Below, piece by piece: positions 1 through 50,329 of a stretch of DNA of 50,329 bases (position 1 is the first letter of the stretch; each line of letters opens with the position of its first letter). The notes under the pieces were generated by a model, which saw nothing but the letters and a program-made list of their open reading frames with translations, searched no databases and was not told the origin of the DNA. Source of the DNA: Leptolinea sp. (GTDB lineage Bacteria; Chloroflexota; Anaerolineae; Anaerolineales; Anaerolineaceae). The DNA is taken from positions 1 to 50,329 of the forward strand of contig JAAYYW010000038.1 in assembly GCA_012515195.1 (NCBI GenBank), read 5' to 3'. Made by a program: the position numbers and the translations under genes.

Positions 1-129
1 GAATCTAACAAGATCCTTGACGGGTCAGAAGATTTGACATCGCGCCCGTACCGGAACCCATTTGGCGATGGACAGGCTTCCCGCCGGATTGTTGACGCAA
101 TTCTTTCCTATCAGGAGAGTTCTATTTAA
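1..129 (+). CDS. C-terminal fragment, probable UDP-N-acetylglucosamine 2-epimerase (WecB-like), 5' truncated
   Basis: Frame 1 reads ...LTSRPYRNPFGDGQASRRIVDAILSYQESSI* with a WecB-like C-terminal 'NPxGDGxAsxrIv' motif; its stop overlaps the next ATG by 1 nt. Confidence 0.6.
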   Translation, partial: ESNKILDGSEDLTSRPYRNPFGDGQASRRIVDAILSYQESSI

Positions 130-1172
130 TGGTTTTACCTGATGATAAACAAAAAAACCGGGGTGTCTTCATTCTTCCAAAGCTTGGCGGATTAGGCGGC
201 CCAGCTTCATTTCGCAGCCGTTTGGTACGGGGATTGACTGAAAGAAATATCGCGGTTACCGATTCAATAGACGACCCGGCTACTTCTGCGGTTCTGGTTA
301 TTGGCGGTACGCGCGATGTGGTTACTCTGTTAAAGGCGAAGCGAAAAGGGTTAAGGATTGTTCAACGCCTGAATGGAATGAATTGGATTCACCGCAAGTT
401 GCGAGTCCCGGTTGGATATTTTTTGCGTTGTGAAGTAAACAACCGAATTCTTCGATTTATTCGGAATAACCTGGCCGATGCCATCATCTACCAGAGCCAG
501 TTTGCCTGCAAATGGTGGCAAACTGTTTATGGCTCGGTCCGGATTCCATCTTCGGTTATTTACAATGGCGTCGATCTGAATGAGTTCTCTCCAGATGGTG
601 ATGCACCTCCTCCAACTGATTCCTACCGGTTGTTGATGGTTGAAGCACATATTGGCGGTGGGTATGAACGTGGCCTTGATACGGCTGTCAAACTTGCCCA
701 GATACTGAACCGCCAGATGGATAAGCCTGTCCGGCTCACAGTGGCTGGAAGCGCGCCAGAACATTTGAAGACCTACTGGTCACGGCAGTCTGGAAACATG
801 GTGGATTGGGCGGGTGTCGTGCCCGGAGACCAGATCGCGGGGCTGGACCGGTCTGCACATCTGTTGTTTTCAGCCGATCTAAATGCTGCTTGCCCGAACT
901 CTGTGATTGAGGCACTGGCCTGTGGGTGCCCTGTTCTGGCTTATGCTACCGGTTCTTTGCCAGAAATCATTTTTGGAAATGCTGGTCTCGTGGTTCCCTA
1001 TGGATCCAATTACTGGAATCTGGAAAATCCAGATATAGATGGTTTAGCCAAAGCGGCCAGCGATATTCTGACTAATCAAGAAAAATTCCGTGAACCAGCC
1101 CGGAAGAGAGCGGAAGAGGGCTTCAGCCTTTCAGATATGGTGGAACGGTATATAAGCGTGCTTTTTGATTAG
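129..1172 (+). CDS. Glycosyltransferase family 4 / group 1
   Basis: 347 aa ORF; GT-B C-terminal pattern 'FSADLNAACPNSVIEALACGCPVLAYATGSLPEII'. Confidence 0.85.
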   Translation: MVLPDDKQKNRGVFILPKLGGLGGPASFRSRLVRGLTERNIAVTDSIDDPATSAVLVIGGTRDVVTLLKAKRKGLRIVQRLNGMNWIHRKLRVPVGYFLRCEVNNRILRFIRNNLADAIIYQSQFACKWWQTVYGSVRIPSSVIYNGVDLNEFSPDGDAPPPTDSYRLLMVEAHIGGGYERGLDTAVKLAQILNRQMDKPVRLTVAGSAPEHLKTYWSRQSGNMVDWAGVVPGDQIAGLDRSAHLLFSADLNAACPNSVIEALACGCPVLAYATGSLPEIIFGNAGLVVPYGSNYWNLENPDIDGLAKAASDILTNQEKFREPARKRAEEGFSLSDMVERYISVLFD

Positions 1173-1177
1173 CGAAA

Positions 1178-1696
1178 TTACTGGGAAGAAGGATCCATAC
1201 CTTGCAATAAGACACCATCCTGACCGTGGCTGATCTCCCAGGGGTAAACAATATGAGCGTCAGTTATCGCCGCGAAGAAATCTGGTCTTACATTTCCAAA
1301 CAGGTTCCGATAAGGATTGAAATGCAGAACGCAGGTAAATGGAACCCCACCTGCTCCGGAGATACGGTTTTTGACGGCTGTTATTGTGCGGCCTGATCCC
1401 CAGACATCATCCACCACCAGGATGCGCTTATCCCGCAGCAAAGCATCATCAGGAAATTGCAGGAATTTTGGCCAAACCCGAAGTCGGGCATGTTCTTTTT
1501 CCCCTTCGATCTCTGCCGGAAAATCGACAGCGGCAGTTAATATTGAAATCATATTCAAAGTTTCAGCCAGCAAACCACCGGGAACGATCCCTCCGCGTGT
1601 GATCATCAACATGGAATCATATTCTGATTCAAATTGTGGGATCAAATGGTCAACTAATTGATCAATATCCTGCCATGTGAGGATTTCACGTCTCAT
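1178..1696 (-). CDS. Phosphoribosyltransferase domain protein
   Basis: PRPP-binding loop 'RILVVDDVWGSGRTI' and N-terminal 'MLMITRGGIVPGGLLAE'. Confidence 0.8.
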   Translation of the reverse strand: MRREILTWQDIDQLVDHLIPQFESEYDSMLMITRGGIVPGGLLAETLNMISILTAAVDFPAEIEGEKEHARLRVWPKFLQFPDDALLRDKRILVVDDVWGSGRTITAVKNRISGAGGVPFTCVLHFNPYRNLFGNVRPDFFAAITDAHIVYPWEISHGQDGVLLQGMDPSSQ

Positions 1697-1795
1697 ACCC
1701 GTATCCTTTGTGATTTTGTTAAGAAAATTATAGCAGTTTACCCTCGAATTTCTAAATCATAAACCATAGTTCTCAAGAACGCATAAAATTAGATA

Positions 1796-3073
1796 ATGAT
1801 TACGATCGACAATTTATTGGAACGGCAGATTTCATTATTACCAGGTGATGAAACAAAGTTGTTATTCCCGGATTATGGCGGATACAACCTGGTAAATCTA
1901 CCCTGGTCCATATGCAGCTGGTTGGGACTTGAAATCACGGGAAAACAGGGGTTGGGAAATGCCTATCCTCTGGACGGGGAAAAATATGACCGGGTAATCT
2001 TGATCCTTATGGATGGCCTTGGCTGGCATCGCTTGCAAAACTGGATTTGTAATGATACCGATGGTTGTATGACCGTCTGGAAAGATCTTATTGCGGGCAA
2101 ATGCCTGATGCCGTTAACAAGCATATCGCCCAGTACCACATGTGCTGCTCTGACAACACTGAATACCGGAGAACCCCCAATATCACACGGAAATTTAGCA
2201 TATGAGTTATGGTTACAGGAATATAACGCTGTCTATAATATGATTTTGCAATCCTCCATGCCTTACAGAGATAATCAGGGCGAACAGGCGAGTAACCTTT
2301 TATTTCCAAAGAATTTTCTGCCGGTCGCGACCATTGATGCCCACATCATCAAGCATGGCGGAGCCGTTACTGCTTTGCATCCCGCTTCAATTGCTCACTC
2401 AAGTTTGACCCGAACGCTTTTCCCATTAGCCAGTCGTGGGGGTTATCACTCAATGGGCGATCTTTTCTATCAGATCAAGAACCATGCTCGGGCTAATACT
2501 GACATACCGTCATATCTTTATGTCTATTGGAGCGAAATTGATGAGCTTTCCCACGTTTACGGCCCAAATGACCCGCGAGTGCGGGTTGCGTTGTGCGACT
2601 TTTCCCGCTATTTGGGTGATTTAAAAGAAAGCCTGTCGTTGGATTCGAATGGAAAAACATTGGTCATTGTTACCGCAGACCATGGTTTGCAATCAACCCC
2701 GATCCGCGAGGAGTACGATCTTTCCCGGCATCCTTCTTTTCTTGATAACCTGGAAGTTTGGCCTACAGGTGAGAATCGCCTGGCATTCTTGCATATCAAG
2801 AAAGGCCGCGCTGGAAAAGTGCGTAAATACATTGAAAGTGAATGGCCGGGCAAATTCCGGGTGTACGATACCAGTGATGTTTTTGCCACTGGGTTAATGG
2901 GTACTGGAATTGTCTATGAGGAGTCGCCTAGGCGGATGGGCGATTTATTAATTGTTGCCCTGGATGAGGCTTACTTATGGTGGTCAACACGTGATGATCG
3001 TCTTCTCGGCCGTCATGGTAGTTTGAGTCAGCATGAAATGCTGGTGCCGCTGGCATTAATCCCATTCGGATGA
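1796..3073 (+). CDS. Alkaline phosphatase superfamily / type I phosphodiesterase-nucleotide pyrophosphatase-like
   Basis: 'VILILMDGLGW', 'SISPSTTCAALTTLNTGEPPISHG', 'TADHG' and 'GRHGSLSQHEMLVP' metal-site motifs. Confidence 0.8.
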   Translation: MITIDNLLERQISLLPGDETKLLFPDYGGYNLVNLPWSICSWLGLEITGKQGLGNAYPLDGEKYDRVILILMDGLGWHRLQNWICNDTDGCMTVWKDLIAGKCLMPLTSISPSTTCAALTTLNTGEPPISHGNLAYELWLQEYNAVYNMILQSSMPYRDNQGEQASNLLFPKNFLPVATIDAHIIKHGGAVTALHPASIAHSSLTRTLFPLASRGGYHSMGDLFYQIKNHARANTDIPSYLYVYWSEIDELSHVYGPNDPRVRVALCDFSRYLGDLKESLSLDSNGKTLVIVTADHGLQSTPIREEYDLSRHPSFLDNLEVWPTGENRLAFLHIKKGRAGKVRKYIESEWPGKFRVYDTSDVFATGLMGTGIVYEESPRRMGDLLIVALDEAYLWWSTRDDRLLGRHGSLSQHEMLVPLALIPFG

Positions 3074-3109
3074 AAAAAGCATTCCCATAATCAGGGAATG
3101 CTTTTTTCA
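3071..3109. terminator. Bidirectional intrinsic terminator between convergent genes
   Basis: Perfect inverted repeat TGAAAAAAGCATTCCC-ataatca-GGGAATGCTTTTTTCA; A-tract and T-tract flank the GC stem. Confidence 0.85.
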
Positions 3110-3126
3110 TTAATAAACCATGTCTT

Positions 3127-4528
3127 TCAGGCGGTTAGAATTTCTACCGCTTTGGTTGTTCTGGCCCTATAAACCAACCAGATTGCACCCACCCCAAGGA
3201 GAATAAATGCCAGTTCAACTAGGAAATTGAGGAACGGTATCGAATCAAGAATGACATAGATAAGAATACCAATTACTAACGGCCAAATATTGCTGGTATT
3301 TTCAGGTGCCAGTTTCGAGAATATCCACTTACCAAAAACAAATGACACTATGATCTTACTCACGTAAAAAACACACAGACTGAAAATGGAAGTGGCTGTT
3401 GCCAGAGAGGATAGTCCCAACCCCACTGTTACACCGCCCAGTCCTCCTATGGTGATGAACCCGATGATAATTCCGGCGATTACGATCACCATTAGAGCCA
3501 GCGTGGCTGCTGCATAACCGACCAGTATGACGACAAATCCATAACCGGTTGATGCCCACGGTTTGGCTTTGACCATCTCTGCCGTTTCGTTCAATAGCGC
3601 GGGTGCTTTCCAAAGGATCAGAGCCCCTATCAAAAGCAAGGAGATAAGGTTGCCTGCGATTCGGGCAAATCCTGTAAAGACTCCCACGGCTTGGGTCACC
3701 GGTGTCGGAGGAGTTTCAACACTTTCTCCGGTGCTTTCAGGTACCGGTGTTTGAAATACTATGCCTCCAGCGGGTGTGGCTGCAATAGAACTGCTCTGGT
3801 TGACTTTACTGGTATAGGTCATTACACCGCCAATGACTGCGGCCGGATCAACGCGCAGACCAGGTTTGAGGTTGCGGGTTACGCCCATATTTCCCATGAA
3901 GGGAGACATCGGTTCTACCTGGTTGGTGGGGGTGCCAACCAGGAATTCAGCATTACGCTTAATGGAGCCAGTTACCTCTACTGCTTCGCCATAGATAACG
4001 GCATCCTGCCCGGTTTCGCCATCAAGAGAAGCCTGATAAACAGCCGCGCGAATATCACGGTCTGTTACTGCACCTTTTGACTGGGTAAAGCTATATCCAC
4101 CGAAATATTGGTTACGGGAAATGATGGAAGTTGCTCCATTGTTCAATGTCGCGCTGCCCGCAAACAGGCTGCCTGTTACCTTGCCATTTATCGTGATATT
4201 CTGGGCGCCGGAAAAGATATTGCCATCAATCACCGCATCTTCTGTCACGGTTACAGAACTTCCTAACGCGATTAGGTCACCATTGACAATACCATTGATT
4301 ATGACAGCGTTACCGGTTGCCAACAGCAAACCATTTACTTCACCATCCATTCGCACAGTTTCTCCACTCAGGAAAAGATCATCGTTAATGACTTCCCCGG
4401 CTTTTACAATACCGCTGTTGTTGATTTCAGCGGCATATACGGTTGGCGTGAAAGCAAATAGTCCGACTGTTAACAACATAAGGGCGGTCAGTAACCGCCA
4501 AACTGATTGCATTTTGTTCGTTTTCATT
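3127..4528 (-). CDS. Bactofilin-like (polymer-forming) domain protein with signal peptide and C-terminal TM helices
   Basis: ORF to 4581; likely start MKTNKMQSVWRLL at 4528. Repeats 'GEVINDDLFLSGETVRMDGEVNGLLLATGNAVIINGIVNGDLIALGSSVTV' are bactofilin-like beta-helix rungs; hydrophobic helices follow. Confidence 0.75.
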
Positions 4529-4685
4529 CTTCCCTTCCTCTTATGAATTGGGGCATACCCAAATTGTTTTTTGCAGAACACTATTCATGACAATATACGA
4601 CCAATGTGTCACCAGGTTGCAATAGAGATATCTGCGATGTCCAAGTTATTTATTAGGATCCAATCCTGGAAGGATAATGGAAACT

Positions 4686-4997
4686 CTATTCTTTGTTCAT
4701 AATAAGCAGTGTTCCGGCAACAATAATGACAACAAGGATGGATCCGCCGAATAAAACACCGATGGTCTGGTCTCGATTTTCTTCAATCTCTACCTGGTAG
4801 GCAGTTGCTTTTAGAGCTTCCAGGGTTGGATCAGGCTTCATTGGCTGGCTTGAGGTATCAGATGGTGAATGCTGTACCTCAAATGGATTGGGTTGAATGG
4901 CAATCCAGAAGCATGCAATCAGGAAAAGAAAGACAAGTATGATTTGTGCGATGATCTGTTTATCAAAATTCATGGGAAATTGAAATCTGGAGGGCAT
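4686..4997 (-). CDS. Small membrane protein of unknown function
   Basis: ORF 4686..5078; probable start MPSRFQF (4997) or MNFDK (4973); two hydrophobic segments. Confidence 0.5.
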   Translation of the reverse strand: MPSRFQFPMNFDKQIIAQIILVFLFLIACFWIAIQPNPFEVQHSPSDTSSQPMKPDPTLEALKATAYQVEIEENRDQTIGVLFGGSILVVIIVAGTLLIMNKE

Positions 4998-5016
4998 TAT
5001 AACCGGAGTTCCCTGT

Positions 5017-6300
5017 TTAATTTGATGTTGAAGCGGATAAACGCTCCTGAGCTGTACTGGCAGCTTTCGCAGGATCACTTTGCTTTTTCAAAATCAACAA
5101 GGTGGCTTCTTGTATGGCTGGACCGATGCTGGTTATCACCTCACCTGGGGGCCGAATGCTGGCAGCCAGAGAAATCTGATTCAGCTGCGACCGGAGAGGC
5201 GTGTCTGGCCAGGCGGTCAAGGCTGATGGGCGCGGAGGAAGCGAGTTGTTGATGAGATTCCATTGGGAAAGGAATTCACTTCGGGTAAGGAATTCCGCCA
5301 GACGGACACTCATCAGACGCCTTTCCGGATTGGTATCCGTCAGAACCCACACGGAACCATTCGCTAATGTGGCACTTTCCACCCCAAGCGTGGGTATCGG
5401 GTAGAGACTGGTATTCTCTGGTTCAGCCAACAGGTAGTTGGACAGCCAGGTGATAACCCAGCCACCCTGTTGGGTCATAAAAAGATCCATTACCTGTTTA
5501 TCTGTCTGATAATTGATCAGCCAGGGTGGAAATACATTTTTTTCAGCACCCGTGGCCAGTAATGTCAGGGTTTTTTCCAGTTCATTAATTTGAATTTCAG
5601 GGTTTAATAGAATATCTTCTGTATTTCCGCCAGATGATCGATACAGGGCAATTGGAACAGTCGCCTGTGGGTCTGCGGCTGCGAATAATACAGATGAACC
5701 GAGATTGAGGATTTCATCCCAGGTAGGGGCTTGTGCAGCAGGTTTGCTGCTGCGAAAAACCAAAACCATAGCATCACCGGTTACCGGTAACCCATAAATA
5801 TCATCTTTGAAAATGGCAAGTTGTCTCGCGAACGGATACCAGTCGGTTTCTTCCAAAGATTCTGTCAGGCTGTCGAGCGGGAAAATAATACCTTTGCGGG
5901 CCGCTTCTTCCATTTGAGAACGGCTCAATAACGCCAGAGAGGGCATGGCATCTGGCGCTGCTGCTGAAGTCAGGGTAAGAGACTCCATTAAACCAGCCGG
6001 ATTCGAGTCTGCCTTTACCCGGATTTCAACTTCTGTTCCGGGATTTTGTCCCTCAAAGTCTTCTATGGTTTTCTCTAGCAAAATTGAGGCGTTCGATTTG
6101 GTTGAAGGATCATATCTGGCTGGAACCCATATCGCGAGCTTTGTAGTCTGCTCGGAAGCCATTGCCAGTGTTGGTGTTGGACTGATAGGGCTGGGTTCCG
6201 GGGTCGCTGTTCCATGGAAAGATGGCGTGGCTGTTGGCATCGGATTGATATTACATCCAACAAGCGCTAAACAGACCAGAATTATCGGAATGCTTCGCAT
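5017..6300 (-). CDS. Extracellular solute-binding lipoprotein (ABC type)
   Basis: Lipobox-like 'LVCLALVGCN'; 'DFEGQNPGTEVEIRV...' and 'YGLPVTGDAMVLVFR' as in family 1 solute-binding proteins. Confidence 0.75.
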   Translation of the reverse strand: MRSIPIILVCLALVGCNINPMPTATPSFHGTATPEPSPISPTPTLAMASEQTTKLAIWVPARYDPSTKSNASILLEKTIEDFEGQNPGTEVEIRVKADSNPAGLMESLTLTSAAAPDAMPSLALLSRSQMEEAARKGIIFPLDSLTESLEETDWYPFARQLAIFKDDIYGLPVTGDAMVLVFRSSKPAAQAPTWDEILNLGSSVLFAAADPQATVPIALYRSSGGNTEDILLNPEIQINELEKTLTLLATGAEKNVFPPWLINYQTDKQVMDLFMTQQGGWVITWLSNYLLAEPENTSLYPIPTLGVESATLANGSVWVLTDTNPERRLMSVRLAEFLTRSEFLSQWNLINNSLPPRPSALTAWPDTPLRSQLNQISLAASIRPPGEVITSIGPAIQEATLLILKKQSDPAKAASTAQERLSASTSN

Positions 6301-7295
6301 CAGAGATCAATCGGTGAGCTGATGAGAGAAAGGATCAATTTAATCGCGTTCTCCACATCGTTCATATCAACCATTTCAGATGGGGAATGCACATAGCGGC
6401 ATGGAATGGAAACACAACCGGATGGTACCCCGGAACGGGTCAACTGTATGGCTTTTGCGTCGGTTGTGCCGCCTTCCAGGACTTCCAGCTGGTAGGGAAT
6501 ACTATTCTTTTCCGCTGTATCAATCATTAATTTGACCAGGCGTGGATCTGCCAGCATGCCACCGTCACGGACTTTGATCGCCGGCCCTTTGCCCAGGGCA
6601 ACCGCCATCTTGATGGATTTAGGTGTGTCTCCCGTCAGGGTTACATCGATTGAAAGGCCAATCTCGGGGTCAACTCCATAGGCTGATGTGGTCGCGCCAC
6701 GCAACCCTACTTCCTCCTGGGTGCTGAAAACAAAAACGAGTTCGTGAGGTGAATTCTTGAATTGACGCATGACTTCAATTTGAATGGCGACACCAATGCG
6801 GTCGTCCATCGCCTTGGAGATTACGCGGTTTCCGAGATCTGTAAAAGGCCGGTCGAAAACAGCCATATCACCTACAGTGATTGTACAATCTTTCCTTCCG
6901 GAGAAGCCGCAATCGATATAGAGCTGGTCAAACCCCGGAGTATGTCCGGGATTCTCCAGTTTTTCCATGAAGATCACTCCCCGTGCACCATTAAGGAAAA
7001 GAACACGACCGCCAATACAATTGGCAGCCCTAACACCTCCAATTGTGGTAAAGCGGATAAATCCATTTTCATCGATATGTGTGGCTATTATGCCTATCTC
7101 ATCCATGTGGGCGGATACCATGATCCGTGAACCACCGGCTTTTTTTGTGCCCATCCGGGCGATAACATTACCCATTGAATCGGTTTTGATGTCTTTTGAA
7201 AATTTAGAAATATTCTTTATCACCAGCTCTCTTACCTGGCTTTCGTAGCCAGAAGGTCCGGTGGTTTCAACCAATTGTTGGATCAAATCTTTCAT
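6300..7295 (-). CDS. M42 family metallopeptidase (copy 1)
   Basis: 'SAHMDEIG', 'KAMDDRIGVA', 'FSTQEEVGLRGA', 'CRYVHSPSEM' = M42 metal/catalytic motifs. Confidence 0.92.
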   Translation of the reverse strand: MKDLIQQLVETTGPSGYESQVRELVIKNISKFSKDIKTDSMGNVIARMGTKKAGGSRIMVSAHMDEIGIIATHIDENGFIRFTTIGGVRAANCIGGRVLFLNGARGVIFMEKLENPGHTPGFDQLYIDCGFSGRKDCTITVGDMAVFDRPFTDLGNRVISKAMDDRIGVAIQIEVMRQFKNSPHELVFVFSTQEEVGLRGATTSAYGVDPEIGLSIDVTLTGDTPKSIKMAVALGKGPAIKVRDGGMLADPRLVKLMIDTAEKNSIPYQLEVLEGGTTDAKAIQLTRSGVPSGCVSIPCRYVHSPSEMVDMNDVENAIKLILSLISSPIDL

Positions 7296-7314
7296 GCCAG
7301 TCTCCTGGGGCGTT

Positions 7315-8394
7315 TTATCTTTTATCTGGGTTTATAAAAACAGTTGTATCAAATGTTTTCAGAACAGTTCGCAATAATTCAAGCGTACCTTCAATATCCG
7401 AATGCCAGGCGATGGAACACGGTGTGTGTGCAAAGCGGATTGGGACGGATATCGAAATGCTGGGTATCCCTTCCCTTTGTTTGTGGATGGAACCCGCGTC
7501 GGTGCCGCCACCGCCGGGTTGGCGGATCTGGTACTGAATACCAGCTTTGTTAGCCGTTTGCTGGAACATTTTTACCATTCGCGGATCGGATAGAGTAGAG
7601 CCATCTGCAATATACAATGCCGGACCATAACCCAGACGGGTGTTGTAACCGGTATTCTCATCATCATTCCAGGCTGGAAGATCGTTGGCCGGTGTTGCGT
7701 CGATGGCAATGGCAGCCTGTGGGTCTATCGAGTGGGCTGCCACACGAGCGCCACGCAACCCGATCTCTTCCTGGGTTGTAAAGGCCGCGATAATATCCAT
7801 CTTCTCCGGTGGTTCGGCAAGAAGGGTGAGAAGGATGGCTACTCCTAATCGGTCGTCCAGAGCTTTGCCACTGAAACTAAAGCCGTTCGAATGAAATTCA
7901 GTCGCGAAGACAGCCCGGTCACCAGGGTTCGCTTTCCCCGCGCCACCGGGACCCAAGTCTAGACGCATGGTCTCCAGTGTGATGGGATTTTTCCGTTCAT
8001 CCGCGTCGGTCAGATGGATCGGCTTGGCGCCAATGATAGCAGGACTCTGAATTTTTCCAACGCGGACGGTTTTCCCTGGTAAAACTCTTGTATCAATACC
8101 TCCGACAGTGCTAAATCGATAGAGACCGCCTTCGTCTTCTTCAACGATCATAAGGCCGACTTCGTCCATATGCGCAGCCAGCATAAGCCGGAATGCGCCA
8201 GGTTTTCCACAGGAACGGGTTGCCAGTACATTCCCCAGCGCATCTATGCTATATGGAATTTCCAACGAATCCAATTGTTCCCTGACAATTGTCCTTACAG
8301 CTCCTTCGGAGCCGGAGACACCCGGAGCATTGGATAATTTTTCAACCAGGTCAATAAAGGACTGGGACAGGTGGGTTTTATTTTCGACTGCCAT
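7315..8394 (-). CDS. M42 family metallopeptidase (copy 2)
   Basis: ORF to 8436, likely start MAVENKT at 8394; 'AAHMDEVG', 'KALDDRLGVA', 'FTTQEEIGLRGA', 'IRFAHTP'. Confidence 0.92.
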   Translation of the reverse strand: MAVENKTHLSQSFIDLVEKLSNAPGVSGSEGAVRTIVREQLDSLEIPYSIDALGNVLATRSCGKPGAFRLMLAAHMDEVGLMIVEEDEGGLYRFSTVGGIDTRVLPGKTVRVGKIQSPAIIGAKPIHLTDADERKNPITLETMRLDLGPGGAGKANPGDRAVFATEFHSNGFSFSGKALDDRLGVAILLTLLAEPPEKMDIIAAFTTQEEIGLRGARVAAHSIDPQAAIAIDATPANDLPAWNDDENTGYNTRLGYGPALYIADGSTLSDPRMVKMFQQTANKAGIQYQIRQPGGGGTDAGSIHKQREGIPSISISVPIRFAHTPCSIAWHSDIEGTLELLRTVLKTFDTTVFINPDKR

Positions 8395-8395
8395 G

Positions 8396-9457
8396 CTAAT
8401 CCTCCCACCGTATTTGTTGTTTGAATCCCGGCTCAAAACTGGATACCGTCTGTGCTAGCAAATGGCCTGCCCGTTGAATATCTTTTATTGATACCAGTTC
8501 GACCGGGGTGTGCATGTACCGAATAGGGATGCTGATATAAATTGAAGGCAGTCCTCCTTCTGCGATTTGCAGCCCCATGGCATCTGTTCCGGAATTGGCC
8601 GGGGAAACTTCCGTCTGGAATGGGATATCCAGGCGTTCCGCCACTTTCTTAAAAGCGTCGTATATGGCAGGATGCGTATTCGGTCCCCAACCCAGTGTAA
8701 TTCCTTTCCCGAAAGGAACGGTTCGATGGTCATTCGCACCCGGCCCTTTGGCAAATGTGACATCGATAGCCACGACAATGTCGGGGCTGATATCAACAGG
8801 TGAGGTAAAGGCGCCGGCCAGGGTCTCTTCCTCCTGGACGGTTGCCACTGCCCAGACATCCCAGGAATGACGAATGGATGATAGTTCGGCCAGGCAGATA
8901 CTTAAAGCGGTAACAGAAGCACGGTTGTCCAGGGTATGCCCGGCCAGTGTGTTTTCAGTCAGCTCCAAAGGTTGTTGCACGAAAGAAATCGGATCACCGG
9001 GTCTTACCAGGTGAGATGTCTCTTCCGCGGAAAGTCCGACATCAATAAATAAATACTCCATGGGAACGGTTTTTTTCCCGATGGATTGTGGAAGCAGCCG
9101 GGGAGCCGGTTGACCGATAATACCCGGAAGATCATGCCGGCCGTGTACGATCACCTTTTGTCCAGGGAGAATACGCGGATCGATACCACCGATCTCGGTG
9201 AAGCGGATAAAACCGTTCTGAACCATGGTTGCCATCAGGCCGATAGCATCCATGTGGGCGGCCAGTAATATCCGTGGGCGGGGTTCTTCCGTGGTTCCAC
9301 GTTGAATGCCATATAAACTGCCCAACCGGCTGACTTTTAGCTCGTCAACCATTGGTCCCCAGTCTTCCGCAATAGCCTGGCGTACCGGGTCTTCGTATCC
9401 CGATAAACCGGGAAGTGAAATGATCTTTTTTAAGAATGGAACGGGGTCATAGTTCAT
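8396..9457 (-). CDS. M42 family metallopeptidase (copy 3, more divergent)
   Basis: 'AAHMDAIG', 'HTLDNRASV', 'VATVQEEETLAGA', 'IRYMHTPVE'. Confidence 0.88.
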   Translation of the reverse strand: MNYDPVPFLKKIISLPGLSGYEDPVRQAIAEDWGPMVDELKVSRLGSLYGIQRGTTEEPRPRILLAAHMDAIGLMATMVQNGFIRFTEIGGIDPRILPGQKVIVHGRHDLPGIIGQPAPRLLPQSIGKKTVPMEYLFIDVGLSAEETSHLVRPGDPISFVQQPLELTENTLAGHTLDNRASVTALSICLAELSSIRHSWDVWAVATVQEEETLAGAFTSPVDISPDIVVAIDVTFAKGPGANDHRTVPFGKGITLGWGPNTHPAIYDAFKKVAERLDIPFQTEVSPANSGTDAMGLQIAEGGLPSIYISIPIRYMHTPVELVSIKDIQRAGHLLAQTVSSFEPGFKQQIRWED

Positions 9458-9458
9458 A

Positions 9459-9968
9459 TCAAGGTTCTTGTGTGGCAGTCTCAGTATTGATTGGGATTTC
9501 GATAATTTCTGTTGCTGTAACCGTGGGAGGTACCAGGGTTATGGTTGGCGTTGGAGGTTCCAGCGTACTTGTTGCTGAGGGGATTTGAGTTTCTGTTGGT
9601 GGGGGCACCTCTGTAAAGGTGGATGTTATCGTCCGGGTACGGGTCATGAAGGGTGTTCGGGTAATCGTAGCAGTAAAAGTGCTGGTAGGTGATTGGGTGA
9701 TCGTTGGAGTAAAGGTTAACGGTGTCGGAGTGTATATCGGGGTTGATGTTAACGTTATGGTAACCGTTATTGTCGGGGTACTGGTGCTTTTTTTGATCGT
9801 AAGCCGGCTTCCCCAGAGGGTGATCAATCCAAGGCAATAGCATGGAATGGTTGCCGCGATGATTAAAACCAGGATGGCGCGTGTCCTTTCACGCCCTCCT
9901 TTGCGAAGAGAATCCATTAACCCGTGCATAGTGTAAATGATGATATCACCACGATACAGGTCATGCAA
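9459..9968 (-). CDS. Membrane-anchored Thr/Pro-rich low-complexity protein
   Basis: One hydrophobic helix (ILVLIIAATIPCYCLGLITLW) then a long T/P/S-rich tail (TSTPTITVTITLTSTPIYTPTPLTF...). Confidence 0.6.
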   Translation of the reverse strand: MHDLYRGDIIIYTMHGLMDSLRKGGRERTRAILVLIIAATIPCYCLGLITLWGSRLTIKKSTSTPTITVTITLTSTPIYTPTPLTFTPTITQSPTSTFTATITRTPFMTRTRTITSTFTEVPPPTETQIPSATSTLEPPTPTITLVPPTVTATEIIEIPINTETATQEP

Positions 9969-9995
9969 GCCCGCTGATCGAATACCAGTCTGCGA

Positions 9996-12089
9996 TCAAA
10001 ACACCGGCAGGTTGATGGTTGTGCGCACCAATCCGGTGTTTGTGTGTTCGATTCGCATCCCACCGCCGAATACTGCCAGCATGGCATTGTGCAAAGCAAG
10101 TCCTTGACCACTGGATCGCAGTTCTTCATCGTCACTGGAACCAGCGGCTATTTGCCGGTTTTCGATGTCAATTTGTAATATTGTTCCGCTTTCGATCCGG
10201 GTAATAATGGTCAACGTGTCATTGGAAATACGCCCGGAATGCTTCTTAATATTCCGCAAACATTCTCTGAAAGCATAAAACACGGTCTCGGCTGCATCGG
10301 CGGAAATTTGGGAAGTCTTCCTATCGACTTCTTCATTACTGTTAAAAACCAGGCGGGATTGAAGGATTTCCGCCTCACTTTCCGCCGTTTGCTTCAAAGC
10401 CGCCATCAAACCATTACGGGTGATCGCGACCGGAGGCGGGGGAGGCGCATCACGCAGGAGGCGGGAGATCATTTTGTGGGCGGTGGTGATCTGTGCGGCA
10501 GATTCGCTATGTGGGGCGGCCAGCAGAGCTGTGTGCAATATGGGAAGGACATCATCGTGGAGGATCCGGCGTGCTTTTTGATCAAGTAGCCGGGTTTCGG
10601 CCAGTTTCTGGCGTCTCAAATTTACCAGGCGTCGGGCAATTTCAGCAGCAGCCTGGTTGTCCATCCAACGTTCTACAGCGGCCTGGGCAATCTCGATCTC
10701 TTCGATCGTATAAAACCCGCTGCCGGGTTTCGCGCTGAAATAAAACCAACCGTCCAAACCACGTGTTGAAACCAGTGGAACCGCCCAGGAAAAATTCTTA
10801 TTCTCGTCCGGGTTCAACCGGATTGGGATTGGCATATCCGGGTCATATTGTGGCGATCTTAATGCAACGCTGATATCCGCTTTATCTCTCGGAAAAGAGA
10901 TATCGGCCGGCAAGAAACTGGATAAAACACCTGCCGGGACCAATATCGCCTTATTCGTGCGAAGTAAATCACTGCATATTTGATCGAATTCAATGAGCAA
11001 GTTTTCCGAATTATTTAAACTGCCGGGGTCAGAAAAGATGCGGTCATACGTTTGAAGCGGACTGGCCAGTGTTCTCAACTGTCTGGATTCCGTCTCGCGG
11101 TCTTTGCCGGTCTGGTGATTCTGGAAAGTCATTACACCCGCCATGAATGGTATGAAAAGCAAGTAGGCCAGTTCGGGGCGGGAAAAATAAAACAAAACAC
11201 TGGAAAAAACTATGGAGAAAAATCCACCTACCCAAATAGCAAACGTCCAGTGTTTTCGCAGGCCATCGCGGGGAAGGGGATTGGAACTGAACACCTCGTA
11301 TACTACGGCGGCTTGACCAATTAACAGGATAGCAAAGGTTATCAATAATTCAATGACAACATCCAATCCGGTAAGGGGTATGAACGAGGATACGGTAACC
11401 ACATTCCTGCCGTAATCTGTGGTAAATGTTTGAAAGCCCCATATCAGGGTAAAAGTGACCAGAAGACAGACCAAAAGCAACACGAGGGTTGAGGCTGTCA
11501 ACCAGGGGCGAGCCTGCCGGCGGGCTTCGTTTCCCAGGAACCGGGCCGTTGGTCCTGGTCGCAGGATCGCGTCGAGGGAGAGAATAATGCAAGCGATAAT
11601 GTAAACCGGAAAAGAAATCACCAGGGCAAGAAAAGCAGAGAAGTTAAACGTTTGCCCTCCAAGGTCAGGCAGCGGATTGGCAAGGAGCATCCAGATAAGC
11701 AGTCCGGCTGTAGAAACAAGGATCAGCCCGAACCAGATTGCCTGCCGTCGGTGGAGTGGAGAAACAGGGTCATCGAAAAAACCGGAATACCAGAGGATTA
11801 CGCAATACCAGGCAAACGGAGATAGGACGAGCGGCCACCATCCGGCACGCCACCAGAAATCCAGCATCGGATTATCCCATTGCCAGCCATTTCGCAAGAT
11901 GGCGGTATGAGCGATAAAGAAAGCCGCGCCAAGAAAAAGTCCTTCGGCAGAAAGCCAGACCCCTAATGCACGGCGGTCAGCTTCGAGAATAATAGTGAAA
12001 CCCAACCAGCTGAGAAGAAACGCGTTAAAAAGAGAAAGAGTAAGCGCCGGCCAATCCAGGATCAATTGGCCGCTCATCCTTCCTCCCAT
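9996..12089 (-). CDS. Membrane sensor histidine kinase (HisKA_3-like)
   Basis: Multiple N-terminal TM helices; 'LHDDVLPILHTALL' H-box-like and C-terminal 'SGQGLALHNAMLAVFGG' ATPase motif. Confidence 0.8.
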   Translation of the reverse strand: MGGRMSGQLILDWPALTLSLFNAFLLSWLGFTIILEADRRALGVWLSAEGLFLGAAFFIAHTAILRNGWQWDNPMLDFWWRAGWWPLVLSPFAWYCVILWYSGFFDDPVSPLHRRQAIWFGLILVSTAGLLIWMLLANPLPDLGGQTFNFSAFLALVISFPVYIIACIILSLDAILRPGPTARFLGNEARRQARPWLTASTLVLLLVCLLVTFTLIWGFQTFTTDYGRNVVTVSSFIPLTGLDVVIELLITFAILLIGQAAVVYEVFSSNPLPRDGLRKHWTFAIWVGGFFSIVFSSVLFYFSRPELAYLLFIPFMAGVMTFQNHQTGKDRETESRQLRTLASPLQTYDRIFSDPGSLNNSENLLIEFDQICSDLLRTNKAILVPAGVLSSFLPADISFPRDKADISVALRSPQYDPDMPIPIRLNPDENKNFSWAVPLVSTRGLDGWFYFSAKPGSGFYTIEEIEIAQAAVERWMDNQAAAEIARRLVNLRRQKLAETRLLDQKARRILHDDVLPILHTALLAAPHSESAAQITTAHKMISRLLRDAPPPPPVAITRNGLMAALKQTAESEAEILQSRLVFNSNEEVDRKTSQISADAAETVFYAFRECLRNIKKHSGRISNDTLTIITRIESGTILQIDIENRQIAAGSSDDEELRSSGQGLALHNAMLAVFGGGMRIEHTNTGLVRTTINLPVF

Positions 12090-12814
12090 GGTATCCAGTT
12101 TTGACAGGAATCCAAGATAAACGGATTCCCTTTTGCATCCCAGTGGATCAGGCGGCCGGATTGGTAAATTATTGCTGCGCGTGTACGGGCTACTTTCTCA
12201 TCCGTCGTTGTGTCATCCAATCCCCAGGCGGCATAAATACTGCCATTAGTGCGGCTAATGGTGCGTTTGTCCCGGAACCCCATCCTGGATGCGATCTGTT
12301 CATTCGTCAAACCCTGGGCGATCATCTTGATCACTGCCAGTTCATTCGGTTCCAACAGGGCGAGTGGATCTTGCTCATCCAGTTCGCGAACTTCCTGCAC
12401 CCGTTCTTCGATCTCAGGGTCTATGAATGACCGACCGGCAATAGCATTTTCGATAAGAGGAAGGATCATTTCCGGCAATAAATAATTAGATTTGCGAATA
12501 TACGCGTAATGACTGAGGATTCCTGACGCCCGGAAATCACGGTAGTATTGATCATCATCCTGGATGGAATAGAAGAGAACTGGTATGCGGGGAATTTCCC
12601 GCCTCAGGGTAACGGCTGTTTGAATCCCATTCAACCCACCGGCGAGATGGACATCCATCAGCACAGCATCAAGTGGGAAGCTTGATGCTGTGTCAAGAGC
12701 GTTTTCTCCTGTGTCTGTGTGGTGGCAAATGTTAACCCGCCCGGTTTTTTCAAAACCGGTAATCAGGGCTTCTCGCAACCGCTGGTTGTCTTCAACGATC
12801 ATCAACTGGATCAT
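12074..12814 (-). CDS. Response regulator, receiver domain plus LuxR/NarL-type HTH
   Basis: ORF to 12853, likely start MIQLMIVEDNQRLREAL at 12814; 'VLMDVHLAGGLNGIQTA', 'LEPNELAVIKMIAQGLTNEQIASRMGF'. Overlaps the kinase start. Confidence 0.82.
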   Translation of the reverse strand: MIQLMIVEDNQRLREALITGFEKTGRVNICHHTDTGENALDTASSFPLDAVLMDVHLAGGLNGIQTAVTLRREIPRIPVLFYSIQDDDQYYRDFRASGILSHYAYIRKSNYLLPEMILPLIENAIAGRSFIDPEIEERVQEVRELDEQDPLALLEPNELAVIKMIAQGLTNEQIASRMGFRDKRTISRTNGSIYAAWGLDDTTTDEKVARTRAAIIYQSGRLIHWDAKGNPFILDSCQNWIPWEEG

Positions 12815-12995
12815 GCTATTTATTATAGCTTTCACCCGCCAGCGGAAATACAACCGGACAGGAAGTTTGGGGATAGATTGCCCAACAATACCCTTATATG
12901 TTCAGCATATTAAGCACTTGAGTGCGAAGAATGACTGTTTCAGGAGGCGGATTCTGTCAGCCGATGAATGTATACTGTCGGAAAGGAGACACATA

Positions 12996-14597
12996 ATGTC
13001 TATCAAAAACGCTTCAAGAATTCTTTGGACATCCGTTATTTTGGGTCTGGTTTTTGACTTATTATTTTGGAATAAACCGTTGGGGATTTCTTATTTCATT
13101 TTTGTTCTTACAGTGACCATGGCCGGTTTTATTCTTTCCTGGTTGGAGGATGTAAAACCCAATCTGTTCAGCTGGCTGCTCGCTATAATGGGAGTGGTGT
13201 TTTCTGCCATGACTTTCATCCGGCAGGAGCCGTTCACAAATTTCATAAACATTCTGCTTTCGTTGATTTGTCTTGCCTTGCTGGCGCTAACCTTTTCAAG
13301 TGGGTTATGGTTGAAATACAGCGTGGCAGATATGATTACTGGATTTTTCAGATTGGCCGGTTCTGCTCTGGCTGGCGGCAGCGGACTGCTTGCCGCGCCT
13401 CGTCCTTCGCCTCATCAAGACGGTGTTGAAAACCAACCCGCCCCGAAAAACAGGGTTTCTATCTGGGCAGTGGTTCGAGGACTCTTGCTGGCCTTCCCAA
13501 TTGTATTATTTCTCGCGCTCCTTCTGGTCAGCGCAGATCCGGTGTTCTCTAAAGAATTAGAGAAGATTCTGAATTTGGAAAAATTCTTGGAATACGCTGT
13601 CCGGTTGGTTATGGTGGGTATTATCGGGTATTTGCTTTCTGGCATATATTTGTATGCCATTTCAAAAAGTCAGCGATCGGACCTGATTGGATTGAAAAAA
13701 CCCTGGTTTTCAGCCTTCCTCGGCTTCACAGAAAGCAGTATTGTTCTGGTTGGCGTCAACCTGCTTTTCGCATTCTTTGTAACCGTACAGTTTCAATATT
13801 TCTTTGGTGGACAGGATAATATTGTAGTTGACGGGTATACCTACGCGGAATATGCGCGTAAAGGTTTTGGAGAACTTGTGTGGGTCGCAATACTCAGTCT
13901 AATGTTATTCCTCGGCTTGAGCGCTGTGACCCGGCGTGATAGCGCGCAAAAGCAGCGATGGTTCTCCACCTTTTGCCTGGTACTTGTATGTTTGGTGGGC
14001 GTGATCCTTGTGTCTTCATTTATACGGCTCAGTCTTCTGGAGGATGCCTATGGGTTCACCCGGTTGCGCGCTTACAGCCATGTGTTCATGGTCTGGTTGG
14101 GAATCTTGTTGGCTGTGGTCATGGTGCTTGAGATCGTCCCGTATCGTCGGGGATTCGCCATGGCGGCATTTTTCACCCTTGTTGGATTGGGTTTGACGCT
14201 GAATATCATGAATATTGACAGTTTTATTGTGCGGTCGAATGTTGCCCGAACCGAATCGGGAAAAGAGTTGGATTACCAGTATTTCCAGGAATTATCGACA
14301 GACAGTGTTCTGCAGACACTTGAGGAATTCCGTACCACCGAAAATGATGAGACAAAGCATTTGCTGGGTGTTGCGCTGGTATGTCGTACCAGAATGTTGG
14401 AGGATCAACTTCAAAAATGGCAATGGCAGGGATACCATGTCTCATTCAATTCGGCGCTGATATCACTGAGGGATGCGAAACCGGAGTTGACTGATTATCG
14501 GCTTGTCGAAGAGGATGCTAAATTCAAATGGTCTTATTCCGTGATGACACCAATTGGACAAAAGGATTGTTACAAATCTTATCGTGATATTGATTAG
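12996..14597 (+). CDS. DUF4173/DUF4153-like multi-pass membrane protein
   Basis: In-frame ATG at 12996 preceded by GAAAGGAGA RBS (listed ORF starts 12690); many TM helices, central 'FSTFCLVLVCLVGVILVSSFIRLSLLEDAYGFTRLRAYSH'. Confidence 0.75.
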   Translation: MSIKNASRILWTSVILGLVFDLLFWNKPLGISYFIFVLTVTMAGFILSWLEDVKPNLFSWLLAIMGVVFSAMTFIRQEPFTNFINILLSLICLALLALTFSSGLWLKYSVADMITGFFRLAGSALAGGSGLLAAPRPSPHQDGVENQPAPKNRVSIWAVVRGLLLAFPIVLFLALLLVSADPVFSKELEKILNLEKFLEYAVRLVMVGIIGYLLSGIYLYAISKSQRSDLIGLKKPWFSAFLGFTESSIVLVGVNLLFAFFVTVQFQYFFGGQDNIVVDGYTYAEYARKGFGELVWVAILSLMLFLGLSAVTRRDSAQKQRWFSTFCLVLVCLVGVILVSSFIRLSLLEDAYGFTRLRAYSHVFMVWLGILLAVVMVLEIVPYRRGFAMAAFFTLVGLGLTLNIMNIDSFIVRSNVARTESGKELDYQYFQELSTDSVLQTLEEFRTTENDETKHLLGVALVCRTRMLEDQLQKWQWQGYHVSFNSALISLRDAKPELTDYRLVEEDAKFKWSYSVMTPIGQKDCYKSYRDID

Positions 14598-14641
14598 CCC
14601 CTTCACAATCGATCCGTGAAAGATTGACCTAAACAAAACCA

Positions 14642-14683
14642 GAGCTGCCTGCATTCATGACTGAAACTGGGATGCAGGCAGTT
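14642..14683 (+). terminator. Probable intrinsic terminator after DUF4173 gene
   Basis: GCTGCCTGCAT ... ATGCAGGCAGT stem followed by T-rich sequence. Confidence 0.6.
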
Positions 14684-14767
14684 TGGGATAAAAATTAATA
14701 ACTTCTAATTTGACGATAGGGTTGACACATGATATATTCCAACTATCAATTAAATAGCCTCTAATGG

Positions 14768-14888
<121 letters not shown>

Positions 14889-14908
14889 GGCGTCCTCGAA
14901 CAAAAATT

Positions 14909-14948
14909 CTTGCCCCTCGCAGTACCGGAAGGGGCAATTTCTTTTTTA
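14909..14948 (+). terminator. Riboswitch expression-platform terminator
   Basis: TTGCCCCT-cgcagtaccgga-AGGGGCAA followed by TTTCTTTTTT just before the metK RBS. Confidence 0.88.
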
Positions 14949-14968
14949 TCTGAAAAGGAGATAAAAAT

Positions 14969-16204
14969 ATGCTGTCTTCGTTTATGAGTTCAGAAAAATA
15001 CCTGTTCACGTCAGAATCGGTTACCGAAGGACATCCCGATAAGATCTGTGACCAGATCAGCGATGCCGTCTTGGATGCCTGTCTGGCGCAGGATCCCAAA
15101 TCACGTGTTGCCTGCGAAACTGCAACGAAAACCGGTTTTGTCATGCTTCTTGGAGAGATCACCACCAACGCGCATATCGATTTTGATCGCCTCGCGCGCA
15201 AGGTGATCACTGATATTGGTTATGATGACAGTTCAAAAGGGTTTGATGGCAATTCCTGCGGTGTGCAGGTGGCCATCGCGAAACAGTCCAGCGATATTGA
15301 TATGGGTGTTTCCAAAGCGGACGAAGTTAAAAAAGGCCAGGTGACCGAGGACGAGATCGCGAAAATTGGCGCTGGTGACCAGGGTATGATGTTTGGTTTT
15401 GCCTGTAATGAGACACCTACCCTCATGCCCATGCCTATTTATCTGGCTCACAAGCTTACCCGGAAACTTACTGAAGTTCGCAAGAATGACACCTTGCCGT
15501 GGCTTCGCCCTGACGGCAAAAGCCAGGTAACAATCGAATACCGCAAAGGGAAACCCTACCGCGTGGATACCGTTCTCGTCAGTACCCAGCACGATCCGGA
15601 TGTCACTCAGAAAGAGATCCACGATGGTGTCAAAAAACATGTTATTGATCCTGTCTTAAAGGAATCTGGCATTATTGTGGATGAGGATATGAAAGTCTAT
15701 GTAAATCCCACCGGACGCTTTGTTATTGGCGGACCCATGGGCGATGCCGGTGTCACTGGTCGCAAAATCATTGTTGACACTTATGGTGGAACCGGTCGTC
15801 ATGGCGGCGGTGCTTTCTCTGGAAAAGATCCCACAAAAGTTGATCGTTCCGCTGCCTATGCTGCTCGTTGGGTTGCCAAGAACGTTGTTGCCGCTGGTCT
15901 CGCGGAACGCTGTGAGATCCAGGTGGCTTATGCCATTGGTGTGGCACATCCATTGAGCATTAATGTTGAAACCTTCGGAACCGGAACCATTGGTGACGTA
16001 GATATTGCTGATCTGATCAGCAAGCACTTTGACCTTCGCCCCGGAGCCATCATTCGCGATCTGGACCTGCGCCGTCCCATTTACCAGCAGGTTGCAGCTT
16101 ATGGCCACTTTGGCCGTGATGATCTGGATCTAAGTTGGGAGAAGACCACCCGGGCTGAGGTGTTGAAAGCTGCCGCAGCCGGAAAAGTTGGGATTGCCAA
16201 ATAA
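14969..16204 (+). CDS. metK: S-adenosylmethionine synthetase
   Basis: '[25 protein letters not shown]', '[10 protein letters not shown]', '[19 protein letters not shown]'. Confidence 0.97.
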
Positions 16205-16250
16205 AATTAACCATTCATAATGGGGCAAACGCCGTTACCCTATAATAGGA

Positions 16251-16291
16251 ACCGAAAGAGTGGGTCCAATAAAGGCCCACTCTTTCGGTTT
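16251..16291 (+). terminator. Intrinsic terminator after metK
   Basis: ACCGAAAGAGTGGG-tccaataaagg-CCCACTCTTTCGGTTT. Confidence 0.85.
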
Positions 16292-16305
16292 AACGAAGTC
16301 ACACA

Positions 16306-17010
16306 ATGAACATCCCGAACGTTTATAATTCAGGCATGTTATATCTAATCGCAACTCCCATTGGCAATCTGGGCGATATCACATTGCGGGCGCTGGAAAC
16401 CCTGAACATGGTTGACCTTGTGGTCAGCGAGGATACCCGTAAAACAGGCTTTTTGCTGAAACATTTCGAGATCAAAAAACCGCAGATGTCCTTCCATGAA
16501 TACAACGAGGAAAAGGCTTCCGCACGTGTGGTGGACATGCTCCTCGACGGAAAAAATATAGCTCTTGTGTCAGATGCCGGAAGCCCGTCAGTCTCGGATC
16601 CGGGTTACCGGTTGGTAAGGGCAGCTATTAAAGCTGGCGTGGAGATTACGGCCATTCCAGGTCCAACAGCGGTCATCACCGCGCTTGTGCTGTCTGGTTT
16701 GCCGGTACATTCCTTCACATTCCGTGGATTTCCGCCGCGAAAAAGTTCTGCGCGCCGAAAATTTCTTGCGGTGGATGAACAATCGCCTCATACACTGATC
16801 TTTTATGAAAGTCCTTTCCGTCTGGCGGATTTCTTGAAAGATTGTCTTGCTGTATATGGCGATCGTCCAGCGGTCGTAGCCAATGACCTGACGAAAAAAT
16901 TTGAACTGGTGATCCGGGGCAGTCTGTCGGAACTGGTGGAAAAGTCGGGCGAAATGGACCTTCGAGGGGAATTTACGGTCGTGATTGCCGGGCTTGAGGC
17001 TAATCTGTGA
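16306..17010 (+). CDS. rsmI: 16S rRNA (cytidine1402-2'-O)-methyltransferase (start may be MLYLIATP at 16336)
   Basis: '[22 protein letters not shown]', '[13 protein letters not shown]', '[14 protein letters not shown]'. Confidence 0.95.
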
Positions 17011-17801
17011 GTGGTAACCGTTTTTTTCTGTCTCCTGAAGTATTTGATACAGCGGAAATCCATTTTCCTCCGGTAATTTCCAGACAGATTTGCTCTGTGT
17101 TGCGTCTAAAGGCAGGGGAATACGTTACTGTTCTCGATAACCGCGGACATTGTCGCGAGGTTGAGCTTGTTAATGTTGATGCCCGCGCAACTTCAGGTAA
17201 AGCTTGTGATATCCAAACCGCGAGCGGTGAACCGACTGTCAGGTTGTATCTCTGCCTTGCGTTGACACAGCGGGAGAAATTTGAGTGGATGCTTCAAAAG
17301 GGAACTGAGCTGGGAGTTTTCCGCTTTTTTCCTCTGGTTACCAGTCGCACACTCGTGCAAGACACACGTGGGCATGATGATAAACTGGTTCGTTGGAGCA
17401 AGATCATACGGGAAGCTGCTGAACAATGTGGACGGAGCCGGATCCCGGAGATTGACCCTCCACAAAAACTCACGGATTTTTTGAAACATTTTCCCGACTT
17501 TAGGGGTTATATCCTGTATGAAAAGGAACAAACCGTAAGCCTCGCAGGTGCGTACTCCCGGCAATTGTCGAACGGCAAACCGGACGCTGCCCTTCTCATT
17601 GGACCGGAGGGCGGTTTTAGCCCGGATGAAGTTGAGATGGCTGTGAAAACAGGTTTCCATTCCACGTCTCTCGGAAAGCGGATATTACGCATGGAAACTG
17701 CCGCGTTGGCCGCGTGTACCATTTGCATGTCTCTTGCCGGAGAGATGGGTGCAGAAAATGGCTTGTCTGGCGAATTAAATCTATCTGGTAGGGATAAATG
17801 A
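17007..17801 (+). CDS. rsmE: 16S rRNA (uracil1498-N3)-methyltransferase
   Basis: '[24 protein letters not shown]', '[17 protein letters not shown]', '[15 protein letters not shown]'. Confidence 0.93.
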
Positions 17802-18475
17802 TCTTTTCAAAAGAATTTGTGAACAAAGCAATCCGAATGTATGTGGATCTGACCATTCGTCCACATCTGGAATCAATGAAAAATGTGCCGTTGACGGGTC
17901 CATATATTGTTGCTGGTAATCATGTTAACTCTATGGATGGATTGGTCATGTTTTCGTATGCCCATCCCCGGCCATTAACCACTCTCAGCAAAGAGGAAAA
18001 CTTCTCCAACCCGATAAAAAGGATGGTCTCTGAAGCATGGGGTGCCATTCCCATCAAACGTGGCGCGGTGGATAACACAGCCATGAATCTGGCATTGGAT
18101 GCGTTGAAAGAAGGGAAAATGTTGGCCATAATGCCAGAAGGTACGCGTTCCCATTCTGGTGTACTGGCGCAGGGTAAACCGGGCATTCTCCCACTGGCTG
18201 TAAAATCTGGCGCGCCAATAGTCCCAGTGGCGTTCCACGGACATGAGAATTTTCGAAAAAATATACTCACGTTTCGGAAAACCGACTTTTATCTGGAGGT
18301 CGGGCAGCCATTTCGGATAAAAGCCACGATGCGTGATCTGGACCGTGAACGGCGGCAGGTGATCACCGATGAGGTCATGTATCGTATAGCCATGTTGCTG
18401 CCTGAAAAATACCGCGGTTATTACGCCGACCTGAGCAAGGCGACGACTGATTACCTGGAATTTACCGCGTCATGA
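17798..18475 (+). CDS. 1-acyl-sn-glycerol-3-phosphate acyltransferase family
   Basis: PlsC motifs 'NHVNSMDG' (divergent NHxSxxD) and 'MPEGTRSHSG'. Confidence 0.85.
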   Translation: MIFSKEFVNKAIRMYVDLTIRPHLESMKNVPLTGPYIVAGNHVNSMDGLVMFSYAHPRPLTTLSKEENFSNPIKRMVSEAWGAIPIKRGAVDNTAMNLALDALKEGKMLAIMPEGTRSHSGVLAQGKPGILPLAVKSGAPIVPVAFHGHENFRKNILTFRKTDFYLEVGQPFRIKATMRDLDRERRQVITDEVMYRIAMLLPEKYRGYYADLSKATTDYLEFTAS

Positions 18476-19945
18476 TTTAAGGACGAGGTGACGCGGAAGC
18501 AGGTTTTTTATTCCCCGGTTTGAAATCCGCCCGGTACCGATTATCCTGCTGTTTTCATCTTTAATAGCTACTACTGAGCCTTTTTCAAGTAAAGGCGAAA
18601 ATTCGGGTGGAAGATCCTCTCCCTTTGCCCATCGTGGATACAATTCAAACGGCACGATGAAAACCCCTTCATTGAATCGATGTCCAAATCGGGTTGCCCA
18701 TTCCAGGCTGACCTCAAAACCGGCTACAGAATAATCACCAACGCGCAATCCGCTTGAAACAAATGGGAGGCCGATAAATTTTGTCTTAAGGATCTGTGGA
18801 ACCGCGTAGACGGATTGATGGAATTGCATTAATTCCAATTTGTGATCATCCAGAAGCGGCTTCAGGTCAAAACCGAATTTTGTTAAAAACTCTGTTCGAA
18901 GATGATCCGCTTCACTGGGTGGTAATGGGATGAGCTTGCCCCGTCTATGCGGCAGAATGGGATGACTGGAAAAATGGTCATTGACCGGACCAGTTTTTCG
19001 CAGGTGCGCTGAAAAAAAGCCGGATGTCCCCAACCGGAATGGCCATAATCGCAGTGATTTTGCGGTTTCCTTTGAAAAGGGCACATCGTAGGCACTGGTC
19101 AATCCGGGCGCGGATATTCCCATCCGCTCTCCGGACGCGCTGATCTCCATCGATCCCGGTATCTGGCGAAGGACGGCATCCAGCACTCCTTCATCTTCTT
19201 CAGGCGCAAGGGTGCAGGTTGAATAAACGATCTGCCCGCCGATCTTACAGGCCTGAATGGCACTGACCAAAAGCTGGGTCTGGCGTTGCGCCAGCCGGAC
19301 GCGTTCAGAGGGCTTGATTTCCCGCTTGCCGCGGTCGCCGCCAGGGTGTAAATTCTCCATACTGCACGGGGCGTCCAACAGCACATAATCAAAGGTCTCG
19401 GGGAACCATGTGCCGATCTTTTCGCCGGGCAGGTTGGTAACGCAGCAGTTAACAGCGCCCCACGTCTTCAATGTGGATGTCAACGCGGGTATGCGCGAAG
19501 CGGTTCCATCATTGGCAATTAAAAGCCCTTTGTCTTCAAAACGTGATGCCAGATGAGTGCTTTTACCTCCCGGAGCGGCCGTCAGGTCCAGGATAAGCGG
19601 AAAAGAGTTTTCCCCCGGTTCAAACAATTCAACCGGCAACATCGATGCAGCATCCTGGATGTAGAAATACCCCAGCCGGGATTCAAGTGTGCGTCCCGGA
19701 AAAATGCCTGGACCGGTTAGCGTGAATCCATCTGCGCAGAACGGGACGGGCTGTAAAGGCCATCCCTGTTTCTCTTGAAATTCCAACGCCATACATTGTG
19801 CATCTGTCTTTAAAGGATTGAAACGGATTGCGGTTGGTGGTGGATTAAGGAGTGATACTTTAAGCGCGGCGAGTTCGTCCCCCGATAGAAGTTCTCGGTA
19901 GCGACCGATTGGATCAATTGACACGGGACGTTTTACTTTAGTCAT
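18470..19945 (-). CDS. NOL1/NOP2/Sun (RsmB/RsmF) family RNA m5C methyltransferase
   Basis: ORF to 20014, likely start MTKVKRP at 19945. 'LDLTAAPGGKSTHLAS', 'VLLDAPCSMENL', 'IVYSTCTLAPEEDEGVL'. Confidence 0.9.
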   Translation of the reverse strand: MTKVKRPVSIDPIGRYRELLSGDELAALKVSLLNPPPTAIRFNPLKTDAQCMALEFQEKQGWPLQPVPFCADGFTLTGPGIFPGRTLESRLGYFYIQDAASMLPVELFEPGENSFPLILDLTAAPGGKSTHLASRFEDKGLLIANDGTASRIPALTSTLKTWGAVNCCVTNLPGEKIGTWFPETFDYVLLDAPCSMENLHPGGDRGKREIKPSERVRLAQRQTQLLVSAIQACKIGGQIVYSTCTLAPEEDEGVLDAVLRQIPGSMEISASGERMGISAPGLTSAYDVPFSKETAKSLRLWPFRLGTSGFFSAHLRKTGPVNDHFSSHPILPHRRGKLIPLPPSEADHLRTEFLTKFGFDLKPLLDDHKLELMQFHQSVYAVPQILKTKFIGLPFVSSGLRVGDYSVAGFEVSLEWATRFGHRFNEGVFIVPFELYPRWAKGEDLPPEFSPLLEKGSVVAIKDENSRIIGTGRISNRGIKNLLPRHLVLKS

Positions 19946-20759
19946 TGTGCTTCCGGATGCAGAAAACCAGTTCATTACCGGTAAGAATTTCGGTGACCGG
20001 CCAGTCCAAACCATCCAGTGTGCCGGTTACCAGCCTGCGTTGGCGGTCTGCCAGGTCAAAGCGACCGGTGAGGTTGGCTGCCGGGAGGCTAACCACAAGC
20101 CAGCGCACATCCAATGCCAGCCAGAAATTACGGTTGCATCCTTTTTGACGCTGGTCAAAACGGTGGGCTTCTTTAAAAAAGAAAGCCATATCTGCTTTAA
20201 ATTGTGGAGGTTGAAGGAGAATATCCCCGTAATATGCCCGTCCTTTTACTCCGGCGGATTGGAAGAAAAGGTTGATCAGGTCAACACGGGGTTTATGCAG
20301 GTCGTAGGCATAATAATCACAATCGGTAGGCAACCGCATCCATGGGTGGGCGAAGGGCTGCATGGCACAGGCCAGATCAAGCAGGCTGGAAGGGTTCCCT
20401 GTCACTTCGAATAATCTGGAATAGAACTCATCCATAACAGGAATTCGTTCCTTCGTAGATGCGTGACTTTGCAGCATTTTTAGACTGAATTCCTTTAGAT
20501 CACGGTTGTTTGGAAAGACTGAAATTTGTGATAACTCTTGCATGGCATCCGCGTAATCCGGATCACCCAGATACGGCGCTACAATATTATGCAGTTTCTC
20601 ACGGGCATCATCCACAGCTTTATCCGGCTTTAGACCATGGTCGAGAGCGCGGGAAATTAGATCCACAACGGTTTCGGGGGGAATATTCAGGTTGCGATAT
20701 TTCCGGCTGGAGAGTATCTTCTCTGCCATTTCTATCGGTTCCATGCTCGCAGTTTTCAT
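19938..20759 (-). CDS. RmtB/ArmA (FmrO)-family 16S rRNA methyltransferase-like, degenerate paralog
   Basis: 'LQSHASTKERIPVMDEFYSRLF', 'LLDLACAMQPFAHPWM', 'NELVFCIRKHN'; lacks the RSLGGRGKGM-type motif. Confidence 0.8.
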   Translation of the reverse strand: MKTASMEPIEMAEKILSSRKYRNLNIPPETVVDLISRALDHGLKPDKAVDDAREKLHNIVAPYLGDPDYADAMQELSQISVFPNNRDLKEFSLKMLQSHASTKERIPVMDEFYSRLFEVTGNPSSLLDLACAMQPFAHPWMRLPTDCDYYAYDLHKPRVDLINLFFQSAGVKGRAYYGDILLQPPQFKADMAFFFKEAHRFDQRQKGCNRNFWLALDVRWLVVSLPAANLTGRFDLADRQRRLVTGTLDGLDWPVTEILTGNELVFCIRKHND

Positions 20760-21568
20760 CCGCGGGTAACCCGGAAAACCAGCTCGTTTGGGAATTCAAA
20801 GCGTGCCACTTGCCAGTTACGGCCTTCGGCCAGACGGTTGAAATCGGATTCGTACGTCCCTCCCATACCTTTGCGGTTACCTCCAAGCGTGCGCAAGGGG
20901 TAACTGATTACAATGTGGCGGGCATGGATGTGGTCGATCAGGTTGGCTGCCAAACCCTTGCCTTGCTGTTCCAGACAGGGCAGGGTTTTCAACACCAGGG
21001 CTACATCCACTTCCTGTTCAAAAGGAAAACTGATCACATCGGCGGCTAGAGGAGTAAGCGGGTGTTTGATGTGATTTGCAAATACTTGTAAACATTCGGC
21101 GAGGTTGGTGTACATGTCCACTGCAAGATACGTCGTCTCTGGTTTTAAAGGCATCCAGGGAATGGAAAGCGGGGTTAATCCACAGGCCAGGTCCATTATG
21201 GACTGAATGGGTGAAAGGCCGGCCAGAACCTCAGCAAAGAAACGGTCGAGAACAGGGAGACGTTCTCTGGTGGAAGCATGAAGCTCCATCTTATTGCGAC
21301 AAAATCCCTGTAATTCAGACGAAGCAAGGTCTGACGGGAGAGGACGTAGTTCCTTTAAAAATTCTTCCGGTTCAAGGGTTCCGGGCAGGTAGGCTCCACC
21401 GATCTGGTGGAGGCGGCTGCGGATGGATTTAACCAACTCGCGGCTTTTCAATCCTTTGCGTGATTCTGTTTCACATACCCGCCGGATGACATCCGGGTGG
21501 ATGTCCTTGTACGCGTTGGCAGATGCAGCTTGCCGGATGATATCCTCTACCGTTAAAATGGCTTTCAT
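20756..21568 (-). CDS. RmtB/ArmA-family 16S rRNA (guanine1405-N7)-methyltransferase-like
   Basis: 'ELHASTRERLPVLDRFF', 'IMDLACGLTPLSIPWMPL', 'ALVLKTLPCLEQQGKG', 'ISYPLRTLGGNRKGM', 'NELVFRVTRG' parallel RmtB 'LHASTKERL', 'VLDIACGLNPLAL', 'LIFKLLPLLEREQAG', 'VSFPTRSLGGRGKGM', 'GTELIYLIKK'. Confidence 0.9.
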   Translation of the reverse strand: MKAILTVEDIIRQAASANAYKDIHPDVIRRVCETESRKGLKSRELVKSIRSRLHQIGGAYLPGTLEPEEFLKELRPLPSDLASSELQGFCRNKMELHASTRERLPVLDRFFAEVLAGLSPIQSIMDLACGLTPLSIPWMPLKPETTYLAVDMYTNLAECLQVFANHIKHPLTPLAADVISFPFEQEVDVALVLKTLPCLEQQGKGLAANLIDHIHARHIVISYPLRTLGGNRKGMGGTYESDFNRLAEGRNWQVARFEFPNELVFRVTRG

Positions 21569-21575
21569 AAGGTCC

Positions 21576-22667
21576 TCAAGCCAGTAACTCGCACAGGCGG
21601 GTCATAAAACGCAGATTATGAAGTGTAGCCAGCCGTTGATATGTGCTATCACCGATCTTGAATAGGTGATGAAGATAGCCGCGTGAATATCGGGAGCAGA
21701 TTGGGCAATCACAGCCTTCTGATACCGGACGGGAATCGCGCATAAACCGGTCATCAGTGCTGTAGATATACTCCAGCCAGGTCAAGGTATTCATCAGGCT
21801 GTGTTTTTCTGGCACATAACCCTCCTTGAACGCGTACAGACGGCCGTGGCGGGCGTCACGTGTGGGCATGGCACAGTCAAACAACCCGTAACCCAAACGC
21901 CAGCAGGCGGCCAGGTTCAGGGGATGACCGATCCCCAGTGCGTGCATCGGATATTTTTCAGGCACCAGCTCGCGGGTGAGACTAATAATGTCTTCCAATA
22001 GCGCGCCGGCATTATCTATCGGCCAACCACCGTAACCGAACCCGTCAAAGCCGATATCCAGCAAGGCTGCGGCACATTCATGACGCAGGTCATGTTCGCC
22101 GCCTCCCTGGATAACACCAAAGATCATTGGGTGCTCATCCGGTTGTACCTGTTTTTGTTCCATCAGCCTGTCAAACTCACGTCTTCCGCGCTTGGCCCAG
22201 GCGATGGTTCGTTTGATGGACAATTCCTGTTCGGATCGGGACGCATCCACATCTGTACAATCGTCCAGACAGATGATCACATCAGCGCCAAAACCGACCT
22301 GCAACTGAACGGATTTTTCGGGGGTGAGGTTTATCTTCCGGTTGGAACCTTCCGGCTGGAAGATGATGCCGTCATTTCCCAGACGTCCATATTTTGCGTT
22401 CTGTCTGATCAGGGAATAAGCTTGAAAGCCACCCGAATCTGTAATAATGGGGCGGTTCCATCCGCTCATTTTGTGTAGACCGCCCAGCGATTGCACCGTC
22501 ATGGAACCGGGATGCTGCATCAAATGGAACGCGTTCATTACCACTGCCCGAATGTTAACAGCTTCGAGATCTATGGAATCAACCGATCGTACCACTGCCT
22601 GGGTTGAATCCGGCATAAAAACGGGGAGGTTCAGATCACCATGGTTTGTATGTAATATGGGGCTCAC
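21576..22667 (-). CDS. tRNA-guanine transglycosylase family protein
   Basis: 'IITDSGGFQAYSL', 'LFDCAMPTRDARHGRLY', zinc motif 'CDCPICSRYSRGYLHHL'; variant active-site loop GYGGWPID. Confidence 0.88.
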   Translation of the reverse strand: MSPILHTNHGDLNLPVFMPDSTQAVVRSVDSIDLEAVNIRAVVMNAFHLMQHPGSMTVQSLGGLHKMSGWNRPIITDSGGFQAYSLIRQNAKYGRLGNDGIIFQPEGSNRKINLTPEKSVQLQVGFGADVIICLDDCTDVDASRSEQELSIKRTIAWAKRGRREFDRLMEQKQVQPDEHPMIFGVIQGGGEHDLRHECAAALLDIGFDGFGYGGWPIDNAGALLEDIISLTRELVPEKYPMHALGIGHPLNLAACWRLGYGLFDCAMPTRDARHGRLYAFKEGYVPEKHSLMNTLTWLEYIYSTDDRFMRDSRPVSEGCDCPICSRYSRGYLHHLFKIGDSTYQRLATLHNLRFMTRLCELLA

Positions 22668-22674
22668 ACTTGAA

Positions 22675-23055
22675 TTATAGTGTGATTTCTATCCGGTTCC
22701 CATCGGGATCATTCACAATGGATTCGTAATAACCATCTCCAGTGTGACGCGGACCGTCCAAAACCGGTACTCCATCGCCATACATTGTTTCGGTCAAACG
22801 GTCCACCTCTTCCGGACTGCCAACGGATATGGCCAAATGAATAAACCCGGTATGTTCGCCTGCTATATGATGATGGATGGAGGGCGAATGCATAATTTCA
22901 AGTCGTCCGCCATCTGGAAAGGATAGAAAGCAGGATGAAAACTGTTTGGCCGGATTCTGATACAGGGGACCGATTTGGGCATTGAAATATCGGGCATAAA
23001 AATCAGCAAGCCGGTCAATATTATCTGTCCAACAGGCGATATGGTCAATTCGCAT
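22675..23055 (-). CDS. VOC/glyoxalase family protein
   Basis: 'MRIDHIACWTDNIDRLADFYARYF', 'GFIHLAISVGS', 'DGYYESIVNDPDGNRIEIT'. Confidence 0.88.
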   Translation of the reverse strand: MRIDHIACWTDNIDRLADFYARYFNAQIGPLYQNPAKQFSSCFLSFPDGGRLEIMHSPSIHHHIAGEHTGFIHLAISVGSPEEVDRLTETMYGDGVPVLDGPRHTGDGYYESIVNDPDGNRIEITL

Positions 23056-23065
23056 AGAGCCTCTA

Positions 23066-23101
23066 TTACCAACCGGGACGGAATTCCATCCCGGTTGGTA
23101 A
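23066..23101 (-). repeat. Perfect 13-bp inverted repeat (intercistronic hairpin)
   Basis: TTACCAACCGGGA-cggaattcca-TCCCGGTTGGTAA between two minus-strand genes; no clear U-tract. Confidence 0.75.
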
Positions 23102-23116
23102 CCATTTATCAGGTGT

Positions 23117-24160
23117 TTAATTGCACGTCAGTGTAAATGTGCCGCCGGCTGAGAAGGTTTGATGGTTGGGATTGTCAATATACAACAGCAATTGACTGGC
23201 AGAAGCACCGATCGTACTGGTTACGTACGTATAATTTGTGGTGACTTCCTTGGTACCCGCGGCAGAGAAATCGATAGCATCTGAAGCAACGACTGTGCCA
23301 TCGGTCTTACGCCATTCATACGTGACTGTTCCAGCGCCATTGGTTGCAATCTTGCCAGTATAGATGAAGTTCACGCCTGCCTGGCAGTTAGCCAGTGTGG
23401 TAGTAAATGATGTGGGGCTGACGGAAATGGTTGCGCTGGTGACAGCGAAGGCGCCAGTGGACACTGTTCCAGTGGACGAGGTACTGCCGGTGTTTATTAT
23501 CACCCAGAATGCCTGGTCTCCATTTATTCCCCATCCGAAAGCGCCGCCACCGGCGTTTTGAAGCCGCCAGTATCCCTGGTGAGTTCCGGCTGTGGATGGG
23601 GCAGTCAGGTTGACTGACACATTGATGGATTGCCCGGGCAGAACATTTCCCGGTAGGCTGGTGACGGTTTGTCCGCCCATTTGATTACCGCTCGCGAAAA
23701 CCAGTGAGTATCCGGTTGTCCAGGTGCAGCTGCCGGAATTCTTCAGGGTCCATGTCTTTGTGAATGTGGTTCCGGGAGCGATATAAGTGTTGTCAGGAAT
23801 GGTTGCATCAGCGATAAAATCCGCCCGGTCACATGGAATGGGAACAAACGTTGATGTTGACACCAGCGTGTACGTTGGCGCTTTTGTCGGGATCAATGTG
23901 TATGCAGGCGTTATGGTTGCGGCTTGAGGGGCTAATGTCGGCAATATCTGGGCTGGTTGCGTTTCCGTGAAGATCGGCGGAAGGGTCATAGCGCTCCCAG
24001 CCGAGGATGCGGCCTGTGTCCGAAGGACTTCAACGGTTTGGGCTGCAGAAGTTCTAACGGCGTCCGCTTCTGAAACACCTCCCAGGAAGGGAATGCTGCA
24101 TGCAGATAGCATAATGAAAATGATGAGTAAAGGAATGGCTGGTTTTAAAAATCGCTGCAT
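23117..24160 (-). CDS. Lipoprotein with NBR1-Ig-like domain
   Basis: Lipobox 'MLSACS'; 'NTYIAPGTTFTKTWTLKNSGSCTWTTGYSLVFASGNQMGG...VNLTAPSTAGTHQGYWRLQNAGGGAFG'. Confidence 0.85.
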   Translation of the reverse strand: MQRFLKPAIPLLIIFIMLSACSIPFLGGVSEADAVRTSAAQTVEVLRTQAASSAGSAMTLPPIFTETQPAQILPTLAPQAATITPAYTLIPTKAPTYTLVSTSTFVPIPCDRADFIADATIPDNTYIAPGTTFTKTWTLKNSGSCTWTTGYSLVFASGNQMGGQTVTSLPGNVLPGQSINVSVNLTAPSTAGTHQGYWRLQNAGGGAFGWGINGDQAFWVIINTGSTSSTGTVSTGAFAVTSATISVSPTSFTTTLANCQAGVNFIYTGKIATNGAGTVTYEWRKTDGTVVASDAIDFSAAGTKEVTTNYTYVTSTIGASASQLLLYIDNPNHQTFSAGGTFTLTCN

Positions 24161-24566
24161 AGGGCTCCTCCTTGGTTATGGACGCAGTCCCAGTCGAAAT
24201 TGTTCCTTTTTGGAACATCAAGACTTGAGGTGCAAGAAAAACACCATAATTACCTTGCCCAAAATTACTCTTATTATCGATGATATCACAATGGGAAGCG
24301 ATAATTTCTCAAAAAAGATCAGGAATCGGACTTCCGTAACAATTATACGCAACAGTTGACGAAAATGTATTCTTAAACATAGATGAGATAACTGCTACGT
24401 AGTTCCTACGTTTGATTAAAAAAAGTTCTCCAGGAAAAGAATTTAGTCATTTCTCATTCTATCCTTAGAAATAATTAATCTTTCTGTGTGACCATTTTCA
24501 CAATATATATTGCACATTACTTACACCGTTATTTACCAGAAATTCAATCCCCAGGAGGAATCACAA

Positions 24567-25259
24567 TTGATAAGAAAGCATGTCTGTGCTGTGCTGATTG
24601 CCGGCGCGGTTCTATTCAATTTTGTAAATCCGGTATTTGCCTGTTCATTGAACATCAATGCCGATCTGACAGTTTTCAAGGGAAGATATTCTGTTGATCC
24701 CATCCAGATTTCTTTAGGATACGATCATGTAAGACAAAAATCCCTGGATAGAAACCGGGAGGATTTATTCATAGAATTCCGCAATAAAGTGACCAATGGG
24801 GATACAAGTCGGATCACGGGTTTTTTTGTTCCGGATATTGGCGGGTTTTATGTTTTACAACAGCCATCCGGTCAGGATGGAATTGTCTCGCCTGTGGAGG
24901 GAGTGCTTACCCAATTTAGACGACCGGCCTCGCAGGGAGTGATCGGTTTGATGGCCCATAATTACTCTGCCGGTAAATGGTTCTCCCGGTTTTCAGTTGG
25001 TGACGAATTCTTTATCATCTATGGGGATGGCCGCGTTGAGGCTTTTCAATATAAAGAAGCGATCCGATATCGTGCGATCAATGGAAAGAACGTTCTTTCA
25101 GATTTTGTCGATCTATCCAACGGAGAACGTGAGAGTGTGGACCAGGTTTATGAGCGGGTATACTCCGGGAAACCGCATCTGACTCTACAAACCTGTATAC
25201 AGGAAAAAGATGACCTGACATGGGGGCGCTTATTCATAGTGGCTGTGCCAATACGTTGA
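24567..25259 (+). CDS. Secreted sortase-like protein (copy 1), probable TTG start
   Basis: Listed ORF begins 24510, but CCAGGAGGAATCACAA-TTG gives a TTG start at 24567 with RBS and signal peptide LIRKHVCAVLIAGAVLFNFVNPVFA. Sortase-like H (LMAHNYSAG), Cys (LTLQTC), Arg (WGRLFIVA). Confidence 0.7.
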   Translation: MIRKHVCAVLIAGAVLFNFVNPVFACSLNINADLTVFKGRYSVDPIQISLGYDHVRQKSLDRNREDLFIEFRNKVTNGDTSRITGFFVPDIGGFYVLQQPSGQDGIVSPVEGVLTQFRRPASQGVIGLMAHNYSAGKWFSRFSVGDEFFIIYGDGRVEAFQYKEAIRYRAINGKNVLSDFVDLSNGERESVDQVYERVYSGKPHLTLQTCIQEKDDLTWGRLFIVAVPIR

Positions 25260-25379
25260 TATATTTTATGGAGAATTAATGTCAGATTTGCAAGAATTGG
25301 TGTAAATTTATACTGGCGGGTGGAAGTATCTCAAGTTGGTCAAAAACTGCCGATAATAACTACAGAACTTTAACTTCTC

Positions 25380-25470
25380 TTCCGATAATGGCAAATCCGG
25401 TGAAAGCCGGAGACGCAAAACCATGGGTCTACGCTGGATACTTCCAGTATGATCGCCAGGTTGCCGAAGA
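25380..25470 (+). promoter_or_regulatory. c-di-GMP-I (GEMM) riboswitch, copy 1
   Basis: GGCAAATCCGGTGAAAGCCGGAGACGCAAAACCATGGGTCTA...CAGGTTGCCGAAG matches the GEMM-I pattern (GGCAAA / GAAA tetraloop / GACGCAAA / GGGTCTA / GGTTNCCGA). Confidence 0.9.
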
Positions 25471-25495
25471 AGGAAAACAATCCTCCATTTTTTGG

Positions 25496-25524
25496 CAACC
25501 CCGGCTGACCGGGGTTGTTATTTT
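25496..25524 (+). terminator. Terminator-like hairpin after riboswitch 1
   Basis: CAACCCCGG-ctga-CCGGGGTTG followed by TTATTTT. Confidence 0.65.
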
Positions 25525-25547
25525 GCCAGAAACGGGAGCCAAACCAA

Positions 25548-25636
25548 ACGACAAGGGCAAACCCGGGAAAACCCGGGGACGCAAAGTTACGGGTCTACAT
25601 TCGAATTGAATATGACCGCCGAACTACCGAAATGGG
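25548..25636 (+). promoter_or_regulatory. c-di-GMP-I (GEMM) riboswitch, copy 2
   Basis: GGGCAAACCCGGGAAAACCCGGGGACGCAAAGTTACGGGTCTACATTCG...CGAACTACCGAAATGGG. Confidence 0.9.
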
Positions 25637-25683
25637 ATCAACCTCCCGCAATTCTAGCCAACCTGTAGAAGCAGGAATTCCGG

Positions 25684-25720
25684 CCCTTGTCATGAGAGTA
25701 TGACATGGGTCTTTTTTCTT
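25684..25720 (+). terminator. Terminator-like hairpin spanning the start codon of sortase-like copy 2
   Basis: CCCTTGTCAT-gagagt-ATGACATGGG (one T-T mismatch) followed by TCTTTTTTCTTC; the ATG at 25705 is in the 3' arm. Confidence 0.55.
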
Positions 25721-26358
25721 CTTTCAAACATTTTCTTATATCTATCGTAACAGTGGTGACGCTGTGTATTTCGACTCCAGTACTTGCTTTCCAAACGATA
25801 ATACCGGTTACCGGTACTATCTATAACGAGAGTGTGAAGCCGGGGGCTGTAAACCTTCTCTCTCTAGAAGATTTTACGGAAGCCGTAAAGGACGGCGACG
25901 CCCAGGCTGTTAAAGGATTGTATGCGGAAGAGATCTTTATGATGCGGGTCATCCAGCAGCCTTCCGGTAAGCCCGGTTTTGTATCACCCATTGATGGTAT
26001 TGCCACTCAGTTCGGGATGGCAGCAAACAACAATGTGACCGGTATGCTGGCTCACAATTTCGCTTCTGGTCGTTTTTTCTTTGATCTTTCCATGGATGAC
26101 CGGGTAAGTGTGGTGTATGGCGATGGGAGTATAAAGGAATATAAGGTCACAGCCATCTATAAATTTCAGGCGCTTTCTCCCAAGAGTTCCGCCAGTGATT
26201 TTGTGAATCTGGACACCGGCGAAAAACTCTCCGCGGCTGGTCTTTTTACCCGTATGTATACCGGGAGCCATCATCTGACATTGCAAACCTGTATCCAGGA
26301 AGGCACGGAAGACTCCTGGGGACGGCTCTTTGTAATCGCTGAACCGTTGAACGCCTGA
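25705..26358 (+). CDS. Secreted sortase-like protein (copy 2), downstream of tandem riboswitches
   Basis: Signal peptide; 'GMLAHNFASGRFFF', 'YGDGSIKEYKV', 'HHLTLQTCIQEGTEDSWGRLFVIAEPL'; clear paralog of copy 1. Confidence 0.75.
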   Translation: MGLFSSFKHFLISIVTVVTLCISTPVLAFQTIIPVTGTIYNESVKPGAVNLLSLEDFTEAVKDGDAQAVKGLYAEEIFMMRVIQQPSGKPGFVSPIDGIATQFGMAANNNVTGMLAHNFASGRFFFDLSMDDRVSVVYGDGSIKEYKVTAIYKFQALSPKSSASDFVNLDTGEKLSAAGLFTRMYTGSHHLTLQTCIQEGTEDSWGRLFVIAEPLNA

Positions 26359-26389
26359 ACAGAAAACATCTCCTTAAATTATTGGTTTG

Positions 26390-26417
26390 AAATGGATTGC
26401 CACGCGGCAGTCCATTT
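26390..26417 (+). terminator. Hairpin after sortase-like copy 2
   Basis: AAATGGATTGCC-acgc-GGCAGTCCATTT (one G-U), weak T-tract CGTTTAATT. Confidence 0.6.
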
Positions 26418-26535
26418 CGTTTAATTCACTCTTTTTAAGGAGCTGATTTTCTCCTGGATCGGGTGAATTACATATAATTAGCCATCAGGCGACCGGTCTT
26501 CACTATGGAGCCATTTTTAGATCGGAGGGAACCCG

Positions 26536-27939
26536 ATGACCGAATTTGATAACTACCAGTCTCCATTCAGTTGGCGGTATGCCAGCGAAGAGATGCGGCA
26601 GATCTGGAGCGAGACCAACAAACGAAAGCTCTGGCGTCGCATCTGGGTGTCTCTTGCGACAGTTCAGTCAGAGTTTGGGCTGGTCTCTCCCATTCAAGTT
26701 AAAGAGCTTCAATTACACGCAACGGACATTGACGTGGATGCAGCCCTGAAAATTGAGGCTGAGATCCATCATGATCTGATGGCTGAATTGAAAACCTTTG
26801 CCGCGCAATGTCCATTGGCCGGGGGGATAATTCATCTGGGCGCGACATCGATGGATATTGAGGACAATGCCGATGCGATCCGGCTTGCGCAATCACTGGA
26901 TCGTATCATCGCGTCGCTGGGCGGACTCCTGGCAATTCTTGCTGATCGTATTGAAGAAACAGCTGATCTGACTGTTATGGCTTTCACCCATATTCAACCC
27001 GCTGAACCCTCAACGTTCGGTTACCGGCTTTCCATGTATGCGCAAGACTTGCTGGTTGATTGGGAGAATCTTTATGCGGCCAGAGAAAATTTACACGGCA
27101 AAGGTTTTAAAGGAGCAGTGGGAACCGCTGCCGCATACGGTGATCTCTTGGGTGTTGGGAACCTGCGGAGGTTTGAGGAACGGTTGAGTGAAGAACTGGG
27201 GATGGCTTTCTTCCCTGTTGCCACCCAAACATATACCCGCAAACAGGACTACACAATCCTCAGCGCACTGGCTGGTTTGGGAGCTTCGTTGCATAAATTT
27301 GCGTTTGATCTGCGGCTATTGCAAACACCTCCGATTGGAGAGGTTAGCGAATACTTCGCTGAAAAACAGGTGGGATCGTCAGCCATGCCTTTCAAACGCA
27401 ACCCGATCAACGCGGAAAAAGTCGATTCGCTCGCCCGGCTGCTGGCTGTCTATCCACAGGTTGCCTGGCAGAACGCTGCCAATTCCCTGCTGGAACGCAC
27501 ACTGGATGACAGCGCCAACCGGCGCACCATCCTTCCGGAAGCGTTCCTAACCGCGGATGAAATGCTGCGGGTGATGACCCGGTTGGTCGGAAAATTGACT
27601 GTTCACCGTGAAACCATCCGACAAAACCTGGAGATATATGCTCCATTTGCCTGCACCGAACGGGTTATGATGGCCGCGGCCGGAAAGGGGGGGGATCGTC
27701 AAGTACTGCACGAGCGTTTACGGGAGCATGCTCTCGCGTCCTGGGAAGCGGTGCGTGCCGGGCAGCCCAATCCGCTCATTTCTCGCTTGAAGGCGGATGA
27801 TGAAATTCGGCTGTTGGTCAGCGCGGAAGAAATCGACCGACTGGCAGATGTCTCATCGTACACAGGAATAGCGGCAGCCGCATCAATGGAATTGGCTTCG
27901 CATATTCGAGTTTCCATTACAAACCGGTCTGGAGGGTAA
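26536..27939 (+). CDS. purB: Adenylosuccinate lyase
   Basis: 'HLGATSMDIEDNADAIRLAQSL', 'GSSAMPFKRNPINAEKV' signature. Confidence 0.95.
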   Translation: MTEFDNYQSPFSWRYASEEMRQIWSETNKRKLWRRIWVSLATVQSEFGLVSPIQVKELQLHATDIDVDAALKIEAEIHHDLMAELKTFAAQCPLAGGIIHLGATSMDIEDNADAIRLAQSLDRIIASLGGLLAILADRIEETADLTVMAFTHIQPAEPSTFGYRLSMYAQDLLVDWENLYAARENLHGKGFKGAVGTAAAYGDLLGVGNLRRFEERLSEELGMAFFPVATQTYTRKQDYTILSALAGLGASLHKFAFDLRLLQTPPIGEVSEYFAEKQVGSSAMPFKRNPINAEKVDSLARLLAVYPQVAWQNAANSLLERTLDDSANRRTILPEAFLTADEMLRVMTRLVGKLTVHRETIRQNLEIYAPFACTERVMMAAAGKGGDRQVLHERLREHALASWEAVRAGQPNPLISRLKADDEIRLLVSAEEIDRLADVSSYTGIAAAASMELASHIRVSITNRSGG

Positions 27940-28070
27940 GAACCTGCTATTTAGATGAAAGACATATGTAATATCCCAATAGGAAATATGTCACGGCGAA
28001 ATCTAGACAAATATCTATTTGTTCATTACAATTGACGCGCTTACATTCATAAAGCCGGGGGCGTTTTGTT

Positions 28071-31007
28071 GTGAACAATCTTCAAAAAACATTTTGCTGT
28101 GTTGTGCGACCAAAAAGAAAAAACGATCCCCGGTCAAACGGTTATCTCGCAGACGTTCGCGCCCTGGGGATCACTGGTGTCGAAGAGATTATCTGCAACG
28201 ATCTTTACTTCATTCGTGGAATTGTGAACCTCAACCAGGTCTCGCGATTGGCGGGGGAATTGCTGCATGACCCGGTCACGCACGAAGTGGAGACCTACAT
28301 AATAAACACATCGGCTGAAAGCCATGAGGTGATCACGCAAATGACCGCTTCCCATGGCATGATCGACGTGGCTCTGCGTCCGGGAGTCACCGATCCTGTC
28401 GCGGACCAGATCGTCCGCGCGGCCGAATTGTTGGGAATTGACGGAATAAACGCTGCCTCAACCGGGCTGCGTTTTTTTGTTAAAGGGGAAGGTGTCTCTG
28501 AAAAGAAGCTCCGCCAACTGGCGGAGCGTTTATTTGCCAACGCGGTCATCCAGAGATATGCGCTGGAGCCAATCACGCCGTCCTTTTCAGAAGCAGCAGA
28601 AGCCAGTGGACAGGTGGAGACCATCCGTGTCAGGGGACTATCTTCGAGCGGATTGCTAAAGACCTCGGGTGATCGGCGGGCCGCACTCAATCTGGATGAG
28701 ATGCTGGCAATACAGTCGTATTGCCTCCGTGAAGGACGTGATCTAACTGATGTCGAATTTGAGATGCTTGCCCAGACGTGGAGTGAACACTGCGTCCACA
28801 AAACATTTAAATCCCGTGTGGTAGTGGAACATGTCAGAAGTGACCGCACATTCCCTGCCGCATATAAACATCTTTTTAACCAAACTATCAGAGCCGCGAC
28901 ACGGGATGTGAACGCCAACTGGGTCCTGTCATCTTTTCGTGAAAATGCCGGAATCATAGAGTTTGATGGTGAACATGAACTGTCCTTCAAGGTCGAGACG
29001 CATAATCACCCCTCCGCCATCGAACCATTTGGTGGAGCAAACACTGGCATTGGAGGTGTGATCCGTGATGTCATTGGCGTGTCGGCAAAACCCATTGCCT
29101 CGACCGATGTCCTCTGTTTTGGCCCGTCGAAAACTCGATTGGACGATCTGCCGACGGGTGTATTGCATCCACGCCGGATCGCGTCGGGGGTGATCGCCGG
29201 TATCGAGGACTACGGGAATAAAATGGGAATTCCAACCGTGAATGGTGCGTTATGGTATGACCCTGGCTATATTGCCAACCCGCTTGTCTTTTGCGGAAGC
29301 GTTGGCATCGCTCCGCGGGGATCAAATCCGCACGGTATTGTGCCGGGAGACCGGGTCATTCTTCTGGGCGGGAAGACGGGACGCGATGGTTTGCGGGGTG
29401 CCACATTTTCATCAATGACCATGGATGCCCAGACCGGCGAGGTTTCCGGGGCATCTGTGCAGATTGGTGCCCCCATTGTGGAGAAAGGACTGGTCGATGT
29501 GTTAATGCCGGCTCGCGACCTGGGTCTTTACCATGCGATCACGGATTGCGGTGCGGGCGGACTGTCATCTGCAGTGGGTGAGATGATCTCAGAGACCGGT
29601 GGGGATATCCAGCTGGCCGATGTTCCATTGAAATACCCGGGGCTTGTCCCATGGGAGATCTGGCTTTCGGAAGCCCAGGAACGCATGGTTATCGCAGTGC
29701 CGCCGGAGAGTGTAGCTGAACTTCAGGGACTTTGCGACCGATTTGAAGTCTCATTGACAGACATAGGCTGCGTTAGCAGCACCGGTCGCACCCGTGTCTA
29801 TTTTCACGATCAAATTGTTCTGGATCTGGATAACCAATTTCTTCATCACGGTCTCCCACAGAGGCAATACACGGCAACAATCCGTCAACCGCGCTATTTA
29901 CCAGGTGAGACCGTGGATGGGTCTCAACTTCCGGAAATCGACTTCGACAAGACGTTGTTGGATTTGCTTTCGCATCCCAACATTGCTTCAAGGGAACCCA
30001 TAATCAGGGTATATGACCATGAAGTGCAGGGGGGAACAGTAGTGAAACCACTGTGCGGAATTCGCCGTGATGGCCCGTCAGATGGATGTGTGATCAAACC
30101 CCAGATGGGAAAGGGACGGCAGGCTTTTGTTTTGTCTAACGGACTAAATCCGGAATATGGAAAAGAAGACCCCTATGAAATGACGCGCCTAGTTATGGAT
30201 GAAGCCATTCGCAACGCGGTGGCCTGTGGGGCCGATCCATCACGAATCGCTGTTTTAGATAACTTCTGTTGGGGTGATCCGACCAATCCTGAGACCATGG
30301 GCGACCTGGTCCAATCCGCACAGGCCTGTTACGACACTGCTGTCCGCTACCAAACGCCGTTTATTTCGGGCAAGGATTCATTTAATAATGAATACCTGGG
30401 AATGGACGGTGCGCGGCATGCCATCCCTCCGACATTATTGATCTCTGCGTTGGGATGGATGCCGGATTGGGAACAGGCGTTGACTATGGACTTAAAACGT
30501 ACCGGGAGTCTCCTTTTCCTGGTCGGTGAATTCAAGCCAGCTTTTGGTGGAAGTCATTACAACTTGATCCATCCTGAAAGAAAGGTGGAAGAAGGTTTGC
30601 CAGAATGTGCCTTGAAAAACCCCGAGATTTACCGCGCTTTTTATTCCACTGTCACACGTGGGATCATATCAGCCTGTCACGACCTGAGCGAAGGCGGTCT
30701 GGGTGTTGCTGCCGCAGAAATGTGCATGGGCGGTAGACGGGGGGCACGGATCGAACTTCCATCTGATATTCACCCGGCACGTGCCCTTTTTGGTGAGACT
30801 TCCGGGTGCCTGCTGGTTGAAGTGAGACCGGCCAATCGAGACCTATTCCTTTCTCTGATGGAATCCATTCCTTGCCGTTTCATTGGGAATGTGCTGGAAG
30901 AACCGGTTTTTAAAACGGTTCTGAAGGGGAATGAAGTTTTTTCAGTAGGTATTCCAGAATTGCTGAGAGCCTGGAAAAATGAATCTGTGGAGGGGGAGAC
31001 GGAATGA
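28071..31007 (+). CDS. purL: Phosphoribosylformylglycinamidine synthase PurL with N-terminal PurS-like region (GTG start)
   Basis: 'TWSEHCVHKTFKSRVV', 'FKVETHNHPSAIEPFGGANTGIGGVIRDV'; N-terminal ~190 aa contains two PurS-like segments. Confidence 0.95.
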   Translation: MNNLQKTFCCVVRPKRKNDPRSNGYLADVRALGITGVEEIICNDLYFIRGIVNLNQVSRLAGELLHDPVTHEVETYIINTSAESHEVITQMTASHGMIDVALRPGVTDPVADQIVRAAELLGIDGINAASTGLRFFVKGEGVSEKKLRQLAERLFANAVIQRYALEPITPSFSEAAEASGQVETIRVRGLSSSGLLKTSGDRRAALNLDEMLAIQSYCLREGRDLTDVEFEMLAQTWSEHCVHKTFKSRVVVEHVRSDRTFPAAYKHLFNQTIRAATRDVNANWVLSSFRENAGIIEFDGEHELSFKVETHNHPSAIEPFGGANTGIGGVIRDVIGVSAKPIASTDVLCFGPSKTRLDDLPTGVLHPRRIASGVIAGIEDYGNKMGIPTVNGALWYDPGYIANPLVFCGSVGIAPRGSNPHGIVPGDRVILLGGKTGRDGLRGATFSSMTMDAQTGEVSGASVQIGAPIVEKGLVDVLMPARDLGLYHAITDCGAGGLSSAVGEMISETGGDIQLADVPLKYPGLVPWEIWLSEAQERMVIAVPPESVAELQGLCDRFEVSLTDIGCVSSTGRTRVYFHDQIVLDLDNQFLHHGLPQRQYTATIRQPRYLPGETVDGSQLPEIDFDKTLLDLLSHPNIASREPIIRVYDHEVQGGTVVKPLCGIRRDGPSDGCVIKPQMGKGRQAFVLSNGLNPEYGKEDPYEMTRLVMDEAIRNAVACGADPSRIAVLDNFCWGDPTNPETMGDLVQSAQACYDTAVRYQTPFISGKDSFNNEYLGMDGARHAIPPTLLISALGWMPDWEQALTMDLKRTGSLLFLVGEFKPAFGGSHYNLIHPERKVEEGLPECALKNPEIYRAFYSTVTRGIISACHDLSEGGLGVAAAEMCMGGRRGARIELPSDIHPARALFGETSGCLLVEVRPANRDLFLSLMESIPCRFIGNVLEEPVFKTVLKGNEVFSVGIPELLRAWKNESVEGETE

Positions 31008-31783
31008 AATCAAAAGCATTGATCCTATTTGCCCCGGGTACCAATCGCGACCAGGATGTGGCCGCGGCATTGCAAATGGCAGGAGCGGAAACGGATATTC
31101 ATCCAGTTCGTAGTCTGTATGAGAAAAAACAGGATTGGTCAACATATCAAATGCTGGTTGTTCCCGGTGGTTTCTCATACGCAGACGCTCTGGGAGCAGG
31201 AAGACTACTGGCTTTGGACTTGACATCATATTTTTCCAACCAGGTGCAGGAATTTTTGGCGGCCGAAAAACCAGTTATCGGCATCTGCAACGGTTTCCAG
31301 GCGTTGGTCAAAGCCGGGATATTACCAGAGACACGTGAACCGGGAGAAACACCCAGGGCAACTTTGACATTCAATCAGAGCAACCATTTTGAATGCCGCT
31401 GGGTAACACTGAAAGCGGTATCCCAAAAATGCATCTGGACCGCTGGTTTATCGGACCTGTTGGATTGTCCCGTCGCACATGGTGAGGGGAACTTCACTGT
31501 CCTGGATGATCAGTACACAAAGGCACTGTTAGAAAACGACCAGGTAGCTCTGGTTTATTCAAAACCGGACGGAAATCCGGCTGATGGCGTTTACCCATTG
31601 AACCCAAATGGATCGATCGGCGATATCGCGGGGGTGTGCAACCCCGCCGGGAATGTGCTTGGGCTGATGCCTCATCCTGAGAATAATATCTGGACACATC
31701 AGGTTCCTGACCGGGCAAACCGGCCTGATCATTTTGGATTGCCATTATTTGTCAATGGGGTGCGGTATGCCAGCCAGCTCTGA
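31004..31783 (+). CDS. purQ: Phosphoribosylformylglycinamidine synthase, glutaminase subunit
   Basis: 'VVPGGFSYADALGAGRLLALD', 'GICNGFQALVKAGILP', 'GLMPHPE'. Confidence 0.95.
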   Translation: MKSKALILFAPGTNRDQDVAAALQMAGAETDIHPVRSLYEKKQDWSTYQMLVVPGGFSYADALGAGRLLALDLTSYFSNQVQEFLAAEKPVIGICNGFQALVKAGILPETREPGETPRATLTFNQSNHFECRWVTLKAVSQKCIWTAGLSDLLDCPVAHGEGNFTVLDDQYTKALLENDQVALVYSKPDGNPADGVYPLNPNGSIGDIAGVCNPAGNVLGLMPHPENNIWTHQVPDRANRPDHFGLPLFVNGVRYASQL

Positions 31784-31796
31784 TCGGGAGAAACGT

Positions 31797-32771
31797 ATGC
31801 AGCCAACCGAGCAATCCATACTTGAATTGATTCCACACGCTTTTGAGAAGAGTGAACTCACGCTGTCTGGTCGCAATTCCGGCAAGGTACGAGATGGGTA
31901 TGTGTTGCCTGATGGAAAACGGCTTCTTGTTACAACAGACCGCCTATCTGCGTTTGACCGCAACTTGGCGGTTATTCCATACAAAGGACAGGTGCTCAAC
32001 CAGCTTGCGGCGTGGTGGTTTGATCTGACCAGGGATATCATCCCCAACCACATCCTGTCTATTCCTGACCCGAACGCGGCGATTGTAACTGATGTCAAGC
32101 CCTTTCCAGTTGAGGTGATCGTCCGCGGATACATAACCGGAGTGACCTCCACTGCTCTGTGGCACCGTTATTCACTGGGGGACCGGGATATTTACGGATA
32201 CCACTTCGGTGAAGGTTTAAAGAAGAACCAGAAGTTGATGAAACCGATCATCACGCCCACAACCAAAGGCGGAATCACCGGGCATGACGAACGTCTGACA
32301 TGTGCCGAAGTTGTAGAAAAGGGTTTGTTGGATGCCGCGAGTTGGGAAAAGGTCCAATCGGCCGCGTTGGCTGTGTTCAACCTGGGACAAAAAATTGCCA
32401 ACCAGGCGGGATTAATTCTGGTGGATACGAAATATGAATTTGGCCAGGCCGAAGATGGTACGATCATGCTCATTGATGAAGTACATACCCCTGATTCATC
32501 CCGATTCTGGACTCTTACATCGTACGCTGAGCGGTTTGCTGCCGGCAAGGAACCTGAGAACTACGACAAAGAATTCATCCGCCGTTACTTCGCGGATAAG
32601 GGTTACCGGGGAGACGGCGAACCACCAGAAGCGGAACTACAACTCTGGGTTCAGGCAAGTCGGCGTTATATCCAGATCTATGAAAAACTGACCGGGAGGA
32701 AATTCGTGCCCGGGGAATATCCGGTCAATCCGCGACTTGAAGCCAATCTGCGCAGGGAGGGATGGTTGTGA
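31797..32771 (+). CDS. purC: SAICAR synthase
   Basis: Listed ORF starts 31734, but MQPTEQSIL at 31797 avoids overlapping purQ. 'GKVRDGYVLPDGKRLLVTTDRLSAFD', 'VEVIVRGYITG', 'LVDTKYEFG'. Confidence 0.95.
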   Translation: MQPTEQSILELIPHAFEKSELTLSGRNSGKVRDGYVLPDGKRLLVTTDRLSAFDRNLAVIPYKGQVLNQLAAWWFDLTRDIIPNHILSIPDPNAAIVTDVKPFPVEVIVRGYITGVTSTALWHRYSLGDRDIYGYHFGEGLKKNQKLMKPIITPTTKGGITGHDERLTCAEVVEKGLLDAASWEKVQSAALAVFNLGQKIANQAGLILVDTKYEFGQAEDGTIMLIDEVHTPDSSRFWTLTSYAERFAAGKEPENYDKEFIRRYFADKGYRGDGEPPEAELQLWVQASRRYIQIYEKLTGRKFVPGEYPVNPRLEANLRREGWL

Positions 32772-33271
32772 TGAAACCACTGCTTGTAATTCTCATGGGG
32801 TCAAATGCCGATAGCGCCCACGCGGAAAAAATCGCCGCGGCGGCCCGACCATTTGGAATTGATGTGGAAATGCGGATAGGTTCTGCCCATAAGACGGCAG
32901 ACCATGTCTTGAGCCTGCTGTTTGCGTATGAAGCGGATCCGCGGCCCAAGGTATATGTCACGATAGCCGGCCGCAGTAATGCCTTGTCCGGTTTTACCGA
33001 TGGTGCGGTGGCCTCACCGGTTATTGCCTGTCCGCCGTATTCCGAGAAGTTTGGCGGTGCGGATGTGTTTTCTTCTTTGAACATGCCTTCCGGTATAGCT
33101 CCGGCGATGGTATTAGAACCGGCTAACGCGGCGCTGCTGGCGGCCAAGATTTTCGCCCTGGCTGATCCCGAAATTCGTAAGACAGTGAAAAAAATCCAGT
33201 CTGCCAATCGTGAGACAATCCTGGCGGATGATGCCAGAGTGTGGTCCGGAAATCATGTGGATATCCCCTGA
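32762..33271 (+). CDS. purE: AIR carboxylase, class II (animal/Treponema-type) PurE
   Basis: 'LMGSNADSAHAEKIAAAARPFGIDVEMRIGSAHKTADHVL', 'VTIAGRSNALSGFTDGAVASPVIACPP' match the human PAICS C-terminal pattern, not the class I AGGAAHLPG pattern. Confidence 0.9.
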   Translation: MVVMKPLLVILMGSNADSAHAEKIAAAARPFGIDVEMRIGSAHKTADHVLSLLFAYEADPRPKVYVTIAGRSNALSGFTDGAVASPVIACPPYSEKFGGADVFSSLNMPSGIAPAMVLEPANAALLAAKIFALADPEIRKTVKKIQSANRETILADDARVWSGNHVDIP

Positions 33272-33292
33272 GCGGATAAAAGGGTAGGAAAC

Positions 33293-34711
33293 ATGCCTGT
33301 TTTCAACGGTGAATCACCCAAAGAAGAATGTGGAGTACTAGGGATATTTGCTCCAAAAGAGGATGTTTCCCGGTTGGCTTATTTTGGCCTTTCAGCCTTA
33401 CAACATCGCGGGCAGGAGGCGGCCGGTCTGGCTGTTTCCGATGGACATCAATTACGGCTGCACAAAGATATTGGCCTGGTGTCACAGGTATTCGACCCAC
33501 AAACCCTCTCCACTATCAAAGGTGATTTTGCCATCGGGCATACCCGGTATTCAACAACAGGTTCTTCTTCGGCGCGAAATGCGCAGCCTTTCCTAATTGA
33601 TACACGTTACGGACCGATCGCGTTGGCCCACAACGGTAATCTGGTCAATGCGGCTGAATTACGCCAGAAACTGCTTGAACAGGGAGTGGGGCTTTCTTCT
33701 ACTTCGGATACCGAAGTGATGACCATGATGCTGGCCTGTTCAAACGGAGACACCTGGTTCGAGCGCCTGAAAGATGCCATTCAACACTGGGTGGGAGCTT
33801 TTTCACTGGTCATTCTCACCCGCGATCAGGTTTTTGCGGTGCGAGACCCGTGGGGGTTTCATCCGCTAAATGTTGGTATGCTGCCTGGTGGTGGTCATGT
33901 TGCCGCTTCTGAAATTGGCGCGCTCCGCACATTGGGTTGTGAAGCCTATCGGGAGGTGTTTCCGGGGGAGATCATCGCGTTGAGCAATACCGCTTTGACT
34001 GCATTCCAGGCTCTGCCTGTCGCCGAACCCACCGGATATTGCACCTTTGAAGATATCTACTTTTCCCGGCCTGACAACATATTTGACGGCAGGAATGTTC
34101 ATACTATACGGCGTCGGTTGGGGGAGAATCTGGCCAAAGAGTGTCCGGTGGACGCCGATGTAGTGATCCCCGTTCCCGATTCCTCCATCCCGGCGGCTAT
34201 CGGGTATGCCGCTAAGTCCGGAATTCCATATAATGACGGGTTTATAAAGAATCGCTATATTGGGCGGACGTTCATAGAACCCAATGATTCCCTGCGGAAG
34301 CTGGGAATCGCCCTTAAATACAATGTGATCCTTGAAAATATAGTGGGCAAACGGGTGGTAATGGTGGATGATTCGATCGTGAGAGGCAACACTACAGGAC
34401 CATTGGTACAGCTGCTGCGTTCCGCGGGGGTAAAAGAGGTGCATTTGCGTATTACCTGTCCGCCGATCAAACATCCCTGTTTCATGGGGGTTGATATGGG
34501 TACATATGACGAATTGATCGCCCACCGGTACAGTGTGGATGAGATCTGCCGATATGTGGATGGAGACTCACTGGCTTATCTGTCAATGGAAGGCATGATG
34601 GATGCTATTGGACGGAAGAATGGCTATTGCAATGCCTGTTTCACGGGTAAGTATCCTGTTCCGTTGGCAGTGGGAATGACCAAAACCGGATTTGAAGATT
34701 CTATAGGATGA
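33293..34711 (+). CDS. purF: Amidophosphoribosyltransferase
   Basis: 'ECGVLGIFAP', 'LQHRGQEAAGLAVSDG', 'GHTRYSTTGSS', 'VVMVDDSIVRGNTTGPLVQLLR'. Confidence 0.97.
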   Translation: MPVFNGESPKEECGVLGIFAPKEDVSRLAYFGLSALQHRGQEAAGLAVSDGHQLRLHKDIGLVSQVFDPQTLSTIKGDFAIGHTRYSTTGSSSARNAQPFLIDTRYGPIALAHNGNLVNAAELRQKLLEQGVGLSSTSDTEVMTMMLACSNGDTWFERLKDAIQHWVGAFSLVILTRDQVFAVRDPWGFHPLNVGMLPGGGHVAASEIGALRTLGCEAYREVFPGEIIALSNTALTAFQALPVAEPTGYCTFEDIYFSRPDNIFDGRNVHTIRRRLGENLAKECPVDADVVIPVPDSSIPAAIGYAAKSGIPYNDGFIKNRYIGRTFIEPNDSLRKLGIALKYNVILENIVGKRVVMVDDSIVRGNTTGPLVQLLRSAGVKEVHLRITCPPIKHPCFMGVDMGTYDELIAHRYSVDEICRYVDGDSLAYLSMEGMMDAIGRKNGYCNACFTGKYPVPLAVGMTKTGFEDSIG

Positions 34712-34727
34712 GCGGAGGATAGGATAC

Positions 34728-37004
34728 ATGAAAGTAATGATCATTGGATCCGGCGGGCGGGAACATGCCATCGCTTGGAAGGTTAGTCAGTCTCCTCTGC
34801 TCTCCCATTTGTATGTTGCCCCCGGAAATGCAGGGATGGCTGGACTGGGCGATCTGGTCCCGATTGAGTCTGTGGATAGTTATGGAATTGCTGCTTTTGC
34901 CATAAAAGAAAAGATAGACCTGGTTGTCATTGGTCCGGAAGCCGCCCTGGCTGCCGGAGTCAGTGATGCGCTTGCAGCAGCCGGAATTACTGTGTTCGGA
35001 CCGTCCCGCTTTGCCGCGCAGATGGAAACTTCAAAGCGCTTTTCAAAAGAGTTCATGCGGCGGCAGAAAATTCCAACAGCTCAATTTGAGGCTTTTTCTG
35101 ATTATGACAAAGCCTGCCAGTATTTACGATCATTAACCTTTCCGTATGTGATAAAAGCATCAGGGTTGGCTGCCGGGAAAGGGGTGATCCTTCCGGATAC
35201 GCTTGATGAGGGCTTGAAGACTCTGAAAGAGATCATGATTGATGGTGTTTTTGGAACAGCCGGAGATGAGGTGATCATTGAAGAACGTCTTGATGGGGAA
35301 GAAGTCTCCCTGCTGGCTTTTTCTGATGGGACACACCTGTCGTTGATGCCGTCCGCGCAGGACCACAAGCGATTACTGGATAACGATGAAGGACCGAATA
35401 CGGGAGGTATGGGGGCGTATGCCCCGGCTCCGGTACTATTCAAAAGTGATGTAGCTGAAATTGCCCGAACAGTTATGCAACCTGTGTTGGATGGTCTACA
35501 GGCAGATGGACATCCATATACCGGTGTGCTATACGCCGGATTGATGCTGACCAAAGATGGCCCGCGCGTCCTTGAGTTCAACGCACGGTTTGGTGACCCT
35601 GAGACACAGGCTATTCTGCCTCTGTTGGAAAGCGACTTGTTACAGGTATTTCTCGCCTGTACGACCGGAAAACTGGATCAGCTGAAAATTCATTGGGCTG
35701 ATAAATCGTCGGTTTGTGTGGCGGTGGCATCTGCTGGCTATCCTGGCGATCTGCAAACGGGGTATCCAATATCTGGACTTGATATAGAGATCGATGGCGG
35801 AATGGTATTTCATGCCGGAACCCGGATAGCGGGTGAACACATTGTCAATTCAGGCGGGCGTGTGCTGGGGGTAACCTGCTGGGATGTGAATCTACGTAAA
35901 GCCATTGACCGGGTCTACCGGGCAATATCAAATATTTCGTTCGAGGGGATGCAATTCAGGAAAGATATTGGACAAAAAGGGTTGAAACATCTCTGCTGTT
36001 CATATGCTTACCAATCAGCTGGAGTGGATATTGATGCCGGGAATCGGACGGTCGCATTAATGAAGGATGATGTCCGGTCTACCTATAATCCTCGGGTTAT
36101 GGGTGAGATTGGATCCTTTGGCGGACTTTACAACGCCGAAAACCTGGGAGATGAACCTGTTCTGGTGGCATCAACAGACGGTGTGGGTACAAAAGTGGAA
36201 TTGGCCGCGCGACTTGGTAGGTATCGCGGGATTGGTGAGGATATAGTCAACCATTGCATTGACGATATCCTTGTACAGGGTGCGCGCCCGATGTTTTTCC
36301 TGGATTATTTTGCCGCCTCAAAATTGGACCCTGAGATTGTCGCCGAAATTGTTTCTGGAATGACCGATGCATGCAAAGCTGCCGGCTGTGCTCTTTTGGG
36401 GGGTGAAACGGCAGAAATGCCCGGTGTTTACAACAAAAACACTTTTGATGTTGCCGGGACGATCGTTGGGCTGGTGCAGAAGGGCCGTATTCTGCCAAAA
36501 AAGGATGCCATGCAGCCGGATGATATCCTGATCGGATTTGCATCCAGCGGGCCGCATACCAACGGATATTCGCTCATTCGCAAGATATGCGAAGGGGAAG
36601 ACATGCTGGTTTACCGGGAGGAACTCAAATCCAATCTGGCAGATGCGCTGCTTGTCCCCCATCGAAGCTACCTGAACCTGATTGAACCGGTTTTTCCACT
36701 AATCAAAGGATTGAGCCATATAACGGGTGGTGGATTTATAGAGAATATACCCCGTATGCTGCCGGATGGGTTAAGGGCTGAGATTGATCGATCCAGCTGG
36801 CCGCATCCCGCGCTTTATGCGTGGCTGCAGGAAAAAGGCGGAATTGAAGAAGAGGAAATCTACCGCGTTTTCAACATGGGTATTGGTATGGTGGCGGTAA
36901 TTGATGCGGCTGATTGGGGAAAAGTCCAAAAATCTCTGGATGAGCCGGTCTGGAAAATTGGCCGTTTAAAACGCGGAAAGAGATTGGAGGTTTTACTACG
37001 ATGA
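34728..37004 (+). CDS. PurD-PurM fusion: GAR synthetase / AIR synthetase
   Basis: PurD: 'MKVMIIGSGGREHAIAWK', 'NTGGMGAYAPAP', 'EFNARFGDPETQAILP', 'FEGMQFRKDIG'; then PurM: 'YQSAGVDIDAGNRTV', 'STDGVGTKVELA', 'LLGGETAEMPGVY', 'HITGGGFIENIPR' in one uninterrupted frame. Confidence 0.95.
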   Translation: MKVMIIGSGGREHAIAWKVSQSPLLSHLYVAPGNAGMAGLGDLVPIESVDSYGIAAFAIKEKIDLVVIGPEAALAAGVSDALAAAGITVFGPSRFAAQMETSKRFSKEFMRRQKIPTAQFEAFSDYDKACQYLRSLTFPYVIKASGLAAGKGVILPDTLDEGLKTLKEIMIDGVFGTAGDEVIIEERLDGEEVSLLAFSDGTHLSLMPSAQDHKRLLDNDEGPNTGGMGAYAPAPVLFKSDVAEIARTVMQPVLDGLQADGHPYTGVLYAGLMLTKDGPRVLEFNARFGDPETQAILPLLESDLLQVFLACTTGKLDQLKIHWADKSSVCVAVASAGYPGDLQTGYPISGLDIEIDGGMVFHAGTRIAGEHIVNSGGRVLGVTCWDVNLRKAIDRVYRAISNISFEGMQFRKDIGQKGLKHLCCSYAYQSAGVDIDAGNRTVALMKDDVRSTYNPRVMGEIGSFGGLYNAENLGDEPVLVASTDGVGTKVELAARLGRYRGIGEDIVNHCIDDILVQGARPMFFLDYFAASKLDPEIVAEIVSGMTDACKAAGCALLGGETAEMPGVYNKNTFDVAGTIVGLVQKGRILPKKDAMQPDDILIGFASSGPHTNGYSLIRKICEGEDMLVYREELKSNLADALLVPHRSYLNLIEPVFPLIKGLSHITGGGFIENIPRMLPDGLRAEIDRSSWPHPALYAWLQEKGGIEEEEIYRVFNMGIGMVAVIDAADWGKVQKSLDEPVWKIGRLKRGKRLEVLLR

Positions 37005-37606
37005 AAAAAGCCTCACTGGTTATTTTGATCTCTGGAAATGGTTCGAACTTGCAGGTTATTCTGGACGCCTGCCAGTCAGGTCTTTTGAAAGCAGATGTCA
37101 CGGCGGTTATCTCAAATCGGCAGGATGCTTATGGGCTTGTGCGCGCTCGGAACGCGGGTGTTCCGGCCATTTTAAAACACGCCGATAAACGTGTTGACCG
37201 GAAAGAATTTGATTCTGAACTGGCTGAACTGGTGGATGGATATCATCCGGATCTGATCATTCTGGCTGGATGGATGCGGATTTTGACAATTGCGTTTATT
37301 CGACGTTTCCCCCAGCGGATTATCAACCTTCACCCGGCACTGCCTGGAACATTTCCGGGCGTGCATGCCATCGAACGCGCCTTTGATGCGTATCAGCGCG
37401 GAGAGATCACGCAGACGGGTGTGATGGTTCATTATGTTCCTGATGAAGGGGTTGATATCGGTCCGGTTATTACCCGGCAAGTGGTGCCGATATACCCGTC
37501 GGATACAATTGATGATTTGGAAGAGCGGGTTCATGTTTGTGAGCATGAACTATTGATAGAAACAATACAAAAACTGGTCGGTCAAATGGAGGAAGGTCAT
37601 GCCTAA
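37001..37606 (+). CDS. purN: GAR formyltransferase
   Basis: 'VILISGNGSNLQVILDAC', 'IINLHPALPGTFPGVHAIERAFDA'. Confidence 0.95.
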   Translation: MKKASLVILISGNGSNLQVILDACQSGLLKADVTAVISNRQDAYGLVRARNAGVPAILKHADKRVDRKEFDSELAELVDGYHPDLIILAGWMRILTIAFIRRFPQRIINLHPALPGTFPGVHAIERAFDAYQRGEITQTGVMVHYVPDEGVDIGPVITRQVVPIYPSDTIDDLEERVHVCEHELLIETIQKLVGQMEEGHA

Positions 37607-39098
37607 AGCATTGCTCTCGGTATACGACAAAACAGGGCTGGTGGAATTTGCCAGTGGATTGCTAAATTCCGGATGGGAGCTGCTGGCTTCCGGTGGTACG
37701 GCGAAATTGCTTTCGGAGAATGGGTTGAAAGTCACCGAAGTGGCGCAATACACCGGCTCACCGGAGATCCTTGGTGGGCGGGTGAAGACGCTTCACCCGG
37801 CTATTCATGGGGGGTTGCTTTCCCGTGATACAGAGGAAGACCGTGCCCAGTTACATTCACTGGGTTGGGGCGCGATTGATCTGGTAGCCGTGAACTTGTA
37901 TCCGTTTGAAGCCACTGTCTCCAGACCTGATGTAACCATGGCTGAGGCTATTGAACAGATCGACATTGGAGGTGTGGCTCTCATCCGTGCGGCGGCTAAG
38001 AACCATGCCCGGGTTACGCTTGTTTGTGATCCCGCGGATTACGGAAAAGTGCTTGATTCTATAAGTTCCGGTTCTTTGGATGAAGCACAGCGCCGGGTAT
38101 TGGCTTTAAAAGGATTTCGCCTGACAGCCCATTATGACCGGGCGATCAGCCGGTACCTTGACAGCGGAGAAGGTGAATTATTGGAACTCTATCCGATTCA
38201 ATCGCTGCGTTATGGCGAGAACCCGCATCAGGCTGCGCTACTGCTTGGATACCATCCCGGCGACACACCCATGGGTGGAAAAGTGTTGCAGGGCAAGGAA
38301 TTATCTTATAACAATTTGCTTGACCTGGATTCTGCCTGGCGGACAGTTGTCAGTTATAAAAAAGGCAGCATTGTTATTGTGAAACATTTAACACCATGCG
38401 GAGTCGCGTCCAATGAAGACCAGGCAGCTGCGTATAAAGCGGCACTGGAATGTGATCCGGTCTCAGCATTTGGAGGTATTATCGCGTCCAACCGTCTTTT
38501 GGAAGCGGCAACTGCGGAAGCCATTAGTGATCTGTTTGTAGAATGTATTATCGCGCCTGGTTTTGCGCCAGCCTCGCTGGAAATTCTTTCGAAGAAAAAG
38601 AACGTGCGCCTTGTGGAAATGCCTGACCTGGATATGGAACCGAAAGTGGAGTACCGGTCAATAGTCCGTGGACTTCTGCGCCAACAAGTAGACCTGGGCG
38701 ATCCGGATCAATCCGGATGGAAAGCAGTGACTGAGAAATGCCCCTCTGAGCAGGAGATGGCTGCCATGAAATTTGCCTGGACTGCCTGTCAGCACGTCAA
38801 GTCGAATTCCATCGTGTTCGCCCGGGGTGAAGCAACTGTGGGAATAGGCGGCGGACAGCCAAACCGGGTGGATTGTGTGCGTATAGCCGCCGGGCATGCC
38901 GGCGAAAAGGCCAAAGGCGCCGTAATGGCATCGGATGCGTTTTTCCCGTTTCCAGATTCGGTTGAGGAAGCTTCACGGTGTGGTATAACAGCCATAGTTC
39001 AACCCGGGGGTTCAGTGCGAGATCAAGAGTCGATCGATCTGTGCAACCGGTTGGGCATTAGCATGGTGTTCACCGGTTACCGGCATTTTCGACACTGA
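37599..39098 (+). CDS. purH: Bifunctional AICAR transformylase / IMP cyclohydrolase
   Basis: 'ALLSVYDKTGLVEFA', 'GGRVKTLHPAIHGGLL', 'LRYGENPHQAAL', 'SNSIVFARGEATVGIGGGQPNRVD'. Confidence 0.96.
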   Translation: MPKALLSVYDKTGLVEFASGLLNSGWELLASGGTAKLLSENGLKVTEVAQYTGSPEILGGRVKTLHPAIHGGLLSRDTEEDRAQLHSLGWGAIDLVAVNLYPFEATVSRPDVTMAEAIEQIDIGGVALIRAAAKNHARVTLVCDPADYGKVLDSISSGSLDEAQRRVLALKGFRLTAHYDRAISRYLDSGEGELLELYPIQSLRYGENPHQAALLLGYHPGDTPMGGKVLQGKELSYNNLLDLDSAWRTVVSYKKGSIVIVKHLTPCGVASNEDQAAAYKAALECDPVSAFGGIIASNRLLEAATAEAISDLFVECIIAPGFAPASLEILSKKKNVRLVEMPDLDMEPKVEYRSIVRGLLRQQVDLGDPDQSGWKAVTEKCPSEQEMAAMKFAWTACQHVKSNSIVFARGEATVGIGGGQPNRVDCVRIAAGHAGEKAKGAVMASDAFFPFPDSVEEASRCGITAIVQPGGSVRDQESIDLCNRLGISMVFTGYRHFRH

Positions 39099-39104
39099 GG
39101 ACTA

Positions 39105-40589
39105 ATGATGACTGTAAACAAGGCGATATTTGATCAGATTGAGTCATTGACATTTGATGATGTATTAATTGAACCCGGGTATAGTGAGGTTCTTCCCAGT
39201 GAGGTGGATGTTCATGCCCGATTAACCCGCGATATTCGCCTGAACATTCCCTTATTGTCTGCGGCCATGGATACAGTAACGGAAGCACGTCTGGCTATTG
39301 CCCTGGCACGAGAGGGAGGAATTGGTATCATTCACCGCAATTTCCCTCCAGGTGATCAGGCTCGCGAAGTCGAAACGGTAAAAAGATCTGAATCCGGTAT
39401 GATCCTGGATCCCATTACCCTTCCGCCAACAGCCACACTGGCCGAAGCCGAAGAGATCATGGCCCGTTTTCACATCAGCGGGTTGCCGGTGGTTGATCTG
39501 AAGACCAACAGGCTGGTGGGTATACTGACAAATAGGGACACTCGTTTCACTGAGCCTGAAGACATGACCCGCCCTGTCACGGAATTTATGACATCCGAGC
39601 ATTTGATCGTGGCCAAGATTGGAACGACACTTGACCAGGCCAAGGATATCTTGAAACAGCACCGCATTGAAAAACTACCACTGGTTGATGATGAAGGTCA
39701 CCTTCAGGGATTGATCACAGTAAAGGATATTCAAAAACGATTGCAATACCCCAACGCAGCGAAAGACAGTCGGGGACGTCTGCTTGTTGGCGCGGCAGTA
39801 GGGGTTGGCCCTGATGTGGAGGATCGTATTGAGCGTCTGGTCGAAAAAGGGGTGGATATTGTTGTTATTGATACCGCCCATGGACACACAGCTGGTGTGA
39901 TAAAGACGATTAAGCGTATAAAGGCGATCAAACCAGACCTTCCGGTCATTGCCGGTAATGTGGTCACGGAAGAGGGAACCCATGCTCTCGTAGAGGCTGG
40001 CGCTGATGCCATAAAAGTTGGAGTGGGCGCGGGTTCCATCTGCACAACCCGGATCATTTCCGGGACGGGTATGCCCCAGTTGACGGCTATTTACCGTTGT
40101 GCCAAAGAAGCTCGCTCCAAAGGCATTCCGGTTATTGCTGATGGTGGAATTAAGTATAGTGGAGACATTGTGAAAGCCATTGTCGCCGGTGCGGATACTG
40201 TCATGCTGGGCAGTCTACTGGCCGGTTTGCAAGAGGCACCCGGTGAAGAGATCTTGTACAGCGGCCGCCAATTCAAATCATACCGGGGCATGGGGTCTAT
40301 GGGAGCTTTGCAGGGATATGGTAAAGACCGATATGGGAGCCAGGGGAATGGCAAGCTAGTCCCCGAGGGAGTCGAAGGAATGGTACCTTTCAAAGGGCCG
40401 CTGGGCGAGTTCATCTACCAACTTGTTGGTGGACTGCGCTCCGGTATGGGTTACGCGGGGGCGTCCACTCTTAATGAGCTTCAAACAAAAACCCGTTTGG
40501 TACGCATAACCGGCGCGGGGTTAATTGAGAGCCATCCGCATGATATTACCATTACACGTGAGGCGCCAAATTATCAACGTGGTGATTAA
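39105..40589 (+). CDS. guaB: IMP dehydrogenase
   Basis: '[21 protein letters not shown]', two CBS domains, '[25 protein letters not shown]'. Confidence 0.97.
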
Positions 40590-40594
40590 ATTGT

Positions 40595-40626
40595 AAGAGC
40601 AGGTTGAAGAACCTGCTCTTTTTGTT
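40595..40626 (+). terminator. Intrinsic terminator after guaB
   Basis: AAGAGCAGGTT-gaag-AACCTGCTCTTTTTG. Confidence 0.9.
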
Positions 40627-40960
40627 ATTGTTCCTTATACTTGGGATGGTATGAATTATTTTTTTATTTTGCATTTTTACCTGTGGATGCATTGTTACTT
40701 GGGAAATTCGGGCTGATTGTGCTTATGATTAAAAATTGATATTATAGTAATACCTACACAAACTTGCCGATCATCTTTTTGAAGAAAAAACTTTTTCACA
40801 ACAGTAGAACCATTTTTCATTGTAAATCTTTCATCGCACGCTCATATAGCTTTAAGCATCTCAGCGAAAATTCATACCCGGGACCATCATTAATCTCCAG
40901 CCAGATGCTGTTTGCTTGAGATTGTCCTTCTGAAATGGAAGAAAGGGGAATACCGGAGAG

Positions 40961-41848
40961 ATGCCAATTCTGCTTCAATTGCCTAAAAGTGTTAAAGTGA
41001 TCCTGGGAATGGGAGTTTTATTGTTATCCATTCTTATAGGATATTTTGACTGGAAATCCGGGTCTGATTTCTCATTCTCTCTTTTTTATATTATTCCTCC
41101 CTCCATTGCTGCATGGTTCCTGGCTCGGAATTACACAATCTTCGTTTCGGTTTTCAATATCATTATCTGGCAATGGGTTGACATCGTATCCAATCGGATA
41201 CCACAAAGCCTGCCAGAGAACATCTGGAATCTGGCATCCCGATTGGTTATTCTTGTTTTTGTTGGTTTACTTCTCCACTCACTGCGTAACGCTCTGGAGA
41301 GAGAAAAGGTTCTTTCCAGTAAAGACGACCTTACGAATGTTTTGAATGCCCGGTCCTTTGGAAATCGGCTGGATGATGAATTAGCCCGCGCGATTCGTTA
41401 TAGCCGGCCGTTGACACTGGCATTTCTTGATATTGATGATTTCAAATTGGTAAATGATACATATGGTCACAAGGTTGGGGATCAAGTTTTACAGGAGATG
41501 GCTGATGTTATGTCGCAATCAATACGGAAAAATGATGCCATTGGTCGACTCGGTGGTGATGAATTCTCCATTATTTTGATCGAAACGGGTTTGGCTGAAG
41601 CCAGATCAATCATAACCAGTTTGCAAAAAACGATAAACGATGTTATCAAGGCAAACAATTGGCCGATTTCCATTAGCATCGGGGTGATCTCCTGTGTGAT
41701 GATGTATTGTGATTCAGACAGGCTTATCCATTTTGCTGACCAGATTATGTACTCTGTAAAGGAAGATTCAAAGGGTTCTGTAAAATATGCTTCTCTGGTT
41801 AATGTGAATTCGGATACCAACTATTGGGAGGAGGAAAACCATGTTTAA
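40961..41848 (+). CDS. Membrane diguanylate cyclase (GGDEF) with I-site
   Basis: N-terminal TM helices; 'AFLDIDDFKLVNDTYGHKVGDQVL', 'RKNDAIGRLGGDEFSIIL' (RxxD five residues before GGDEF). Confidence 0.92.
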   Translation: MPILLQLPKSVKVILGMGVLLLSILIGYFDWKSGSDFSFSLFYIIPPSIAAWFLARNYTIFVSVFNIIIWQWVDIVSNRIPQSLPENIWNLASRLVILVFVGLLLHSLRNALEREKVLSSKDDLTNVLNARSFGNRLDDELARAIRYSRPLTLAFLDIDDFKLVNDTYGHKVGDQVLQEMADVMSQSIRKNDAIGRLGGDEFSIILIETGLAEARSIITSLQKTINDVIKANNWPISISIGVISCVMMYCDSDRLIHFADQIMYSVKEDSKGSVKYASLVNVNSDTNYWEEENHV

Positions 41849-42260
41849 CAAAATTATTGTTGGAATTGATGGTTCACCTCAGAGCCTTCGCGCAGCAGCA
41901 GCTGCCGGAGATCTCGCTCGGATGGGTGATACAACCCTGTTTATTGTAGTAGCCTATGAACCTTTACCCAGAAATCTGGGCGAATCTATACTTCAGCCAT
42001 TGATTGCTGAACAGATCATAGCTGCTGAAGAACTTTATGACCGGGCGCTGATCGAATGCGGAAAAATCCAGGGAACAATCGTCAAGGAGATCATGGAAGG
42101 TCCTCCGGCCGAAGCGATCCTGGCAGTCGCTCAAACCAGGGAAGTCGAACTGATCGTTATGGGAACACGTGGTTTGGGGAAACTGGCCAGTTTTGTCCTG
42201 GGAAGCCAGAGCATGAAGGTCGTATCTGAATCGACCTGCCCGGTATTGTTGGTGAAATGA
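41841..42260 (+). CDS. Universal stress protein (UspA family)
   Basis: 'IIVGIDGSPQSLRAAAAAGDLA', 'LIVMGTRGLGKLASFVLGSQSMKVV' ATP-binding motif. Confidence 0.93.
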   Translation: MFNKIIVGIDGSPQSLRAAAAAGDLARMGDTTLFIVVAYEPLPRNLGESILQPLIAEQIIAAEELYDRALIECGKIQGTIVKEIMEGPPAEAILAVAQTREVELIVMGTRGLGKLASFVLGSQSMKVVSESTCPVLLVK

Positions 42261-42293
42261 CTCCACTACGAAGATATGCAGACTCTACTGGTT

Positions 42294-42336
42294 AAAAGAC
42301 TGCAAACCAATGGTCGGTTGGTTCGCAGTCTTTTTT
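42294..42336. terminator. Intrinsic terminator between convergent genes
   Basis: AAAAGACTGCAAACCAA-tggtcgg-TTGGTTCGCAGTCTTTTTT (one mismatched position). Confidence 0.85.
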
Positions 42337-42352
42337 GGTCAGGGGTGATGCC

Positions 42353-43738
42353 TTATAACTTCGATTGTTCAACCAGTTTCTTAAGCGGCTGAACCATTTG
42401 CTCTATCATCATGCTGTCAAATTTCTTGCGTATGGGTGCAAGGTTGACCAATGGCGCGACAAAAAAGTTTAACATCATGATGCCAAATTGGTTCTGGGGG
42501 AAAGTCTTGTAGATTCCAAGCCGTTTATACGCCTGATGATCGGCCATGAACACGGTACGCAGACGACCATACATTTCATCCCGGAATATCTTCATTCCAC
42601 CCTCCCCGAGGAACGTTTGGGGACGGAGATACCGGTTTTCCGCGGACTCCAATGCGGAGGCAGCCAGCCTGTCCAACAAAGCATCAATCTCAGAGGAGGT
42701 ACCAAATTCATCACTGACATAACCAAGATAATTCGCTCCCTGGAATTGGAAGAAGCCGCGTACGGTTTCTTCAATATTCTGCTCCTGGCTGTATGGGCCG
42801 GAAACGAGTAAGGCGACCTGTTTGTTCTGAAGAACGGGTGTATGAGAATTGCAAAAAATGCGGTCGAAATAGGTTTTCCAGCGTGAAGAGAGCCACCGGT
42901 CAACCATGCGACCGGCATAAATTAAAATGTCCGCGGTCATTACAGTGGAACGATAAAACTCAATATAGTCATCCTTTCCTGTGTAAAAACACTCATTCTT
43001 TGAGCTGCATTGCAGACATCCCAGGCAGCCATTGATCTTCAATTGCCGGATATTGATTTCATCTATGTTTCCATCTAATCGATTGCGAAAACGGGCGATC
43101 ATTTTTCCAAGGTTGCTATGTGGATCATCTTCATCATGCACAATCACGATCTTTTTATCGCCTACTGGCAGCCCGGCGGATTTATTTCCCGGCTCATACA
43201 CAAATTCGCGGGGTTGAAGGGCGGGGTATCGGCGTGGTGTGGCGCCTTTTGTTTCAATGGCATGGAGGAATTGCCGGCCGAAATGGGTCAACTGCTCTCG
43301 GCATTCCGGTTTGAACAGGTCGTTCATATCGGCGGAAAAGGAGTCAACAAAACGCATTTCCAGATCGTCACAGATGGCGTGTATGTAATTGTGCGACGTG
43401 TGGTCAAAAAAATGGATGGATGTTGATAGAGCCGCGGCATATTTTCCGGTGAAAGCATCCCGCACACCGCGTTCGGATATCAGCTCGATGAAACGTTTGT
43501 AATTCCCATGGACCACAAGAACATAAAGCGGAAATGCCCAGAGTACCGCGTCGGATTGACGTACCTTTTCGATTACTGCGGCAAATGCCTCTTTATCGTT
43601 TTCAAGCCGCTTGACCTGTAATGCAACATTGGTAATCTGGAATTCATGCTCCGGCATCACTTTTTGCAGATATCCAACATATTGCATTGTCACGCTGACA
43701 TCCCCTTTAGGGCTTCCATTCAAAACTATGATTTTCAT
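42353..43738 (-). CDS. Two-domain flavodoxin-fold NAD(P)H-dependent FMN reductase / iron-sulfur flavoprotein-like
   Basis: Domain 1 'MKIIVLNGSPKGDVSVTMQYV'; domain 2 'KKIVIVHDEDDPHSNLGKMIARF...GCLGCLQCSSKNECFYTGKDDY' with CX2CX2CX5C. Confidence 0.75.
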   Translation of the reverse strand: MKIIVLNGSPKGDVSVTMQYVGYLQKVMPEHEFQITNVALQVKRLENDKEAFAAVIEKVRQSDAVLWAFPLYVLVVHGNYKRFIELISERGVRDAFTGKYAAALSTSIHFFDHTSHNYIHAICDDLEMRFVDSFSADMNDLFKPECREQLTHFGRQFLHAIETKGATPRRYPALQPREFVYEPGNKSAGLPVGDKKIVIVHDEDDPHSNLGKMIARFRNRLDGNIDEINIRQLKINGCLGCLQCSSKNECFYTGKDDYIEFYRSTVMTADILIYAGRMVDRWLSSRWKTYFDRIFCNSHTPVLQNKQVALLVSGPYSQEQNIEETVRGFFQFQGANYLGYVSDEFGTSSEIDALLDRLAASALESAENRYLRPQTFLGEGGMKIFRDEMYGRLRTVFMADHQAYKRLGIYKTFPQNQFGIMMLNFFVAPLVNLAPIRKKFDSMMIEQMVQPLKKLVEQSKL

Positions 43739-43768
43739 TATTTTGATCTCCTGTATATCAATACTTAC

Positions 43769-43784
43769 ATGTCAAAATTGACAT
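43769..43784. promoter_or_regulatory. PadR-type operator (ATGT-N8-ACAT) upstream of the flavoprotein gene
   Basis: ATGTCAAAATTGACAT; arms ATGTCAA/TTGACAT. Confidence 0.7.
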
Positions 43785-43800
43785 ATATAGTTAAAAAAAA

Positions 43801-44346
43801 TTACGTTTGTTCAACTGACTTTATGGCCATTTCCAACCATTCAAGATACATTTTTTCGTAAAGGAATCCCATTTCCAGGGTTAGATTCCAGAAAATGTGA
43901 TCCCTTGTGCCTTTTAAGGTGGAATGTTCATGGGCGGGCATGCATTCTCGCAAATTTTGATAATTGTCCAGCGCTTGTGTATGAAGTTTGTGTTGTTCAT
44001 GTAGTTCAGCCAGTACTTTTTGGGGGTCACGCTGTCCGGAGAAGAAGATGCGCACCAGGAATTCTTCTTTAACGTGCGATACTTCGGACATGGGTGTCTC
44101 CAGCCATTGTCGAAGGTCATTGCGACCTTCATCCGTAATATCATATACACGGCGGCGCAGGGCATCATCCTCGGCCTTTTGCGTCGATGTAACAAGACCA
44201 TCCTTTTCCATTTGACGCAGGGTGGTATAGATCTGACTGTGATGGGCATGCCAGAAGAAACTGGTGGATGTATCCAGCGCCTGTTTCAGTTCATACCCGG
44301 TCATTGGCCTGTAATTCAAGTAACCCAAAAGGATGTTCTTTAACAT
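43801..44346 (-). CDS. PadR family transcriptional regulator
   Basis: 'MLKNILLGYLNYRPMTGYELKQALDTSTSFFWHAHHSQIYTTLRQMEKDGLV...RRRVYDITDEGRNDLRQWL'. Confidence 0.95.
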   Translation of the reverse strand: MLKNILLGYLNYRPMTGYELKQALDTSTSFFWHAHHSQIYTTLRQMEKDGLVTSTQKAEDDALRRRVYDITDEGRNDLRQWLETPMSEVSHVKEEFLVRIFFSGQRDPQKVLAELHEQHKLHTQALDNYQNLRECMPAHEHSTLKGTRDHIFWNLTLEMGFLYEKMYLEWLEMAIKSVEQT

Positions 44347-44352
44347 AAGGAC

Positions 44353-44381
44353 AGTATACTATGTCAATATTGACATGTCAA
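44353..44381 (-). promoter_or_regulatory. padR promoter with embedded ATGTCAATATTGACAT operator
   Basis: Minus strand TTGACA-17 nt-TATACT; operator 44361..44376 fills the spacer. Confidence 0.75.
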
Positions 44382-44407
44382 TATATGAAATACTGGACTG
44401 TCAGCGG

Positions 44408-46798
44408 CTATTCGTATGCCAGTGTTTCACGGACAGATAATCGTGAAGCACGGGAGGCCGGTGCCATGCTGGAAATGGCCGCGAGAAAAAGGATCCCGAA
44501 CAACCAAACAAATGATCCTGACCAGGAGAAAACTGGATCCAGCGGTGAATTGAAGAGTGATACTCCTACACCGTAATCCAGCAGGTAGGTGAATGGTATG
44601 GATAGCAATATCCCCAGCACCCAACTGATCAGCCCAATTACCATGCCTTCCATAACGACGATGGTTTGAATATTCCAGTTCGAGGCGCCTATAGCCCGCA
44701 TAACACCAATCTCACGGGTGCGTTCAAGGACATTTAGATTCATAGTGTTGGAGAGTCCTAACCCACCAACAACGGCTATCAGGCACGCCATGATCAACAT
44801 ACACCATGCCAGAACATCCGTTGTACTTTTTTGTTGACTTAACCATTCGGAGGCGGTTTGCACATATGCCACGGCAATTTTTCTTCGCTTAAATTCCTTT
44901 TGGACGGCTTCAGATATCTGAGCTTGTGACTCGGGATCGTGTTCTTTTGTTATGGTGCGAAGTTCAAAAACCCTGTTTGGCATTCCAACCAGATGACTCA
45001 GGTATTCGTAATTCGTGTAGAGAAGAGGTGGATTTACATTTCCTGGCATGCGGTAGAACCCGATGATCTGCCATTTTGTCTTTTTCCCATTCACTTTTAT
45101 TTCAACTCGGTCATCGACCTTCAGATCTGGTCGGACAGCCCGAAGATGGTTGCCGATCACGATCTTGTCCCGGTCTCCTGGTTGAAGCCAGCGACCGGAG
45201 ACCATCATCGGTTTGATCAATGTTGAATCAGCGGGTGGGGCGACAAAAGCGATGGTATCTTCCTTTTCGCTGTTCGGTTGTAATAATTTCCCTTCGATTG
45301 TGAGCCAACCCTCCACACCTTCCACGCCGGGAACTGATTGGGCTACATTACTCAACACTTTGAAGGGGTAATCGCGGTTAAGAGACACATTGATGTCTGC
45401 CAGATAATAACCCTGAACATCTTCCATAACCTTATCGAAACTGGACCACAGGTTGAATACCGAGATAAAGATTGCGCCACCGAGAACCAGTGTCCCGAAT
45501 GTCAGAGAGATGCGGGCTTTCTTCCTGAATGCGTTTCTAAGAGAAAGGAGAACAGGACGGGGAATGAACTCAAATCTTGACTCCTGATCGGCTGCTTTTT
45601 TCCCGTCACCGCTGATACCAAAGTCGCTCAAAGCTTCGCGGACAGGTCTTCTGAGACTATTGAACATCGGGATGATGGCTGCCAGAATTGGTGTAAGGAA
45701 AGCGATCAGGGCTTGCATGACGATAATTTCTGGAAACAACCGGGTCGGTCTCAGGTCATAGTTCAGGAAATTTGCCATAAAGCTATTCAGATAAGCAGCT
45801 CCCCAGGAAGCCAGTGGAACCGAAATTACAAAAGCGACACCACCGAAGAAAAGCAAAAGGGCGAGGTACATCCAAAGGATCTGGTCCATGCCAGCTCCGA
45901 TGGCTTTCATTACTCCGATCTGTTTGGAGTGTTGCAGCATCAACGCCACGATGGTATTGACAATCAGGAAACCGCTCAAGATCACCGTTAACCAGCCAAA
46001 AAAGTTCAGGATAAAGATGACACCCTGGGTGATTTGCCAGGCGTAGTGGTGTCCGGGGTTGTATATCGAGACATTGCTAACTGAAACGCCGCTTCTTTCC
46101 AGACGGTCTGTTACCTTTTTCATCACTTCTGTCACATGATCTTGGTCAGTCGCATTTTCATCTACGCTGACCAGCAGGTAATCAAATGCTTCATTCGCCC
46201 CCAGATATTTGGCTGTTTCACGGGTGACATAACCGGTCACGATGCCTGACATGGCGTAGGGAAAGTGAGTTCCACTATGGACATACCCGGTGAATTTTAG
46301 ATCGCGTTTTCCACCATCGGGCATCTCAATGCTCACTGTGTCACCCGGCTTTATTCCCAGATTGCTGGCAGAATGGTCAAATGCCACACTGTGATATTTG
46401 AGTTCCGGGAGAGAATCAAACCCGGAAGGTGGTTCTACTAAATCAAGCCGCATATCTTCGAAAGATTCGATCGAAGAAAAAACGATGTTTGTCGTAACCT
46501 CACTCGGGGTAACCCATTTCGCAATTAGATTATTGCGACCTTCGGCATTAGCAACTCCGGGAATATCCCGAATTGCCCGAACCCAACCTTCATCCAGTGG
46601 ATAGGCAGAGATCTGTGCGTGGGACGGCTTGGCAGAGAGGTAATCATGTTCCATGTCGCCATTCATCATGATGCCCATGTTATTGACAAGACCGACCGAG
46701 AAAACACCAACCAGTATGGTGGAGACCATTAAAATTGTGCGGGTCTTGTTGCTCCAGAAATCAGACCATACTTTACGCCAGCGGGTATCCATGGTCAA
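44408..46798 (-). CDS. ABC transporter permease, two FtsX/MacB-like domains
   Basis: 796 aa; repeated FtsX-type TM regions, C-terminal 'LGLSNTMNLNVLERTREIGVMRAIGASNWNI'. Confidence 0.92.
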   Translation of the reverse strand: MTMDTRWRKVWSDFWSNKTRTILMVSTILVGVFSVGLVNNMGIMMNGDMEHDYLSAKPSHAQISAYPLDEGWVRAIRDIPGVANAEGRNNLIAKWVTPSEVTTNIVFSSIESFEDMRLDLVEPPSGFDSLPELKYHSVAFDHSASNLGIKPGDTVSIEMPDGGKRDLKFTGYVHSGTHFPYAMSGIVTGYVTRETAKYLGANEAFDYLLVSVDENATDQDHVTEVMKKVTDRLERSGVSVSNVSIYNPGHHYAWQITQGVIFILNFFGWLTVILSGFLIVNTIVALMLQHSKQIGVMKAIGAGMDQILWMYLALLLFFGGVAFVISVPLASWGAAYLNSFMANFLNYDLRPTRLFPEIIVMQALIAFLTPILAAIIPMFNSLRRPVREALSDFGISGDGKKAADQESRFEFIPRPVLLSLRNAFRKKARISLTFGTLVLGGAIFISVFNLWSSFDKVMEDVQGYYLADINVSLNRDYPFKVLSNVAQSVPGVEGVEGWLTIEGKLLQPNSEKEDTIAFVAPPADSTLIKPMMVSGRWLQPGDRDKIVIGNHLRAVRPDLKVDDRVEIKVNGKKTKWQIIGFYRMPGNVNPPLLYTNYEYLSHLVGMPNRVFELRTITKEHDPESQAQISEAVQKEFKRRKIAVAYVQTASEWLSQQKSTTDVLAWCMLIMACLIAVVGGLGLSNTMNLNVLERTREIGVMRAIGASNWNIQTIVVMEGMVIGLISWVLGILLSIPFTYLLDYGVGVSLFNSPLDPVFSWSGSFVWLFGILFLAAISSMAPASRASRLSVRETLAYE

Positions 46799-47613
46799 TT
46801 TGTCACCATGGATTTGATGGAAGCTGGTCCGTTTGATGCCTTATGGTTGTACGATTCCCGGATCGGTTTATGGTTGGCTTCTGAAATGTTGACCATGACC
46901 CCATCGGCAATAGAGGCTGTGCGATGCGTCCGCTCGGCGAGGCTGTCATCGTGCGTCACAATGATTATGGTCTTCCCCTGTTTGGCCAGGTTGGTAAAAA
47001 GGCTGAATACTTCTTCCGCTGTTTTAGAATCCAGATTTCCGGTAGGTTCATCTGCAATGAGGACAGGTGGGTCGTTGGCTAGCGCGCGGGCGATCGCTAC
47101 CCGCTGCTGTTGACCGCCAGATAAAGCGGAAGGCAATTTGAAGGCATGGTCTTCTAGTCCAACCATGTCCAGCAGATGCAACGCGCGTTCTTTTCGATCA
47201 GCCGGCGGAATCTTCCCGCTGAAATCCATGGCCAATAGGATGTTTTCCAGGATGGACAGAGTCGGGATCAACTGAAAGAATTGAAAGACGATTCCCATAT
47301 TTGATCCGCGCCATTGTGCCATCTGTCCTTCACTCATTTTGTGAAGTGGAGATCCATTTACCCATACTTCGCCAGAAGTTGGCCGGTCAATTCCTGTGAT
47401 CATATTTAAGAGTGTTGTTTTGCCACTGCCTGATTTTCCGACAATACTATTAAATTCACCAGCCTGGAATTGCAGATCAACTCCTTTTAGAACAGGATAA
47501 TCTCCTGATGATGTTCGATAGGATTTGTTTACTCCCCGCAATTCGATCATGGGTTGGTCTTTGTTAATTTGATAGCTTTTTTCATCTGTTTTGATAAAGG
47601 TGTTGATGTTCAT
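46795..47613 (-). CDS. ABC transporter ATP-binding protein (LolD/MacB-like)
   Basis: Walker A 'GKSGSGKTTLLN', signature 'LSGGQQQRVAIARAL', Walker B 'PVLIADEPTGNLD'. Confidence 0.96.
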   Translation of the reverse strand: MNINTFIKTDEKSYQINKDQPMIELRGVNKSYRTSSGDYPVLKGVDLQFQAGEFNSIVGKSGSGKTTLLNMITGIDRPTSGEVWVNGSPLHKMSEGQMAQWRGSNMGIVFQFFQLIPTLSILENILLAMDFSGKIPPADRKERALHLLDMVGLEDHAFKLPSALSGGQQQRVAIARALANDPPVLIADEPTGNLDSKTAEEVFSLFTNLAKQGKTIIIVTHDDSLAERTHRTASIADGVMVNISEANHKPIRESYNHKASNGPASIKSMVTN

Positions 47614-47878
47614 AATGATCTATTTCTCCCGGTTTACTATTCAACATACGTTATCTGGTGTCGAAAAGTTTTATATAAGCACACAAAAAAATCTGTCCAT
47701 TTTAATGCCTTATTTATTCATTGCGCACCCGGGATGTGATAAGAATAGGTTACCCATTTGGAATTGATATTGTCTACGGAAAAGGTGCCTCGGGTATTCT
47801 CTACATACTAAGACAGGATTCCAGTCAAAATTGTTTCCTGTAAGCCAGTTTTTGGAATAATGCGACAGGGTGTCCAAA

Positions 47879-47917
47879 AAATAAACGGAATTTATACCCA
47901 CGTACATCCGTTTATTT
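47879..47917 (+). repeat. Perfect 11-bp inverted repeat upstream of cheW
   Basis: AAATAAACGGA-N17-TCCGTTTATTT. Confidence 0.7.
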
Positions 47918-47974
47918 CTAAATGAAGTCGTGTATCTACCAAAAATAACGGGAGAACACGGAAAAGGATCAAGT

Positions 47975-48430
47975 ATGGAAAAACAACTGGTAATTTTTGA
48001 GTTAGCCGGTGAACAATTTGGTATTGAAATCGCTGTCGTTGAAAGTATCGTGAAGCTGCAGGAGATCACAAAAGTGCCGCAAATGCCGGATTATATGGAA
48101 GGGATCACGAACCTGCGTGGCACTGTATTACCGGTGATTGACCTGGAAAAACGGTTTGGTACTCCTGTCCATGAACATACCCGCGACACAAGAATAGTGG
48201 TTGTTAATATTGGCAGTTTAAAGATGGGGATGATTGTCTCTGCTGTGTCTGAGGTGTTGACTATTGATGATAGTTTGATCGAACCCGCTCCTGCGCTGGT
48301 AACCACGGTCAATTCGCGGTTTATTACAGGAATTGCGCGGGTTGAAAACCGGTTGATCATTCTCCTGGATTTGCATCTGGTACTTTCTCAAGAAGAACGA
48401 GAAAAAGCGTCTGCGATGGCAAGTTATTGA
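47975..48430 (+). CDS. cheW: Chemotaxis coupling protein CheW
   Basis: 'EKQLVIFELAGEQFGIEIAVVESIVKLQEITKVPQMPDYMEGITNLRGTVLPVIDLEKRFG'. Confidence 0.92.
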   Translation: MEKQLVIFELAGEQFGIEIAVVESIVKLQEITKVPQMPDYMEGITNLRGTVLPVIDLEKRFGTPVHEHTRDTRIVVVNIGSLKMGMIVSAVSEVLTIDDSLIEPAPALVTTVNSRFITGIARVENRLIILLDLHLVLSQEEREKASAMASY

Positions 48431-48491
48431 GAAATGGTGATAGTGGATTTCTCTTCTCCAATCATAATAAGCGGCAGGATTCCCTACAACT

Positions 48492-48520
48492 TTGACGTTT
48501 TTAGGTATGTATGTTATATT
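48492..48520 (+). promoter_or_regulatory. Sigma70-type promoter for RNA upstream of RNase J
   Basis: TTGACG-17 nt-TATATT. Confidence 0.7.
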
Positions 48521-48526
48521 CAAACT

Positions 48527-48614
48527 GCCGGCTAAACCCGGCCGATGGAAAGCAAGTGATTAGCAGGCTTTTTATAGGCAAAAACCCGGCAAGAAATTGC
48601 CGGGATTATTTTTT
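48527..48614 (+). ncRNA. Candidate structured leader or small RNA ending in a terminator
   Basis: GCCGG-ctaaac-CCGGC hairpin, then terminator CCCGGCAA-gaaa-TTGCCGGG followed by ATTATTTTTT; promoter immediately upstream. Confidence 0.5.
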
Positions 48615-48696
48615 AAAAAAGAAACCTTCAAAAACTCTATGCCAGTATTGGTTTTGTAGAATGCCGCAAGCATGGGTTTGAAGGATATGGTACAGT

Positions 48697-50329
48697 ATGA
48701 AAAAAGAAAGACATCAACACAAAGACAATATGAACAAAAAACCATTGCGAATAATTCCCCTGGGAGGACTAGGGGAGGTAGGCAAGAATATGATGGCCTA
48801 CGAGTACGACGGTGACATTATTTTGGTGGACGCCGGATTAATGTTTCCCGAGAATGATATGCTGGGGGTAGATTACATCATTCCAGATTTCAAATACCTC
48901 TTGGATAAGACCGAAAAGATCAAAGGGATATTTATCACCCATGGGCACGAAGACCATATTGGCGCGATCCATCACGTGATGGAAGTGATCAATGCCCCGA
49001 TCTATGCGACGCCATTGACCAGAGGTATGTTGGAAAACAAACTGGCACGAAATGGCCTTTCTCAAAAGGTTGTCGTGCATACCGTGAATGCCGGTGAAAA
49101 AGTAAAAGCCGGTCCATTTACCGTTGAATTTTTCCATGTTTGCCATTCCATACCAGATGGTGTGGGATTTGGTATTGAATGTCCGGCAGGTCTGGTCGTT
49201 CATTCCGGGGACTATAAGTTTGACCACACACCGGTCGATAACTGGCCGTCAGATTACGCGAAATTAGCGGAGTTTTCACGCCGCGGGGTCCTGGCACTAC
49301 TATCTGATTCAACGAACGCTGAACGCCCGGGTTGGACTCCCTCTGAACGGGTGATTGATGATGCCTTCAACAAGGTTTTCCGTGAAGCCGAAGGACGAAT
49401 CATAATTGCCAGCTTTGCATCCCTGATTTCGCGTATGCAGCAGGTTGCTAACACTGCCCGGCAGTATGGTCGTAAATTAGCTTTTGCTGGTCCTAGTATG
49501 TTGGACAATATGAAGATTGCCCGAAAATTGGGTTTTCTGGATCTCGATGACACTCTGGTCGTGCCGGTGGAAGTCGCCTTGAACATGAAAGACAAGGAAG
49601 TGGTCATTATGTGTACCGGTTCCCAGGGTGAGCCGACCTCCATTCTTGGACGACTCTCAACGGGTACGAACCGACTTTTTGATATTAAACCTGGCGATAC
49701 AGTTGTGCTTTCATCCCATCCAATTCCGGGTAATGAAGAAAGTGTATATCGCACCATAAACCGGTTGTTCGAGCGTCAGGCTAATGTGATTTATGAAGCC
49801 ATCGCCCCGGTCCATGTCTCGGGTCATGCCAGTCAGGAAGAAATGAAGCTGCTTTTGCACCTAACCCGGCCAAAATTTTTCATCCCGGTGCATGGCGAGC
49901 TCCGCCAGTTAAAACAGCATGCCGCACTTGCGCGTGAAGTCGGTATCCCCGAAGAAAATATAGTCGTTGTAGAGAACGGACAGGTGATCGAACTCACAGC
50001 CGATTCTATGCAACTGGATGGGAAGATTCCCAACAGCTACATATTTGTTGATGGATCAAGTGTGGGTGATATAGAAGCCGGTGTTATGCGTGAACGCGAA
50101 TCTCTCGCGCAGGACGGTGTGGTGGTCGTAAATGTTATTATAGATCGCATGTCGGGGCGTCTATTCCAGGCTCCGGATATCCAGACGAAGGGTTTTTCAG
50201 GGTTGAAAGATTCGGATACAATCCTGGAACATCTCCATAAACGGATTGGCGAAGTTGTCCCATATTCGAATGGCAGTATCAACCAGGATGTTGAGCGCGC
50301 TGTTCGCGATACGTTATATGCTGAAACCC
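48697..50329 (+). CDS. rnj: Ribonuclease J (metallo-beta-lactamase family), 3' truncated by window end
   Basis: Read from sequence (not in ORF track): MKKERHQHKDNMNKKPLRIIPLGGLGEVGKNMMAYEYDG...FITHGHEDHIGAIHHV; alternative start 48730. Confidence 0.93.
   Translation, partial: MKKERHQHKDNMNKKPLRIIPLGGLGEVGKNMMAYEYDGDIILVDAGLMFPENDMLGVDYIIPDFKYLLDKTEKIKGIFITHGHEDHIGAIHHVMEVINAPIYATPLTRGMLENKLARNGLSQKVVVHTVNAGEKVKAGPFTVEFFHVCHSIPDGVGFGIECPAGLVVHSGDYKFDHTPVDNWPSDYAKLAEFSRRGVLALLSDSTNAERPGWTPSERVIDDAFNKVFREAEGRIIIASFASLISRMQQVANTARQYGRKLAFAGPSMLDNMKIARKLGFLDLDDTLVVPVEVALNMKDKEVVIMCTGSQGEPTSILGRLSTGTNRLFDIKPGDTVVLSSHPIPGNEESVYRTINRLFERQANVIYEAIAPVHVSGHASQEEMKLLLHLTRPKFFIPVHGELRQLKQHAALAREVGIPEENIVVVENGQVIELTADSMQLDGKIPNSYIFVDGSSVGDIEAGVMRERESLAQDGVVVVNVIIDRMSGRLFQAPDIQTKGFSGLKDSDTILEHLHKRIGEVVPYSNGSINQDVERAVRDTLYAET

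Follow-up and report, generated by a model that had tools for sequence, protein, structure and literature searches.

PurE proteins of the AIRC family act at the same step of purine synthesis in two classes. The class I enzyme of E. coli is a mutase that carries the motif GGAAHLPG and works with PurK (N5-CAIR synthetase) and ATP, whereas class II enzymes do not need PurK. A bacterial example of the latter is the stand-alone PurE of T. denticola (PDB 3rg8), an AIR carboxylase (Tranchimand et al. 2011, as cited in PMC9376930), and PMC9376930 reports direct carboxylation with CO2 both for this enzyme and for PAICS. In animal PAICS (human 2h31/6yb8, Bombyx 4ja0) the carboxylase, which works in one step with CO2, is encoded after SAICAR synthetase within a single fused, bifunctional protein. 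Archaeoglobus also has a class II PurE without PurK, for which transfer from a eukaryote has been proposed (PMC3261824). Class I PurE without PurK has in turn been proposed to operate on non-enzymatic N5-CAIR or high bicarbonate in methanogens and other archaea (PMC3261824).

Here, we analysed a purine cluster from a member of the Anaerolineaceae (Chloroflexota) in a stretch of 50,329 nucleotides, hereafter the window. Its PurE shares the stand-alone class II form of the T. denticola enzyme, although the two come from different phyla. With PAICS it shares class II catalytic residues, a putative one-step carboxylation and the order of the two coding regions, but here the genes are separate and the SAICAR synthetase is of another subfamily. 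It lies across a 100/100 branch from E. coli PurE, and in a different class II group from Archaeoglobus PurE, which groups with Omnitrophota, Caldifarciminota and Bathyarchaeota.

Results and discussion

One cluster carries purB, purSL, purQ, purC, purE, purF, purDM, purN and purH (Table 1), and encodes every step from PRPP to IMP besides the one assigned to PurE. The initial annotation had described the purC and purE ORFs, the PurE motifs SAHK, AGRSN and PVIACPP, a 10-nt overlap between the two genes and the lack of purK in the cluster. The ORFs and motifs are present as described, and a search of the ORF listing for purK in the purine cluster found none. The 10-nt overlap holds if purE starts at the upstream ATG; a second in-frame ATG would reduce it to 1 nt (TGATG). 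This second start lies ~10 nt after a GGAGG, a better spacing than the ~1 nt of the first, and gives a conserved MKPL, which is also how T. denticola PurE and the proteins of loci L005–L007 begin; the true overlap may therefore be 1 nt.

Table 1. Features of the window, with supporting matches and remarks
Feature	Position	Strand	Remarks
SAM riboswitch	14770..14888		upstream of ORF 14969..16204
c-di-GMP-I riboswitch aptamer	25380..25468		tandem pair, first
c-di-GMP-I riboswitch aptamer	25547..25632		tandem pair, second; upstream of ORF 25705..26358
purB, adenylosuccinate lyase	26536..27939	+	TIGR00928 374 bits
purSL, PurS-like N-terminus fused to PurL (FGAM synthase)	28071..31007	+	TIGR01736 553 bits
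purQ, FGAM synthase glutaminase subunit	31004..31783	+	TIGR01737 198 bits
purC, SAICAR synthetase (NF009251/PRK12607 subfamily)	31797..32771	+	324 aa
purE, class II AIR carboxylase	32762..33271	+	169 aa from ATG 32762; 166 aa from alternative ATG 32771
purF, amidophosphoribosyltransferase	33293..34711	+	TIGR01134 484 bits
purDM, purD-purM fusion (GAR synthetase + AIR synthetase)	34728..37004	+	TIGR00877 530 bits on 1-418; TIGR00878 360 bits on 427-748
purN, GAR formyltransferase	37001..37606	+	TIGR00639 214 bits; overlaps purDM by 4 nt
purH, AICAR formyltransferase / IMP cyclohydrolase	37599..39098	+	TIGR00355 611 bits
guaB, IMP dehydrogenase	39105..40589	+	TIGR01302 613 bits
GGDEF protein	40961..41848		

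Two fusions mark the rest of the cluster. The N-terminal extension of PurL matches PurS (aa 98–166), and aa 92–969 align with residues 77–993 of the large PurL 1t3t, with purQ still a separate gene; this putative PurS–PurL fusion with a separate purQ is intermediate between FGAM synthases of the small and the large type. The PurD–PurM fusion followed by an overlapping purN repeats the domain order of animal GART, and is a closer eukaryote-like arrangement than purC–purE. PurD and PurM are fused in L003–L007 and in 13 other loci, and separate in 39; being conserved, the fusion is not a sequencing error. Its PurM half scores 319 bits against bacterial PurM and 250 bits against the human protein, so purDM looks like an independent fusion. 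Outside the cluster, the window holds tandem c-di-GMP-I aptamers upstream of an ORF with a weak sortase match, a GGDEF protein and a SAM riboswitch.

PurE reads MKPLLVILMGSNAD...RIGSAHKTAD...TIAGRSNALSGF...SPVIACPPYSEKFGGADVFSSL, with SAHK at residues 41–44, AGRSN at 69–73 and PVIACPP at 86–92. SAHK and AGRSN align with 3rg8 and 2h31, and the protein thus carries the class II active-site signature. The AIRC family model PF00731 matches at 125.8 bits (cut-off 30), and TIGR01162, the NCBIfam model named as N5-CAIR mutase, at 128.2 bits, below its cut-off of 149.6. The best match among solved structures is T. denticola 3rg8 (204.6 bits, 62% identity across almost its entire length); the PAICS structures score 109 bits (human) and 104 bits (Bombyx), and class I structures at most 67 bits. 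A search with E. coli PurE ranked the classes the other way round, and 3rg8 scored only 46 bits. A class I identity was rejected on the presence of AGRSN in place of GGAAHLPG, the lack of purK and the TIGR01162 score.

The published model of the human AIR carboxylase active site comprises 18 residues (PMC9376930), of which 14 are kept in the window's PurE. Human Met272, Gly273, Ser274, Asp277, Ser301, Ala302 and His303 correspond to M12, G13, S14, D17, S41, A42 and H43, and Lys304, Ala329, Gly330, Arg331, Ser332, Asn333 and Leu335 to K44, A69, G70, R71, S72, N73 and L75. The four changes are T275N, S276A, V328I and G334A; the first two give Asn15 and Ala16, the latter at the position of a phosphate contact (Ser276). 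Elsewhere in the class II clade, four PurE sequences (L027, L080, L121, L123) have AGxSN with SAHR in place of SAHK, and SAHK is therefore not strictly diagnostic of class II.

A careful IQ-TREE search on 51 sequences gave our main tree, in which the 100/100 branch separates class I from class II PurE. The window's PurE grouped with Leptolinea and Ornatilinea (99/91 and 99/90); a 100/95 group unites it with T. denticola and the Anaerolineales group. Placement with E. coli-type class I was rejected (p-AU 2e-46). An AU test that put class I and the window's PurE together on one side returned p 0.059, but this asks only if the protein might branch first within class II, and the E. coli-type test was used instead for that reason. 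Quick-tree AU tests on 126 sequences had been set aside, as the constrained trees scored above the free tree. The initial annotation had called PurE class II rather than class I and named phylogeny as one check; the identity to the T. denticola enzyme and the tree agree with that call, with the window inside class II and not within class I.

Among the Chloroflexota sequences, T. denticola PurE branches as sister of the Anaerolineales group, and the gene may have come from bacteria of this kind. The same 51-sequence tree lent no support to a eukaryotic origin of the Archaeoglobi enzyme: it rejected a clade of Archaeoglobi plus metazoa (p 0.0036), and the Archaeoglobi sequences (L070, L073) grouped with other prokaryotes. 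The animal PAICS carboxylase domain, on a long branch, paired with Chloroflexota family f28 as its sister (92/79), a placement that is not significant.

The genome to which the window belongs (3.33 Mb, 438 contigs, 90% completeness) has a single PurE, the only PF00731 match genome-wide (125.7 bits). The genome-wide search for purK proposed in the initial annotation returned nothing above the TIGR01161 cut-off of 318.4 bits in this 90%-complete assembly, the only match being 29 bits inside a 1076-aa frame that, judged by its length, is probably carB. Because the assembly is incomplete and fragmented, a purK could have been missed, or be too divergent for the model, and for this question the genomes of relatives matter. 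Seven named relatives, including the complete chromosome of Leptolinea sp. HRD-7 from the same genus (L003), gave no purK match above 42.4 bits. None was found in 61 genomes of the family (best 41.5 bits), 18 of which carry class II PurE and none class I; same-genus genomes of 99% completeness also lack purK, and positive controls matched in 14/14 genomes. We thus regard an overlooked purK as extremely improbable.

Within the same family, ~39/61 genomes have neither PurE nor a strong PurL, near-complete ones (G104, G176) included, which suggests that de novo purine synthesis has been widely lost. Three genomes (G317, G329, G352) have PurL-like frames of ~530–550 aa and no PurE.

Across 301 Chloroflexota genomes, PurE scores against a class II alignment were bimodal, with 31 at 195 bits or more and the others at ~103 or lower. 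We counted purK in 107 genomes: 103 exceeded the cut-off, and four matches were fragmentary or fell below it. purK accompanied class II PurE in 0/31 genomes, compared with 105/225 for class I (Fisher p 2e-8, treating related genomes as independent). Four families (f2, f25, f28, f58) contain both classes, and a hand count there gave purK in 0/24 class II and 12/13 class I genomes. About 120 of the 225 class I genomes nevertheless lack a detected purK, and since such genomes are common, absence of purK alone is weak evidence and not diagnostic of class II. Class II PurE occurred in ten Chloroflexota families and scattered other phyla. The enzyme type is already known, and our literature search turned up neither a study of the class II enzyme from Chloroflexi nor biochemical data for any Chloroflexota PurE; what is added here is its wide distribution in the phylum, never in one genome with PurK.

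With every other step from PRPP to IMP encoded in the cluster and purK absent, the most likely role of PurE is to convert AIR and CO2 to CAIR. We put at about 95% the probability that it is a class II AIR carboxylase with no use for PurK, N5-CAIR or ATP at this step, as sequence, tree, genome search and phylum survey all suggest; the PurK-independent route of the initial annotation is likewise supported. purK is the sole gene that seems to be missing, and leaves no gap since class II PurE does not need it. By analogy with T. denticola PurE and PAICS, the enzyme would bind CO2 together with the AIR that PurDM produces and carboxylate it directly at C4; His43 would serve as base, the intermediate would be of the isoCAIR type, and the CAIR would be handed to PurC, encoded immediately upstream, for conversion to SAICAR. 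The enzyme might instead be an N5-CAIR mutase living on non-enzymatic N5-CAIR or high bicarbonate, like the archaea with class I and no PurK, a lifestyle that the many class I Chloroflexota genomes without purK make possible in the phylum. Its class II motifs and active site, its 100/100 placement and a closest solved relative that is an assayed AIR carboxylase speak against this, and we consider it highly unlikely.

The initial annotation had also called purC and purE a PAICS-like pair. At its strongest, that comparison would make PurC and PurE a stable, channelled complex homologous to animal PAICS, with the fused enzyme as its descendant, and the overlapping genes do stand in PAICS domain order; in most of the class II Chloroflexota loci that we inspected, purC likewise precedes and adjoins purE. 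PurC, however, matches NF009251 at 400 bits and scores 140 bits against SAICAR synthetase 1a48, which we take to be from yeast, 134 bits against stand-alone enzymes of ~300 aa and 18.5 bits against Bombyx PAICS 4ja0, with no match to human PAICS 2h31 in the structure search. Judged by these scores it is a member of the yeast-type subfamily, outside that of PAICS. Membership of PAICS was rejected on this difference and because purC and purE are separate ORFs in different frames. The same adjacency also occurs with class I: in L087, from the same taxonomic order as the window, purC is next to a class I purE followed by purK, and in L088 purC is upstream of a class I purE, with purK just downstream in that genome. 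The likeness to PAICS thus comes down to gene order, and the homologous complex is very unlikely.

A CO2-rich, anaerobic niche was rejected as the general cause of class II, since 27/31 class II genomes encode a haem-copper oxidase (PF00115). A search for this oxidase in the window's own genome found none, and an anaerobic life at high CO2 may suit this bacterium, but not the class II group. A broader scenario would make class II an old prokaryotic lineage centred on Chloroflexota that repeatedly replaced the PurK/class I pair, also in oxidase-bearing lineages, gave Treponema its enzyme and may have given rise to the carboxylase domain of animal PAICS; we offer it as speculation that is rather unlikely to hold in full.

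Conclusion

Accounts of class II PurE usually present it as an enzyme of animals, with a few exceptions among bacteria and archaea; our survey shows a wider spread. Annotation is affected, as the NCBI model names the family a mutase and scores the window's PurE under its cut-off. The strict exclusion of purK with class II PurE in Chloroflexota means that synthesis through PurK is not the norm in these lineages, and families with both classes provide natural contrasts for testing what drives the switch.
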